A DNA stretch of 59,527 bases from an uncultured Geobacteraceae bacterium (lineage in GTDB: Bacteria > Desulfobacterota > Desulfuromonadia > Geobacterales > Pseudopelobacteraceae). The notes below the pieces were generated by a model. That model saw only the letters and a program-made list of their open reading frames with translations. It was not told the DNA's origin and made no database searches. The stretch spans positions 1 to 59,527 of the forward strand of contig CAIOXL010000196.1 of the NCBI GenBank assembly GCA_903862245.1, read 5' to 3'. The translations under genes were made by a program, and so were the position numbers. The number at the start of each line of letters is the position of its first letter. Positions within the stretch are counted from its first letter, which is position 1. Below are positions 1 to 59,527 of the stretch, one piece after another.

Positions 1-56
1 ACCAGAGTCAAAATCCGAGATAAAAATCCAAATGGTAGCAGAGCAGACGCGGTTTA

Positions 57-124
57 GTTCAACAACAGTTTATGCGGTGGTTCCGCTGACGCTACACACC
101 GCATAAACTCTTAATTCGTTATGT
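57..124 (-). repeat. attC-like palindrome downstream of the hydrolase gene
   Basis: A perfect 13-bp inverted repeat, AGTTTATGCGGTG at 67-79 and CACCGCATAAACT at 97-109, surrounds a 17-base loop. On the minus strand, the hydrolase strand, it is flanked by ACATAAC (118-124), which touches the stop codon, and by GTTGAAC (57-63), which fits the GTTRRRY core of integron attC sites. The other core fits RYYYAAC with one mismatch. The loop bases 83-90 (CCGCTGAC) can also pair with 123-130. There is no U-tract on either side, so an intrinsic terminator is less likely. An attC identity is inference; no integrase or second cassette lies in the window. The rest of 1-123 shows no gene. Confidence 0.4.
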
Positions 125-1119
125 CAGCGGATTTCGAGAACATCCGCCGTCTTTTTGGCGGGTGCTGCCGTCTGCTCCAGGTCTCTGCTTTTCTCCACGT
201 GTTGTTTTTGTTTCGTGGCAAGCCCTGCCGCCTCTTGTCCCTTGAATCCAATCATTTGAAGAAATTCTTCAAATGCCAGTTTCCATGAACCGGCATCACC
301 GGCAAAAATGCCATGCCCGTCTTCCTTATACGGAGGGAGTTTTACAAATCGCCCCTTTCCTCCGGCTTCTATGAATCCGTTAAACCATTGTCGGGGCAGC
401 TCGGCCCCCCAATATCGATCATTCTCGCTGTACAGCCAGAGTGTTGGAACCTTTGAAACAGCCCCGTATTCCCGGCACAAGGCTGTGAGACCGTCCGCAC
501 TACAAGGATTTTCAGGGCGTGTTGCCGGGTTGCCGCCACCGCCACCAGAGAAATTAACCGCACCGATCAAACCTGGTAACGCCCGTGCGGAAAGAGCTAT
601 TGCCGTCATTCCCCCGTATGATGCCCCTACCACAATCCCGCGGGACAGATCAACATAGGGCAGATTCGCAGCCGCTTTTAACACGTATTCAGTCTGGTCG
701 GCTGCGGCGGCATACACAAGCGGATATGACATGCCGTTACAACTGCTGCCACCATATTCCGCGTCAGGACCACCGCTCACACCGTAGCCGACCCGCGTCG
801 GGACAAGCACAACAAAACCTGCGGAGACAAAATACTTTGAGTTGCTGGAATAACGCTGCCGCTTCATTTTTTCCAGCGCTGAAGCAGCGTTTCCTGGTCT
901 GCCGTGATTCAGTACCAGATAGGGGGCCTTTTTCCGCTGATCGTCCCGGAAAACGGTAACTTTGATACGCTGATTGACTTCCTGCCCGTAGATCGTTTTA
1001 ACGCTGACGGGTACTTCTATTACTTCCTCAACAACTGCCGCAAACAATACCGCCGGTACGCAAAGGATCAGGACCGTCAGTAGACCGTTACGTCGCAGTG
1101 TATTGGAGCCGTTCTTCAT
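124..1119 (-). CDS. secreted alpha/beta-hydrolase (dienelactone hydrolase-like)
   Basis: 331 residues. An N-terminal signal-like segment (basic residues, then a hydrophobic run at about 13-28 ending near FAA) suggests export. An alpha/beta-hydrolase fold follows, with the nucleophile elbow GASYGG (Ser167), a likely acid Asp234 in SENDRYW and His269 in EDGHGIF, which together make a complete catalytic triad. A glycine run follows strand six. The C-terminal 30 residues are charged and look disordered. Substrate cannot be told from sequence; related proteins include dienelactone hydrolases and acyl-peptidase-like esterases. It lies 53 bases after gpmI on the same strand, and an attC-like palindrome follows the stop, so it could be a captured cassette rather than part of the housekeeping operon. 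Confidence 0.75.
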   Translation of the reverse strand: MKNGSNTLRRNGLLTVLILCVPAVLFAAVVEEVIEVPVSVKTIYGQEVNQRIKVTVFRDDQRKKAPYLVLNHGRPGNAASALEKMKRQRYSSNSKYFVSAGFVVLVPTRVGYGVSGGPDAEYGGSSCNGMSYPLVYAAAADQTEYVLKAAANLPYVDLSRGIVVGASYGGMTAIALSARALPGLIGAVNFSGGGGGNPATRPENPCSADGLTALCREYGAVSKVPTLWLYSENDRYWGAELPRQWFNGFIEAGGKGRFVKLPPYKEDGHGIFAGDAGSWKLAFEEFLQMIGFKGQEAAGLATKQKQHVEKSRDLEQTAAPAKKTADVLEIR

Positions 1120-1172
1120 TGCCGCCCTCTTATATTTGTCCAGATCATGCTATCTCGCGGCGTCCGCTGCCA

Positions 1173-2693
1173 TCACAGCAGACTCTCCCCGGTCATCTCC
1201 TTCGGCTGCGCAAGCCCGAGCATTTTCAGCATGGTCGGTGCCACGTCGGCCAGCCTGCCCCCCTCACGGAGCGCACTCCCCCGGCGGCTGTCATCCACCA
1301 GCACCAGCCAGACCGGGTTGGTCGTATGGGCGGTGAACGGTTCGCCGTTGTCGTCGCACATCTGTTCGGCATTGCCGTGGTCGGCGGTAATCAGCACCGC
1401 ACCCCCCTTTTTCTGCACGGCAGCAACAATCCGTCCAACGCAGGCATCCACCGCTTCCACAGCCGCAATAGCCGCAGCCTCGATACCGGTGTGGCCGACC
1501 ATGTCACAGTTGGCATAGTTGAGAACAACAACATCGTACAGATCCTGATCAAGAAGATTCAGCAGCTTGTCCGTCACCTGGACCGCGCTCATCTCCGGCT
1601 TCTGGTCGTAGGTGGCAACCTCTTTCGGAGAAGGGATCAAGGCACGGTCTTCCCCCGCAAAAGGGGTTTCCACGCCGCCGTTGAAGAAAAAAGTCACATG
1701 GGCGTATTTCTCGGTTTCGGCGATGCGCAGCTGTTTCAGCCCGGCAGCGGCGAGTACGCCGCCGAGAATGTTAGTGAGTTCTGTCGAGCCAAACGCAATC
1801 GGCAGACCAAAGGTTGCATCGTATTCGGTCAGGCAGACATAACCTGCCAGCTGTGGCCGTTTCCGGCGTTCAAAACCGTCAAAGTCATCCAGTGCCAGGG
1901 CACGGGTGATTTCACGGGCACGGTCGGAGCGGAAGTTGAAGAGAATGAAGCCGTCGCCGTTATCCAGCGTGGCATTTTTGGCAACGACAGCCGGCAGCAC
2001 AAATTCGTCATGCACAGCGGCGGCATAACTCTGTTCAATCGCCTCTTTCGCCGAAGTGCAGGGTAGGCCCTCGCCGCTGACCATGGCGTTGTACGCTTTC
2101 TCCACCCTGTCCCAACGATTGTCACGGTCCATGGCGTAGTAGCGCCCCATCACCGTCGCAATTTTACCGACGCCGATACGCGCAATCTCCCCTTCCAGCT
2201 GGGCAAGGTACTCAATGCCGCTCTGCGGCGGTGTGTCACGGCCATCCAGCAGGCAGTGGACGAAAACATCGCGTACCCCTTCCCGCTTCGCCAGTTCCAG
2301 CAGAGCATACAGGTGGGTGTTATGGGAGTGTACCCCCCCATCGGAGAGCAGGCCGGAGAGATGCAATCTCCCGCCGGCAGCCTTGACCCTGGCAAGGCAG
2401 TCGAGCAGGACCGGATTGGTAAAGAAGTCACCATCCAGTATGGATTTGGTGACGCGGGTCAGTTCCTGGTAGACAACCCGGCCGGCCCCCAGATTAAGGT
2501 GACCGACTTCCGAGTTGCCCATCTGCCCCTCCGGCAGTCCGACCGCCATGCCGGAAGTGCGGATCGCGGTATGAGGATATTCGTGCAGTAATCTGGTCAG
2601 GTTGGGGGTCTTCGCCAGGGCAACGGCGTTGTGGGCTGGGTTGGGGTTGATCCCCCAGCCGTCAAGAATCATCAGGAGAAGTGGTTTTTTCAT
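1173..2693 (-). CDS. gpmI: 2,3-bisphosphoglycerate-independent phosphoglycerate mutase
   Basis: 506 residues, the usual size for the two-metal (Mn) cofactor-independent enzyme that interconverts 3- and 2-phosphoglycerate in glycolysis and gluconeogenesis. The N-terminus [10 protein letters not shown] carries the first metal-binding Asp11. The phosphoserine loop [17 protein letters not shown] places the catalytic Ser at 61. The [13 protein letters not shown] motif and the C-terminal [10 protein letters not shown] metal site are intact. It is the last housekeeping gene of the long minus-strand run, 17 bases after rlmH. The product is cytosolic. Identification is firm. Confidence 0.97.
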
Positions 2694-2710
2694 CGGTACG
2701 TCCTTTCGGA

Positions 2711-3169
2711 TCAGTGATGATACGGTTCGCCATTCAGAATGGTAAAAGCACGGTAAATCTGTTCCAAGAGAAAGACCCGCACCATCTGGTGGGTAAAGGT
2801 CATTTTCGAGAGCGCCAGCAGCCTGCCGCGCCGGCGGAACTCTTCGGAGAAGCCGTACGCGCCGCCAATGGCAAAAACCACATCGGCCACGCCGCTGTCC
2901 CGCTGCCGCCCCACAAGGGCCGACAGTCCGGGGGAGTCAAGCTGCTCGCCCCGTTCATCCAGCAGGATCAGAGTCGCACCGGGCGGTATCTGCTTCTCCA
3001 GGCGCTCACACTCCCGACGGCGCATTTCCTCCGCCGCAGCCCCCTTCTCGTCACGGATATCGATCAGTTCCAGGGGAGTATAGCGCCGGATGCGCCCGGC
3101 ATATTCATCGACCGCATCCTTTATCCACGGGTCACGGCTTTTGCCGACCCACAGAACCCTGATTTTCAA
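2711..3169 (-). CDS. rlmH: 23S rRNA (pseudouridine1915-N3)-methyltransferase RlmH
   Basis: 152 residues against about 155 in E. coli. This is a SPOUT-class methyltransferase that modifies pseudouridine 1915 in helix 69 of 23S rRNA on assembled ribosomes. The diagnostic knot region is complete: [13 protein letters not shown], then [24 protein letters not shown], then the invariant tail GEPYHH. The start codon overlaps the rsfS stop by four bases, so the two are translationally coupled. The pairing of rsfS with rlmH after nadD is very widely conserved and supports both assignments. Confidence 0.97.
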
Positions 3170-3579
3170 AAATCGGATCCCTTGCGCGCCGCTTCAATGT
3201 CTGCAGGGAGCGCCACTCGGGGAGCCATACCCCACAGGCCGTCCAGATCGTAGTACCGGCGGATCTGGTCATGGAAAATATGCACCAGCACATCACCATA
3301 ATCCATGACGATCCATTTGCCGTCAGTCGCCCCCTCGATATCGTTGACCTTGCCGAATTTTTTCAGCCCGGTGCGGATATTGTCGGCAATGGCCTGGTTC
3401 TGTTTGTCGGAAGAGCCGGAGATGATTACCATGTAGTCGGCGATCGACGAGACCCGCGAAATGTCGCGGACACAGATATCATAGGCTTTTTTGTCATAGG
3501 CCAGTTCGGCGCATGTAAGTGCGCGCTCTACGGCGGTCAGGGTGAGCTTTTCTACGGGTACTGTTTTTTTTACGGGCAT
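3166..3579 (-). CDS. rsfS: ribosome silencing factor RsfS
   Basis: 137 residues of the RsfS/Iojap family, which binds ribosomal protein L14 and blocks subunit joining in starved cells. The family core is visible from about residue 30: AYDICVRDISRVSSIADYMVIISGSSDKQNQAIA, followed by the EGATDGKWIVMDYGDVLVHIF segment typical of Iojap domains. The first 15 residues are a short basic extension. The start overlaps the nadD stop by one base (TAATG), and the stop overlaps rlmH by four. It is a cytosolic protein. Confidence 0.95.
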   Translation of the reverse strand: MPVKKTVPVEKLTLTAVERALTCAELAYDKKAYDICVRDISRVSSIADYMVIISGSSDKQNQAIADNIRTGLKKFGKVNDIEGATDGKWIVMDYGDVLVHIFHDQIRRYYDLDGLWGMAPRVALPADIEAARKGSDF

Positions 3580-4220
3580 TAGGTATAGATCCTTTGCTGC
3601 GAGATATATGCTGCTACGTCAGGCGGTACAAACCGGCCGATGTCGGCGCCGGCGGCGGCAAGCCGGCGGATTTCCGTTGAAGAAAGATCCAGCGGCGAAC
3701 CGGTGATGAAACATATGGCATGCCCGGACTCATGAATCAGGCGACCGGTTGCGCGGTCATGGGTGAACGCCTCCCGAACCGCTTCCGGCAGAGCGCCCAT
3801 TGGGTCGATAACGGAGATGCCGGGACGCTCAACGACGATCAGGTTGCAGCTGCGGAAAATTTCGTCATAGCGGTGCCAGGTACCGATCTCCAGAAAGGAG
3901 TCACCGCCGATGATGAAAAACAGTTCGTCCCCCGGGCATTGTTCACGAAGTACTCGGATTGTATCAACGGAATACGATTTGCCCATCCGCTCCGCTTCGA
4001 CCGTTGACAGTTCGAAACCGTCACGGTCGGTGATCGCCAGAGTGACCATGTGTGAGCGGCATTCAAACGATACGTTCCCCGCCAGCGGTTTGTGCGGCGG
4101 ATCAGCCGCCGGAATAAAGAGAACCTTGTCGAGCCTGCAGGCGTCCTGCGCCTCCCGGGCAATACGCAGATGTGCGTTGTGTACCGGGTTGAAGCTCCCC
4201 CCCAGCAGGCCGATTCTCAT
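3579..4220 (-). CDS. nadD: nicotinate-nucleotide adenylyltransferase NadD
   Basis: 213 residues. NadD joins ATP to nicotinate mononucleotide to form deamido-NAD, the penultimate step of NAD synthesis. The nucleotidyltransferase P-loop-like motif GLLGGSFNPVHNAHL is at residues 4-18, giving the (H/T)xxH catalytic signature. The C-terminal SSTEIRRLAAAG matches the family ISSTxIR motif. The start codon directly follows the gspN stop with no gap, so expression is tied to the secretion block upstream. The order nadD-rsfS-rlmH is the common bacterial arrangement. Confidence 0.96.
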   Translation of the reverse strand: MRIGLLGGSFNPVHNAHLRIAREAQDACRLDKVLFIPAADPPHKPLAGNVSFECRSHMVTLAITDRDGFELSTVEAERMGKSYSVDTIRVLREQCPGDELFFIIGGDSFLEIGTWHRYDEIFRSCNLIVVERPGISVIDPMGALPEAVREAFTHDRATGRLIHESGHAICFITGSPLDLSSTEIRRLAAAGADIGRFVPPDVAAYISQQRIYT

Positions 4221-5060
4221 CTACAGGATCTCCGGCTTGAGCAGTGTACCCCTGACCGGTATGGAATAGACCCCCGGAGAGGTCATAAATTTGGTCAGCA
4301 GCATGAACACCAGTTTCTGTTTTTCCAAAAAATCCGCATTGGGCATAATCTCCAGTTTCATGTTGAGAGGAGCCACGGCAGCATCGTCACCGGTCGGCAG
4401 GTCCCCCGAAATCCGCATGTACACCCCGTCCCCCTCAAGGGTAAAACTCTCCAGACGGGCTTTCCCGTCGCTGATCCTGACAATACCCTGTGTTTTCAGA
4501 TTGGCGGCGTCCGGAAGGGGGAAGGCCCCCAGCTTGACACCGATAAGATCAAGCTGTTTTACCTCAACCTTGAGGTCGCCGTTCAAGCCCTTCGCAGTAC
4601 GCTTTAGTACCCCCCGGCTCCAGAGGTTTCCGGCAACCCTGGCCCCCAGAACGCTTTTGAAAAAGGGAATGTCGGCAAGGGAGAGGTCATGTGCGTCAAG
4701 ATCCAGGGCTTCCGAGCCATTCAGGGCATATCTGACATCCAGGTGCCCTTTTCCGATCGTCGCCGCTCCGGAAAAAACAGCCCGCCCGGTAAAAAGCGGC
4801 AGCAGCAGCGGCCTGACCTGCAGCCGCTCACAGCGGAGCAGTGCCCCTTGCTCCGATGAAAGCAGCATATCGTCCCATGCCAAGCCGGGGAGGAGTGTTT
4901 TGTGAACCGCCGGGGAGAGGGTCAGCCCCTGTTGCGAGAGGGTCCGGGTAATAACGGCATCGATCCTCGCGGTCGGGAACAGCAGATAGCAGAACAGCAG
5001 GAACAGGACCAGAGCGGCCGCCAGGAATCCCGCCCGTTTTGCCAGTAGACGACCCTTCAT
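4221..5060 (-). CDS. gspN: type II secretion system protein GspN
   Basis: 279 residues with one N-terminal membrane anchor (about 10-30, AGFLAAALVLFLLFCYLLF) and a periplasmic beta-rich domain. It resembles the GspN form found in Leptospira and Geobacter-type bacteria rather than the enterobacterial form. It overlaps gspM by four bases and abuts nadD, and is the last gene of the secretion block. Internal signals include alternating hydrophobic strands such as LDVRYALNGSEALDLDAHDLSL, typical of this family. The assignment rests on position and general features more than on sharp motifs. Confidence 0.75.
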   Translation of the reverse strand: MKGRLLAKRAGFLAAALVLFLLFCYLLFPTARIDAVITRTLSQQGLTLSPAVHKTLLPGLAWDDMLLSSEQGALLRCERLQVRPLLLPLFTGRAVFSGAATIGKGHLDVRYALNGSEALDLDAHDLSLADIPFFKSVLGARVAGNLWSRGVLKRTAKGLNGDLKVEVKQLDLIGVKLGAFPLPDAANLKTQGIVRISDGKARLESFTLEGDGVYMRISGDLPTGDDAAVAPLNMKLEIMPNADFLEKQKLVFMLLTKFMTSPGVYSIPVRGTLLKPEIL

Positions 5061-5608
5061 CGTTTCCCCTGGCCGGGGGCCGGCCTGATCAGCGCCAGGA
5101 TCAGGGTCAGGTCGCAGCGGGACGGATCGTCATAGCGCACCTTCAGGTTACTTTTTTTGATTACCAGCGGGCGACTCCCCTTTTCGAGTTTGTAGAGCAG
5201 GTTGATCGCTTCATTGAGCGTTACCCCCTCGATGCGGACATCGGCGGTATCCTCCATAAAACCGCTCCGCTCTTCACCTTTAAGCGGCACGATTTTAACC
5301 GACTTCCCCTTGATGCCGGAATCTTCAATAATCTTTGCCAGTGAATCGTCCGGGGTGAGCGAAGCGACACGCCCGCTCAACTGACTTGACGACTGACGGG
5401 CTGTCTGATACGCAACCTTGAGCGGCATCAGTTCCTTCAGCATCGTTTCACGTGCAGCCCGTTTTTTCTCGGAAGCCTGTACCTTGGTGTTGAGTGCGGA
5501 CCAGCCAATCGCAGCGGTCAGCAGTAAAATCAGGGCATAGCCGCTCCACAGCCGGGTGCGGGGGTCAAGATCCTGCCATTGCTCACGGAGAATTGCTACG
5601 AATCTCAT
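5057..5608 (-). CDS. gspM: type II secretion system protein GspM
   Basis: 183 residues. A single transmembrane helix near residues 22-43 (LWSGYALILLLTAAIGWSAL) follows a short cytoplasmic tail. After it comes a coiled-coil stretch (about 45-90) and a small periplasmic ferredoxin-like domain ending near 170. This is the GspM layout; GspM is an inner-membrane assembly-platform protein that pairs with GspL. It overlaps gspL and gspN by four bases each. The primary sequence is divergent, as usual for GspM, so gene order carries much of the weight. Confidence 0.8.
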   Translation of the reverse strand: MRFVAILREQWQDLDPRTRLWSGYALILLLTAAIGWSALNTKVQASEKKRAARETMLKELMPLKVAYQTARQSSSQLSGRVASLTPDDSLAKIIEDSGIKGKSVKIVPLKGEERSGFMEDTADVRIEGVTLNEAINLLYKLEKGSRPLVIKKSNLKVRYDDPSRCDLTLILALIRPAPGQGKR

Positions 5609-6918
5609 TTCGATCCCTCCTTGAGCGTTCCGGTCAAACTGAAACCGACCATGCCATCCGGGCGGCTCTTGACCTCCCCCAGTTCAGAAGATGAGAGCAG
5701 CGGGGCAATGGCGGCCTTGAATTCATTGACCGCCTGGGCGGAACGGGCGTCACCCTTGATCCGCAGATTACGCCCTTCCAGCTCGGCTTCATACAGACCG
5801 TTGATGCTGTTCCCCTTCGCTTCCACCACTTTTTTCAGAATATCAAGATGGTTGCTTGAGCTTTCAACGCCAGACAGCTTTTTTATCTCCGCCTTTATTT
5901 CAGCGACTTCATCAACCGCCTTGGTACGGGTCGGGAATACCTCGCGATAGATTGTGGTTATGGACTTGTTCAGAGAGGCGATGCCGGCAACGGAAGCACG
6001 GTACTGAAGCCCTTTACTCACGAACAACAGTACAATGACGGCTGTTGCCAGTATTCCGGTCAGCAGCAGTTTCCTGCGCAGCTTCGCATCCCCGGCGGTC
6101 CAGGCCAGTTCCCCCTTCCGGAAATCGGGAAGCGTCCCGGCAAACCCGGCCCGCGCCACGGCATACAACCCCGCCAGCTGCCGGAAGGTCTCGTCATTAA
6201 TGAACAGGCGGCCAAGCTCCGGCGGCACTTCAGGAGTTTCCACCGGCAACGGAAGTGTTGCCTCTTCCGCACGCTCCGCCCCTCCTGCCCCGATCAGGCA
6301 GAGCAGCGGGGGGAGAGCCCCGCCGGAAAGCTCTACTGCCGACAGTGTTGCTGCGATGGCTGGAGCGGTCCCACCGCCAGCAAACGCCCGGAAATAGGTC
6401 AGCCTCCCTCCCTTCAAAAAGGAGAGAGCCGTCCCGTCATAGATTGCGCAATCCCGTGGCACTCCCGGCAGTTCTGCCAATGCGAACGGAAGCGCACTGA
6501 TTATGTGGGGTTCGATTCCCCCTTCCCGAAACGGCTCGATTGCCGCGCTGATATCGCTCTTGCGGGCCCACAGCGCCAGAAAGTTCCCTTCGCCGGCAGG
6601 CAGCACTTCGAGCACCAGATCTTCCACCGACAGAACGATGTCCCCCTGCAACTGTGCCGGCAACACTTCACGCACCTTGCGGAGGTCGCTGAACGGAAGA
6701 GTCACGGAACGCTGGGCAAACAGCTCCGGCGGCAGACAAAGCACCACACGCGGGGAGCCGGTCATTTTCTCGGCAACATGACGAACGGCATCCGTCAGTG
6801 TGCGCTCTTCATCCAGTTCGATGGAGGCGGCCCCGATCAGCTCCGTAGCACGCCGGGACATACTGAAATGGGCGACCGTCAATCGTTTTTCTTCAGCCTG
6901 TAGAATCAGATAATCCAT
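5605..6918 (-). CDS. gspL: type II secretion system protein GspL
   Basis: About 437 residues from ATG at 6918. A longer in-frame reading to 6999 exists, but it would run back into gspK, and the 6918 start has GAGG upstream on the minus strand. The cytoplasmic part (1-280) is a PilM/actin-like domain that docks the GspE ATPase; visible elements include CLPPELFAQRSVTLPFSDLRKVREVLPAQLQ. A membrane helix near 298-316 (LLLTGILATAVIVLLFVSKGL) leads to a periplasmic ferredoxin-like domain. GspE itself is not in the window. It lies 40 bases after gspK. Confidence 0.87.
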   Translation of the reverse strand: MDYLILQAEEKRLTVAHFSMSRRATELIGAASIELDEERTLTDAVRHVAEKMTGSPRVVLCLPPELFAQRSVTLPFSDLRKVREVLPAQLQGDIVLSVEDLVLEVLPAGEGNFLALWARKSDISAAIEPFREGGIEPHIISALPFALAELPGVPRDCAIYDGTALSFLKGGRLTYFRAFAGGGTAPAIAATLSAVELSGGALPPLLCLIGAGGAERAEEATLPLPVETPEVPPELGRLFINDETFRQLAGLYAVARAGFAGTLPDFRKGELAWTAGDAKLRRKLLLTGILATAVIVLLFVSKGLQYRASVAGIASLNKSITTIYREVFPTRTKAVDEVAEIKAEIKKLSGVESSSNHLDILKKVVEAKGNSINGLYEAELEGRNLRIKGDARSAQAVNEFKAAIAPLLSSSELGEVKSRPDGMVGFSLTGTLKEGSK

Positions 6919-6958
6919 GGTACGTCGCACCCTCGCCTGCTGATATATACGAAATCGT

Positions 6959-7903
6959 TCAATATTCCTGCCATGATAAGAAGATGTTACCTGACACAAC
7001 CGCCTCTATTTTCCGCACAGATTCTTTGACCGTCGCAACAGCGGTTATTTTGTAGAGGGTGAAGGTTTTAGGGGCCGTAAGCCTACCGGTCCATGCTCCC
7101 TTCAATAAATTATTTAATTCCGGAACTTTTGAAAACTCACCCACATCTTTAAAGGGTCTTTTTTGCAGTATTTGATCGGCGACAGACTCGGTGATGCTTG
7201 GGTCCAACGCCATTAACACAGCTTTTGGTGCCGCATTCACATTAATTGTGGCTGTCTGTGATTGCTCTCTCGGGTAGATTGTTAGGCAATCCTTCAATTT
7301 TTCGTTTTTACCCACAAGCCCGTCAAGCAGGGCGGGCGTAAATCCTTTAACAAGTGTCAGCTCAGTCAGCGTCATCAGCTTCCCGTTATGCGCCTTATAT
7401 GGCGGCTTCAGAGCACGGTAATAGGGCGTTTCCGCACCTCCGGTATTTGCCCCCTCATCCGTGTCGAGCCAATCGGCGACTGATGCCACCACAGTACTCC
7501 ATGTGTCCCCCCGTTGTGCAGGAGTTACCGGAAGTCGCAGCAGCGCACTGGAGACAGGTGCGTTATATTGGTTTTGCCCGTTTACCAGTCCGTTGATATT
7601 GATTTTTCCACTTTCGTCGCTGATCGCTATCTCCAGAGAGCCGACCTCATCACTGAGCGGTTTTGCCAAAATAGCCGAAAGAAGTGCCGGATCAATGGAT
7701 TTTTGCGCGAGGGCCGCCTTTACCGCCATCACACCGGATTCAGCCAGAATTGAAGCCTGCTGCCCGTCACGGAAACCGCGGCTTATCGACGTATCAACAT
7801 ACACCTGGTGGATCATCTCGACGACGACTGCCACCATCAGCGCGGTAACAACCAGTGTCAGTATAAGCGCAAAACCGGATTCATTCGTGCGGCGCCGCAT
7901 CAT
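6959..7903 (-). CDS. gspK: type II secretion minor pseudopilin GspK
   Basis: About 314 residues from ATG at 7903, chosen because it overlaps the gspJ stop as ATGA and gives a short prepilin leader, MMRRRTNESG, cut before FALILTLVV. Position 5 of the mature protein is Leu rather than Glu, the known peculiarity of GspK, which sits at the tip of the pseudopilus. The large globular part contains an alpha-helical GspK insertion and a C-terminal region with the helix-hairpin-like TINVNAAPKAVLMALDP. An in-frame extension to 8056 runs entirely inside gspJ and is rejected. Confidence 0.9.
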   Translation of the reverse strand: MMRRRTNESGFALILTLVVTALMVAVVVEMIHQVYVDTSISRGFRDGQQASILAESGVMAVKAALAQKSIDPALLSAILAKPLSDEVGSLEIAISDESGKININGLVNGQNQYNAPVSSALLRLPVTPAQRGDTWSTVVASVADWLDTDEGANTGGAETPYYRALKPPYKAHNGKLMTLTELTLVKGFTPALLDGLVGKNEKLKDCLTIYPREQSQTATINVNAAPKAVLMALDPSITESVADQILQKRPFKDVGEFSKVPELNNLLKGAWTGRLTAPKTFTLYKITAVATVKESVRKIEAVVSGNIFLSWQEY

Positions 7904-8523
7904 TGTTGAATAACTCGAGGCTCCGAGAGCACCGAAAACTTTACCGGCGTCCCCTGGTCCATTATTTCTATTGTCACTCTCACATACTTCGGCAGCTTGT
8001 TCCCATACATGCTGTCGTCCCAGACTTTTACCCATTGAGATTTGTCGCGGGAACACTCCACCAGAAATGATTTTATTTCCTCCATCTGAGTGTAGGTAAC
8101 GGCGCTGCTCTCAATAAAGAGATCCCGCACCTGGCGCTTTAACATGAGTTTTTTGTCTTTTTCTTCTATTCGATAGGTGACGATAATGATGCCGGTATTT
8201 TTTTCCCGTATCTGCGGGGATGCCAGGGTAGACAGCGTCAATACAGACGAGTGAGCCCCGAAAATGTCCCGGTCCTCCACAATAAAACAGAGGCCCGCTT
8301 TTTTATCTGTCCCATTCAGCTGTGCTGATGCAACTTCCCGGCGGATTTGGTCCAGGGTCACGCCGAGTTCACGCCGTGACTCCATGCCCATGGCAGCTCT
8401 TTCCCGAGCCCGTATCACCCCGAAATAACTGCCGTACAGCGCTGCCGTGAGGATGCCGAGCAGCACCACCGCGATCAGGACTTCCAGAAGTGTGAATCCG
8501 TCATTTTTGGTGATAACGGACAA
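7900..8523 (-). CDS. gspJ: type II secretion minor pseudopilin GspJ
   Basis: About 207 residues if translation starts at TTG (8523), which has a strong GGGAGGTGG Shine-Dalgarno six bases upstream. A GTG at 8544 in the same frame lacks such a site. The leader LSVITKNDG precedes the prepilin peptidase site and FTLLEVLIAVVLLGILTAALYGS, with Glu5 present. The rest is a single pseudopilin head domain. GspJ forms the tip complex with GspI and GspK. The start lies inside the gspI end (23-base overlap), and the stop overlaps gspK. The start-codon choice is inference. Confidence 0.87.
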   Translation of the reverse strand: MSVITKNDGFTLLEVLIAVVLLGILTAALYGSYFGVIRARERAAMGMESRRELGVTLDQIRREVASAQLNGTDKKAGLCFIVEDRDIFGAHSSVLTLSTLASPQIREKNTGIIIVTYRIEEKDKKLMLKRQVRDLFIESSAVTYTQMEEIKSFLVECSRDKSQWVKVWDDSMYGNKLPKYVRVTIEIMDQGTPVKFSVLSEPRVIQQ

Positions 8524-8809
8524 GAGCCACCTCCCTGCCGCCACCGGTACGCTTCACCTTATACACTTTCTTTTGCAGGAAGGGGTAATCGGTCGGTAAC
8601 ACCTCAGTTGCACAGATCAGCTCGGAATGGGATTTAGGGAATCCTTCTTCATCAAGCATGTAGTTTCGGGCCAGCAGCGTCAGTGCGGTACTGTCCCGCT
8701 CATGGGCAACAATCCCGAGATGATAATTCACCGCCCCTAACACCGTCAGAATGACGCTTGCCATGATGGCCAGGGACACCATTACTTCCAGGAGTGTAAA
8801 ACCTCTCAT
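8501..8809 (-). CDS. gspI: type II secretion minor pseudopilin GspI
   Basis: 102 residues, small as expected for GspI. A three-residue leader (MRG) precedes the type IV prepilin cleavage site and FTLLEVMVSLAIMASVILTV, with Glu5 intact. The head domain has the ALTLLARNYMLDE segment usual in GspI. It is cleaved by a PilD peptidase not present here. The start overlaps the gspH stop by four bases. Confidence 0.87.
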   Translation of the reverse strand: MRGFTLLEVMVSLAIMASVILTVLGAVNYHLGIVAHERDSTALTLLARNYMLDEEGFPKSHSELICATEVLPTDYPFLQKKVYKVKRTGGGREVALVRYHQK

Positions 8810-9345
8810 GGCGGGTCCTCAACATATCCTTCATAGGCCCTGATCTTGCCTACTGACGGAAGAGACATGACCGTCCAGAATTTCCCCTCCGGGGAGCGGA
8901 GATGGATAGTAATAAATTCAGACCCAAAAACCAGCTGCAGCTGGCCATCATTGGTTTTACCAAGAAACGTGCGAACATCGGAGACGGTAATACCCTCTTT
9001 CATCACGGTTTTCTGCAGCAATGGATCAGTTGGAGCTTTTACCGTCCCATTGGCACTGATTTCGAGTATTTTTACGCTATCTGTGCCAAGGTCGATCGCG
9101 AGTTCATAGCGGGCTCCTGCAGGTGCAGCCCGCTCCTGCATATATAGAAGCGTAGAAGCCAGGGTCCGGGCAGAGACCTGCAGATTTTCCCGATCGGAGG
9201 AGGGGAGTCGGGGAATAATCAGGAGCATCACCATACTGATGATTGCCATCACTACCATGATTTCGATCAGGGTAAAGCCGTTCCGGCGGCGTTGCTCACG
9301 GTACCGCCTGGCCGCAACTGACTCCATGCCTTGACGGGGTTCCAT
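8806..9345 (-). CDS. gspH: type II secretion minor pseudopilin GspH
   Basis: About 179 residues from ATG at 9345; an ATG at 9327 is equally possible, since neither has a clear Shine-Dalgarno. A basic leader ending RREQRRRNG-like precedes the cleavage site and FTLIEIMVVMAIISMVMLLII, with Glu5 present. The C-terminal domain fits the GspH/FimT family (residues about 60-175). It is the first pseudopilin gene of the block, directly after rnd. The major pseudopilin GspG and genes for GspC, D, E and F are not in the window, so the machine must be completed from elsewhere. Confidence 0.8.
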   Translation of the reverse strand: MEPRQGMESVAARRYREQRRRNGFTLIEIMVVMAIISMVMLLIIPRLPSSDRENLQVSARTLASTLLYMQERAAPAGARYELAIDLGTDSVKILEISANGTVKAPTDPLLQKTVMKEGITVSDVRTFLGKTNDGQLQLVFGSEFITIHLRSPEGKFWTVMSLPSVGKIRAYEGYVEDPP

Positions 9346-9349
9346 CACA

Positions 9350-10498
9350 CTAGACCATTGCAATGATACGTTTCAGATCTTCGCTGATGAGCAGTTTTTG
9401 CCACTCTCTCATTCCTGGAATAGCATCAAGCTCTTCCGGCGCTGCATCCTGGGTATCAGCAACCGACTCCAGCAGCCAGTTCGGGGCCAATACCCCCGGG
9501 TCAAGTCCGACCTCCAGACAGCGCTGCTCCCGCCAGGATTTCAGGTTTTTCAGCCGTTCCTTGACCCGCTCCAGAACCTCTTTTTTCCCGTTACGCGGAA
9601 AACGGGGCATGCTGTTTTCCGGTGTTGCAAGGCCCCGCTCAACAGCAGCTAACATGTTCGTGCCATGACGTTGAAGCTGGCCGGGAGTCATCCCTTTGAC
9701 CTGTGATAGATCGTGCAGTGATCGCGGCCGTATCTCCGCTACCTCTATAAGGGTATCAGCCGACAGGACTTTAAATGGCGGTCGATCCAGAAGTTCTGAC
9801 TGCTTGGCGCGCATCTGCAGCAGCTCTTCCAGAATGGCAAGGCTGTGTCCCCGCAACTTGCTGGCACCTTTGCAATAGAGAAACAGCGGGCCGTCTTTTT
9901 CCGACACCCGCGCCTGGCATACCAGACGGCCTTCTTCTTCCAGCCATGCCAACCGGCCTTTGCCCGCCAGCTCTGCCCGCAGCTGATCGTATAACGGCAG
10001 TAAATCAGAGGTATCAGCCGCAGCATAGGCGCACATTTCACGGCTTATGGGACGTTTGCTCCAGTCTGCCTTCTGGTATTTTTTGTCCAGTTCAATGCCG
10101 AATCGCGCCTTTAACAACGCCGCGAGACCAAACTCCGCAAGCCCCAAAAAACGGGCGGCAATCATGGTGTCAAACAGGTTTGACACCTCGATGCCGAAAT
10201 CCCGGTGCAGCGAACGGATGTCGTAATCGGATCCATGCATGACTACCACAATATCCGGATTACCAAGTGGAGCTGCCAGTGGCAACAGCGACGGCAACGC
10301 AAGAGGATCTATCAACCAGCTTTGCTGACGGGTTGAGACCTGAACGAGGCAGACTTTTTCACGGTAATGGTGGAGAGAATCCATCTCCAGATCAACCGCG
10401 ATTTCTGTCTGCTGTGAAAGAATATCGGCAACTTCAGTCAATCGTTCTGGCGCGGTAATTATTTCGCAGGTTCCAGCCTGCCCATGGAAAGTACTCAA
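9350..10498 (-). CDS. rnd: ribonuclease D
   Basis: 382 residues. A DEDDy 3'-5' exonuclease domain fills 1-200: ExoI VDLEMDSLHHY, ExoII VVVMHGSDYDIRSLHRDFG, ExoIII YAAADTSDLLPLYDQL with the Tyr and Asp of the DEDDy class. One or two HRDC domains follow (about 210-290 and 300-375), as in E. coli RNase D. The enzyme trims tRNA 3' ends and other structured RNAs. It overlaps mqnC by four bases, and gspH starts four bases after its stop. Confidence 0.95.
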   Translation of the reverse strand: MSTFHGQAGTCEIITAPERLTEVADILSQQTEIAVDLEMDSLHHYREKVCLVQVSTRQQSWLIDPLALPSLLPLAAPLGNPDIVVVMHGSDYDIRSLHRDFGIEVSNLFDTMIAARFLGLAEFGLAALLKARFGIELDKKYQKADWSKRPISREMCAYAAADTSDLLPLYDQLRAELAGKGRLAWLEEEGRLVCQARVSEKDGPLFLYCKGASKLRGHSLAILEELLQMRAKQSELLDRPPFKVLSADTLIEVAEIRPRSLHDLSQVKGMTPGQLQRHGTNMLAAVERGLATPENSMPRFPRNGKKEVLERVKERLKNLKSWREQRCLEVGLDPGVLAPNWLLESVADTQDAAPEELDAIPGMREWQKLLISEDLKRIIAMV

Positions 10499-11547
10499 AC
10501 TGAAAACTCCCTGATAATTGAATAGGTTGTGGTGCGCTGCGCAGCCCGGAAACCAGCACCATGCACCAGGTTGATCATCTCTTGCTGCGACATGCAGAAA
10601 CTGCAGCCGGCGGCGGCTACTACATTTTCTTCCAGCATGGTACCGCCAAGGTCATTAGCACCAAAAAACAGGGCCACCTCAGCCATTTTTGCACCCTGGG
10701 TTACCCAACTGGCCTGAATGTTTGGAATATTGTCCAGCACAATCCGAGACAGGGCCAGCACTCGTAAATAGTCAACCCCGGTTGCGGTAATCCCGCCCAG
10801 TTCAGTATTTCCCGGCTGGTACGTCCAGGGAATGAATGCCGTGAATGAGCCCCCCTGATCCTGAATATCACGGACTCTAAAGAGGTGCTCGACAATGTCT
10901 TCAGGCTTTTCACTGCAGCCAAACATCATTGTTGCAGTTGTCGGCATGCCCAGTGCCGCAGCCTTCAACATGACCTCACTCCATTGCTTCCAACCGATTT
11001 TTTTTGGAGAAATACTGCTGCGCACTTCGTCAACCAGTATCTCCGCTCCACCTCCCGGGATCGAGTTGAGGCCGGCATTTTTTAGCCGAAGCAGAGTTTC
11101 ATCAAGCGTAAGAGCAGAATTCACGGCAATACTGATAACTTCTGCCGGGGAAAGTGAATGATTTTGAATTGTTGGAAAACGTGCCTTTATTTCCCGAAAG
11201 AGTTTTTCAAAAAAATCTATTTTCAGGTCAGGATTAAGTCCCCCCTGCATGAGTAACTGGGTCCCCCCTGCGGCTACGAGTTCAGCAATTTTTTCAAAGA
11301 TCTGTTCAAATGTAAGAATATAAGCATCTCCCGACTCTTTTGAACGGTAAAAAGCGCAAAATGAACATTTTGAATCACAAATATTTGTGTAGTTGACATT
11401 GCGGTCGACAACAAAGGTCACCACATTGTCCGGGTGCAGCCGCCGCCTGATTTCATCAGCACTTTTCCCAAGGGATAACAGATTGCCGTTAATCAGTAAA
11501 TCAAGTGCTGCAGCACGCTCTATTCTCTCCGCTCGCGCTGTGTTCAT
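10495..11547 (-). CDS. mqnC: cyclic dehypoxanthinyl futalosine synthase MqnC (radical SAM)
   Basis: 350 residues. A radical SAM TIM barrel carries its 4Fe-4S motif CDSKCSFC at Cys57, Cys61 and Cys64. MqnC cyclises dehypoxanthine futalosine in the futalosine route to menaquinone. Support comes from QGGLNPDL, the loop SIPGGGAEILVDEVR, and the C-terminal FRAAQRTTTYSIIREF, which match MqnC better than the related MqnE or CofH. Start and stop overlap neighbours by four bases on each side (ybgC, rnd). Other mqn genes are not in the window. Menaquinone would serve an anaerobic respiratory chain, consistent with the inferred lineage. Confidence 0.88.
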   Translation of the reverse strand: MNTARAERIERAAALDLLINGNLLSLGKSADEIRRRLHPDNVVTFVVDRNVNYTNICDSKCSFCAFYRSKESGDAYILTFEQIFEKIAELVAAGGTQLLMQGGLNPDLKIDFFEKLFREIKARFPTIQNHSLSPAEVISIAVNSALTLDETLLRLKNAGLNSIPGGGAEILVDEVRSSISPKKIGWKQWSEVMLKAAALGMPTTATMMFGCSEKPEDIVEHLFRVRDIQDQGGSFTAFIPWTYQPGNTELGGITATGVDYLRVLALSRIVLDNIPNIQASWVTQGAKMAEVALFFGANDLGGTMLEENVVAAAGCSFCMSQQEMINLVHGAGFRAAQRTTTYSIIREFSV

Positions 11548-11945
11548 ACAACGGTCTCCAATTTTTCTTCGAGCATCCGGCGAATATCCAACGGTATGCG
11601 CCGTGGCTTGAGGGTAGGGCTTATGCAGGCCAGCGTGACGAGCCCCTCGACCAGCAGTTTACCATCACTCCGTCTTATTATTTTTTGGCAAAGAGTTACT
11701 GATGAACCACCGACCCGGGTCGGGCTGGTTTCAACATAAAGGAGATTATCATGAAGAGCAGGGGCTTTAAAGTCAATTTCCAGTCGTATAACCGGAAACA
11801 CAAAGCCATCCCTGGCCAGTTCGGCAACAAAAAAGCCGAAGTTACGAAAGTACTCCGTTCGAGCGCGTTCCATGTACTTCAAATAATTAGCATGGTACAC
11901 AACACCGCCCGAATCGGTATCCTCATAATATATTCGGATGTCCAT
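11544..11945 (-). CDS. ybgC: YbgC/FadM-type acyl-CoA thioesterase
   Basis: 133 residues, a single hot-dog domain. The catalytic signature YEDTDSGGVVYHANYLKYMERARTEYFR near the N-terminus has the Asp of the 4-hydroxybenzoyl-CoA thioesterase class, as in YbgC, which is linked to the Tol-Pal system in many proteobacteria. No tol or pal gene is nearby here; instead it opens the 14-gene minus-strand run and overlaps mqnC by four bases. Substrate is not evident; short- or medium-chain acyl-CoA is usual for the family. Confidence 0.87.
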   Translation of the reverse strand: MDIRIYYEDTDSGGVVYHANYLKYMERARTEYFRNFGFFVAELARDGFVFPVIRLEIDFKAPALHDNLLYVETSPTRVGGSSVTLCQKIIRRSDGKLLVEGLVTLACISPTLKPRRIPLDIRRMLEEKLETVV

Positions 11946-12167
11946 TAACTGTCACAATTCCCTGTTTCAAATTATCTGATTTAAGTGGACACTCTAGTGC
12001 AGATTCCATCCATCCGCAACTTATTCCCCTCATAATCGAGGCTACTGGCCGCCGTTGCACTCATCCGTTCAAAAACAGGCTCTGGCCTTAAAACACATTT
12101 TTTGCTGCCACGAATATTCACCGGCGTCAGTTAGCGGCTTAGGCGCAGAATTTGGCGGTACGCCTCG
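11946..12167. other. intergenic gap between rsmG and ybgC
   Basis: This 222-base gap holds no convincing gene. Reading on the minus strand towards ybgC, a GATAAT sequence (at about 11966-11971) could be a -10 element, but no good -35 partner is visible. A short GGCG/CGCC hairpin (12154-12164) follows the rsmG stop without a U-tract. The long ybgC operon presumably starts from a promoter in this gap. Confidence 0.3.
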
Positions 12168-12851
12168 TCAAGCCCCATCCAGACTGGGTTCGCTCTGTTT
12201 TATGAACGTCAGCACACGCTCGCCCATGCCGTACGGAAGTGTATAGCGCTGCATTCTTGAGATTATAAAACCATTTTCATGTATATGCTTCTCGCTCTCA
12301 GTTATTTCATGTTCCGCCAGATCACCCTTCATGGCAATCAACATTCCCCCCTCTGCAAGCAACGGTGCGGCCAGAGTCACAAAACGATCGAGCCGTGTAA
12401 ATGCACGTGACGTTATGATACTGAATGAATGCCTGTGAGTTTTGTGAAGAGCTTCAATTCTTGCGTGAATTGCTTCTATCTTCTGAAGATTAAGCAGGCG
12501 AATGATGTGCCGTTGAAAATGGATTTTTTTAGCAACGGCATCAACGGATACCATTACTGTTTCTGGACTGATTATTTTCAAGGCAATTATCGGCAGCCCT
12601 GCCCCTGAACCAATATCAAGCATACGGTCAGCCGGAGTTATGTGCGGGGCGAGAGCAAGGGAATCGACAAAGTGCTTAATTGCAATTTCTTTGTCATCTG
12701 TTATTGCGGTCAGATTAACTTTGCTGTTCCATTTTATAAGTTCGGCAGCATACATCTCAAATGAGTTAATTTCTTGTGGAGAAAGCAGTAGCTGCATTTC
12801 TTTTGCTTTTTGCGCAACAATATTGCCTATAAGTGGGGCATTACTCGGCAT
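12168..12851 (-). CDS. rsmG: 16S rRNA (guanine527-N7)-methyltransferase RsmG
   Basis: 227 residues. The SAM-binding motif DRMLDIGSGAGLPIIALKI lies at about 75-93. The family features LTAITDDKEIAIKHFVDSLA and SRAFTRLDRFVTLAAPLL are present. RsmG methylates G527 of 16S rRNA; loss gives low-level streptomycin resistance in known species. The start overlaps the mnmG stop by 11 bases, the usual gidA-gidB arrangement. parA and parB, which commonly follow this gene near origins, are absent here. Confidence 0.95.
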   Translation of the reverse strand: MPSNAPLIGNIVAQKAKEMQLLLSPQEINSFEMYAAELIKWNSKVNLTAITDDKEIAIKHFVDSLALAPHITPADRMLDIGSGAGLPIIALKIISPETVMVSVDAVAKKIHFQRHIIRLLNLQKIEAIHARIEALHKTHRHSFSIITSRAFTRLDRFVTLAAPLLAEGGMLIAMKGDLAEHEITESEKHIHENGFIISRMQRYTLPYGMGERVLTFIKQSEPSLDGA

Positions 12852-14727
12852 TTCCCTTCCTCGAAGTGGACTTTAATGCGATAGCCAGAATTGAAATAGC
12901 GGCTGGCGTGACACCTGGAATTCGGGATGCCTGGCCGAGAGTGTCCGGTCTGTTCAATGAAAGCTTTTCTCGTACTTCTGTTGTCAGACTTTTTATTGCG
13001 GCGTAGTCAAGATTGGTGGGAATGCTGGTTGTTTCCATTTTTTTTGATTGTTGAACCTGTTCTATCTGCCGATCAATATAGCCCTTATATTTAGTATGGA
13101 TTTCAACTTGTTCACTTACTTCTCTTGGAGTTTTTTTTGACTCGGGGTCAAGATCTGCTAAATCAGAGTAGCAAATATCAGCGCGTTTAAGCAGGTGCTC
13201 CAGCGTTGTTCCCTTTTGAATGTCCTGGAGACCACGACGGGTAAGTTCATCCATTGTATTGCCTGAGTGTTGCAGACGGGTAATTGAGATCCGCTCAAGC
13301 TCTTCTGCGATCATCCGCTTCTTTTCAACGAAATGACAGTACTCCTGCTCAGGTACGAGCCCAATCTGATAACCTATCTCGCGTAGGCGCAGATCCGCAT
13401 TATCCTCACGCATTAATAGCCGGTATTCCGCACGCGAGGTAAACATCCGGTACGGTTCTTTAGTACCAAGCGTCACCAAGTCATCTATCATGACCCCAAT
13501 GTAGGCCTGACTCCTTCCCAGTACCAGCGGATCACGCCCCTTCACGCGAAGGGCTGCGTTTATGCCGGCAATGATTCCCTGACCAGCGGCCTCCTCATAA
13601 CCCGAAGTACCGTTAATCTGCCCGGCATGATACAGATTTTTTATCCGTTTAGTTTCAAGCGAAGTGTGTAACTGGATTGGATCAACATAGTCATACTCAA
13701 TAGCATATGCTGGACGCATTATTTCGACTCGCTCAAGGCCAACAATGGAACGATAAAAAGCAATCTGTACGTCCACCGGAAGAGATGTAGACATCCCACT
13801 CGGGTAAACTTCTATTGTGTCTAGCCCCTCAGGCTCGATGAACGTCTGGTGACGATCTTTATCTGGAAAGCGAACGACTTTGTCTTCAATTGATGGGCAG
13901 TAGCGTGGGCCGATGCCCTCGATAATTCCAGAGTACAGTGGTGAACGGTCCAGGCCGGACCGTATTATATCGTGTGAACGCGGGTTAGTGTATGCAATAT
14001 GGCAGGGCACCTGCGACATACTAATCCTGCTGGTAGAGATTGAAAACGGAGGAGGAGGCGTGTCGCCGAATTGCGGTTCCAACTTGGAAAAATCAATAGA
14101 GCGCGCGTCAAGCCGTGCCGGGGTGCCTGTTTTAAGACGGCCAACACGGAATCCCAGTTTCAGCAACTGGTCGGATAGCCCTATCGACGATTGGTCACCG
14201 GCACGGCCTCCCGGATAGTGGTTGAGCCCGATATGAATCAATCCGCGCATGAAGGTCCCGGTTGTAACTACAACCGTTTTCGCGAGATACCGGATGCCTG
14301 ACTGTAACTCGACTCCGCGCAATTCGTCACCCTCAATGTAGAGAGACGTTACTTCTCCCTGTTTAAGGTCAAGGTTGCACTGGTGTTCTAGTACCCGCTT
14401 CATTCTAAGCCGATAGAGTTGCTTATCTGCCTGGGCGCGGGTGGCTCTGACCGCTGGCCCTTTTTTTGTATTCAGCACACGAAACTGGATGCCTGTTGCA
14501 TCTATGTTCTTGGCCATTTCACCACCCAAGGCATCTACTTCCTTAACTAGGTGCCCTTTAGCAAGCCCACCGATCGATGGATTACAAGACATAAGTGCTA
14601 TCGCATCCAGGTTAATCGTCAGGAGCATTGTGCGGCACCCCATTCGGGCTGAAGCCAGTGCAGCCTCACAACCTGCATGCCCTGCCCCGACAACAATAAC
14701 ATCGAATATGTGATCATGGCTCTTCAT
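12841..14727 (-). CDS. mnmG: tRNA uridine-5-carboxymethylaminomethyl(34) synthesis enzyme MnmG
   Basis: 628 residues, the full length of the long MnmG form. The N-terminal FAD-binding motif VIVVGAGHAGCEAALASARMG is intact. The conserved CNPSIGGLAKGHLVKEVDALGG, the TGTFMRGLIHIG segment and the GQINGTSGYEEAAGQG signature are present. The C-terminal helical domain that binds MnmE and tRNA is complete. With MnmE it installs the cmnm5 group on U34 of several tRNAs. A perfect parS site lies just upstream, between it and mnmE. Confidence 0.97.
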   Translation of the reverse strand: MKSHDHIFDVIVVGAGHAGCEAALASARMGCRTMLLTINLDAIALMSCNPSIGGLAKGHLVKEVDALGGEMAKNIDATGIQFRVLNTKKGPAVRATRAQADKQLYRLRMKRVLEHQCNLDLKQGEVTSLYIEGDELRGVELQSGIRYLAKTVVVTTGTFMRGLIHIGLNHYPGGRAGDQSSIGLSDQLLKLGFRVGRLKTGTPARLDARSIDFSKLEPQFGDTPPPPFSISTSRISMSQVPCHIAYTNPRSHDIIRSGLDRSPLYSGIIEGIGPRYCPSIEDKVVRFPDKDRHQTFIEPEGLDTIEVYPSGMSTSLPVDVQIAFYRSIVGLERVEIMRPAYAIEYDYVDPIQLHTSLETKRIKNLYHAGQINGTSGYEEAAGQGIIAGINAALRVKGRDPLVLGRSQAYIGVMIDDLVTLGTKEPYRMFTSRAEYRLLMREDNADLRLREIGYQIGLVPEQEYCHFVEKKRMIAEELERISITRLQHSGNTMDELTRRGLQDIQKGTTLEHLLKRADICYSDLADLDPESKKTPREVSEQVEIHTKYKGYIDRQIEQVQQSKKMETTSIPTNLDYAAIKSLTTEVREKLSLNRPDTLGQASRIPGVTPAAISILAIALKSTSRKGNAE

Positions 14728-14749
14728 AGATTTGTCCGTTTGCTAGCGC

Positions 14750-14765
14750 TGTTTCACGTGAAACA
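14750..14765. other. parS centromere-like site (ParB binding site)
   Basis: The 16-bp palindrome TGTTTCACGTGAAACA is a perfect match to the broadly conserved bacterial parS sequence (B. subtilis form TGTTNCACGTGAAACA). It fills the 43-base gap between mnmG and mnmE, about 4 kb from dnaA, where origin-proximal parS sites are expected. ParB-CTP clamps would load here and spread, with SMC recruited for origin segregation. It is the only full match noticed in the window. parA and parB are not in the window. Overlap with the mnmG leader could also influence its transcription. Confidence 0.92.
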
Positions 14766-14770
14766 TAGTA

Positions 14771-16138
14771 TCACTTCCCAATACAAAACGAAGAAAAAAT
14801 GTGGTCGAGAACTTCGTCCGTAGCCGTTTGGCCGGTTATTGATCCAACAGCATGGAGCGCAGCACGTAAATCAAGAGCAAGAAGCTCCAGGTTACAATCA
14901 TGGAGACCAAAAGAGAAGTTCTGTAGATGATGAGCCGCAGAAACCAGGGCATCACGGTGGCGGGACCGGGAAATAGCTATAAACTCACGGGGGTTAGATT
15001 GATTAGCAGGGGAGAAAATGGAGCAGACCAGCTTTTTGAGCGAGCTAATGCCGGCCCCGGAAAGTGCTTCAATATCAGTAACTGCATCGAAACAAGCATC
15101 ATCAGGGAGTACAAACTTTTTGGGAAGATCGGCCTTGTTAAGAACCGCAATAGACCGTGAATCCGCAAGAGCGTCGAGAATAAATCTATCTTCCTGGCCG
15201 AATTCAAGAGACGAGTCAAAAACAGCAAGGACAAGGTCTGCATGGGGGATTTTAGCGAGAGCCCTGCTAATACCTTCGCTTTCAACCAAATCATCAGTGC
15301 GACGGATTCCAGCAGAGTCAAGTAATCGAAGAGACAAGCCTCCGAAGATAACTGTTTCTTCGATAATATCACGTGTGGTACCGGGAACAGCCGCAACAAT
15401 CGCCCGGTTTTCATCCAACAATCGATTAAGAAGACTCGACTTGCCCACATTGGGTTTGCCGATAATAAGCACCGTTATACCATCGCGCATGACGCGACCC
15501 TCTTCAAAAGTGGACAGTAGACCGGAAATAATCGTGTTAGCGTCCTGTACAGAAGCAAGGATAGCACTCTTATCGGTATCGCCAAGGTCATCATCCGGAA
15601 AATCAATATACGCTTCCACCAAAGCAAGAGCCTTAAGAATATTCGCCCGAACAGACTCAAAACGCCTTGAAAGAGCACCACCACTCTGCCTTTGTGCAAG
15701 TTGTAAAGCAGACACACTACTTGAAGCAATAATTTCCATAACAGCTTCAGCCTGAATAAGATCAATTCGACCGTTCAGAAAAGCACGGCGGGTGAATTCA
15801 CCAGGTTCAGCTAAACGAATACCACATGAAAGAACAAGTGCCAAGACCCGCTCGACAACCAGCCAACCGCCATGACAATGCAACTCCAGCACATCTTCCC
15901 GCGTATATGAACGGGGAGAACGCATGTATACTGCCATAGCTTCATCAATTTTCTCGCCGATCGCTGCATCATAGACAATACCAAAAGAAAAACGGTGGCT
16001 CACAAGGCCACCGTCATGTACAGGTTTAAAAACAGTATTCCCAACAGTAGCGGCAAGATCGCCACTCACCCTGATTATGCCAATACCGCCATTACCAGAG
16101 GGGGTACTAACAGCCGCAATTGTATCGCGGATATACAT
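14771..16138 (-). CDS. mnmE: tRNA uridine-5-carboxymethylaminomethyl(34) synthesis GTPase MnmE
   Basis: About 455 residues from ATG at 16138, giving the standard N-terminus [20 protein letters not shown]; an in-frame extension to 16204 overlaps yidC and is rejected. Order of domains: tetrahydrofolate-binding N-terminal domain (1-118), helical domain, and an inserted GTPase domain with G1 [12 protein letters not shown] and G2/G3 PGTTRDII and DSAGIR. NKAD is G4, and the C-terminal CIGK carries the catalytic Cys. It works in complex with MnmG. It follows yidC by 25 bases with no jag/khpB gene between them. Confidence 0.96.
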
Positions 16139-16163
16139 AGGTACTACTCCTGAGTCAATAAGA

Positions 16164-17771
16164 CTAGTCTTTGACGAGCTTGTTGATATACATCTGTTGG
16201 GCAATCGTTAATATATTGTTGACCAGCCAGTAAAGAACGAGACCTGAAGGGAAACTTAGAAACATGAAAGTAAAAACAACCGGCAGAGCAAGCATCATTT
16301 TTTGCTGCATCGGGTCCATATTTGAAGGAGTCATCTTCTGTTGAACAAACATCGTAATCCCCATTATTACCGGTGTTACGTAATAGGGGTCTTTGTCTGC
16401 TAGATCGGTGACCCACAGGAAGAAAGGGGCGTGGCGCAGCTCAATGGAAAACATCAGTGATTTGTAAAGCGCGAAAAAAACCGGAATCTGGACCACCATG
16501 GGCAAGCAGCCGCCCATCGGATTAACCTTGTGCTCGCGATACAGCTCCATAACAGCCTTGTTCATAGCATCGCGGTCATCTTTGTATTTTTCCCGCAGCT
16601 TCGTCATTTCAGGCTGTATTTTCTGCATGCCTTTCATTGACTTATAGCTCTTGTGTGTCAACGGGAAAAAGAACGCCTTTAGAATAATCGTTATGATTAT
16701 TATAGCGATTCCGTAGTTGCCTACATAGCGGTAAAAGAATTTGAGGGAGTAGAGTAACGGCTTGGCTATTACAGTAAACCAGCCCAGATCAAGGCATTGA
16801 ACCAGTGAATTACCCTGCGCTTTAAGTATATCTATATCCTTTGGACCAATAAAAAGATTATGAGAAACTGTGGTGGACTGGCCAGGACTTACCGTGAATT
16901 GGGGGCACGAAGCAACAGACTCAAAGAATCCGGTATTGTTTTTTTTGAGTTCTACGGATGTAATACTGTTTTTATCGGCAAGAAGCGCACTTATAAAATA
17001 TTTATCCGCAAAGCCTGACCACTGAATCGTTTTTTCAAAACGTTTAGAGGCGGTGGCAACATCTTTAATTTTATCGGACTGAAGACTATTATCCGAGAAA
17101 AGGTAAGCTCCTGCAGTATCAAAACGATTATCTTTAATTTTCGGTTCTGGTGGGTAGGTCATTACGTGCTGTACAGCACCGACCAACGGAGTAGCAGAGT
17201 TATTATAGACTTGAGTTTCAAGTTTGACTCCGTATGCACCGGGAGTGAAAGTATAAATTTTGCGTACTGTAAACCCCTGACCAGAAACGTAGTTAAACGT
17301 AAGCTGTTTAGATCCGTTCTTTTCAATGTTAAGACGGTCAACATCGGAGGTAAACATCGTACCGTCAGAGAGATTAAGACCGGCTATCCGCGTAGAAAAA
17401 GAATAAATATTAGGATCCGAATCCGTTCCCAGGGTAACGTTTTTTGCCGCAGGCGAGTTCGTTTCGCGGTAATTTTTTAGTGTCAGACTCTTAAGACTTC
17501 CTCCTCGCGTAGAAAAAACAGCGGTAAAAAGATCAGTTTCTACAGTGATATCTTTACTAGAGGTACTTGTGGGGGCAGGTTGGCCAGACATTGGCACTTG
17601 ATTAGTAGGCGCCAAGAGCTCCGGAGTCTTAACTGCCTGATTATTGGCCGATAATAATATTTTCTGAGGTGCAGAGGGATCAACCTTTTGCTTATCTGGA
17701 CCAAATAACATAGAGAACAGATAAAAAACAGCAATTGAAAGTCCTACCGCTATGAATGCACGCTTTTCCAT
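16164..17771 (-). CDS. yidC: membrane protein insertase YidC
   Basis: 535 residues, the Gram-negative form: an N-terminal membrane helix (about 5-22), a large periplasmic beta-supersandwich domain (about 60-330), then a five-helix insertase core. The core begins near [24 protein letters not shown] and includes the conserved [12 protein letters not shown] and the C-terminal [20 protein letters not shown]. YidC inserts small membrane proteins alone or with SecYEG. Gene order rpmH-rnpA-yidD-yidC is the near-universal origin arrangement. Confidence 0.97.
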
Positions 17772-17786
17772 CGTAACTCCTGAATA

Positions 17787-18011
17787 TTATGCCTTTTTGT
17801 GGGGTACCGGATCGTGGCCGCCCGGATGGAACGGATGACACTTGCATATTCTGCCAAAGGATAGCCATACACCTTTGACAACACCATACCTAATTAAAGA
17901 CTGACGGGAAAACTCGGAACAGGAGGGATAAAAGCGGCAGTTATGCGGAAGAAGAGGCGAAATCATCTTCTGATAAAACCTGATTACAAGGAGTAAACAG
18001 GTTCTAAACAT
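17787..18011 (-). CDS. yidD: membrane protein insertion efficiency factor YidD
   Basis: 74 residues. It contains the family signature [19 protein letters not shown] and the C-terminal [13 protein letters not shown]. An amphipathic N-terminal helix ([16 protein letters not shown]) would lie on the inner face of the membrane. YidD assists YidC-dependent insertion. It overlaps the rnpA 3' end by 28 bases in another frame, which is common for this pair, and lies 15 bases before yidC. Confidence 0.95.
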
Positions 18012-18364
18012 GGAGACATGCCTATGAAACGGAAGGCCTTGTTGAGTTCGAGCACAACATCAGAGTACGTCATTTGTGCAGAATCTCTACGAGCAATAAC
18101 GTTAACATCCACGGCTACCATCCTAAAGCGATTATGTCTGAAGAATTCTCGCAGGTATCGTTTAACCCGGTTGCGAACAACTGCGCATCCGATTTTTTTA
18201 CTGGCCGTAATACCAAGGCGCGCTGTTTGCAGGCTGTTCACATGCCACACAACGAGAAAACCGCGAACAGCCGTTTTATGCTTTGCGGAAGCAAGCTGGA
18301 TGAATTCAGATCTCTTCCGCAAACGCACTGATTTTGGAAACCTCGTTGTGGTACCGAGAATCAT
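17984..18364 (-). CDS. rnpA: ribonuclease P protein component
   Basis: 126 residues. RnpA is the protein subunit of RNase P, which removes tRNA 5' leaders. The RNR signature [16 protein letters not shown] follows [10 protein letters not shown], and the N-terminus [10 protein letters not shown] is typical. It lies 11 bases after rpmH on the same strand. The C-terminal ten residues overlap the yidD start. The RNA subunit gene rnpB was not seen in the window. Confidence 0.95.
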
Positions 18365-18375
18365 CTGAAATGCGA

Positions 18376-18525
18376 CTATTTTGCCGCTATTTTGACGGAC
18401 AGATTTTTGCGCCCTTTTGCTCTTCTGCGCTTAATCACCAATCTGCCATTCTTTGTGGCCATCCTTACAAGAAAACCGTGGGTGCGCTTGCGGGAAGTAT
18501 TGCTCGGCTGGTATGTTCTTTTCAT
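18376..18525 (-). CDS. rpmH: 50S ribosomal protein L34
   Basis: 49 residues from ATG at 18525 ([20 protein letters not shown]). A longer in-frame reading to 18576 has no merit, because AGGGGTG sits in good position before 18525. The protein is highly basic and nearly invariant for L34 ([20 protein letters not shown]). It is the first gene of the minus-strand origin arm, diverging from dnaA. Confidence 0.97.
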
Positions 18526-18730
18526 CTTATTCACCCCTACAAAATTATTTTTCAGGAAATGGGTTATTAAACACAACTCCCATAATGTGTCAAGTTTTAT
18601 ATTATATCGCTACTTACCCCTAGCGAACTGATTTGCCTTGAAAAAGAGTACCGCGTCTGGTATCCTCCCGCTCCTCAGATAGTACGTATTGTATCGATAT
18701 TTTAGCCTAAGGTGCTGTTTTTACTTATAT

Positions 18731-18774
18731 AAATAGTTTTCAACAGCTGTTGACAATCATGTTGACAACTATTT
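18731..18774. repeat. inverted repeat with three TGTTGA motifs upstream of dnaA
   Basis: AAATAGTTTTCAACA (18731-18745) and TGTTGACAACTATTT (18760-18774) are inverted repeats pairing at 14 of 15 positions. Between them CAACAGCTGTTG (18741-18752) is a perfect 12-bp palindrome. The hexamer TGTTGA therefore occurs three times (18740-18745 inverted, 18748-18753, 18760-18765). It overlaps the proposed dnaA promoter, so it may be an operator or part of an origin structure. Confidence 0.55.
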
Positions 18775-18778
18775 TGAT
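18750..18778 (+). promoter_or_regulatory. putative sigma-70 promoter of dnaA
   Basis: A perfect TTGACA (18750-18755), a 17-base spacer and TTTGAT (18773-18778) point towards dnaA, whose ATG lies about 100 bases downstream. The promoter sits inside the inverted repeat, so any protein binding the TGTTGA motifs would occlude it. A second TTGACA at 18762-18767 has no matching -10. Confidence 0.45.
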
Positions 18779-18879
18779 AGGTGCGCCAGCCATAAACTTG
18801 ATATGCTTTCTCACTTAGTTAGTATGTATGATTATTTCAATGTTAATACCCAATACTACCAAGATAGCGATTTTACCTG

Positions 18880-20229
18880 ATGTTAGAAGCGTGGCAACAA
18901 GCAACTGAAAATATAGAAAAAGTGATGTCAGAAGCTGATTTCGGCGCCTGGATAAAACCGGTTCAATTCAGCCACGACAATGGCTCTACTGTGTTTTTAT
19001 CCGTTCCAAACTCGTTTGTTAAAGAGTGGCTGGAAGACCATTACCTGAATGTTTTGACGGGTGCACTCTCTGCAACATCCGGATACCCAGTTACTCTAAA
19101 TTTTATCATACGATCTGATGAAGAACACCAGCCATACATATCAGAAGATTTTGTTACAAAAAATGAAGCCGCTCCCGCCATCAACAAAAGTATCCCATTT
19201 GAACAGGTATTTACCCCGCTTAACCCGAAATATACATTCGATCTCTTTGTCAGCGGGACCGGTAATCAATTTGCCCATGCTGCCGCAATGGCGGTAGCAA
19301 ACAATCCTGCCGATACCTATAATCCACTTTTTATATATGGTGGCGTCGGACTTGGAAAAAGTCACCTGCTGAACTCGATCGGTCATACCATACGTGAAAA
19401 CTCACCAGAATTGAATGTCTGCTACTGTTCCGCAGAAAAATTCATGTACGAGATGGTTAACCACCTTCGTTTAAAAAAAATGGATGTTTTCCGAAATCGC
19501 TTCAGAACAGTCGACGTACTGCTGATAGACGATATCCAGTTCATATCCGGCAAGACCGGAACACAGGAAGAGTTTTTTCATACATTTAACGCACTGCATG
19601 ACGCCCATAAGCAGATAGTTATTACATCCGACAAGTTTCCCCGAGAAATATCCGATTTGGAGGAGCGCTTAAGGTCCCGGTTTGAATGGGGTCTCATAGC
19701 AGATATTCAACCTCCGGATGTCGAAACTAAAATTGCCATACTCAAGAAAAAATCCGAAGTTACCAGAGTTTTTTTTCCGGAGAACGTATATTATTTTCTT
19801 GCCTCCAGTGATACCAGAAACATCCGTGAACTCGAAGGAATGCTTATACGCCTCGGAGCGTTCAGCAGTCTTCAGAATGTTCCGGTAACCCTGGAAATGG
19901 CAAAAGAAAACCTTAAAGATATTCTGGGTGACAGACATAAAGAGATCACGGTTGAATTTATTCAGAAAAGCGTTGCTGAGTATTTTGATTTGAAAATCGC
20001 CGATCTTAAATCTGAAAAAAGACTTAAAAACATCGTGCAGGCTCGACAAATAGCCGTCTGGTTCTGCAGGGACATGACCAAATCATCCTACCCCGACATA
20101 GGATTAAAATTCGGGGGCAAAGATCATTCAACAGTTATACACTCCTTTAAAAAAATTGATAAAGCGCTGGCAAGTGAGCCCAAACTATCTAAAACAATGG
20201 ATGAAATCAGACGTATACTGCTAAAGTAA
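18880..20229 (+). CDS. dnaA: chromosomal replication initiator protein DnaA
   Basis: 449 residues. Domain I (1-80) includes the typical WLEDHY segment. Domain III has Walker A GGVGLGKSHLL at 154-164, Walker B VDVLLIDDIQFI, and the box VII-like EERLRSRFEWGL. Domain IV carries the DNA-binding signature KDHSTVIHSFKKI near the C-terminus. The linker domain II is short. DnaA-ATP opens oriC and represses or activates target promoters, including its own. It is divergent from rpmH and co-directional with dnaN. Confidence 0.98.
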   Translation: MLEAWQQATENIEKVMSEADFGAWIKPVQFSHDNGSTVFLSVPNSFVKEWLEDHYLNVLTGALSATSGYPVTLNFIIRSDEEHQPYISEDFVTKNEAAPAINKSIPFEQVFTPLNPKYTFDLFVSGTGNQFAHAAAMAVANNPADTYNPLFIYGGVGLGKSHLLNSIGHTIRENSPELNVCYCSAEKFMYEMVNHLRLKKMDVFRNRFRTVDVLLIDDIQFISGKTGTQEEFFHTFNALHDAHKQIVITSDKFPREISDLEERLRSRFEWGLIADIQPPDVETKIAILKKKSEVTRVFFPENVYYFLASSDTRNIRELEGMLIRLGAFSSLQNVPVTLEMAKENLKDILGDRHKEITVEFIQKSVAEYFDLKIADLKSEKRLKNIVQARQIAVWFCRDMTKSSYPDIGLKFGGKDHSTVIHSFKKIDKALASEPKLSKTMDEIRRILLK

Positions 20230-20455
20230 GGAAAACCTGTTGATTCCATGTGAACAACTGTTGGCAATTTTCCCACATGTGCAAAAGTACGCAGCATTCT
20301 GATCAGTATACACAGTACAAACGTGCCCACTAGCGTAGGTAAATAAGCCAGTTATCTGGTTATCCCCCTTTTCCACAGGACCTACAATCTACAACAAAGG
20401 TTTTAAATCTTTATAAACAGACTACTACTAATCTGACAGAAAAAGGGAGGCGTAC
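20230..20455. other. candidate oriC: DnaA-box cluster between dnaA and dnaN
   Basis: This 226-base gap contains several sequences close to the DnaA box TTATNCACA. They are TTGTTCACA (minus, 20249-20257), TTTTGCACA (minus, 20278-20286), GTATACACA (20306-20314), TTATCCCCC (20360-20368), TTTTCCACA (20369-20377) and TTATAAACA (20411-20419). None is perfect, but their density far exceeds that in the rpmH-dnaA gap. The dnaN-proximal end is AT-rich (20396-20420), suitable for unwinding. No gene is present; a dnaN promoter must also lie here, and GGGAGG precedes the dnaN start. Confidence 0.55.
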
Positions 20456-21580
20456 ATGGAATTCAAAATTGATAAAGAGCAATTCCTGAAGTCACTGCAA
20501 AAAATTCAGGGAATAGTTGAAAAAAGAACATCTATGCCTATTTTATCCAATGTTCTTCTGGAAGCAACGGAAACGTCACTTCTTGTTACGGCAACTGACC
20601 TGGAAGTTGGCATGAAAAGCATTTATTCGGCTGATGTAATTACCCCTGGTAAAATTACCGTGTCGGCTAAAAAATTGTATGAAATAGTCAAAGAGCTTCC
20701 CAATCAACCGATTTTATTCAAGACTAAAGACAATGACTGGGTCGAAATAAAATGTGGAAAAGTTCAGTTCAATATTGTTGGACTTTCACCTGATGAATTT
20801 CCCTATTTCCCTGATGTAAAAGAAGAGTATCTCTTTGAAATTGAAACAGCTCTTCTGCGCGGAATGATTGAAAAAACGTCGTATGCCATCTGCACAGATG
20901 AAACTAAATACAATCTCAACGGTATTTTTATCAAAGTAGAGGTGCGTTCCGATGGCAGTAACGGCCTCAAAATGGTTTCTACCGACGGTCATCGCCTCTC
21001 AATAGCCTCAGGAAATCTGAAGGGAACTGCCGGTCCGGAGTTGCTGAAGGGTGTCATCCTGCCGAAAAAAGGCGTGTATGAGATGAAAAAGATCACTGAT
21101 GATGAAGGTGGCGGAACCCTGCTGTTCGGATTTATGGATAACAGCGCGGTAATCAAGCGGGGCGACTCCTACATGGTGATGCGTCTAGTTGATGGAGAAT
21201 TTCCCGATTACAACCGTGTAATCCCAACCGCAAATACACAGGTTGTAACCGTCAACAAGGAAGATTTCAGTCACTCGGTACGTCGTATGGCAATTCTTTC
21301 CAGCGAAAAGTTCAAGGGAATAATGCTGGAAATTTCGTCTGGCGGAATTAAAATTTCGTCCAGCAATCCAGAACTGGGTGATGCCATGGAAGAACTTGAT
21401 GTGGCATACGAGGGAGACCCGATAGCAGTCAGATTTAATGCCCGATACCTGCTGGATGTACTTTCTGTTGCCGAAACTGAACGAGTTGAGATGAAATTCA
21501 AGGATGAACTTTCTCCCTCAGTAATTGTTCCGGAAAACTCTGACAGCTTTCTGGCAGTCATTATGCCGATGAGGCTTTAA
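20456..21580 (+). CDS. dnaN: DNA polymerase III beta sliding clamp
   Basis: 374 residues with the three-domain clamp fold. Recognisable segments are the N-terminal RTSMPILSNVLLEA, the central TDGHRLSIA and the C-terminal end FLAVIMPMRL, which is nearly invariant. The dimer encircles DNA and tethers polymerase and repair enzymes. The start has the strong ribosome site GGGAGG. It follows the candidate oriC and precedes recF by 9 bases. Confidence 0.98.
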   Translation: MEFKIDKEQFLKSLQKIQGIVEKRTSMPILSNVLLEATETSLLVTATDLEVGMKSIYSADVITPGKITVSAKKLYEIVKELPNQPILFKTKDNDWVEIKCGKVQFNIVGLSPDEFPYFPDVKEEYLFEIETALLRGMIEKTSYAICTDETKYNLNGIFIKVEVRSDGSNGLKMVSTDGHRLSIASGNLKGTAGPELLKGVILPKKGVYEMKKITDDEGGGTLLFGFMDNSAVIKRGDSYMVMRLVDGEFPDYNRVIPTANTQVVTVNKEDFSHSVRRMAILSSEKFKGIMLEISSGGIKISSSNPELGDAMEELDVAYEGDPIAVRFNARYLLDVLSVAETERVEMKFKDELSPSVIVPENSDSFLAVIMPMRL

Positions 21581-21589
21581 CAACGGCTG

Positions 21590-25097
<3,508 letters not shown>

Positions 25098-25157
25098 CTC
25101 AGCGATATCCAATAACTTTTTCATAGTTTCGGTTAAAATAGCAGATACGAGGTACCA

Positions 25158-27722
25158 ATGCAGATCCCAACAGACATTCCAGTCAACAAGATATCGGTCA
25201 ACATCGAAGACGAGATGAAACGTTCCTACATGGACTACGCCATGTCGGTCATCATCGGCCGGGCGCTGCCCGATGTGCGCGACGGTCTCAAACCGGTGCA
25301 CCGCCGCTGCCTGTACGCCATGTACGACATGGGCAACGACTACAACAAACCCTACAAAAAATCGGCTCGTGTCGTCGGTGATGTTATCGGTAAGTATCAC
25401 CCCCATGGTGACACTGCTGCATATGACACCATCGTCCGTATGGCCCAGGACTTTTCCCTGCGCTACATGCTGGTAGATGGACAGGGCAACTTCGGTTCGG
25501 TGGATGGTGACCGCCCCGCCGCCATGCGTTACACCGAGATCCGTCTCCGCCATCTCACCCATGAACTGCTGGCCGACCTGGACAAAGAAACCGTCAACAT
25601 GGAGCCGAACTACAACGAGGAGATGCTAGAGCCGAAGGTGCTCCCCTCCAAGTTCCCCAACCTGCTGGTCAACGGGTCGACCGGCATCGCGGTCGGCATG
25701 GCCACCAATATTCCGCCCCACAACCTGGGGGAGATAATTGACGGCATTATCGCCGTGATCCGGAATCCGGAGCTGGATTTTGAGGAACTGCTGGCAATGA
25801 TTCCCGGTCCCGATTTTCCGACCGGCGCTACGATCTACGGTCGTCAGGGTATCAGGGACGCGTACAGTACCGGCCGCGGTATCATCCAGATCCGCGCCAA
25901 GGCCCATGTTGAGGCTTCCAAACGCTCGGAGCGTCAGGCGATCATTGTCACCGAGCTCCCCTATCAGGTCAACAAAGCCAGGTTGATCGAAAAGATCGCC
26001 GAACTGGTCAAGGAAAAGAAAGTCGAAGGGATTACCGAAATCCGCGACGAGTCGGACCGGCAGGGGATGCGGATCGTCATTGAAGTCAAACGGGACGAAA
26101 ATGCCGAGGTACTGCTGAACCAGCTCTACAAACAGTCACAGCTGCAGGTGTCATTCGGCATCATCATGCTGGCCATTGTCCATAACCGTCCACGGGTGCT
26201 GACCCTGCGCGAGATGATGGACTGTTTTATTGAGCATCGCTGCGAGGTCGTAACCCGCCGCACCAACTTTGAACTGAAGAAAGCACTGGCCAGAGCCCAT
26301 ATCCTGGAAGGTCTCAAGATCGCTCTGGATTGGCTGGATGCGGTAATCGAAATGATCCGCGAATCCAAAACGCCCCCGGAGGCCAAACTTGGCCTGATGG
26401 AAGGAAAATTTGCCAATCCGGAATTCCTGGCGCGGCTCAATCTGCCGCGCCCGGCCGGTTTTGAAACCGCCGTCCAGCTCTCCGAAATCCAGGCCCAGGC
26501 CATCCTTGAGATGCGCCTGCAGCGACTGACCGGACTGGAACGGGACAAAATCATCGCTGAGTACGAAGAGGTCATGAAGCTGATCGCCCGGCTTCGGGAG
26601 ATTCTGGCGTCCGATACCGAGATCCTCAAAATTATCGTTGCCGAGCTGACCGAAATCCGCGAACGGTTCGGGGATAAACGCCGCTCGGAGATCGCCGACA
26701 AAAGTGCCGATATCTCTCGGGAGGACACCATTGAGGACGAAGAGATGGTGGTCACCATATCGCACACCGGCTACATCAAGCGGAGCGCCGTTGATCTGTA
26801 CCGGTCGCAGCGGCGCGGCGGCAAGGGCAAAACCGGCATGAAGACCAAGGAAGAGGATTTTGTCGAGCAGCTCTTCATCGCCTCGACCAAGGACTACCTG
26901 CTCTGCTTCACCGACGCCGGCCGCATGTACTGGCTCAAAGTCTACGAAATCCCGGAAGGGAGCCGCACCACCAAAGGGAAAGCGGTTGTCAATCTGGTCA
27001 ACGTTTCCGCCGGCGAAAAAATTACCACCATCTTGCCGGTCAAGGAATTCAGCGAGAACACCTATCTGTTCATGGCCACCCAGCGGGGGGTCGTCAAAAA
27101 GACTCCGCTGGTGGATTATTCCAACGTCCGTGTCGGCGGCATTATTGCCGTTAATCTGGATGACGGTGACAAGCTGATCTCGGTAGCCCTGACCGACGGA
27201 ACCAAAGACATCTTCCTGGCATCCCGGGGGGGAAAAGCGATCCGCTTCAACGAAGAGGATGTCCGTCCCATGGGCCGGGTCACGCGCGGTGTTCGCGGCA
27301 TGAACCTTGCTGATGATGACCGGGTGATCGGCATGGAGATCGTGGACAACACGGCGGTCGGTTCAACCATTTTTACCGTCTGCGAAAACGGCTTCGGCAA
27401 GCGCACCGACCTGGACGAATACCGGGATCAGTCGCGCGGCGGGAAAGGCATCATCACAATCAAAACCACCGAGCGTAACGGTGCCGTGGTCAACGTCATG
27501 CAGGTTGCCGACGATCACGATCTGATGGTGATTACCGACCAGGGAAAAATCCTGCGGGTGCCGGTTTCCGGATTTTCGGTCATCGGGCGCAATACCCAGG
27601 GGGTTACCCTGATGAACACCGAAGCAAACGAGAAGGTTGTGGCCGTTGCCCGTCTCGCCGAAAAAGACGAAGATGAGGAGTATGACGACGGGGGTGCAGG
27701 GACCGAAGAAACGGAAGGCTAG
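25158..27722 (+). CDS. gyrA: DNA gyrase subunit A
   Basis: 854 residues. The catalytic Tyr is at 125 in [10 protein letters not shown]. The quinolone-determining stretch reads [17 protein letters not shown], with Thr at the position of E. coli Ser83 and Asp at that of Asp87. The C-terminal beta-pinwheel has the gyrase-specific box QRRGGKG, so this is GyrA rather than ParC. An acidic tail ([15 protein letters not shown]) ends the protein. The stop codon directly abuts the next gene start. Confidence 0.98.
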
Positions 27723-29309
27723 ATGACTCCTGCTCACACCATAGACAAATCGCTGCGCGAACGGCGGCGCATCACCCGGTTATTGGACTTCCTCAAGCGG
27801 GACGACCTGACCGGTGAGCAGATGGAACGCATCGGCAGGCGTTTGCAGAAGTCAGGCAAGCGGGCGCTGTCTCCGCTCGTGCGCAAGCTCTGGCGCGAAC
27901 AGAACGGCACCGCCATTTACCGTTACACCTGCATGCTCGACTTTTTTGATGCCTCCGCCTGGATGGATCAGCTCATTCAGATCACCCTCCAACGCAAGGA
28001 TCTTGAGGAAGATGGCAAGCTGGCACTGCTGGATGTGCTGCACGACAGCGGCATAGATGTGACCGCCCCCCCTTTTGCCGCCATGACCGGCTACGGTTCC
28101 CCCACGATGGAAGGTTTTGTTGACGACTGCCTCGGTGACGGCGAGCGGGGGCTCGTTCGCTTTATCGACAGTTTTCTTGATGTTGCCGACGAGTTCCGTG
28201 AGCGGATGATGCAGCGTCTGGCTGATAAGGCGTCCGCTGAAGCGGTGGCACTCCTGGAAATCCTCCTCTCCTTCGAAAAGCAGGAAATTGTTGACGAAGC
28301 GATACGTGCTCTGGGACGCACCAGAAGCGGGTATGCCCTGGATGTCCTCAGCCGTGCCGAAGCGCGCTTCGAAGGTGACCCGGCGGCAAAGGTGCGCCGC
28401 AGCATCCGGCGGCTCTCCCTCACCGGGATTCACGACCCCCGTCCGCTGCCGCACTCGTTCCAGCAGCCGCTCCCGTTCCACGAAGTGTATGCGGGGCCGA
28501 TCGATTTTTATGGTTCCCGGACGCTCTGGTTTTCCTGGCGGCTCGATGATCAAACGTTTGCCGCCATGCTGATTCTTACCGGTGAAACCGATGGCATGCT
28601 CAACGCCATCAGCTACCGCATGAAGGATGAGAAAGAGTACGGCCATATCCTGAAGGACGTGGCCGGCGGCGAGATGCTGACGCCGGTTGAACCGGACTAC
28701 GCTCTGGCCTCCCTGCGGGACGCACTCCACCTCAGCCGCGAGGCCGGCTTTTACCTCCCCCCGGATTTCTACGTTGATATGCGCCTCTTCCGCCCCGATG
28801 CACTGAAGCCCGAAGCATATATTCCCCGCTTCAAACTCAAACACCTGGAAGATATTGTTGAAAAAATCCCCGGACACGTTACCGCCAGCGATGATCTGCT
28901 CGATGAGCCGGGTCTGGAGGGGTGGGTGCTAACCGAGACGGCGCTGTATGACGCTGCGGATCGTTTTGCTGCATTGGAAACAGACGGCGGGCCAGCGTCG
29001 GTTTCATCGGAAGCGTTGGAGGGGGAGATTACCCGCTGCTGCGAGGAACTGATCGTGCCGCGCCGCGCTGATATCATCAAGCGGCTGCTGCTGACCGCTG
29101 ACTACCTGCAGCAGATTGAAGGGGATGACGCCACCGTACAAAAAACACTGGCCACGGCACTGAGTCTGGTCGGAGGTTTTCTGCCTGACTGCCGGCACCC
29201 GTTCATCCGGCGGCTGCTCCTGGACAGTGTGGATGCGGCTCGGCAAACGTTGGCAGAGGGGTATGATCCCCGCCTTGAGGAGAGGTATGATGACGAATAC
29301 GACGACTGA
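27723..29309 (+). CDS. helical-repeat (HEAT-like) protein of unknown function
   Basis: 528 residues with no membrane segment or signal. The first 230 residues are helical and look like degenerate HEAT/PBS-type repeats, for example ALSPLVRKLWREQNGTAIYR and AEAVALLEILLSFEKQEIV. The second half is mixed alpha/beta and not assigned to a known fold. The C-terminus is very acidic ([11 protein letters not shown]). Its ATG immediately follows the gyrA stop, with GGAAGG before it, so it is co-translated with gyrase. It overlaps the gpsA start by 23 bases. A protein at this place is a feature of Geobacter-type origins (recalled, not checked). Function unknown. Confidence 0.85.
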   Translation: MTPAHTIDKSLRERRRITRLLDFLKRDDLTGEQMERIGRRLQKSGKRALSPLVRKLWREQNGTAIYRYTCMLDFFDASAWMDQLIQITLQRKDLEEDGKLALLDVLHDSGIDVTAPPFAAMTGYGSPTMEGFVDDCLGDGERGLVRFIDSFLDVADEFRERMMQRLADKASAEAVALLEILLSFEKQEIVDEAIRALGRTRSGYALDVLSRAEARFEGDPAAKVRRSIRRLSLTGIHDPRPLPHSFQQPLPFHEVYAGPIDFYGSRTLWFSWRLDDQTFAAMLILTGETDGMLNAISYRMKDEKEYGHILKDVAGGEMLTPVEPDYALASLRDALHLSREAGFYLPPDFYVDMRLFRPDALKPEAYIPRFKLKHLEDIVEKIPGHVTASDDLLDEPGLEGWVLTETALYDAADRFAALETDGGPASVSSEALEGEITRCCEELIVPRRADIIKRLLLTADYLQQIEGDDATVQKTLATALSLVGGFLPDCRHPFIRRLLLDSVDAARQTLAEGYDPRLEERYDDEYDD

Positions 29310-30312
29310 TCTCGAGCGGATTGCCGTTATCGGCGGCGGCAGCTGGGGTACCGCTTTGGCGGGGCGGCTGGCGGCCAATGGCAACGATACCGTACTTTGG
29401 GCCTATGAAGCGGAGCTGGTGGCAGAGATCACCAGCAGCCACACCAACTCGCTCTACCTGCCCGGGGTCACTCTTCATCCAACGCTAGCCTGTACGGGGG
29501 ACTTGGAGGAGGCGGTCAAAGGGCGGAGCATCGTACTGCTGGTGACGCCGGTTCAGGTCATGCGCGGCGTACTGAAACAGCTCGCACCGTACATCGCTCC
29601 GGATGCAATTATTGCCAACGCGTCCAAGGGAATTGAACTTGAAACCCTCCAGACGGTGTCACAAATCTGCGGCGAGCTGCTAGGTGAAGATGCTTTGTCG
29701 CGCTACGTGGCACTCTCCGGCCCGACGTTTGCCCGTGAAGTGGCTCAGGAACTGCCGTCTCTGATTGTGGCCGCCTCCCGTGACGGCCGCGCCTCACAGC
29801 GGGTTCAGGCGGCATTCAGCTGCCCCTGCCTGCGGGTTTATACCAACAGTGACGTCATTGGGGTTGAGCTGGGCGGTGCGGTAAAGAATGTCATCGCCAT
29901 CGCTGCCGGAATTTGTGACGGTCTCGGGTTCGGGCACAATGCCCGGGCGGCCCTGATCACCAGGGGGCTGGCGGAAATGAACCGCCTCGGTCAGGCCATG
30001 GGGGCACAGGCGGCCACCTTTGCCGGACTGGCCGGTATGGGGGATCTTGTGCTGACCTGCACCGGCGATCTTTCCCGCAACCGCACGGTCGGCTTCAAGC
30101 TTGGCCAGGGGATGAGATTGGCGGATATTCTGGCGGAGATGCGTATGGTGGCTGAAGGGGTGAAGAGCGCCGAGTCGGTGTACCTCCTCGCCCGTCGCCT
30201 CGGCGTGGAAATGCCGATTGTAGAGAAAACCTACCAGATCCTTCACGAGGACAAGCCGGCCCGGCAGGCGGTTATAGAGCTGATGGCACGTGGCCTGAGG
30301 TCGGAAGGGTGA
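29287..30312 (+). CDS. gpsA: glycerol-3-phosphate dehydrogenase [NAD(P)+]
   Basis: About 341 residues from the ATG ATG at 29287, preceded by GGAGAGG; an in-frame reading to 29227 lies deep inside the upstream gene. The NAD(P)-binding motif [14 protein letters not shown] opens the protein. The catalytic region [21 protein letters not shown] includes the active-site Lys. GpsA reduces dihydroxyacetone phosphate to sn-glycerol-3-phosphate for phospholipid synthesis. It is in one transcription unit with gyrA and the helical-repeat gene, and ispF follows after 13 bases. Confidence 0.97.
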
Positions 30313-30325
30313 AGGGGGGCCGTGT

Positions 30326-30799
30326 ATGCGCATAGGGCACGGATACGACGTTCACCGCCTGGTGGAAGGGCGCAGATTGATCATGGGCGGGGTGGATATC
30401 CCGTGGGAAAAGGGGCTGCTGGGGCATTCCGATGCTGATGTGCTGCTCCATGCCATTGCCGACGGTATTCTCGGGGCGATCGGTGAAGGGGATATCGGCC
30501 GGCATTTTCCGGACAGCGATCCTGCCTACAAGGGAGCCGACAGCCTGAAACTGCTGGCGCATGTCATGGGGCTGGCCGACGGGCGCGGCTACCGTCTGGG
30601 CAATCTGGACGCCACCATCATCGCCCAGATGCCGAAAATGGCACCCCATATTCAAACCATGCGGGAAAACATCGCGCGGGTACTGAACGCCGAAGCGGCT
30701 CAAGTAAACGTCAAGGCCACAACCGAGGAAGGTCTGGGTTTCAGCGGAGCGGGGGAAGGAATTGCTGCTCATGCGGTGGTGTTGATGGTGTTGAAGTAA
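30326..30799 (+). CDS. ispF: 2-C-methyl-D-erythritol 2,4-cyclodiphosphate synthase
   Basis: 157 residues. Metal ligands are visible in GHGYDVHRL (Asp and His) and in [13 protein letters not shown]. The substrate loop [13 protein letters not shown] and the C-terminal [23 protein letters not shown] are conserved. IspF makes the cyclic diphosphate intermediate of the non-mevalonate isoprenoid route, which supplies quinone side chains. ispD, its frequent partner, is not in the window. The unit ends here, followed by an inverted-repeat element. Confidence 0.97.
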
Positions 30800-30814
30800 C
30801 TAGATGCAATCCGT

Positions 30815-30930
30815 TTAACACTGAGACACGGAGACACAGAGAAAACCGTACATAAAAATCTTGGGGCATTTGGGGTGAACCAAGCTTGTTATTATCATTC
30901 TGGTTTTCTCCGTGTCTCCGTGGTGAATAA
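30815..30930. repeat. dispersed inverted-repeat element, copy 1
   Basis: The arms lie at about 30815-30847 and 30902-30930, with about 54 bases between. The outer core ACACGGAGACACAGAG in the left arm matches the reverse complement of the right arm at 20 of 22 positions. It fills the gap between ispF (+) and the cbpA-like gene (-), so it could act as a convergent terminator hairpin. It carries no ORF. A related copy lies at 50268-50400. Confidence 0.75.
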
Positions 30931-30940
30931 TCGATTCTGC

Positions 30941-31825
30941 CTACAGCCCCTTACTCGCCAACTCCTCCACAAGCTTTTTCTGCTCATCGTTCAACGTTTC
31001 CGGAATATGAACCCCGATCTTGACATACAGATCACCCTTGACATTTGAGCCGGGCAGTTTTATGCCGCACCCCTTCAGCCTGATCTTGGTGCCGGGCTGG
31101 ATACCGGCCGGCACCTTGATCCGCTTGTCCCCTTCCAGGGTCGGTACATCCAGAGAAACCCCCAGACATGCCGCGCTGAACGAAATGGAGCGATCCACAA
31201 ACAGATCACCGCCGTCACGGCTGAAGAGCGGGTCCGGGAGAACGTGGATTATCAGGAACAGATCACCGGTGGGGCCGCCACTATCGCTTGGAGCTCCCTT
31301 GCCGGTGATGCGGATTTTGCTGCCGTTATCGACACCGGCCGGGATCTTGACCTTCAGCTCCTCCCGCTGACCGTTGCGCCGGAATGCGATCTGCTTTTCA
31401 GATCCCTGGGCCGCGTCACGAAAGGTGACGGTCAGCTCCATTTCGTGGTCTGCTCCCCTCTGCGGGGCGGAACGGAAGCCGCCCCTCCCCCCGCCGCGGC
31501 CGAACAGCCGTGAGAAAATATCCTCCGCCCCGCCTCCCATATCCTTGTAGGCATTGCCGAAGTCAAAACCACGGAAAATATCCTCCTGGCTGTACTGCTT
31601 GTGGAAACCGCTGGAGCCGAAGGTGTCGTACTGCTGCTTTTTCTCCGGGTCGGAGAGCACCGCATAAGCTTCGTTTATCTCCTTGAATTTGTCCTCGGCA
31701 GCCTTGTTATCAGGGTTGCGGTCCGGGTGGTACTTTACCGCCAGCTTGCGAAAAGCCTTTTTGAGATCGTCCGCCGAAGCCCCTTTTTCGACCCCCAGCG
31801 CTTTGTAATAATCGACCTGTGCCAT
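30941..31825 (-). CDS. cbpA: DnaJ-class co-chaperone of the CbpA type
   Basis: 294 residues. A J-domain occupies 4-69 with HPD at 33-35 in [10 protein letters not shown] Gly/Phe/Arg-rich linker follows (about 85-118, [12 protein letters not shown]). Two C-terminal substrate-binding beta domains follow directly, without the four-Cys zinc finger of true DnaJ. That layout is CbpA/type II Hsp40. It stimulates a DnaK ATPase. dnaK is not nearby. It is a monocistronic gene on the minus strand, divergent from rmuC with a 153-base gap. Confidence 0.9.
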
Positions 31826-31978
31826 ATGTTCTCCATCCTTTTATCCGTAAAGTATTGGCGGACTGTAAGCCTTACCGGCTCTGCTGTCAACTGTGTCATG
31901 CCCGTGCAAACAGCTTGTGCTAACAGCGACAAATGGATATAGTTCGCCCGGTGCATTTGGATTACAGGGAGCCTACCC

Positions 31979-33580
31979 ATGGAAATTATACCACTGGTCA
32001 TCGGACTGGCAATCGGCCTTGCCGTTGCGGCGCTGTTTCTGAAAAAGCGCCTGAGCGACGGGGTGAACGCCGCACTGGGGGAAGGGCAGGTCGAACGTGC
32101 CCTGCTGAACGAGCGGTTAACGGCGGCGGCCGAGGAGGTGAAACGGCTGCGCAGTGACCTGGCCGACGCGGAACGGCTGGGACAGGGGTTGCGGCAGCAG
32201 ATGGAAACAGCGCGCAATGAGTGTGCCCAGCTGCTGGAGCGGGCCAGTCGGGTACCGCTGCTGGAGCAGGAGGTGAAGAGCGCCGGGGCAACCATTGAGG
32301 AACAGAATCAGCAGATTTCCGCACTGCGTCAAAAGCTGGGGGGAGCAGAATCAACCATCACGAGTCAGCTGCAGGAGATTGCCCGCCTGGGCGAAGAACT
32401 GCGGGACCTGACACTTCGGCGGGACGGGCTGCTTGGCGAGCTGCAGGGGTTGCACAACCAGTTTACGGAGGTTGCCACCACCCTGGATGGTGAGCGGAAA
32501 CAGAATGATGAAAAACTGGCGCTCCTGAATGATGCGCGGGAGCAGCTTTCCAATCAGTTCAAAGCGCTGGCCAATGAAATCCTGGAGGAAAAGGCCAAGC
32601 GGTTTACCGAACAGAACCAGACCAACATCGGCCAGCTGCTGGAGCCGCTCAAACTCAAACTCTCCGAGTTTCAGGGAAAAGTGGAAGAGGTCTATGTGCA
32701 GGAAGGGAAAGAGCGGAGCGCCCTTGCGGCACAGGTCAAGCAGCTGATGGAACTGAACAGGCAGCTGTCCGATGATGCCCACAACCTGACCCGGGCGTTG
32801 AAAGGGTCCAGCAAGACCCAGGGGAACTGGGGCGAGATGATTCTGGAGAAAATTCTGGAGTCATCCGGTCTGCGCAAGGGGCACGAGTACGATGTACAGG
32901 AAAGCCATACCCGGGAGGACGGCAGCCGCGCCCAGCCGGATGTGATTATTCATCTGCCGGAAGAGCGGCAGATCATCGTCGATGCCAAAGTGTCCCTGAC
33001 GGCGTATGAGGAATATGTCAACGCAGAGGATGATATCGGCCGGGACGGGGCGTTGAAACGGCATCTGGAGTCGGTGCGGGGGCATATCAAAGGGCTGTCG
33101 GAAAAGAACTATCACGAAATCCATGGGGTACGTTCACTTGACTTCGTGCTGATGTTCATACCGGTGGAACCGGCGTTCATGCTGGCCATCTCCCAGGATA
33201 ACGATTTATGGCAGGGGGCCTGGAAACGGAATGTATTGCTGGTCAGCCCCAGTACCCTGCTGTTTGTCGTCCGTACCGTCGCCCACCTGTGGCGGCAGGA
33301 GCAGCAGAACCGCAACGCCCAGGAAATTGCCCGGCGCGGTGCGGAACTGTACGACAAACTGGTCGGTTTTGTGGATGACCTGAAGGGGGTCGGCAATCGG
33401 CTGGGGCAGGCACAGAAAGAGTACGATAACGCCTTCAAGAAATTTGTCGACGGCAAGGGAAATGTCATCCGCCAGGCGGAGATGCTCCGGGAATTGGGGA
33501 TCAAGCCGGGGAGGACCATGGCGCAGGATGTTCTGGATGCTGCGCTGGAGGAACCGGTACTGCCGTCATCAATCACCTGA
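31979..33580 (+). CDS. rmuC: DNA recombination protein RmuC
   Basis: 533 residues. An N-terminal membrane anchor (about 2-22, IIPLVIGLAIGLAVAALFL) is followed by a long coiled coil (about 25-245). The C-terminal RmuC domain is PD-(D/E)XK nuclease-like, with QPDVIIHLPEERQIIVDAKVSL giving the Asp and DAK motif. The conserved GNWGEMILEKILESSGLRKG precedes it. RmuC family members limit inverted-repeat recombination and protect against foreign DNA in some systems; the anchor suggests a membrane-attached nuclease. The gene is followed by hemG after 28 bases. Confidence 0.94.
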   Translation: MEIIPLVIGLAIGLAVAALFLKKRLSDGVNAALGEGQVERALLNERLTAAAEEVKRLRSDLADAERLGQGLRQQMETARNECAQLLERASRVPLLEQEVKSAGATIEEQNQQISALRQKLGGAESTITSQLQEIARLGEELRDLTLRRDGLLGELQGLHNQFTEVATTLDGERKQNDEKLALLNDAREQLSNQFKALANEILEEKAKRFTEQNQTNIGQLLEPLKLKLSEFQGKVEEVYVQEGKERSALAAQVKQLMELNRQLSDDAHNLTRALKGSSKTQGNWGEMILEKILESSGLRKGHEYDVQESHTREDGSRAQPDVIIHLPEERQIIVDAKVSLTAYEEYVNAEDDIGRDGALKRHLESVRGHIKGLSEKNYHEIHGVRSLDFVLMFIPVEPAFMLAISQDNDLWQGAWKRNVLLVSPSTLLFVVRTVAHLWRQEQQNRNAQEIARRGAELYDKLVGFVDDLKGVGNRLGQAQKEYDNAFKKFVDGKGNVIRQAEMLRELGIKPGRTMAQDVLDAALEEPVLPSSIT

Positions 33581-33608
33581 TCTACAGTAGGGAAAGGAAC
33601 CTATCGCT

Positions 33609-35015
33609 ATGAAAAAAATCATCATCATCGGCGGCGGCATATCCGGCCTGGCAACGGCTTGGCTGCTTCGCGCCAAGTCCCGGGCCGCCGGAAAAGAACT
33701 GGACATCACCCTGCTTGAGAAAGAGGGGCAGGCGGGCGGAAAAATCAAAAGTATCCATGCGGACGGCTATACCTGCGAATGGGGGCCGAACGGCTTTCTG
33801 GACAGCAAGCCGCAAACCCTGGATCTCTGCCGGGCGCTTGGTGTGGAGAGCAATCTGCACCGGAGCAACGACAATGCGCGCAAGCGGTATATCTACTCCG
33901 GCGGCGAACTGCACCAGCTGCCGGACGGTGGGCCGGCGTTCCTCAAGAGTGCTCTGATTTCCTGGCCGGGCAAGCTGCGGCTGGCGCTGGAGCCGACCCC
34001 CTTTATCACCCCGGCGCCGGCGGGTGTGGACGAAACCCTGGCCGCTTTCGGCCGGCGCCGTCTGGGAAAAGAAGCTTTGGATAAATTGATTGCCCCCATG
34101 GTGTCCGGCATATTTGCCGGTGATCCCGAGACCATGTCGCTGATTTCCTGCTTTCCCCGTATTGCGGAGCTGGAGCGGGAATACGGCGGGCTGATCCGTG
34201 CCATGATCAAGCTGGGCAAAAAGAAAAAACAGGATCTGGCTGCCGGGAAAGTTGTCTCCAGCGCCGCCGGGCCGGGAGGAGTGCTGACGTCGTTTCGGGA
34301 GGGGATTCAGTATCTCTCCGACGCCCTGGCCGTATCGCTGGAGGGGATTGTCATCCCGGGGGTTACCGTTACTGCCGTGCGCAAGGGGGAGAGCGTTCCG
34401 TATCGGGTCACCTGCAGCAGCGGTGCTGAATACGAGGCGGACCAGGTTATCGTTGCCTCTCCGGCCTTTGCGGCGGCCGATATGCTGGGCGGACTGGACG
34501 GCGGCATGGCGGGGATACTGCGCCAGATTCCCTACGCCAGCATGACGGTGGTCTGCTTCGGTTACAGCCGTGGGCAGATCGGCCGCTCCCTGGATGGTTT
34601 CGGCTACCTGATCCCGAAAAAAGAGGGGTGCAGTACGCTCGGTACCCTGTGGGACTCCAGCATGTTCGAGGAGCGAGCCCCGGAAGGAAAAGTGCTGCTG
34701 CGCAGCATGATGGGGGGGGCGTGTTTTCCGGAATACGTTGCACTGAGTGACGATGACGTTGTGGCCCGGGTCCGGGCGGACCTGTCGATGATCATGGGAA
34801 TCACAACCCCGCCGGAATTTGTCAGGGTATTCCGCCATCCCCAGGCCATCCCCCAGTATACCGTCGGCCACGGCGCACGGCTGCAGGGTTTGGAAGAGGC
34901 GCTGAAAGCTCATCCGGGGCTGCTGCTGACCGGCAACTCCTATCGCGGTATCGGGCTTAACGACTGTGTGGCAGCGGCGGAACGGGCCGCGGATGAGGCG
35001 CTGGCATGCGCGTAG
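33609..35015 (+). CDS. hemG: protoporphyrinogen oxidase, HemY type
   Basis: 468 residues. The FAD-binding motif IIIIGGGISGLATAWLLRA starts at residue 4. The substrate-side motif ECEWGPNGFLDSKPQT-like (TCEWGPNGFLDSKP) is typical of oxygen-dependent PPOX of the HemY/PgoX family. The C-terminal FAD motif GLLLTGNSYRGIGLNDCVAAAERAADE is intact. The enzyme oxidises protoporphyrinogen IX to protoporphyrin IX before haem formation; in an anaerobe the electron acceptor is probably not oxygen, which is inference. A small membrane ORF overlaps its stop codon. Confidence 0.93.
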   Translation: MKKIIIIGGGISGLATAWLLRAKSRAAGKELDITLLEKEGQAGGKIKSIHADGYTCEWGPNGFLDSKPQTLDLCRALGVESNLHRSNDNARKRYIYSGGELHQLPDGGPAFLKSALISWPGKLRLALEPTPFITPAPAGVDETLAAFGRRRLGKEALDKLIAPMVSGIFAGDPETMSLISCFPRIAELEREYGGLIRAMIKLGKKKKQDLAAGKVVSSAAGPGGVLTSFREGIQYLSDALAVSLEGIVIPGVTVTAVRKGESVPYRVTCSSGAEYEADQVIVASPAFAAADMLGGLDGGMAGILRQIPYASMTVVCFGYSRGQIGRSLDGFGYLIPKKEGCSTLGTLWDSSMFEERAPEGKVLLRSMMGGACFPEYVALSDDDVVARVRADLSMIMGITTPPEFVRVFRHPQAIPQYTVGHGARLQGLEEALKAHPGLLLTGNSYRGIGLNDCVAAAERAADEALACA

Positions 35016-35173
35016 CGGTAGGAATCATTTTTGCGCTGTTCTGTCTCTGTTTTGTGCTGATTGTTATTGAAGAGACGTTTCTCGGTGGCCGACGCCGGCG
35101 CAGAGCTGAAAAAAATGCCCGTGAACGGGCGCTGGCGAACGCGCCTACAGAAGGCCCTGTTCCACGAAGCTGA
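35006..35173 (+). CDS. small putative membrane protein, 55 residues
   Basis: ATG at 35006 lies 10 bases inside the hemG end in another frame, so it could be translationally coupled. The product starts MRVAVGIIFALFCLCFVLIV, a single membrane helix, followed by an Arg-rich stretch (GGRRRRRAEKN) and a short polar tail. The layout is a credible small inner-membrane protein with the basic part in the cytoplasm. Its 3' end overlaps the convergent radC by 29 bases. No family is recognised; coding is plausible but unproven. Confidence 0.45.
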   Translation: MRVAVGIIFALFCLCFVLIVIEETFLGGRRRRRAEKNARERALANAPTEGPVPRS

Positions 35174-35834
35174 GGTACTCTCCATCGCCGACGATGATGT
35201 GGTCCAGTACCTTGATCCCCATGATGTCCCCCGCCTCCCTCAGGCGCCGGGTGATGGCAATATCCTCGCTGCTGGGCGCCGGGTCGCCGGTGGGGTGGTT
35301 GTGTAGCAGAATCATGGCGGCGGCGGATTCCTTCACCGCCGGACTGAAGACCTCACGTGGATGGACGATGCTTTGATTGAGGCTCCCCTGAGAGATCTGC
35401 ACCCGCCGGATGATGCGGTTTTTGCCGTCCAGCAGCAGCACCAGAAAATATTCTTTGCGGCTGTCTCTGAATTCGTGGTGGAAATAGTCGAATATCTGGC
35501 GGGGAGAGGTGAAGCGGTCGAGTCGTTCCAGTTTGCGTCCCTGGAAGCGTGCCGCCAGGGTAAAGGCTGCCTTGATGCTGGTGGCTTTGGCCGGGCCGAC
35601 ACCTTGGATGGCGCAGAGTTCACCCAGGTCGGCACTGCCCAGTTCCCGCAGATTACCGCTGAAGTGCGAGATCAGCCCCCGCCCCAGATCGATGGCGCTC
35701 TGCCGGGAACCCGGATCGCCGGTTCTGATAATCAGGGCCAGCAGTTCCGCGTCAGTGAGGAGTGCCGCCCCCTGTTTGAACATCTTTTCGCGCGGCCGCT
35801 CGTCTTCGGGCCACTCTTTTATTCCTCCCGGCAT
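35145..35834 (-). CDS. radC: RadC family JAB/MPN-domain protein
   Basis: 229 residues. A helix-hairpin-helix region (about 60-90, LCAIQGVGPAKATSIKAAF) precedes the JAB/MPN metalloprotease-like domain. The metal-binding motif LLHNHPTGDPAPSSED is complete, with an upstream Glu in the VFSPAVKE segment. RadC proteins were once linked to repair, but that role is not established; some act near mobile DNA. This copy is the full-length chromosomal form. It is convergent with the small ORF after hemG and lies 10 bases after uppP on the same strand. Confidence 0.93.
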   Translation of the reverse strand: MPGGIKEWPEDERPREKMFKQGAALLTDAELLALIIRTGDPGSRQSAIDLGRGLISHFSGNLRELGSADLGELCAIQGVGPAKATSIKAAFTLAARFQGRKLERLDRFTSPRQIFDYFHHEFRDSRKEYFLVLLLDGKNRIIRRVQISQGSLNQSIVHPREVFSPAVKESAAAMILLHNHPTGDPAPSSEDIAITRRLREAGDIMGIKVLDHIIVGDGEYLSFVEQGLL

Positions 35835-35844
35835 GCATTCCCTC

Positions 35845-36663
35845 CTACCTGAAACCTGACAAAATGGCGACTATCAAGCCGCTTCCGACAATGACCCGGT
35901 ACCAGACAAACGGCGAAAGGCTCTGCTTCTGCACAAAACGAAGCAGAAACGCGACGCTGATATACCCGGTAACCGCCGAGAAGATAATACCGACCACCAT
36001 CGGCAGTCCCTCTCCGGCCGGAATGCCGTGCTTGAACAGATGCACGGTTTTCAGCAGGGCGGCGCCGGCCACAATCGGCAGCGACATCAAAAATGAAAAG
36101 CGGGCGGCGCTTTCACGGGTGAAGCCGAGCATCAACCCGGCGGTGATGGTGATTCCGGACCGGGACACTCCCGGGATCAATGCCAGGCACTGCATCAGGC
36201 CGATGGTCAGCGCCCCGGGGGTTTTTATCTCGTCCAGTATCAGTCGCTTGCGCCCCAGCAGGTCGACAGCGCCGAGGAGCAGTCCGAAGCCGATCAGCAC
36301 CGAGGCGATCAGCAGCGGATTAGAGCGGAATACCTTCTCGATATCATGTTCGAACAGTTTCCCGACAACCGCAGCCGGGACGGTGGCGGCGATGATCAGA
36401 AACGGCAGCCTCCGGGCGGGGGTGTTCAGCCTGCGGGTGGCCAGAACTTCAAAGAAGGAGACCGCCAGCTCGATGATGTCGCGCCAGAAGTAGAGCGACA
36501 GGGCCAGAAATGTGCCCAGATGCAGGGCAACGTCAAAGGTCAGGCCGGATTCGGGCCATTTCAGCAGCCAGGGGACAATGATCAGGTGTGCGGAGCTGCT
36601 GATCGGAAGCACCTCGGCAAAACCTTGCAGGGCACCGAGAACGGCGGCGTGTAAGAGATTCAT
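35845..36663 (-). CDS. uppP: undecaprenyl-diphosphatase UppP (BacA)
   Basis: About 272 residues from ATG at 36663 (MNLLHAAVLGALQGFAEVLP); an ATG six codons upstream is less likely. It is a multi-pass membrane protein with the two family motifs GFAEVLPISSSAHL near residue 14 and PGVSRSGITITAG near 160. UppP dephosphorylates undecaprenyl diphosphate to recycle the lipid carrier for peptidoglycan and O-antigen synthesis. High expression gives bacitracin resistance in known species. Confidence 0.95.
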   Translation of the reverse strand: MNLLHAAVLGALQGFAEVLPISSSAHLIIVPWLLKWPESGLTFDVALHLGTFLALSLYFWRDIIELAVSFFEVLATRRLNTPARRLPFLIIAATVPAAVVGKLFEHDIEKVFRSNPLLIASVLIGFGLLLGAVDLLGRKRLILDEIKTPGALTIGLMQCLALIPGVSRSGITITAGLMLGFTRESAARFSFLMSLPIVAGAALLKTVHLFKHGIPAGEGLPMVVGIIFSAVTGYISVAFLLRFVQKQSLSPFVWYRVIVGSGLIVAILSGFR

Positions 36664-36698
36664 GTTGTACTCCTTCGTCAAGATAGTGCGGCAGGGTA

Positions 36699-36716
36699 CT
36701 GTAATTTTTCTCTAAA
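36699..36716 (+). promoter_or_regulatory. weak Pho-box-like sequence upstream of DUF47-pit
   Basis: CTGTAAT-TTTT-CTCTAAA resembles the 7-4-7 Pho box (CTGTCAT repeats) at 10 of 14 half-site positions. It lies 125 bases before the DUF47 gene and just upstream of uppP. PhoB control of a phosphate transporter would make sense, but the second half-site is poor. Confidence 0.2.
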
Positions 36717-36840
36717 GGCAATTCATGTTGCTATGCCCATGGACCGGCACGAGCAAATTTACTCTGTGAACGGGGCGAAAAGTGTGCTACTAATCACGAG
36801 TTTCAAAGGAGTCTGCACGAAAATCTACGGAGGCAAAGTT

Positions 36841-37461
36841 ATGTTCGGATTTATTCCAAAAGAAGAAAAATTCTTTAAGCTTTTCAAAGCTATGACAGAG
36901 AATATTATCGTTGGTGCCAAGCTGCTCAAGGAGATGCTGGACGATTTTGAAAATCCGCTTGAAAGCCAGCGCAGGATCAAGGATATCGAGCACAAGGGGG
37001 ATTCCATAACCCATGAAATTATCCAGACACTGAACAAAACATTCATAACACCCCTTGACCGGGAGGATATTTATGCCCTCGCCTCCAAGCTGGACGATAT
37101 CCTTGACCTGATTGATGCTTCGGCCCAGCGGGTGATTATGTACAACGTGGAATCGATCCCCCCTGAAGCAAAATCACTCGGCTTCATAATTCTGCAGTCA
37201 TGCCACGCGGTGGACAAAGCGGTGGCCATGCTGGGCAAAAAAACCAATGAACAGATCTTTGAGGCGTGCGTAGAGATCAACTCGCTGGAGAATGAGGCCG
37301 ACAGGGTGTCCCGCGAAGCGATCAGCAGGCTGTTTGATGAGGAGAAGGACCCGATCCAGCTGATCAAGTGGAAGGAAATCTATGAAACCCTTGAAAAAGC
37401 CACCGACAAGTGCGAAGACGCCTCAAATATTCTTGAAAGCGTGGTGGTAAAGAATGCTTGA
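36841..37461 (+). CDS. DUF47 (PhoU-like) accessory protein of the Pit transporter
   Basis: 206 residues from ATG at 36841, which has GGAGG 7 bases upstream; a longer frame to 36733 lacks support. The protein is all-alpha and PhoU-like, beginning MFGFIPKEEKFFKLFKAMTENI. Acidic metal-ligand-like motifs recur, such as DIEHKGDSITHEII and SLENEADRVSREAI, with the E/DxxxD spacing seen in PhoU. It overlaps pit by 8 bases. DUF47-Pit pairs are common, and the DUF47 partner probably tunes low-affinity phosphate uptake; that role is inference. Confidence 0.92.
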   Translation: MFGFIPKEEKFFKLFKAMTENIIVGAKLLKEMLDDFENPLESQRRIKDIEHKGDSITHEIIQTLNKTFITPLDREDIYALASKLDDILDLIDASAQRVIMYNVESIPPEAKSLGFIILQSCHAVDKAVAMLGKKTNEQIFEACVEINSLENEADRVSREAISRLFDEEKDPIQLIKWKEIYETLEKATDKCEDASNILESVVVKNA

Positions 37462-38455
37462 TCCGGCTTTCGTGATGCTCTGCCTGGTTATTCTGGCGGC
37501 GCTGCTCTTCGATTATATCAACGGCTTCCACGATACCGCCAACGCAATTGCCACCAGTGTTTCCACCCGGGCGCTTTCGGTCAAGGCCGCTATCATCCTG
37601 GCCGCGAGTCTCAATTTTCTGGGGGCGATGGCGTTTACCAAAGTGGCCAAAACCATCGGCACCGGCATCATCAGTGCGGACCAGCTGACTCAGATGGTTG
37701 TCCTGGCAGGGGTGATCGGCGCCATTATCTGGAATGTCATAACCTGGTACTTCGGGCTCCCTTCGTCATCATCCCACGCCATCGTGGGTGGTCTCATCGG
37801 GGCGGTCATCGCCCATGTCGGGCCATCAGCCCTGCTGTGGGACGGTCTGAAAAAAATAATTCTGGCGCTGATTCTCTCCCCGATTCTCGGCGTTATTGCC
37901 GGGTTTATTTTCGTCGTGATCTTCTCGCGTGTTCTGCAGTTCCGCTCGCCCGCCGGAGTGAACCGGGGCTTCCGCAAGATGCAGATCCTGTCGGCGGCTT
38001 TTATGGCGTTTTCCCACGGCACCGCTGACGCGCAGAAATCCATGGGGGTTATCACTATGGCACTGCTCAGCTACGGTGCGATACCGGTTTTCGAGGTGCC
38101 GATGTGGGTCAAATTCACCTGCGCCCTGGCAATGGCGCTCGGCACCGCCGCCGGGGGGTGGCGCATCATTAAGACGGTCGGCCGGGATTTTGTGAAGCTG
38201 CAGCCCATGACCGGCTTCTCCGTCGATTCGGCGTCCACCTGCGTTATTCTGGGGGCCTCCATGCTCGGGCTGCCGACCAGCACCACACATGTTGTCACCT
38301 CGTCAATTCTGGGTGTCGGCCTGTCCAAGAGCCTTAATGCGGTCAACTGGAATGTGGCCAAGCGTATTCTGACCGCCTGGGTTCTGACCATACCTGCGGC
38401 CGCTCTGGTTGCCTATCTGACCTACCAGGTCATGAGCCCCCTGCTGGGGAAATAG
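37454..38455 (+). CDS. pit: inorganic phosphate transporter, PiT family
   Basis: 333 residues, about ten membrane helices. The PiT signature [22 protein letters not shown] sits near the N-terminus and the repeat signature [18 protein letters not shown] lies in the second half. [17 protein letters not shown] near the C-terminus is typical. It is the short prokaryotic form, with no large cytoplasmic loop. It moves phosphate with protons, often as a metal-phosphate complex. It overlaps the DUF47 gene upstream, and cysS follows 34 bases later. Confidence 0.94.
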
Positions 38456-38489
38456 GCCCCAACCCCACTTTTACTCGCGGAGTTTACCC

Positions 38490-39971
38490 ATGGCATTGCG
38501 TGTCTATAATACGCTCACCGGCGAAAAAGAACTCTTCGTGCCGCTGACCCCCGGCAAAGTGGGGATGTACGTCTGCGGGGTCACTGTGTACGATTACTGC
38601 CACATCGGGCACGCCCGTGCCGGAGTGGTGTTCGACATAATTTTCCGGTACCTGAACTATGCCGGGTATGACGTCACCTACGTCCGTAACTACACCGACA
38701 TTGACGACAAGATCATCAATCGCGCCAATCAGGAAGGGACTGATTACCGCACCGTTGCCGACCGTTATATCCAGGCGTTTGACGAGGATATGGCCCGTCT
38801 GGGGCTGGCCAGGCCGACGGTGGAGCCGAAGGCCACGGACCATATCGGCGGGATTATCGCCATCATTGAAGCGCTGATCGCCAAGGGACACGCGTACGTT
38901 TCCGAGGGGGACGTGTATTACGCCGTGGAAACCTTTCCTGACTATCTAAAACTCTCCGGGCGTAATCTTGAGGATATGCAGGCCGGTGCCCGGGTGGAGG
39001 TCGGGGATAAAAAGCGCCATCCGATGGATTTTGCCCTCTGGAAGGGGTCGAAACCGGGTGAACCGTGGTGGCAATCGCCCTGGGGAGAGGGGCGCCCCGG
39101 CTGGCACATCGAGTGCTCGGCCATGAGCATGGAATTTCTGGGCAAAACATTTGATATTCATGGCGGCGGGAAAGACCTGGTGTTTCCCCACCATGAAAAC
39201 GAAATCGCCCAGTCGGAAGCGGCCAACGGCTGTCAGTTCGTGCGCTACTGGCTGCACAACGGTTTTGTCAATATCAACGCCGAGAAAATGAGCAAGTCGC
39301 TGGGCAACTTCTTCACCATCCGCGAGGTGCTGCAGCAGTATGACCCGGAAACGCTGCGTTTTTTCATCCTGTCCGCCCATTACCGCTCTCCCATAGATTT
39401 CTCCGATCAGAACCTGGAAGAGGCCCAGTCCGGTCTGGAGCGGATGTATGCCTGTCTTGCAGCGCTGGATGACCTCCTGAACCGTGAACCGCTGGCGGTC
39501 GACAGCGCACTCCCCGGTGGACTGTCGCCGGTCGCTCTGGAGCTGCAGGAACGGCTGAGCCAGTTCAGACACCGCTTTGTGGAAGCCATGGACGATGATT
39601 TCAACGCCGCCCAGGCGCTCGGTATCCTTTTTGAAACGGTACGGATCGTCAACCGGTTTCTGGCGGAAGCCGGGGACGTAACCCCCTTCAGCCGGTCCCT
39701 GCTGGCGCAGGCCCGCGACCTGTTTACCGAGACGGGGGGTGTGCTGGGACTGTTCACCACCGCGCCGGCCCTCTGGCTGGAACGGATCAAGGCCGGCAAA
39801 GCGTGCCGGATTGATATGTCCCCGGAAGAAATTGAAGGGCTGATTGCCGAACGGGTTGAAGCACGGCGGGCAAAGAACTTCAAGCGGGGCGATGAGATCC
39901 GTGACCTGCTGCTGGCAAAGGGGATTCAGCTGCTGGACTCATCCCAGGGGACAACCTGGAACGTAAAGTAA
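38490..39971 (+). CDS. cysS: cysteine--tRNA ligase
   Basis: 493 residues, class I synthetase. HIGH appears in [12 protein letters not shown] and KMSKS in [12 protein letters not shown]. Zinc-binding Cys residues are in [11 protein letters not shown] and [11 protein letters not shown], with [11 protein letters not shown] completing the site. The C-terminal tRNA-binding domain is complete ([20 protein letters not shown]). The gene is plus-strand, 34 bases after pit, with a ribosome site GGAG upstream. Confidence 0.97.
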
Positions 39972-40004
39972 ATTCCATCTTCGCCGCTGTAAGTAATGGC
40001 TCGC

Positions 40005-40032
40005 TTGCATACCTGCTTTTGGCTGATATAAT
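40005..40032 (+). promoter_or_regulatory. sigma-70 promoter of the kinase-receiver operon
   Basis: TTGCAT (40005-40010), a 16-base spacer and a perfect TATAAT (40027-40032) point at the histidine kinase gene, whose GTG start is 30 bases downstream of the -10. It separates this unit from cysS. The -35 matches consensus at 4 of 6. Confidence 0.65.
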
Positions 40033-40061
40033 TTGACCGTACTACATTTAGTGAGGTTATT

Positions 40062-41693
40062 GTGGATCGGGAGTACTGCTGGGACAGGGAAGTAATTACG
40101 CAGTCTGACTGCCCGGAGACGGGCGAGGGCGAAGAAGAACTGTTTGCGTCAAAGCAGCAGCGCAATCTCGAAAAATGTGCTGAATGCCCCCGGTTTCTTG
40201 ACGATCTTAAACAGATGGCCGGTGATGTCACCCCCAACCCGCTGGCGCCGGTTCTCGCCACCGTTCTTACCGAATTCCGCCGTCAAAAAGCCCAGATACA
40301 GTCACTGGTCAGTTTTCTCGACAATAAAACCCTCGAAATACGCTTTCTGCACGAGCTCGGCTCGGTCCTGCAAAGCTCGGTTGATCTGGATGAGGTGCTT
40401 TCCGTCGCCATGACCGCCATTACCGCCGGCCAGGGATTCGGCATGAACCGCGCCTTCCTGCTCTTGTGTGATCGGGAGGAGGGGGTTCTGAACGGCTACC
40501 TGGGTCTCGGCCCCCGGAACCTGGAGGAGGCCCGTCAGGTATGGGGCGAGATCAGTCAGAACGATATGGATCTGCAGACTCTTGCCCAGAATTTCCGCCG
40601 CACCAAGCTTTCCTCAGAGCGTGAAAAATTTCATGATGTTCTTGAACTGCTGACTATTCCGCTCTCCAACAAGGATCATATTGTCATCAAGGCGCTCGAC
40701 GGCAGGCGGCCGATCATGGTCAAGGGGGCTTTCAGCCGTCCGGATGTTCCCTACGAACTTGCCAGACTGCTGGGCGTTGATGATTTTCTGCTGATGCCGC
40801 TGATCTCGCGGAACCGCCGGGTCGGCATTATCCTGGCGGATAACTGTATCACCCACCGTGCCATCACCGAAGAAGACATGCACTCACTGGAAACATTTGG
40901 TTTTCCGGTCGCTTTTGCCATTGAACGTGCTTCGCTGTACGACAAGCTGCAGATTGAGCTCAACCGGGTCACTGAAGCCGGTAAAAAGCTGAAAGAACAG
41001 CAGCAGCTGATCGTCAGAATGGAAAACATGGCTCTGGTCGGGCGCATCACCTCCAGCATCGCCCATTCAGTGCGTAATCCGCTGATGATCATTGGCGGCT
41101 TTGCCCGTTCGATGCTTAAAAACAGCCGGGCATCGGACCCGAAACGTACCTTCGTCGAATCGATTGTTGCCGAAACCCGTCAGCTGGAAGGTGTTCTGGA
41201 CGAAATTCTCAACTATTCCGATTCGATGTATCCGACCCGGGATTTTTGGGATGTTGACCAGCTGGTCGAGGCTTCACTGAGGGACACCGCCGACGTACTG
41301 ACATCGCTTGGCTACGTCGTCGGCTATTCACCGGGGCTTGGTCTGCCGCCGGTATATATCGACTTCAAGCAGCTTTCCTATTGTCTCAGGACCATGCTGC
41401 TGAATGATATGGACGGAACATGCGCTGACAGATCCATCGCCATCAGCTCCCAGAACAGCGAAGATGGTGTTATCCTCCGCATTGAAGACCATAGTCGGCG
41501 CATAACCCAGTCGGAACTCGATCACCTGCTGGTACCGTTTTCGGAGACCCGTGACCTGGGCGCCGGGCTGGGGCTGGCGCTGTGCAAAGCCATGCTTGAA
41601 AAACAGGGGCTCCCGTTTGAAGCCCAGGCCGATCAGCATACAGGAATCATGTATACCATCACACTTCCGACCCGCAAGGAGGAACAGTCATGA
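40062..41693 (+). CDS. cytosolic GAF-domain sensor histidine kinase with atypical ATPase site
   Basis: 543 residues starting at GTG, with GAGG upstream. There is no membrane helix. The N-terminus has paired cysteines (Cys6, Cys17 in DCPE, then CAECPRF), recalling metal-binding or Fe-S motifs seen in Deltaproteobacterial sensors. A GAF domain spans about 105-310, a coiled coil 310-335, then the HisKA H-box SSIAHSVRNPLMIIGG. The HATPase part is unusual: the G1 region reads IEDHSRRI where DxGxG is expected, while the G2 motif LGAGLGLALC is present. The receiver gene follows with a 4-base overlap. The input signal is unknown. Confidence 0.85.
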   Translation: MDREYCWDREVITQSDCPETGEGEEELFASKQQRNLEKCAECPRFLDDLKQMAGDVTPNPLAPVLATVLTEFRRQKAQIQSLVSFLDNKTLEIRFLHELGSVLQSSVDLDEVLSVAMTAITAGQGFGMNRAFLLLCDREEGVLNGYLGLGPRNLEEARQVWGEISQNDMDLQTLAQNFRRTKLSSEREKFHDVLELLTIPLSNKDHIVIKALDGRRPIMVKGAFSRPDVPYELARLLGVDDFLLMPLISRNRRVGIILADNCITHRAITEEDMHSLETFGFPVAFAIERASLYDKLQIELNRVTEAGKKLKEQQQLIVRMENMALVGRITSSIAHSVRNPLMIIGGFARSMLKNSRASDPKRTFVESIVAETRQLEGVLDEILNYSDSMYPTRDFWDVDQLVEASLRDTADVLTSLGYVVGYSPGLGLPPVYIDFKQLSYCLRTMLLNDMDGTCADRSIAISSQNSEDGVILRIEDHSRRITQSELDHLLVPFSETRDLGAGLGLALCKAMLEKQGLPFEAQADQHTGIMYTITLPTRKEEQS

Positions 41694-42070
41694 GCAGACT
41701 ATTGGTTGTAGACGATGAGGCCAACATCCGGTTACTGTACGCCGAGGAGTTGAAGGACGAGGGGTATGAAGTAGTGACGGCGGCCAGCAGTGCCGAGGCG
41801 GCAGAAAAGCTGCAGCACGGTGCCTTTGACCTGGCGGTGCTTGACATCAAGCTGAAGAATGAAAGCGGCATTGAGCTGCTGCAAAAGCTGGTCAAGGAAC
41901 GCCATGATATGCCGGTGATCCTCTGCTCGGCATTTTCCTGCTACAAGGACGATTTTTCAGCTTGGCTGGCGGACGGCTATGTGGTCAAGTCGGGTGACCT
42001 GACCGAGCTGAAACAGGAAATTGCCCGGGTACTGGCCAAGAAAACGTTGAAAGTGAAAGCAGGGGCGTGA
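41690..42070 (+). CDS. single-domain response regulator (receiver only)
   Basis: 126 residues, a CheY-like receiver and nothing more. The acidic pair is in VVDDEANIR, the phospho-acceptor Asp in LAVLDIKLKNESG and the conserved Lys in VVKSGDLTE. The start overlaps the kinase stop by four bases, so the two are coupled. With no output domain it must act by protein contact or by phosphorelay to a partner elsewhere. About 110 bases separate it from the ManC-like gene. Confidence 0.92.
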   Translation: MSRLLVVDDEANIRLLYAEELKDEGYEVVTAASSAEAAEKLQHGAFDLAVLDIKLKNESGIELLQKLVKERHDMPVILCSAFSCYKDDFSAWLADGYVVKSGDLTELKQEIARVLAKKTLKVKAGA

Positions 42071-42184
42071 TCTGAAACATCTCCCGTACACAGGGCAGAG
42101 GGGACGGCTCGCCGCTCAAAGATATTCAGGTAACAGCCGAATACCTGGTGCCTCTGCGGATTACTTTTGTCAAGGAGTGTTCCT

Positions 42185-44689
42185 ATGAAAGCTGTCATCA
42201 TGGCGGGTGGCTTCGGCACCCGCATCCAGCCTCTTACCGGCAGTATGCCGAAGCCGATGATCCCGCTCTTCAACCGCCCGATCATGCTCCATATTGTTGA
42301 ACTGCTGAAAAAGTACGACATCACCGAACTGGTTATGCTGCTCTACCATCAGCCGTTCTACATCAAAAACTTCTTTCGCGACGGTTCCGATTTCGGCGTC
42401 AAGATCACCTATGTAACCCCGATCACTGATCTGGGGACGGCCGGGGCGGTCAAGGCGGCTGAAAAGTATCTGGATGAGCGCTTTCTGGTGATCAGCGGCG
42501 ATCTGCTGACCGATTTCAACCTCAAAAAAATCATCGATTTTCACGTCGATCACCAGGCGACGGCGACAATCACGCTGACCTCGGTCAAGGACCCGCTTCA
42601 GTTCGGCGTTGTAATTACCGACAAGGAGAAGCGCATTACCCAGTTTCTGGAAAAACCGGGGTGGGGCGAAGTTATCTCCGATACGATCAATACCGGCATC
42701 TATGTGCTGGAGCCGGAGATTCTGAAATATATCCCCGAGGGGGAGAATTTCGATTTTTCCCAGGATCTGTTTCCGTTGCTGCTGAAAAAAAACGATGCGC
42801 TGTTCGGGGTGAACGTCCGCGGATACTGGCGCGATATCGGCAACACCGATTCCTACCGGGAAGCGTACCACGACATTTTCAGGGGAAGGATCAAGCTCAA
42901 AATCGATGAGCTGAAACAGGAGGGCGAGGGCACGGATCTGCGTATTGGCGCCGACGTCAAGCTTGAGCACGTCTCCGGTCTTGAGGGAACAGTTGTTATC
43001 GGTGACAACAGCCAGATTCTGGGTGACGTCCGCATCAAGGATTCGGTTATCGGCCGCAACTGCACGATTGAGTCGGGCGTCAGGCTTAGCCGCTGCATCA
43101 TCTGGGATAACTCGTACGTCAAGAAGGGGGCCCGGATAAGCGACAGCGTTATCTGTTCCAATGTCCGTATCGGCCAGGGAGCGATTCTTGAGGAGGGGGT
43201 TATCGTTGCCGACGAAACGTCGGTCGGCGACGAAGCGGTCATCAAGGCTGATGTCAAAATCTGGCCGAAGAAGACCATTGAAGCGGGGGCAACGGTCACC
43301 TCCAACATGATCTGGGGGGAAAAATGGAAAAAGGCGCTGTTTGAGGGGGCAATCATCAAAGGGCTCTCCAACATGGAACTTACCCCCGAATTCTGCGCCA
43401 AGCTCGGCTGCGCCTACGGCACGTCCCTTCCCAAAGGGAGCTACGTGCTGGGTGGCCGTGATTCCAATCCGGCATCCCGCATGCTCAAGCGCTGTTTTAT
43501 GGGGGGGATGCTTTCCGCCGGCATCAACGTGCGCGACATGAAGATGACGTCCCTGCCGCTTGTCCGCTATAAACTGAAGACCTTCGGGGAGGTGGGGGGT
43601 GTGCATTTCCGCCAGGCCCAGGATGATCCGGCATTACTGGAGATTGTGTTTCTCGATGGCGACGGGCTGGATTTTTCCAGCAGTATGGGGAAAAACGCGG
43701 AACGCACCTTTTTCAAGGAAAATTTCCGGCGGGCGCACCATACCGAACCGGGGGTCATCACCGATATCAACAACGTGGGCGATTTTTACCGGGAAGGGTT
43801 CTTGCGGGCCCTTGATCGTGAACTGCTCAAAAAATCAGCCTTAACGGTGGTGGTGGACTTCAGCTTTTCCCCTGCCAGCCTGACGCTTCCGCAGCTGTTA
43901 AATGAGCTTGGTTTCTCGGTTATCGCTCTTAACGCCTACGTGGATGAAGGGCACGGCGTCCAGGCCAAGGAGAAAGAGCTGGCCCTGAACCAGCTTTCGG
44001 CAATTGTTTCATCGCTGTCGGCTCAGGCCGGGTTCTGGCTGGACCCTTCTGCCGAAGCGATCACCATGGTTGATGAAACCGGCCGGATCTGCACCGGCAT
44101 CGAACTGCTGGCTTTGACCGTGGCGCTGCTGTTGAAGACCGGCCAGAAAGGGACGATTGCCGTGCCGGTGCAGGCTCCATCCACGATAGAGCAGATGGCC
44201 GGGCTCAAGGGGTGCCAGGTCGTCCGCACCAAAAGTTCGGATCGTGCCATGCAGGAGATCGCTTCCTCTTCGGAAATCGTCCTGACCGGCACAACAGACG
44301 GCCGGTTTGCCTTCCCCCGTTTTCAGCCCGCTTTTGACGGCATGTTTGCCATTGCAAAGCTGATGGAACTGAGCGCAGCGGGGGGGGTAACGCTGTCACA
44401 GGCGCTCTCGGCAGTGCCGCACTCCGCCTTCCTGCAGACGAGTCTCCCCTGCCCCTGGGAAATGAAGGGGGGCATCATGCGCAAGATGAGCGAGGACAGT
44501 CTGGAGCGGGAAGCTACTTTTATCGACGGCATCAAGGTTCATTTTGGTGCGGAATGGGTCCTGGTTCTGCCTGACCAGTATCTCCCCGTGATTCACATCG
44601 TGGCTGAGGCCGGGGACCAGAAGACGGCCCAGAAGCTGCTCAGCGAGTATGAAAAGAAAATTATCGCCTGGAAGAAGGAGATGGTGTAA
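42185..44689 (+). CDS. sugar nucleotidyltransferase fused to a degenerate phosphomannomutase domain (ManC/Mpg1-like)
   Basis: 834 residues from ATG at 42185, preceded by AAGGAG. Residues 1-235 are a nucleotidyltransferase with the motif AGGFGTRIQPLTGSMPKPM. Residues 250-370 are left-handed beta-helix hexapeptide repeats. The rest resembles phosphomannomutase, but the phosphoserine loop (TASHNP in active enzymes) is not found; the equivalent place after GGVH reads FRQAQDDP. GRDSNPASRML marks the start of that domain. Active GDP-mannose-type synthesis by the first half is plausible; mutase activity is doubtful. It is followed after 6 bases by a GH57 gene. Confidence 0.87.
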   Translation: MKAVIMAGGFGTRIQPLTGSMPKPMIPLFNRPIMLHIVELLKKYDITELVMLLYHQPFYIKNFFRDGSDFGVKITYVTPITDLGTAGAVKAAEKYLDERFLVISGDLLTDFNLKKIIDFHVDHQATATITLTSVKDPLQFGVVITDKEKRITQFLEKPGWGEVISDTINTGIYVLEPEILKYIPEGENFDFSQDLFPLLLKKNDALFGVNVRGYWRDIGNTDSYREAYHDIFRGRIKLKIDELKQEGEGTDLRIGADVKLEHVSGLEGTVVIGDNSQILGDVRIKDSVIGRNCTIESGVRLSRCIIWDNSYVKKGARISDSVICSNVRIGQGAILEEGVIVADETSVGDEAVIKADVKIWPKKTIEAGATVTSNMIWGEKWKKALFEGAIIKGLSNMELTPEFCAKLGCAYGTSLPKGSYVLGGRDSNPASRMLKRCFMGGMLSAGINVRDMKMTSLPLVRYKLKTFGEVGGVHFRQAQDDPALLEIVFLDGDGLDFSSSMGKNAERTFFKENFRRAHHTEPGVITDINNVGDFYREGFLRALDRELLKKSALTVVVDFSFSPASLTLPQLLNELGFSVIALNAYVDEGHGVQAKEKELALNQLSAIVSSLSAQAGFWLDPSAEAITMVDETGRICTGIELLALTVALLLKTGQKGTIAVPVQAPSTIEQMAGLKGCQVVRTKSSDRAMQEIASSSEIVLTGTTDGRFAFPRFQPAFDGMFAIAKLMELSAAGGVTLSQALSAVPHSAFLQTSLPCPWEMKGGIMRKMSEDSLEREATFIDGIKVHFGAEWVLVLPDQYLPVIHIVAEAGDQKTAQKLLSEYEKKIIAWKKEMV

Positions 44690-44695
44690 CCGCTT

Positions 44696-46885
44696 ATGCC
44701 CAAACCGCTCGACGTGGTCATTGTATGGCACATGCATCAGCCGTACTACAAAGACCCGCTAAAAAATGAGTATGCCCTCCCGTGGACCTATCTGCACGGT
44801 ATCAAAGACTATTTCGACATGCCGGCGATTGTGGAGGATACCCCCGGCGCCAAGGCGGTTTTCAATCTTGTGCCGTCGCTGATCGAACAGCTGCTGGAGT
44901 ATGCAGCGGGTACTGCCGTGGACCCCTTTCTGGAAAAGGGGAAAGCTGCCCCGGCTGAGCTGAGTCAGGATGATCGGATTTTCCTGCTGGAAAACTTCTT
45001 TTCGGCCAACCGGCAGAATATGATCGAGCCGTCCCGCCGCTATCTGGAACTGCTGTATATGGCCGGTGAAGGGGAACCGGGGAGCGCCCGCGAGCGGGTC
45101 AGGCATTTCACCGATCAGGATCTCCTGGATCTGCAGGTCTGGTTTTTTCTGGCCTGGACCGGAGAAGCGGCCCGCCGCCGTTACCCTGTTTTTGCCGAGC
45201 TGGTTGCCAAGGGGGAGAACTTTACCGCTGCGGACAAGGAACAGCTGTTTGCCGCCCAGCAGGAGCTGCTGCAGGCAATCATACCGCTGTACCGGCGACT
45301 TCACGACGAGGGACGGATCGAGCTGTCGGTGACCCCCTACTATCATCCGATTCTGCCGCTGCTGTGTGATATCCGCTGTGCCCAGACCGCTATGCCCCGT
45401 GTCGCACTTCCCACGGCCTCGTTCTGCCACCCTGAGGACGCTCGTGCCCAGATTCGCCGCGGCATCAGCTATTTCCATGAAATATTCGGTTTCTTCCCGA
45501 CCGGTATGTGGCCGTCGGAAGGCTCCGTCAGCAATGAAGCGCTGTCGATCATAGCCGAGAACGGTATCCGCTGGATCGCCACCGATGAGGAGATTCTGGG
45601 CAAAAGCCTTGACGGCGGCCTTGGTGCCCAGAAGGAACGGCTGTATCGCCCCTGGCGCTACAGCAGCAGCAAGGGGGAGGTCGGCGCGTTTTTCCGTGAC
45701 CACCAGCTCTCGGATCTGATCGGTTTTACCTATTCCCAGTGGGAAGCGGGGCGTGCCGTGGCCGACCTGTGCGAACGCCTGAACGGCATCAAGGCCCGTT
45801 TGGGAGGTGAAGGGCGGGTTGTACCGATCATCCTGGACGGTGAAAATGCCTGGGAATACTACCCTGACAACGGCTATGACTTCCTGCAGGGGATGTATAA
45901 AGGGATCGCCGAGGCGCCCACGCTTCGCCTGAGCACCTGTAGTGAAGTGCTGGCGGAAACCCGCTTTGACGGGCGGCTGCACTCGATTTTTCCCGGATCG
46001 TGGATAAACGGCAACTACGGGATCTGGATCGGCCATCCGGAAGAAAATCTTGCCTGGGACCTGATTGCCCTGGCCCGTGAAGCGGCGGTATCATCCAATC
46101 CGCTGGTGGCCGCAGCTCTGGCAAGCGGCGAGCCGTCCACTGATGTCACGGCCGAAATGATCTGCCGCTCTCTCTACGCCGCTGAAGGGAGCGACTGGTT
46201 CTGGTGGTACGGGGACGACCACTTTTCTCCCCACAGCGACCGTTTTGACCGGCTCTTCCGTCAGCATCTGATGAATGTGTACCGGCTGTTGGGGCAGGAT
46301 TCTCCCCGGGCCCTGCTGGAGCCGATCAAGAAGAAGAGCCCGGCGGGATTGATTCGCGAGCCGGCCGCATTTATCGATCCGCAGATTAACGGCAGGATCA
46401 GCGATTACTTTGAATGGCTGGCAGCAGGATTGTACGATCTCACGCGCCAGGGTTCCGCCATGCATTCTTCCGACCGGATGCTGCAGAGCTTCTACTATGG
46501 CTACAACAAGAGCTCGTTTTTCATCAGAATTGACGGGGTTCAGGATCTTTCCCGAATCCTGAAGGAGCACGATGTCCTGAATCTGCACCTGATCTATGAC
46601 CGTGACTACCGGGTGTCGATACAGCGGCACAACGATGAAGGGCTGCTACAGGTCAAGGAAAACGGTGTCTGGACACCAACCGGCAGCAAGTGTCACTGGA
46701 AGATCGGCAAGACCTGCGAGGTCAGAATACCGTTGAGCGGCCTCAGTCTGGAGCGTGAGAGCAAGCTGTTCGCCTCCGTGATGCTGGTGCGGGATAATGA
46801 GGAAATCGGCCGCTGGCCGACTGACGCTCCGCTGATGCTGTATTATGCCGGGGCGGAACTGGAATTGGATAACTGGCTGATATAA
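44696..46885 (+). CDS. glycoside hydrolase family 57 protein
   Basis: 729 residues, cytosolic by lack of a signal. The GH57 barrel opens with VIVWHMHQPYYKDP. The nucleophile motif GMWPSEGSVS gives Glu275, and the acid lies in ILDGENAWEYY (Asp). A C-terminal beta-rich domain (about 560-729) follows. GH57 members include amylases, 4-alpha-glucanotransferases and branching enzymes; this version most resembles alpha-amylase/glucan-acting types found near glycogen genes. The gap from the ManC-like gene is 6 bases, so one operon is likely. Exact glucan specificity cannot be read from sequence. Confidence 0.9.
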   Translation: MPKPLDVVIVWHMHQPYYKDPLKNEYALPWTYLHGIKDYFDMPAIVEDTPGAKAVFNLVPSLIEQLLEYAAGTAVDPFLEKGKAAPAELSQDDRIFLLENFFSANRQNMIEPSRRYLELLYMAGEGEPGSARERVRHFTDQDLLDLQVWFFLAWTGEAARRRYPVFAELVAKGENFTAADKEQLFAAQQELLQAIIPLYRRLHDEGRIELSVTPYYHPILPLLCDIRCAQTAMPRVALPTASFCHPEDARAQIRRGISYFHEIFGFFPTGMWPSEGSVSNEALSIIAENGIRWIATDEEILGKSLDGGLGAQKERLYRPWRYSSSKGEVGAFFRDHQLSDLIGFTYSQWEAGRAVADLCERLNGIKARLGGEGRVVPIILDGENAWEYYPDNGYDFLQGMYKGIAEAPTLRLSTCSEVLAETRFDGRLHSIFPGSWINGNYGIWIGHPEENLAWDLIALAREAAVSSNPLVAAALASGEPSTDVTAEMICRSLYAAEGSDWFWWYGDDHFSPHSDRFDRLFRQHLMNVYRLLGQDSPRALLEPIKKKSPAGLIREPAAFIDPQINGRISDYFEWLAAGLYDLTRQGSAMHSSDRMLQSFYYGYNKSSFFIRIDGVQDLSRILKEHDVLNLHLIYDRDYRVSIQRHNDEGLLQVKENGVWTPTGSKCHWKIGKTCEVRIPLSGLSLERESKLFASVMLVRDNEEIGRWPTDAPLMLYYAGAELELDNWLI

Positions 46886-46960
46886 CTGCAGACACCAATG
46901 TGGAGTTTAAAATAAAAACAGAGGATAACCGCCAAGACTCTGTGTTTTCCGGGAGAGAGT

Positions 46961-47986
46961 ATGTCCGAGCTGCGCTGGGATCCGATAAAGCTGTATTGGG
47001 TAATTATTGCCACCGAGCGTGGCCGCCGTCCCCGTGATTTTCAAGTGGAGCCGGAAACGAGCGGGGTAACCGCCTGCCCGTTCTGCTACGGCAACGAGGA
47101 CAAAACGCCGCCGGAGATTTTTGCCATCCGCCCAAGCGGCCTGCCCAACACCTCCAACTGGAAGGTGCGGGTTATTCCCAACAAATATCCCGCCCTGCGG
47201 GTGGAGGGGGAGCTCAATAATCACGGCTACGGCATGTATGACGTCATGAACGGTATCGGTGCGCACGAGGTCATCATCGAGACCCCCGATCACGATCGTA
47301 CTCTGGCGGATCTGACCGTTAATGAGATCAACGATGTACTGACCGCCTACCGGCACCGCTATATCGACCTGCGCAAGGATTTCCGTTTTCGCTACATGGT
47401 GCTGTTCAAAAATCACGGTACCCGTGCCGGCGCGTCTCTCCATCATTCCCACAGCCAGCTGATTGCGGTGCCGCTCCTCCCCCCGGTGGCAAGCACACAG
47501 CTGAAAGTGGCCCGCAACTATTTCAGTGACAAGGAACGCTGCATATTCTGCGACCTGATTGAATTTGAGCTGCGCGAAGGGGTGCGGGTGGTGAAGGAGT
47601 TTTCCAACTTTGTGACCCTGACCCCCTACGCATCAAGCTCACCGTTCGAGCTGCGGCTCTATCCGAAGCGGCACAGCCATGACTTTGCCCTGATGGACGA
47701 TGCTCATCTGGCGGAACTGGCGGTCGCCCTGAAGGATATGCTGCTGCGCGTCAAGACGGTGCTGCGTGACGCCCCCTATAATTTTATTCTGCACACCGCT
47801 CCCCCCATGCATAGCCGGCCGGGAAAACCAAACCATTGGAATTCACTGGAGTATGATTACCACTGGCACATTGAGCTGGTGCCGCGTCTGACACAGGTGG
47901 CCGGTTTTGAATGGGGAACCGGATTTTACATCAACCCCACCTCTCCGGAAGATGCCGCACTGTTTCTGCGGGAGGCCGATGTTTAA
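46961..47986 (+). CDS. galactose-1-phosphate uridylyltransferase (GalT) family, HIT superfamily
   Basis: 341 residues. Zinc-ligand cysteines are in CPFCYG (Cys39, Cys42) and the second half has CIFCDLIEF. The active site reads HHSHSQ with the nucleophile His154 in HSHSQ, where classical GalT has HPHxQ. That variant, as recalled, is found in ADP-glucose phosphorylase-like relatives, so the natural substrate may be a nucleotide-glucose rather than UDP-galactose; this is inference. A second HIT-like half ends with WHIELVPRLTQVAGFEWGTG. It lies 75 bases after the GH57 gene and overlaps the next gene by 8 bases. Confidence 0.85.
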   Translation: MSELRWDPIKLYWVIIATERGRRPRDFQVEPETSGVTACPFCYGNEDKTPPEIFAIRPSGLPNTSNWKVRVIPNKYPALRVEGELNNHGYGMYDVMNGIGAHEVIIETPDHDRTLADLTVNEINDVLTAYRHRYIDLRKDFRFRYMVLFKNHGTRAGASLHHSHSQLIAVPLLPPVASTQLKVARNYFSDKERCIFCDLIEFELREGVRVVKEFSNFVTLTPYASSSPFELRLYPKRHSHDFALMDDAHLAELAVALKDMLLRVKTVLRDAPYNFILHTAPPMHSRPGKPNHWNSLEYDYHWHIELVPRLTQVAGFEWGTGFYINPTSPEDAALFLREADV

Positions 47987-48869
47987 GATAGGGGCTGTGC
48001 TCGATGAGCTCTGCGCTTCCAAGTCTGCGCAGCATCTCAGCCATGATCCGCTATTGTTCTGTCACCGCTATCCTGATCCGGCCGACCGGGAAATCGCTGC
48101 AGTGATCGCTTCTTCCTTTGCCTACGGTTCGGTGGCGGTTATTCTCCGGACGCTGGAAGTGATCTTTGCCGAGCTGGGGCGGTCGCCGAGGCGCTATGTT
48201 GAGCGCTTCATTCCCGAGGCTGGGCTGCGGACCTTCTCCGGTTTCAAGCACCGCTTCAATGACAGCCGAGACCTTTGTGCGCTCCTCTGGGGGATGCGGC
48301 AGATGCTGGAGCAGGCCGGCAGCATCCAGTCGTTTTTCCTGCGCGGTTACAATGCCGGGGACCGGGACGTGAGCAGTTCCCTGGATCGCTACACCGCAAC
48401 CGTACTGGCCCTTGACTACTCAGCTGTCTTTGGGATACCCGATATACCCCCCACGTCCTACTTTCCGTTTTTTTTCCCCGCCCCCGCTTCCGGCAGCGCC
48501 TGCAAGCGGCTCTGCATGATGCTGCGCTGGCTGGTGCGACCTGCCGACGGCATTGATCTCGGCCTGTGGCAGGGTCTTTCCCCGGCGCAGCTTATTATTC
48601 CGGTTGATACACATGTCAGCCGGATCAGCCGCTATCTTGGCCTCAGCAGCAGAAAGGCAGCCGATTGGCGTATGGCTCTGGAAATTACGGCGTCCCTCCG
48701 CCGTTTTGACTCCGCCGACCCGGTAAAATATGATTTTTCGCTGGCACACCTGGGTATAAGTGATGGCTGTGACGGCAAGGATCCGGGGCGTTGCACGTCA
48801 TGTCCGATAGTCGAAGTCTGCGCACAGAACCTGACTAACCCGCCGGAATGTCTCACGGTAATGATTTGA
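47979..48869 (+). CDS. TIGR02757 (DUF2400) family protein with endonuclease III-like Fe-S motif
   Basis: 296 residues from ATG at 47979, which has GGAGG just 3 bases before; an in-frame reading to 47907 lies inside the GalT-like gene. The conserved family segment LGLWQGLSPAQLIIPVDTHVSRISRYLGL resembles the catalytic Asp region of HhH-GPD glycosylases (VDTHV.R...LGL). The C-terminus has Cys-x7-Cys-x2-Cys-x5-Cys (CDGKDPGRCTSCPIVEVC), close to the 4Fe-4S loop of endonuclease III. A canonical HhH hairpin with catalytic Lys is not evident. The function of the family is unproven. Confidence 0.87.
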   Translation: MFKIGAVLDELCASKSAQHLSHDPLLFCHRYPDPADREIAAVIASSFAYGSVAVILRTLEVIFAELGRSPRRYVERFIPEAGLRTFSGFKHRFNDSRDLCALLWGMRQMLEQAGSIQSFFLRGYNAGDRDVSSSLDRYTATVLALDYSAVFGIPDIPPTSYFPFFFPAPASGSACKRLCMMLRWLVRPADGIDLGLWQGLSPAQLIIPVDTHVSRISRYLGLSSRKAADWRMALEITASLRRFDSADPVKYDFSLAHLGISDGCDGKDPGRCTSCPIVEVCAQNLTNPPECLTVMI

Positions 48870-48962
48870 CACCAACCCCCCTTTCTGCTATACAACTATC
48901 GAAGTTTCAGATAGTTCCGTGAATTTCGGAGCAGGTACACTGTCAGCATCGAGGAGTCGCGG

Positions 48963-50246
48963 ATGATAATCCAGTGCGTAAAATGTCAGACTAAATTTCG
49001 ACTTGACGACTCCAGAGTTACGGATGCGGGTGTTAAAGTCCGCTGCACCAAATGCAAGCATGTTTTTTCGGTGAAGAAGGAAGCTCCGACGCCGGATTTT
49101 GCCGCACCTGCTCCATTTGCTGCTCCGTTTGACATCGAGACTCCCGTACAGATGTCCCCTCCGGCAGAACCGGAAAAATCTGACCCCTTTGAACCATCGT
49201 CCTTTGACGTCTCTACCGTACCGTTTGAAACGGACGGCTTTGCTGGCGGTATCCCTGAGAGCAGCGGGGCGGAGGACCTTGAGCCGCCTGCCAAAGAAGA
49301 AAACGCTTTTGGTGATCTTGATTTTCCGGAGCCGGCTCTGTCTGAGCCATCCACTCCGACCATCGATGAGTATGGTGATATGCCGATTGAGCCGCCGGAT
49401 ACCGTCGCTTCCGCTGCCGCCGAAATAGGGCGCCAGGATGATGCGCTGGCCGGTGACGCCCGGCCGGCGAGCGGAACGGGGCACACATTTTATTTTGATA
49501 CTCCGTTCGATAACGGGAATATTGATTTTGAATATGAACCGCTGCCGGTGGAGGAAAAGCGGGAGAAGCCGAAGGAAGAGGAACCCTTTCGGGAGATCTT
49601 TTCTCGCCAACCGGTAGAAGAGCAGGGAGCAGCGGGGAATGAAGAGCCTCCGCAGCTGTTTCAGGATGGCAATCCTGCTCCGGTCGGTGCGCTGCAGACG
49701 CTGCCCCCGCTCTCGATTACTTCCCGGCGCAAGCAGAGTGCGCTTTTCAGTGCGGTTATTTCCATCACTGCGGTGCTGCTGGTTTCTGGACTTGCCTACC
49801 TGGGCTACAGGACTCTTTCTGCACCGAAGGAGAGCGCTGTTGTTCTGGAAGCCGGTAAGACCACTGTACAGGCGGTGAAGGCGGCTTTTATTGAAAACCG
49901 GGAGGCTGGAGAGCTGCTGGTGATTTCAGGGGCCGCGCGCAATGAGTATCAAAAGCCGCGTGCCGCGCTGCAGGTCAAGGTGACGGTATTTGACGCTTCG
50001 GGGCAGAGTGTTGCCGTCAAGACCGCATATTGCGGAAATATGCTGACTGATGAGCAGTTGAAGTCCCTGCCGCTTGATAAAATAGAGGCGACCATGGCCA
50101 ACCAGTTTGGCGATTCTCTGGTGAATATGGAGGTCGCCCCCGGGAAGACGATACCGTTTGTCGTGGTCCTTGCCGCAATTCCGAAAGGGGCCAAAGATTT
50201 TGGTGTGGAGCCGGCCGGCTCGACGGTTGCAGCCGGGAAACCGTAG
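48963..50246 (+). CDS. MJ0042 zinc-finger and DUF3426 membrane protein
   Basis: 427 residues. The N-terminal MJ0042-type finger (1-38) has CVKCQTKFRL and CTKCKHVFSV, two CxxC pairs that would bind zinc. A long acidic, Pro/Glu-rich disordered segment follows (about 42-250). A single membrane helix lies near 262-282 (LFSAVISITAVLLVSGLAYLGY), then a periplasmic DUF3426 domain (about 295-425). The finger is cytoplasmic by topology. Function unknown; related proteins exist in Geobacter and Myxococcus groups. An AACTATC/GATAGTT hairpin lies in the 93-base gap upstream. Confidence 0.88.
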   Translation: MIIQCVKCQTKFRLDDSRVTDAGVKVRCTKCKHVFSVKKEAPTPDFAAPAPFAAPFDIETPVQMSPPAEPEKSDPFEPSSFDVSTVPFETDGFAGGIPESSGAEDLEPPAKEENAFGDLDFPEPALSEPSTPTIDEYGDMPIEPPDTVASAAAEIGRQDDALAGDARPASGTGHTFYFDTPFDNGNIDFEYEPLPVEEKREKPKEEEPFREIFSRQPVEEQGAAGNEEPPQLFQDGNPAPVGALQTLPPLSITSRRKQSALFSAVISITAVLLVSGLAYLGYRTLSAPKESAVVLEAGKTTVQAVKAAFIENREAGELLVISGAARNEYQKPRAALQVKVTVFDASGQSVAVKTAYCGNMLTDEQLKSLPLDKIEATMANQFGDSLVNMEVAPGKTIPFVVVLAAIPKGAKDFGVEPAGSTVAAGKP

Positions 50247-50267
50247 CGGTAGAATCTATAAAGCTGT

Positions 50268-50400
50268 TCAACACGGAGACACAGAGACACAGAGGAAAAT
50301 CAGAAAAAAAGGTTTAGAGCATTATCTGAAGATGGTTTATTACCCCCGTTTGTTTTGACTCTTTTTGGTTTTCACTGTGCCTCGGTGTCTCTGTGTTGAA
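50268..50400. repeat. dispersed inverted-repeat element, copy 2
   Basis: Arms at about 50268-50301 and 50368-50400 pair at roughly 28 of 33 positions and share the ACACGGAGACACAGAG core with copy 1 at 30815-30930. The inner part differs from copy 1. It sits between two convergent genes (48963-50246 plus and slyD minus), again in a terminator-like place, and carries no ORF. Confidence 0.75.
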
Positions 50401-50410
50401 TGGATAAAAT

Positions 50411-50443
50411 AAAAAAGGCCGCTGACAAATGTCGACGGCCTTT
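50411..50443 (-). terminator. intrinsic terminator of slyD
   Basis: On the minus strand AAAGGCCGTCGAC and GTCAGCGGCCTTT form a hairpin (outer 8-bp stem at 50414-50421 and 50436-50443 with further inner pairs) followed by TTTTTTATTTTAT. This is a textbook rho-independent terminator for the minus-strand operon ending in slyD. A stem without a good U-tract faces the plus strand. Confidence 0.85.
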
Positions 50444-50473
50444 CCTGTATCTGATTTCCGGTTTGGCAGCGTT

Positions 50474-50968
50474 TTACAGAATCTCTACCAGACGGATGGC
50501 GAACGTCAGATCACGACCCGCAAGCGGGTGATTGGCGTCCAGAGTAATGGTTGTGTCGGTAACTTCGGTTACCAGCACCGGCATTGGAGAGCCGTCCTGC
50601 AGGATCACTTCCATCTGATGCCCCGGCTCCGGTTTGATTTCGGCAGGAATTTCACTCCGCTCGATAACGGCCACCATTTCATCGGCCCGCTGGCCGTAGG
50701 CATCATCTGCCGGAATGGAAACGGTGACACTTTGGCCCGGTTCAAGACCAATGACGGCCGCTTCAAATTTCGGTATCAGTTGTCCCGCGCCAATGACGAA
50801 TTCCATCGGTTCGCTGCCGTGGCTGCCGCACCCTCCCCCGTCGTCACTCCCTTTCCCGCAGCCGCATGAATGCTCCGCCGGCTGTTCAGAGGTGTCAAAT
50901 ACTGACCCGTCTGCCAGTGTTCCTGTGTAGTGTACTTTTACTTTGTCTCCTGTTTTTGCCTGTGCCAT
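50474..50968 (-). CDS. slyD: FKBP-type peptidyl-prolyl isomerase SlyD
   Basis: 164 residues. The FKBP domain starts VKVHYTGTLADGSVFDTS and the insert-in-flap chaperone domain is visible (YGQRADEMVAVIERSEIP to VTEVTDTTITLDANHPLAGRDLTF). Unlike E. coli SlyD, which has a His/Cys-rich C-terminal tail, this protein carries a Cys/His/Gly-rich insertion near residues 32-52 (EHSCGCGKGSDDGGGCGSHG) inside the FKBP domain, and no such tail. The insertion could bind nickel or zinc. It is the last gene of the envelope operon, followed by the terminator at 50411. Confidence 0.93.
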   Translation of the reverse strand: MAQAKTGDKVKVHYTGTLADGSVFDTSEQPAEHSCGCGKGSDDGGGCGSHGSEPMEFVIGAGQLIPKFEAAVIGLEPGQSVTVSIPADDAYGQRADEMVAVIERSEIPAEIKPEPGHQMEVILQDGSPMPVLVTEVTDTTITLDANHPLAGRDLTFAIRLVEIL

Positions 50969-50979
50969 GGTTTATCCTC

Positions 50980-51315
50980 TCAATGTATGTGCCCTATGTC
51001 CAGGGCTTCTGCCAGTGCAGAAATATGACTGCTGAACTGTCCGGGAAACGTGCCGGTAATGCGCAGACGTTTGTGGCGGGATGTTTCACCCGCAATAATT
51101 TCAACCGATGATTTTGCTACCTTGAAGAGATCAGCGACAAATTCCCGGCAGAGTTTGTTGGCCGCACCGTCAACCGGTGGCGAGGTGAGCCGAATTTTAA
51201 GCTCCTCACCCTGCATGCCGCAAATCTGATTGCGAGAGGCACGCGGCTGCACATATACAGACAGAATCAGGCCGTCCGTGCAGGGGGTGATAAAGGGGAG
51301 TTCAGGCCGGTTCAT
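50980..51315 (-). CDS. DUF167 (YggU) family protein
   Basis: 111 residues, a small conserved cytosolic alpha/beta domain. The family segments LSVYVQPRASRNQICGMQGEELKIRLTSPPVDGAANKLCREFVAD and SVEIIAGETSRHKRLRI are clear. Function is not established in any species. The start overlaps the DivIVA-like gene by 14 bases, and slyD follows after 11. YggU genes are often next to YggT and DivIVA genes, which agrees with this context. Confidence 0.92.
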   Translation of the reverse strand: MNRPELPFITPCTDGLILSVYVQPRASRNQICGMQGEELKIRLTSPPVDGAANKLCREFVADLFKVAKSSVEIIAGETSRHKRLRITGTFPGQFSSHISALAEALDIGHIH

Positions 51316-51754
51316 CGCCTGAAAGCTGCCGGTTGAAGCTGTCGAGCAGCCCCTTGAAGCTCATTTCAAACTGGATCTTCTGCCGGCGGACCTCTTCTAT
51401 TCCGGTTTTCAGGTCACCCAGCTGGCGTTCAGCATCGGCAACGATCCGCTCTCCCTTCAGTTCAGCTTCTGAAACGATCAGCTCGGCCTCTTTGCGGGCA
51501 TTGGCCTTCATCTCCTCGATAACGCGCTGGGCGCACAGCAGAGTTTCCCGCAGCTCCCGCTCCTTTTCCGCCATATCAACCATCTCATGCTTCTGACGCG
51601 CCTGCTGCTCCTTTAGCTGGCCGATCTCGCGGATAAGCTCCTCCATTTCACCGGCAACCGTCTGCAGGAAGGCGTCAACGTCATCCGGGTCAAGACCGCG
51701 AAATGTTTTAACTTTAAATTGCTGCTGCTGGATATCAAGTGGCGAGATCTTCAT
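51302..51754 (-). CDS. DivIVA-domain coiled-coil protein
   Basis: 150 residues. The N-terminal DivIVA signature is present, MKISPLDIQQQQFKVKTFRGLDPDDVDAFLQTVAGEME, with the hydrophobic pair that inserts into negatively curved membranes. Long coiled coils fill 35-130. DivIVA marks poles and septa and recruits envelope or division factors; it is well known in Gram-positives and also found in Deltaproteobacteria. The order DivIVA-YggU matches the dcw-proximal order of many bacteria, though no ftsZ is nearby. Confidence 0.9.
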   Translation of the reverse strand: MKISPLDIQQQQFKVKTFRGLDPDDVDAFLQTVAGEMEELIREIGQLKEQQARQKHEMVDMAEKERELRETLLCAQRVIEEMKANARKEAELIVSEAELKGERIVADAERQLGDLKTGIEEVRRQKIQFEMSFKGLLDSFNRQLSGDEPA

Positions 51755-51835
51755 GGTTTGGTACCCTCGTTGGATGCGCGGCGTAATGTCAATTCGCGGC
51801 GGTGCAGGCTAGCGGGTTGTGGTGTAAATCGGAGT

Positions 51836-52579
51836 TTATTGGGCTGACAGTTTCAAGTAGCATTCGGCCTTGTACAGCTGTGCGTCGGCCGCCAGAGGGG
51901 AGCCGGAATGGTGTGCAAGATACTGTTCAAACAGCTCAAGTGCGGTGCGGAAATCATCCGTTCGGTAGGCCTTCACCGCTGCTTCATACAGCTTCTGGTC
52001 AACGGTCGCTTCAGCCGCAGGGGCGGCGATCTTGGGGTGCGGCGTACGTTTTTCCGTCTGGACAACAGTTTTCTTCTTATGACGGACGGTTCTGGCTTTG
52101 CCTGTACTGCCGGCAGTCAAATCACTCAAATAAAGTTTACCTGCTGGATCTGAAGCCTGTACGGGTCCGGATGAAGGCGCGGCTGATGGCGGTACCCCGG
52201 CTTTGGCCGCGGATTTCTTGCCGGCACCGGCGTTCTTTTTGCGGGCGGCAGCCGGTTTTACGTCGGAAGCGGGAGCGCCGTGCTCGGTTACGGGAACCCT
52301 TAGGGTCTCTCCGGTGCGTATCAGGTCAGGGTTTTTTATGGCATTGAACAGAAGAATCTGGGGATAATAAGCCCCCCGGCCACTGAACTTACGGGAGAGA
52401 TCATGCAGGGTATCCCCCTTTTTAATCTGGATTTCCTCCACAAGAATACCATTCTGTGCGGCGGGCTGCTGGCCGGCGGCGAACGGCTGGGGTGTGTAGA
52501 GGTACTGCTGGCTCCAGGCGGGCAGAGCTGCACAGAGTAAGGAGGCAATGATGATTGCGGAGCGGATGCGTGGTGTCAT
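51836..52579 (-). CDS. exported LysM and TPR protein
   Basis: 247 residues. A signal peptide ends near residue 23 (LLCAALPAWSQ). A LysM domain lies at about 49-97 (EIQIKKGDTLHDLSRKFSG to GETLRVPVTE), which binds peptidoglycan. A low-complexity Ala/Lys/Pro segment follows (105-190). The C-terminal 50 residues form a tetratricopeptide-like pair (DQKLYEAAVKAYRTDDFRTALELFEQYL) similar to CpoB/YbgF proteins. Its ATG lies one base after the stop of the 753-residue gene, so the two are coupled. A periplasmic, cell-wall-attached location is likely. Confidence 0.87.
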   Translation of the reverse strand: MTPRIRSAIIIASLLCAALPAWSQQYLYTPQPFAAGQQPAAQNGILVEEIQIKKGDTLHDLSRKFSGRGAYYPQILLFNAIKNPDLIRTGETLRVPVTEHGAPASDVKPAAARKKNAGAGKKSAAKAGVPPSAAPSSGPVQASDPAGKLYLSDLTAGSTGKARTVRHKKKTVVQTEKRTPHPKIAAPAAEATVDQKLYEAAVKAYRTDDFRTALELFEQYLAHHSGSPLAADAQLYKAECYLKLSAQ

Positions 52580-52580
52580 G

Positions 52581-54842
52581 TCAGTACCTGTTCCCCAGCT
52601 GGTCTTCGTATGTCAGAATGTTTTTGACCTGAATGGCGGTGCCGACGCCGGTGCCTGGCTTAACCCTGAATGAAACCGTGATAGTACGCTTTTCACCGGC
52701 TCCCATCTCCTTGAAGCGCCAGAAGAGGGATCCGTTGCTGGACGTACTTGAAGCCGGGTCTGCAGCGATCAGCTCCAGCTGTTCCGGCCAGCGGCTCTGA
52801 AGCTCCACAAGTCGGGCAAGATTGGAACCGCTGTTGGTGATGGTCAGATCGAATGAAGCAATGTCTCCCGGTTTAAGACGCCCATTGGTGCTGGTCATGG
52901 CCATCTTCAGGGCCGGCCTCGAATAGGTCAGCTGCGTTGTTCCGGTTGCTAAGCGGGTGACGGTGCCTTCAGGAGCAAACGATAGCTGAACGCTCCCCTG
53001 GCTGTTGTCAGCGGCACCGGCAGGCGTTTTGATCTCAATGCCGATACTCGCTTCTTCCCGGGGCGCAAGCAGAGCTGTTTCGATGATGACCGGCTCACCG
53101 GCCTGGCGCACCCCGTCACGATTGAGGTCGCTGAAAATAACAACGTCCTTGACGCCGGCGAGGATCGGGGTGATCGTGAACTTTTCCCGGATATTGCCGG
53201 TGTTGGTGACGACATAGGGAACGGTAAGCGTCTGTCCCGGTATTGCCAGAAGGCGCTCCGAACCGGCGCGAACGCTAATGCTATGCTGCGGCTCAACATA
53301 GGCCATGTTTGAAACAAAGACGGTAGTGGTTTTGAGCGGGTTGTTGATCAGCTCAGCACGGGTTGACAGTTCCTGCCCGGCTGTTGAACCGTCCTTGAGC
53401 TGGAAGGCGACCACAAGTTCCCGGCTCTCTCCTGATTTAACCCTCACTCCGTCCAATACGAGCGCGGACTTCATCTCCTGTCTGAATCCGGCGGCAGCGA
53501 AGTCAACCGGTTCAAGCTGGGGTGGAAAGTTGAGGCGGAGCGTTACTTCTTCGGCGGCGGCTGAGCCGACATTAAGTATGTCTATACGATATGCCAGTTT
53601 ATCTCCCGGCAGCAGTTTGGTTTTCTCCGTGCGCAGGAGTGTCCGGAGGAGCGGAGCGGAGGTTACCAGCCGGACTTCACGCGACTGCCCGGTTTCCGGG
53701 CTTTGTCGTGAAGCGGCTTTGACCGTATGCGTAAAGCGCAGGCCATCGGCACTGCCGGGTGGAACGGTAAGGGAGAAGAGCCCTTTGAAGGATTCACCCG
53801 GTGAAAGCTCGGGGGTCTGGCTGATTGCCGAACCTGCTGCGGCTGCAGCAGCAAAGTACGTTTTGAAATCAGCAGGGAACGCCGACTCAAGATAGAAGGA
53901 GTCTTTGCCGTTGCCGCGGTTGATTATCTCAAACGGAATCGCAGCGGAATGTCCGGCGGAGGCGGAATCGAGGCGGGGAGTAAGGTTGAACTCAAAGGAC
54001 GACAGCTGGGTGACTTCAAAGCTGAGTGTCTGGGCACTTTCCGGGAGAAGTGCATCGGGTGCCTGCTGAGCGGCTGCAGGAGTGACCCCAAGCTCACGGA
54101 GTTTCGAGGCGGCAGTTACTGCCGCCGCAGACGCGGGGTATTTTTCGATGACGTTTTTATACTGCTCAATTGCTTTTTCGCGATAGACACGCTGAGCAGC
54201 GGCATTTTTTTCCTCGGTCCGGTTTGGCACCGGCCGGCGGGTTTGTTCTGTTTTGGCAGCTGCTGCGGGGGGTGATGCAACCGCTGCCGGCACCGTAACT
54301 CCGGACTTTTCCGTCGAGGCAGCGTCTTTTTGCTCCAGCCCGGCTTTAACAGTGGCCGTCAGTTTCGGCGCTTCGGCTTTGACGACTATCTGCTCCTGCT
54401 CTTTTTTTTCGGCGTTCAGAGGGGGCTGGGGGGGAGCTGGGGATGTACCCGCCGGCAGTGTTTCTCCTTTTTCATAGCGGGCCAGCAGAGCGAGGTGTTC
54501 CGCTTCAACAGTTTTTCCGAGCGGGTTGCCGGGGAACTCTTTGAAAAACTGGGAGAGATTGCGGGCCGCTTCCTGCTGGTTGCCGGTTTTGAAATAGGCC
54601 CGGGAGAGCCAGAACAGCGCCATATCCCTGAGCGGAGTATCCGGCTTTTTTTGCAGGACTTCGTTTATTTTTCCGATTGCGGCGGCGTAGTCCTTCTGCT
54701 GGAAGGCATTAAATCCGGCGATGAAAACCTGAGAGTCATCCACCTCCTGGCATAAGGCCGGCAGTGCTGTCAGGGTTGAAACCACGACCAGAGAGACCAA
54801 TAACCGGACGAGTAGACTGCGGTATAACTTCAATGATATCAA
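52581..54842 (-). CDS. exported TPR and Ig-like (DUF11-type) repeat protein
   Basis: 753 residues from TTG at 54842; AGAGG lies about 8-9 bases upstream. A signal peptide ends near residue 31 (LTALPALCQ). Tetratricopeptide repeats occupy about 36-115 (FNAFQQKDYAAAIGKINEVL). A long Ala/Pro/Glu linker follows (125-215), then a TPR-like helix pair (EKAIEQYKNVIEKYPAS). From about 270 to the end there are several beta-sandwich repeats of the DUF11/CARDB kind, with recurrent motifs such as FEIINRGNGKDSF, YRIDILNVGSAAAEE, PYVVTNTGNIREKF and FDLTITNSGSNLARL. There is no sortase or membrane anchor. Role: probably an envelope scaffold; inference. Confidence 0.85.
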   Translation of the reverse strand: MISLKLYRSLLVRLLVSLVVVSTLTALPALCQEVDDSQVFIAGFNAFQQKDYAAAIGKINEVLQKKPDTPLRDMALFWLSRAYFKTGNQQEAARNLSQFFKEFPGNPLGKTVEAEHLALLARYEKGETLPAGTSPAPPQPPLNAEKKEQEQIVVKAEAPKLTATVKAGLEQKDAASTEKSGVTVPAAVASPPAAAAKTEQTRRPVPNRTEEKNAAAQRVYREKAIEQYKNVIEKYPASAAAVTAASKLRELGVTPAAAQQAPDALLPESAQTLSFEVTQLSSFEFNLTPRLDSASAGHSAAIPFEIINRGNGKDSFYLESAFPADFKTYFAAAAAAGSAISQTPELSPGESFKGLFSLTVPPGSADGLRFTHTVKAASRQSPETGQSREVRLVTSAPLLRTLLRTEKTKLLPGDKLAYRIDILNVGSAAAEEVTLRLNFPPQLEPVDFAAAGFRQEMKSALVLDGVRVKSGESRELVVAFQLKDGSTAGQELSTRAELINNPLKTTTVFVSNMAYVEPQHSISVRAGSERLLAIPGQTLTVPYVVTNTGNIREKFTITPILAGVKDVVIFSDLNRDGVRQAGEPVIIETALLAPREEASIGIEIKTPAGAADNSQGSVQLSFAPEGTVTRLATGTTQLTYSRPALKMAMTSTNGRLKPGDIASFDLTITNSGSNLARLVELQSRWPEQLELIAADPASSTSSNGSLFWRFKEMGAGEKRTITVSFRVKPGTGVGTAIQVKNILTYEDQLGNRY

Positions 54843-54862
54843 GGTAAATGACCTCTTTGGGC

Positions 54863-54895
54863 AGCTACTCCCCGCACGTCATGCAGGGAGTAGCT
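54863..54895 (-). promoter_or_regulatory. 14-bp leader hairpin of the envelope operon
   Basis: AGCTACTCCC and GGGAGTAGCT form a perfect 10-bp stem; with the inner GCA/TGC and one G-U wobble it makes a continuous 14-bp stem and 5-base loop. It lies between the proposed promoter and the ribosome site, ending 7 bases before AGAGG. No U-tract follows, so it is not an intrinsic terminator. It could protect the RNA or control translation. Confidence 0.5.
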
Positions 54896-54918
54896 AGAAT
54901 CGGCAGTAAAATGCTCCT

Positions 54919-54947
54919 TTCGTAGCACTTCTCTTTAGCATTGTCAA
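54919..54947 (-). promoter_or_regulatory. putative promoter of the envelope operon
   Basis: On the minus strand TTGACA (54942-54947) is followed after 17 bases by TACGAA (54919-54924). The -35 is perfect and the -10 is weak. The predicted transcript begins about 70 bases before the TTG start of the 753-residue gene and includes the 14-bp hairpin. Confidence 0.35.
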
Positions 54948-54984
54948 TGAAAGAAACGCTATGCCAATATGGTGGAAACCGTGA

Positions 54985-55022
54985 GAGCGTGCGGCTTTAC
55001 ACGGTGTTAACGGTAAAAGCCG
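54985..55022 (-). terminator. hairpin downstream of the ammonium transporter gene
   Basis: CGGCTTTTAC and GTAAAGCCG pair with one bulged base around the loop, just after the amt stop. No U-run follows on the minus strand, so termination would need Rho or an unusual mode. The rest of the 191-base gap holds the envelope operon promoter and leader; no gene is seen. Confidence 0.35.
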
Positions 55023-55033
55023 AGCCCTCCGTG

Positions 55034-56254
55034 TCAGCGAATACTGTCTTCCGGATACGCTCCGATTTTGTGGATTGACACGTCGGCGCCGTTATACTCA
55101 TCGTCCTGGTCAAGGCGGATTCCTACACTCTTACTCAGGACTCCATAAACAACGAAACTGCTGACCAGGGCAAACAGTACGGCGAGGAGGCTCCCGCCCA
55201 GTTGGGAAAGGAAGCTGACTCCCCCCATCCCGCCCAGAAACTTCTGGCCGAAAATACCGGCGGCAATCCCGCCCCAGGTGCCGATTATACCGTGTAGCGG
55301 CCATACTCCCAGGACATCATCGATTTTGAGTTTCTCCTGCTCCATGTGGAAGCCGTAAACAAAAATCACCGACGCGATGCAGCCGACCGCGAATGCCCCC
55401 AGCGGGTGCATAATGTCGCTGCCGGCGCAGACGGCAATCAGTCCGGCCAGGGCACCGTTGTGAATAAAGCCGGGGTCGTTCTTGCCGGCCACCAGCGCCG
55501 CGATAACGCCGCCAACCATTGCCATCAGCGAGTTAACCGCCACCAGACCGGATATCTTTTCCAGGTTTCCGGCGCTCATGACATTGAAACCGAACCACCC
55601 GACCGCCAGAATCCATGATCCGAGTCCCAGAAACGGGATGTTGCTGACCGGGATAGCGTGGGATTTGCCGCGCACATACCGCCCCATGCGCGGCCCGAGG
55701 ATAATAACCGCCGGCAGGGCGATCCAGCCGCCGATGGAATGAACGACAACAGAGCCGGCATAGTCGTGGAACGGAGCCCCGCCGATTGATTGGAACAGAG
55801 CCTGCACCCGCGAGGCGTTTTGTCCCCAGACGATCGATTCAAATAACGGGTAGGAAATACCGGCAAAGATAGCGCCTGCGGTTACCTGCGGCCAGAACTT
55901 GGCACGCTCGGCGATACCGCCGGAAATAATGGCGGGAATACAGGCGGCAAAACAGAGCAGGAAGAAGAAGTGGACCAGATCGTACCCCTGGGTTGTGCCG
56001 AGCAGCTCCTCTGCGGGCCGTAAAAAAGAGATGCCGTAGGAGATCGGGAAGCCGACCAGGAAGTACACTACCGTTGAGACGGACCAATCGGTGAGAATTT
56101 TTACCAGTGCGTTCACCTGGTTTTTTTTGCGCACTGTGCCAACTTCAAGGAAGGCAAAGCCGGCATGCATCGCAAAAACCATTATAGCACCCAGCAGAAG
56201 AAACAGAACGTCGGCACTACCCTTCAGACCTGTCATCGTTGACATGGTTTCCAT
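55034..56254 (-). CDS. amt: ammonium transporter
   Basis: 406 residues, eleven predicted membrane helices. Family motifs include FAFLEVGTVRKKNQVNALVKIL, the DYAGSVVVHSIGGWIALPAVIILGPRMGR segment and LGVWPLHGIIGTWGGIAAG near the end, with the two pore His residues in VVHSIGG and PLHGIIG. A short cytoplasmic C-terminus would bind a PII protein; no glnK gene is adjacent. Upstream a sigma-54 promoter and an NtrC-like site predict induction by nitrogen limitation. It is monocistronic. Confidence 0.95.
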   Translation of the reverse strand: METMSTMTGLKGSADVLFLLLGAIMVFAMHAGFAFLEVGTVRKKNQVNALVKILTDWSVSTVVYFLVGFPISYGISFLRPAEELLGTTQGYDLVHFFFLLCFAACIPAIISGGIAERAKFWPQVTAGAIFAGISYPLFESIVWGQNASRVQALFQSIGGAPFHDYAGSVVVHSIGGWIALPAVIILGPRMGRYVRGKSHAIPVSNIPFLGLGSWILAVGWFGFNVMSAGNLEKISGLVAVNSLMAMVGGVIAALVAGKNDPGFIHNGALAGLIAVCAGSDIMHPLGAFAVGCIASVIFVYGFHMEQEKLKIDDVLGVWPLHGIIGTWGGIAAGIFGQKFLGGMGGVSFLSQLGGSLLAVLFALVSSFVVYGVLSKSVGIRLDQDDEYNGADVSIHKIGAYPEDSIR

Positions 56255-56307
56255 ACAGAATTACCCCCGTTGGTGTCTGTTGCCCGTCATTGGGCCGTTT
56301 CGGCCTG

Positions 56308-56323
56308 TGCAAGAAAATGGCCA
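56308..56323 (-). promoter_or_regulatory. sigma-54 (RpoN) promoter of amt
   Basis: The minus strand reads TGGCCATTTTCTTGCA, matching TGGCAC-N5-TTGCW with the -24 GG and -12 GC correctly spaced. It ends 53 bases before the amt start codon. A nitrogen-regulated promoter for an ammonium transporter is what known NtrC biology predicts. Confidence 0.8.
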
Positions 56324-56405
56324 ATCGTATTTTGTCTGTAACATGCTTAATTTGCAGGATACCTCTGATCTGCCGTGCACCACCACTGCCTTAAAAAACG
56401 GCAGA

Positions 56406-56422
56406 TGCCGCATAATGGTGCA
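56406..56422. promoter_or_regulatory. NtrC-like enhancer upstream of amt
   Basis: TGCCGCATAATGGTGCA matches the dyad TGCACCA-N3-TGGTGCA at 12 of 14 positions. It centres about 117 bases upstream of the expected amt transcription start, a normal enhancer distance for sigma-54 activators. A further perfect half-site TGCACCA lies at 56376-56382. The same 225-base gap must also hold the uvrC promoter, which was not identified. Confidence 0.55.
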
Positions 56423-56479
56423 GTCACCAGCCGACGAAGCCTCTTCCCATTACGGTTACAAACAGGTAGGATTGCGATC

Positions 56480-58312
56480 ATGAGTCTCGATGAAAAAATA
56501 CAGCAATTTCCGGCTTCGCCCGGAGTTTACCTGATGCACGACGGTGACGGTACCATCATCTATGTCGGCAAGGCCCGCAGTCTGCGGCAGCGGGTGCGCT
56601 CGTACTTCAGCTCATCGGGCGACTCGCGCTATCACGTCAAATTCCTGATGGCCAAAGTTGTCGACATCGAAATCATGCTGACCGATACTGAAAAGGAAGC
56701 GCTGCTGCTGGAGAATACCCTTATCAAGCAGCATAATCCCCGTTACAACCTGAACCTCAAGGATGACAAAACCTACTTTTCACTGCGCATAGACCCCCAT
56801 GATGAGTTTGCGCGCTTTACCATTGTCCGCAAACGCCCGTGCGACGGAGCCCGCTATTTCGGCCCCTACTCCTCCGGTGCGGCGGCCCGGGAGGTGCTCA
56901 GGCAGATGACACGCATGTTTCCGCTGCGTCACTACCCGCTCTCCGCCTGCATGTCCCGCACTCGTCCCTGCCTGTACCACCAGATCGGTCAGTGCAGTGC
57001 TCCGTGCCATGGCCAGATTACGCCGGAAGCATACGCGGTGCTGGTGAGCGGGGCGATGCTTTTCCTTGAGGGAAAAGGGCGGCAGTTGATAGCTGAATTC
57101 AAGCGGCGGATGAGTGATGCTTCGGAGCACCTGCTCTATGAAGAGGCAGCTCGATGGCGAAACCTGCTCCGCTCTATTGAAACAACGGTCGAAAAACAGA
57201 AGGTTGTGCTGAGCGGTGGAGATTGCGATGTGCTCGGTTTCTACCGTGACGGTGAGCGGATCGAGTTGGCGCTGCTGTTTATCCGCGCCGGTGTCCTCTC
57301 CGGGAGCCGCCTCTTCAGCGTCGTCTGGGAGCTGGATGACGCTGCTGCAATTTCAGGCTTTCTTCAGCAATACTACGCCGGGTCGGTGTATATTCCAGAG
57401 GAGATTCTCCTGCCGCTTGCTATCGAAGATGGCAGGGCGTTGGCAGAATTGCTCGGTGACCTGAAAGGGAGCAAGGTTACCCTCCACCTTCCCCTGCGCG
57501 GCACAAAACGGGAGCTGGTTGTCCTGGCCGGCAGGAACGCCATGACCGCCTATCGGGACCGTGATGAGAAGGCGGCGGCAGTCGAGGCGGTGCTGGCTGA
57601 TCTCTGCAAGCGGCTCCAGTTGGCCCGGCTGCCGCAGCGGATAGAGTGCTATGACATCTCCACCATTCAAGGGCGCTTCTCGGTGGGGAGCTGCGTTGTG
57701 TACACGGCCGGAAAAGCGGATCGGAACAACTACCGTCACTATCGCATCCGAACGGTAGAAGGGCAGGATGATTTTGCCATGCTGCGGGAAGTGTTTTTGC
57801 GCCGGTTCAGGGTCGAGGAGGGGGGAAATGCGGTGCTGCCCGATCTTGTGGTCGTTGATGGCGGGATCGGCCAGTTGAACGCTGTGCAGGAAATAGTGGC
57901 CGAACTTGGACTGACGGGGCGTTTTGATCTGGTTTCGCTGGCCAAGAGTCGGGTACTGCATGATGCTGCTGCGCACGATGTCCAGAGGAGTGATGAACGG
58001 GTGTTTCTGCCCGGGAGAAAAAACCCGGTGGTGCTGCGTCAGAATTCTGCAGCGTTACTGTTGCTGGCGGCGATCCGGAATGAGGCGCACCGTTTTGCCA
58101 TCGGCTATCACCGGAAGCTGAGGGGGAAAGAGGGGATTGCCTCGGCACTGGACGGCATTGCCGGGATCGGCCCCAAACGCCGCACCGAACTGCTGAAATA
58201 TTTCGGCAGTCTCCCGCGTCTCACCGAAGCAGCTCCGGAGGAAATCATGACGGTCCCGGGTATAAACCGGACAACGGCAGAGGCCGTATGGAGAGGCCTG
58301 CACCATGACTGA
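56480..58312 (+). CDS. uvrC: UvrABC excision nuclease subunit C
   Basis: 610 residues from ATG at 56480 (MSLDEKIQQFPASPGVYLM); an in-frame reading to 56375 covers the amt control region and is rejected. The GIY-YIG nuclease domain is GVYLMHDGDGTIIYVGKARSLRQRVRSYF. A Cys cluster (CMSRTRPCLYHQIGQCSAPCHG) recalls the Fe-S site reported in UvrC. The UvrB-interacting UVR region, the RNase H-like domain (RIECYDISTIQG, LVVVDGGIGQLNA) and the C-terminal helix-hairpin-helix pair (GIAGIGPKRRTELLKYFGS) follow. It overlaps miaA by 8 bases. Confidence 0.96.
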   Translation: MSLDEKIQQFPASPGVYLMHDGDGTIIYVGKARSLRQRVRSYFSSSGDSRYHVKFLMAKVVDIEIMLTDTEKEALLLENTLIKQHNPRYNLNLKDDKTYFSLRIDPHDEFARFTIVRKRPCDGARYFGPYSSGAAAREVLRQMTRMFPLRHYPLSACMSRTRPCLYHQIGQCSAPCHGQITPEAYAVLVSGAMLFLEGKGRQLIAEFKRRMSDASEHLLYEEAARWRNLLRSIETTVEKQKVVLSGGDCDVLGFYRDGERIELALLFIRAGVLSGSRLFSVVWELDDAAAISGFLQQYYAGSVYIPEEILLPLAIEDGRALAELLGDLKGSKVTLHLPLRGTKRELVVLAGRNAMTAYRDRDEKAAAVEAVLADLCKRLQLARLPQRIECYDISTIQGRFSVGSCVVYTAGKADRNNYRHYRIRTVEGQDDFAMLREVFLRRFRVEEGGNAVLPDLVVVDGGIGQLNAVQEIVAELGLTGRFDLVSLAKSRVLHDAAAHDVQRSDERVFLPGRKNPVVLRQNSAALLLLAAIRNEAHRFAIGYHRKLRGKEGIASALDGIAGIGPKRRTELLKYFGSLPRLTEAAPEEIMTVPGINRTTAEAVWRGLHHD

Positions 58313-59243
58313 GACAAAAGCGCCGCTTGACCTGTTGGTCATCCTCGGGGCGACCGCCTCCGGCAAGACGCGCCTGGCGGTGGCTCTGGCTGAGGAATAT
58401 GGCGGAGAAATCATTTCCGCCGACTCGCGCCAGGTCTTCCGGGGCATGGATATCGGCAGCGGCAAGGATCTCCACGAGTATGGCGGGGTGCCGTATCACC
58501 TGATCGATATTCTGGACGCCGGCAGGGAGTTCAGTGTTTTTGATTTTCAGCGCGGTTTTCTGACTGCTGTTGCAGAAATCGCCGCCCGGGGAGCGTTGCC
58601 GATTCTGTGCGGCGGCAGCGGCATGTATCTGGATGCCGCCCTGCGCGGGTACCGCATGGTCGAAGTGCCGTTTAACCCCGGTCTGCGGGCGGAGCTGGCT
58701 GTCAAAGCCGATGCCGAGCTGGTGGAGGAGCTGCGGTGCCTCAAACCGGACCAGCATAACAGTACCGACCTTCTGGACCGGGAGCGTACCATCAGGGCGA
58801 TAGAAATTGCCCGGGGAGAGGCGGAAAACGGTCCACCCTGTGAAACTCCCCCCCTTAACCCGGCCGTTATCGGGATCCGGTGGGAGCGTGAAGTGCTGCG
58901 CCGGCGTATAACCAGCCGCCTGCAGGAGCGCATTGACAACGGCATGATCGCAGAGGTGGAGCGCCTGCACGACGGCGGCATATCATGGGAACGGCTTGAC
59001 TACTATGGACTTGAGTACCGCTACGTGGGGGCGTACCTCCGGGGCGATATGGACAGAAACAATCTGATCCAGGGGCTGAGCAGCGCGATCCATAATTTTG
59101 CCAAACGGCAGGGGAACTGGTTCAGGCGGATGGAGCGCCATGGTGTGATGATTCACTGGATTGACGGTGCCGGCAACCTGACGGAGCAGGCGCGGGGCAT
59201 AATCCGTGACGGGTATCTGGCGGGTACTGAATGGAAACTCTGA
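58305..59243 (+). CDS. miaA: tRNA dimethylallyltransferase
   Basis: 312 residues. The P-loop is ILGATASGKTRLAVALAEEYGGEIISADSRQVFRGMDIGSGK, a MiaA hallmark. The GGSGMYLDAALRG motif and YRYVGAYLRGDMD are also conserved. The enzyme adds a dimethylallyl group to A37 of tRNAs reading UNN codons. It overlaps uvrC by 8 bases in another frame. An AT-rich palindrome TTAAATCATAATTTAA follows the stop. Confidence 0.96.
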   Translation: MTETKAPLDLLVILGATASGKTRLAVALAEEYGGEIISADSRQVFRGMDIGSGKDLHEYGGVPYHLIDILDAGREFSVFDFQRGFLTAVAEIAARGALPILCGGSGMYLDAALRGYRMVEVPFNPGLRAELAVKADAELVEELRCLKPDQHNSTDLLDRERTIRAIEIARGEAENGPPCETPPLNPAVIGIRWEREVLRRRITSRLQERIDNGMIAEVERLHDGGISWERLDYYGLEYRYVGAYLRGDMDRNNLIQGLSSAIHNFAKRQGNWFRRMERHGVMIHWIDGAGNLTEQARGIIRDGYLAGTEWKL

Positions 59244-59271
59244 AAAAATGTTAAATCATAATTTAATTTAC

Positions 59272-59301
59272 TTGACATGGATTGTACGGTGCTGGTAAGT
59301 T
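59272..59301 (+). promoter_or_regulatory. possible promoter of the cold-shock gene
   Basis: TTGACA (59272-59277) is perfect, preceded by an AT-rich stretch that could act as an UP element. The best -10 is TAAGTT after 18 bases (59296-59301), which is weak. The leader to the ATG at 59360 would be about 50 bases, with AGGAGA before the start. Confidence 0.4.
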
Positions 59302-59359
59302 ACCAAAAATTCGGATATTTCCGGATAAATCATTTAGAAGAATCAGGAGAAGTAAGCAC

Positions 59360-59527
59360 ATGGTAAACGGAACAGTAAAATGGTTTAATGACAGCAAGGG
59401 TTTTGGATTTCTTGAGCAGGAAGGTGGCGAGGATGTATTCTGCCACTTCTCCGCAATCGCAGGCGAAGGTTTCAAATCCCTTGCAGAAGGCGATAGAGTA
59501 ACTTTTGAAGTAACAAAGGGTCCGAAA
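59360..59527 (+). CDS. cold-shock domain protein, 3' end cut by window edge
   Basis: The first 56 residues are visible and the frame is still open at the edge. RNP1-like KGFGFLEQ and RNP2-like VFCHFSAI are present, with the start [17 protein letters not shown]. Full proteins are about 66-70 residues, so only the last ten or so are missing. CspA-family proteins bind single-stranded RNA and DNA and melt secondary structure. AGGAGA lies upstream of the ATG. Confidence 0.95.

Follow-up and report, generated by a model that had tools for sequence, protein, structure and literature searches.

The amt locus and its promoter region

The window analysed here, the whole stretch of 59.5 kb (59,527 nucleotides) forming contig C196 of a 2.92-Mb genome from an uncultured Geobacteraceae bacterium, contains a gene for an ammonium transporter of 406 aa (amt, 55034-56254, minus strand; PF00909, E=5.7e-87), which scored 296 bits against the NCBIfam amt model, below its cut-off of 343.3. 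The amt family was matched in all 58 genomes searched, and the nearest amt proteins among the named loci belong to Geobacter sp., Geobacteraceae, Desulfuromonadaceae and Oryzomonas records. Divergent from amt lies uvrC (56480-58312, plus strand), with Pfam UvrC domains and an IPP-transferase gene next after it, and a divergent uvrC within 1.5 kb upstream of amt could be found in 24 of 30 loci, the window counted in.

The region before amt contains the sigma-54 -24/-12 element TTGGCCATTTTCTTGCA (56308-56324, minus strand). No other site in the window fits TTGGC-N7-TTGCW exactly, and allowing up to one mismatch gives 9 matches against 11 expected. Its GG and GC lie 10 bases apart, and TTGGC and TTGCA agree with the general sigma-54 consensus, which has ACG where amt has CAT; an earlier note on this DNA was thus correct in placing the element here and generous in calling it near-perfect. 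Of 57 order-level loci, a set built after six duplicate loci and loci below 77% were left out, 54 have GGC-N7/8-TTGC no more than 160 nt from the start of amt, and a -24/-12 block could be seen by eye in 29 of 30 aligned upstream regions, the exception being L027; owing to their kinship, these loci and those compared for the dyads are not independent trials. By the usual sigma-54 geometry, transcription is predicted to start about 12 nt past the -12 C, at 56296-56298 (minus strand).

Further upstream, dyad 1 (56406-56422), reading TGCCGCATAATGGTGCA on the plus strand and TGCACCATTATGCGGCA on the amt strand, is the NtrC-like dyad of the earlier note. It is the best site in the window for TGCACCA-N3-TGGTGCA, the NtrC dyad consensus used for scoring, and matches it at 12 of 14 positions. 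With up to three mismatches the window holds 3 such sites against 2.8 expected, so that the dyad alone is not beyond chance, and it is the comparison of loci that settles the matter: at least one TGC-N11-GCA stands in the 170 nt before the promoter element in 43 of 54 loci, against 2.5% of mononucleotide shuffles. Eight of the 11 loci without it belong to other families of the order, one to the same genus (L018), and two are named records. Dyad 2 (TGCCGTTTTTTAAGGCA on the amt strand, 56387-56403), which the earlier note overlooked, follows at 19 bp, and tandem TGC-N11-GCA at a spacing of 19-21 bp was found in 22 of the 54 loci, against 0 of 10,800 mononucleotide shuffles. Promoter and dyad are therefore judged real because they are conserved across loci, the statistics of the single window not being decisive. 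The partner of dyad 1 appears to be this second adjacent dyad and not the extra half-site TGCACCA (56376-56382, plus strand) that had been pointed out previously: of the 54 loci, four, the window among them, carry GGTGCA or TGCACC within 64 nt upstream of the -24 element, each at its own distance, and the half-site was dropped as a functional element for want of conservation.

The genome encodes RpoN (PF04552, E=8.1e-64), and a PAS histidine kinase gene is followed by the gene of an NtrC-like activator; the ORF ahead of this pair looks dus-like by eye. Among 71 matches to the ntrC model this activator ranks first, at 533.5 bits against a cut-off of 558.6, and since it scores below the cut-off the name NtrC is putative. 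Two other nitrogen operons show related signals by eye, namely the P-II/amt2 operon (L154, 3960-5500), with the sigma-54-like element TTGGCACACTCTCTGCT and an NtrC-like dyad TGCACCATTTTTTTGCA about 140 bp upstream, and glnB-glnA, with the sigma-54-like element TTGGCAAGAAGCTTGC (glnA was likewise recognised by eye). Together with the conserved elements, RpoN and the kinase/activator pair, these operons make sigma-54/NtrC-type control of amt well supported by sequence, with NtrC as a candidate for the activator. The region resembles NtrC/sigma-54 nitrogen promoters in its GG-N10-GC element and in dyads with TGC...GCA ends that precede a nitrogen gene by about 100 bp. It differs from them in its two contiguous dyads 19 bp apart, in its putative activator, and in that the dyads here are often TGCC-N9-GGCA, not TGCAC-N7-GTGCA, the enterobacterial form of the NtrC dyad. 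In Geobacter sulfurreducens, an RpoN promoter of glnB-glnA has been described by primer extension (PMC2725144), and the terms 'amtB' and 'ammonium transporter' are absent from the main text of that report.

A conserved leader with two predicted hexaloop hairpins

Between promoter and start codon, the orthologous leaders have GCCC-AANGAC-GGGC and ACC-AANGGR-GGT in common, a conserved RNA leader that the earlier picture of amt control, right as to promoter and dyad, had overlooked. The predicted hairpin P1, GCCC[AATGAC]GGGC (56282-56295, minus strand), would open the mRNA at its predicted 5' end; the aligned positions of its loop hold A1 and G4 in 52 of 55 leaders, and a stem of at least four pairs encloses such a hexaloop in 43 of 55. 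P2, ACC[AACGGG]GGT (56263-56274, minus strand), contains the Shine-Dalgarno sequence and has A1 and G4 in 55 of 55 and at least three pairs in 49 of 55, while a possible outer stem ACAGA/TCTGT around it (56255-56280, minus strand) is weak, with 59% of cells paired. Both loops have A1 and G4 at aligned positions in 52 of the 55 chosen leaders. The P1 loop keeps A1 in 53, A2 in 52 and G4 in 54 of 55 with its stem bases changing, nine different four-pair P1 stems occur among the leaders, and A1 of P2, which is not a Shine-Dalgarno base, is present in all 55.

These counts describe leaders chosen as orthologous, because rows were left out of the alignment: duplicates (L060, L061, L062, L065, L070, L076), loci with a leaderless or divergent amt (L027, L033, L067, L073, L074, L075, L077, L078, L079) and all loci with an amt identity of 1 to <77%. 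Among the loci left out, an A1/G4 hexaloop was found in none of L027, L067, L074 and L079, and L033, L073 and L075 had one each. The set was drawn from genomes with a start found by script, so that others, L042, L051, L052 and L058 among them, were never in it.

A dual-hexaloop descriptor, requiring at least four pairs in P1, at least three in P2 and A1/G4 loops, matched 37 of the 55 amt leaders, against 36 of 16,990 63-nt windows of the window sequence (that of amt included) and 31 of 11,000 mononucleotide shuffles. At the starts of ORFs of at least 150 aa it matched 1 of 70, namely amt. A covariance model gave one strong match in the genome, the amt leader that was its source (E 7e-12), followed by one at 0.7, with 150 of 469 candidates scored; no further strong amt-type leader was thus found in the genome by this model. 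Scanning of L153, L154, L155, L157 and L059 from the same genome for dual hexaloops of at least four pairs yielded three matches, none of them before a nitrogen gene. A search of Rfam returned four matches, all far under their gathering scores, and no terminator was found in the amt leader, hence no overlap of the antitermination type.

Comparative evidence for the stems is of mixed strength. In P1, four standard pair types are found at 16-29 and four at 17-28. The covariation score (0.178 vs 0.099) was higher than in any of 500 shuffles or any slid version, and so was the share of paired cells (84.9% vs 80.5%), values that related sequences can reach without structure. Sterner measures were weak, two-sided pair changes being reached by 16 and pair types by 80 of 500 shuffles, and the version slid by +2 had more two-sided changes than the true alignment (35 vs 23 cells); changes in P2 are mostly one-sided, as expected because of its overlap with the Shine-Dalgarno sequence. 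Inclusion of the outer stem ACAGA/TCTGT raised the shuffles reaching the observed values to 200 of 500 for two-sided changes and 414 of 500 for pair types. RNAalifold predicted no pairs and no consensus structure for the leader alignment. Among eight single folds, P1 was read in seven and P2 in two, with z from -2.1 to +0.9 and none exceptionally stable. The lowest-energy fold of the window's own leader contains P1 and no P2, and in it the Shine-Dalgarno sequence is base-paired with the region of the start codon, an arrangement that would also hide the Shine-Dalgarno sequence. The case for a leader structure is thus built on kept loops and varied complementary stems, not on energy.

The ANTAR regulator and the nifB leader

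One ANTAR response regulator (PF00072 and PF03861) is encoded in the genome, and its gene stands beside draG (TIGR02662) and the start of nifB (TIGR01290). The best solved relatives of the protein are 1s8n, a putative antiterminator, and 6wsh/6ww6, which are EutV. Known ANTAR targets consist of two mini-hairpins whose loops have A at position 1 and G at position 4 (PMC3369931), and in the account of the EutV-RNA structure G4 is the only base contacted specifically and a single hexaloop is proposed as the minimal site (PMC8934654). As read from the alignment, with chain numbers taken as paper numbers plus 2, eight of 11 EutV residues in contact with RNA are identical in the present protein (R142, K143, K147, K149, E160, Y164, M172, R175), those gripping the loop base G4 among them, and R168 (Q), N173 (D) and R177 (T) differ.

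The leader of nifB in the same genome (L059, 250-400) carries GGC[AACGAC]GCC, which overlaps with the 5' arm of a terminator stem of 13 pairs. Since its stem has three pairs, it was invisible to the scan requiring at least four; it was found by reading and then tested. In 21 loci around the ANTAR gene, nifB was found in eight and not in the stretch covered of the other 13, and all eight nifB-bearing loci (L059, L195, L199, L202, L204, L205, L207, L208), which belong to one genus, have the hexaloop, as GGC[AACGAC]GCC or, once, GGC[AATGAC]GCC. The hairpin is single, with a three-pair stem in most loci, and a terminator pattern was detected in five of the eight leaders, so the nifB hexaloop is likely to be an ANTAR antiterminator. 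A sigma-54-like element could be seen by eye upstream of this nifB leader, and by eye in several nifB loci. The P1 loop of amt has the same form as the nifB loop, AANGAC, and at the level of sequence nothing else ties the amt leader so closely to the ANTAR protein as this shared loop.

Distribution of the regulator is less telling. ANTAR was found in 109 of the 112 genomes of the order, and because it is nearly universal, its co-occurrence with the leader proves little. G047 and G054, two genomes of one genus that are 99-100% complete, keep both hairpins and have no ANTAR match; a search with the ANTAR protein gave only weak receiver-type matches there (at best about 1e-13, as against 6e-67 for the control G041), all of which stop short of the ANTAR domain's end. 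With 109 of 112 genomes positive and two contrary genomes, co-occurrence was set aside as uninformative. Under stricter filters, with scoring of 52 candidates per genome, 90 of 112 genomes gave a leader match at E <=0.05. Of the 58 nearer genomes, for which positions relative to amt were checked, 53 have a match; the listed matches lie at amt starts, except for extra or orphan copies in G018, G021 and G033. Of the 22 genomes without a leader match, 16 have amt, and five of 15 leaders inspected contain a P2-like hairpin. Eight of these 15 are from genus g15 (L166, L167, L168, L170, L171, L173, L174, L177), where ANTAR is present in all 10 genomes; all eight lack the dual-loop form and are leaders of a different kind.

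Predicted mechanism and alternatives

The reading that we consider most likely, and moderately probable, combines NtrC-type activation of a sigma-54 promoter with ANTAR control of amt translation. In the mechanism that we infer, sigma-54 RNA polymerase would start amt at about 56297, a step strongly supported by the conserved element, driven by an NtrC-type activator, presumably NtrC, on the two adjacent dyads, whose centres lie about 98 and 117 bp upstream. The amt mRNA would then open with two short hairpins carrying A1/G4 six-base loops, the target shape of ANTAR response regulators, and both would probably be bound by the genome's single ANTAR regulator, the one beside draG and nifB. Since the Shine-Dalgarno sequence lies in P2 and no terminator was found in the amt leader, such binding would affect translation, with repression more likely than activation. 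At nifB, where the same kind of loop overlaps a terminator, binding would be antiterminating.

It could also be that promoter and NtrC-type enhancer alone are regulatory, and that the leader is a 5' stability hairpin joined to a strong ribosome-binding site. P1 lies at the predicted mRNA 5' end, where hairpins can protect an mRNA, the G positions that never vary in P2 belong to the Shine-Dalgarno sequence, and the ANTAR-less G047 and G054, the weak sterner covariation and the presence of P2 in two of eight lowest-energy folds all fit this explanation. A stability hairpin, however, needs no fixed loop, and P1 keeps A1, A2 and G4 in nearly all leaders despite its stem changes, while the AANGAC loop recurs over the nifB terminator and A1 of P2, outside the Shine-Dalgarno bases, is found in every leader; we therefore regard this alternative as unlikely. 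Less probable again is recognition of the hairpins not by ANTAR but by some other factor, for instance a CsrA-like protein or a small molecule. G047 and G054 keep the leader with no ANTAR match, and the P2 loop fits ANGGA, the core consensus of CsrA, in 16 of 55 leaders, but the window's own P2 loop, AACGGG, has no GGA, a P1 loop containing GGA was found in 1 of 55 leaders, and no Rfam family reached its gathering score. CsrA as the ligand was rejected, as 16 of 55 P2 loops fit and that of the window does not.

The earlier note had further suggested that the dyads might control uvrC as well as amt, a proposal that drew no support here and that we hold to be very improbable. It could appeal to the divergent uvrC near amt in 24 of 30 loci, to the end of dyad 1 at 58 bp before the uvrC start, to CATAAT (56411-56416), seen by eye inside this dyad, which could be a -10 box, and to the TGC...GCA-type sequence that still stands before uvrC, by eye, in G018 and G033, where amt has become separated from it. 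Against it, TGC-N11-GCA is absent from the 250 nt before uvrC in the single genome G024 (L192), where uvrC lies about 4 kb from amt, and a consensus scan before uvrC gave no sigma-70 promoter. A block in the uvrC leader (56443-56473, CTTCCCATT...AAACAGGTAGGATT) is conserved in the upstream alignment and partly so in G024, where uvrC is not beside amt.

The RNA step of the preferred reading, sigma-54/NtrC-type activation with ANTAR control of translation, can be set beside known ANTAR RNAs. With the ANTAR antiterminator RNAs described for EutV/eut of Enterococcus, NasR/nasF and AmiR (PMC3369931, PMC8934654), the amt leader shares two A1/G4 mini-hairpins with a short linker and an ANTAR-domain response regulator in the genome; unlike in those systems, no terminator was detected and the second hairpin overlaps the Shine-Dalgarno sequence. 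The actinobacterial ANTAR RNAs, as described in PMC8164766, are alike in that some have the ribosome-binding site in the second stem-loop, and translational control has been proposed for many of them; a Shine-Dalgarno hairpin without a terminator points to translation in the same way. They are unlike the present case in phylum, the gene here being a sigma-54 nitrogen gene whose leader is conserved across the order. The same source relates that Geobacter studies tie ANTAR-target RNAs to nitrogen use, and gnfK and gnfR are given as GSU0941 and GSU2822 (PMC7962754). The literature searched showed no ANTAR-type leader on a Geobacter ammonium-transporter gene, and we claim no priority. GnfK/GnfR and GnfL/GnfM were reportedly identified by Ueki and Lovley in 2010 as nitrogen-fixation regulators of G. 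sulfurreducens. By this description, the present case is alike in its related bacteria and in a nif-linked RNA-binding response regulator with an NtrC-like activator.

More tentatively, our results raise the possibility that one nif-linked ANTAR regulator in Geobacterales uses one loop code for nifB antitermination and, via a Shine-Dalgarno hairpin, for amt translation, atop an NtrC/sigma-54 promoter. If true, this would be a translation-type ANTAR switch outside Actinobacteria that joins nitrogen fixation to ammonium uptake, and AANGAC could serve as a short loop code for finding other targets of the regulator. Geobacter-like bacteria fix nitrogen in anoxic sediments, and should a single RNA-binding regulator govern ammonium uptake as well as the making of the nitrogenase cofactor, the region would show how fixing and import are balanced.

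In three genomes an orphaned leader of amt, with a few codons of the gene's beginning, stands beside uvrC, namely in L180/L186 (G018), L181/L188 (G021) and L182/L190 (G033), with amt itself on other contigs (L007, L031 and L027), as if an integrative element had entered at the amt start. In L191 (G033), a phage-integrase gene (PF00589) and TTTTTGTACC-type repeats lie upstream of amt, and the separated amt genes of G018 and G021 have their own sigma-54-like element and hairpin leader.
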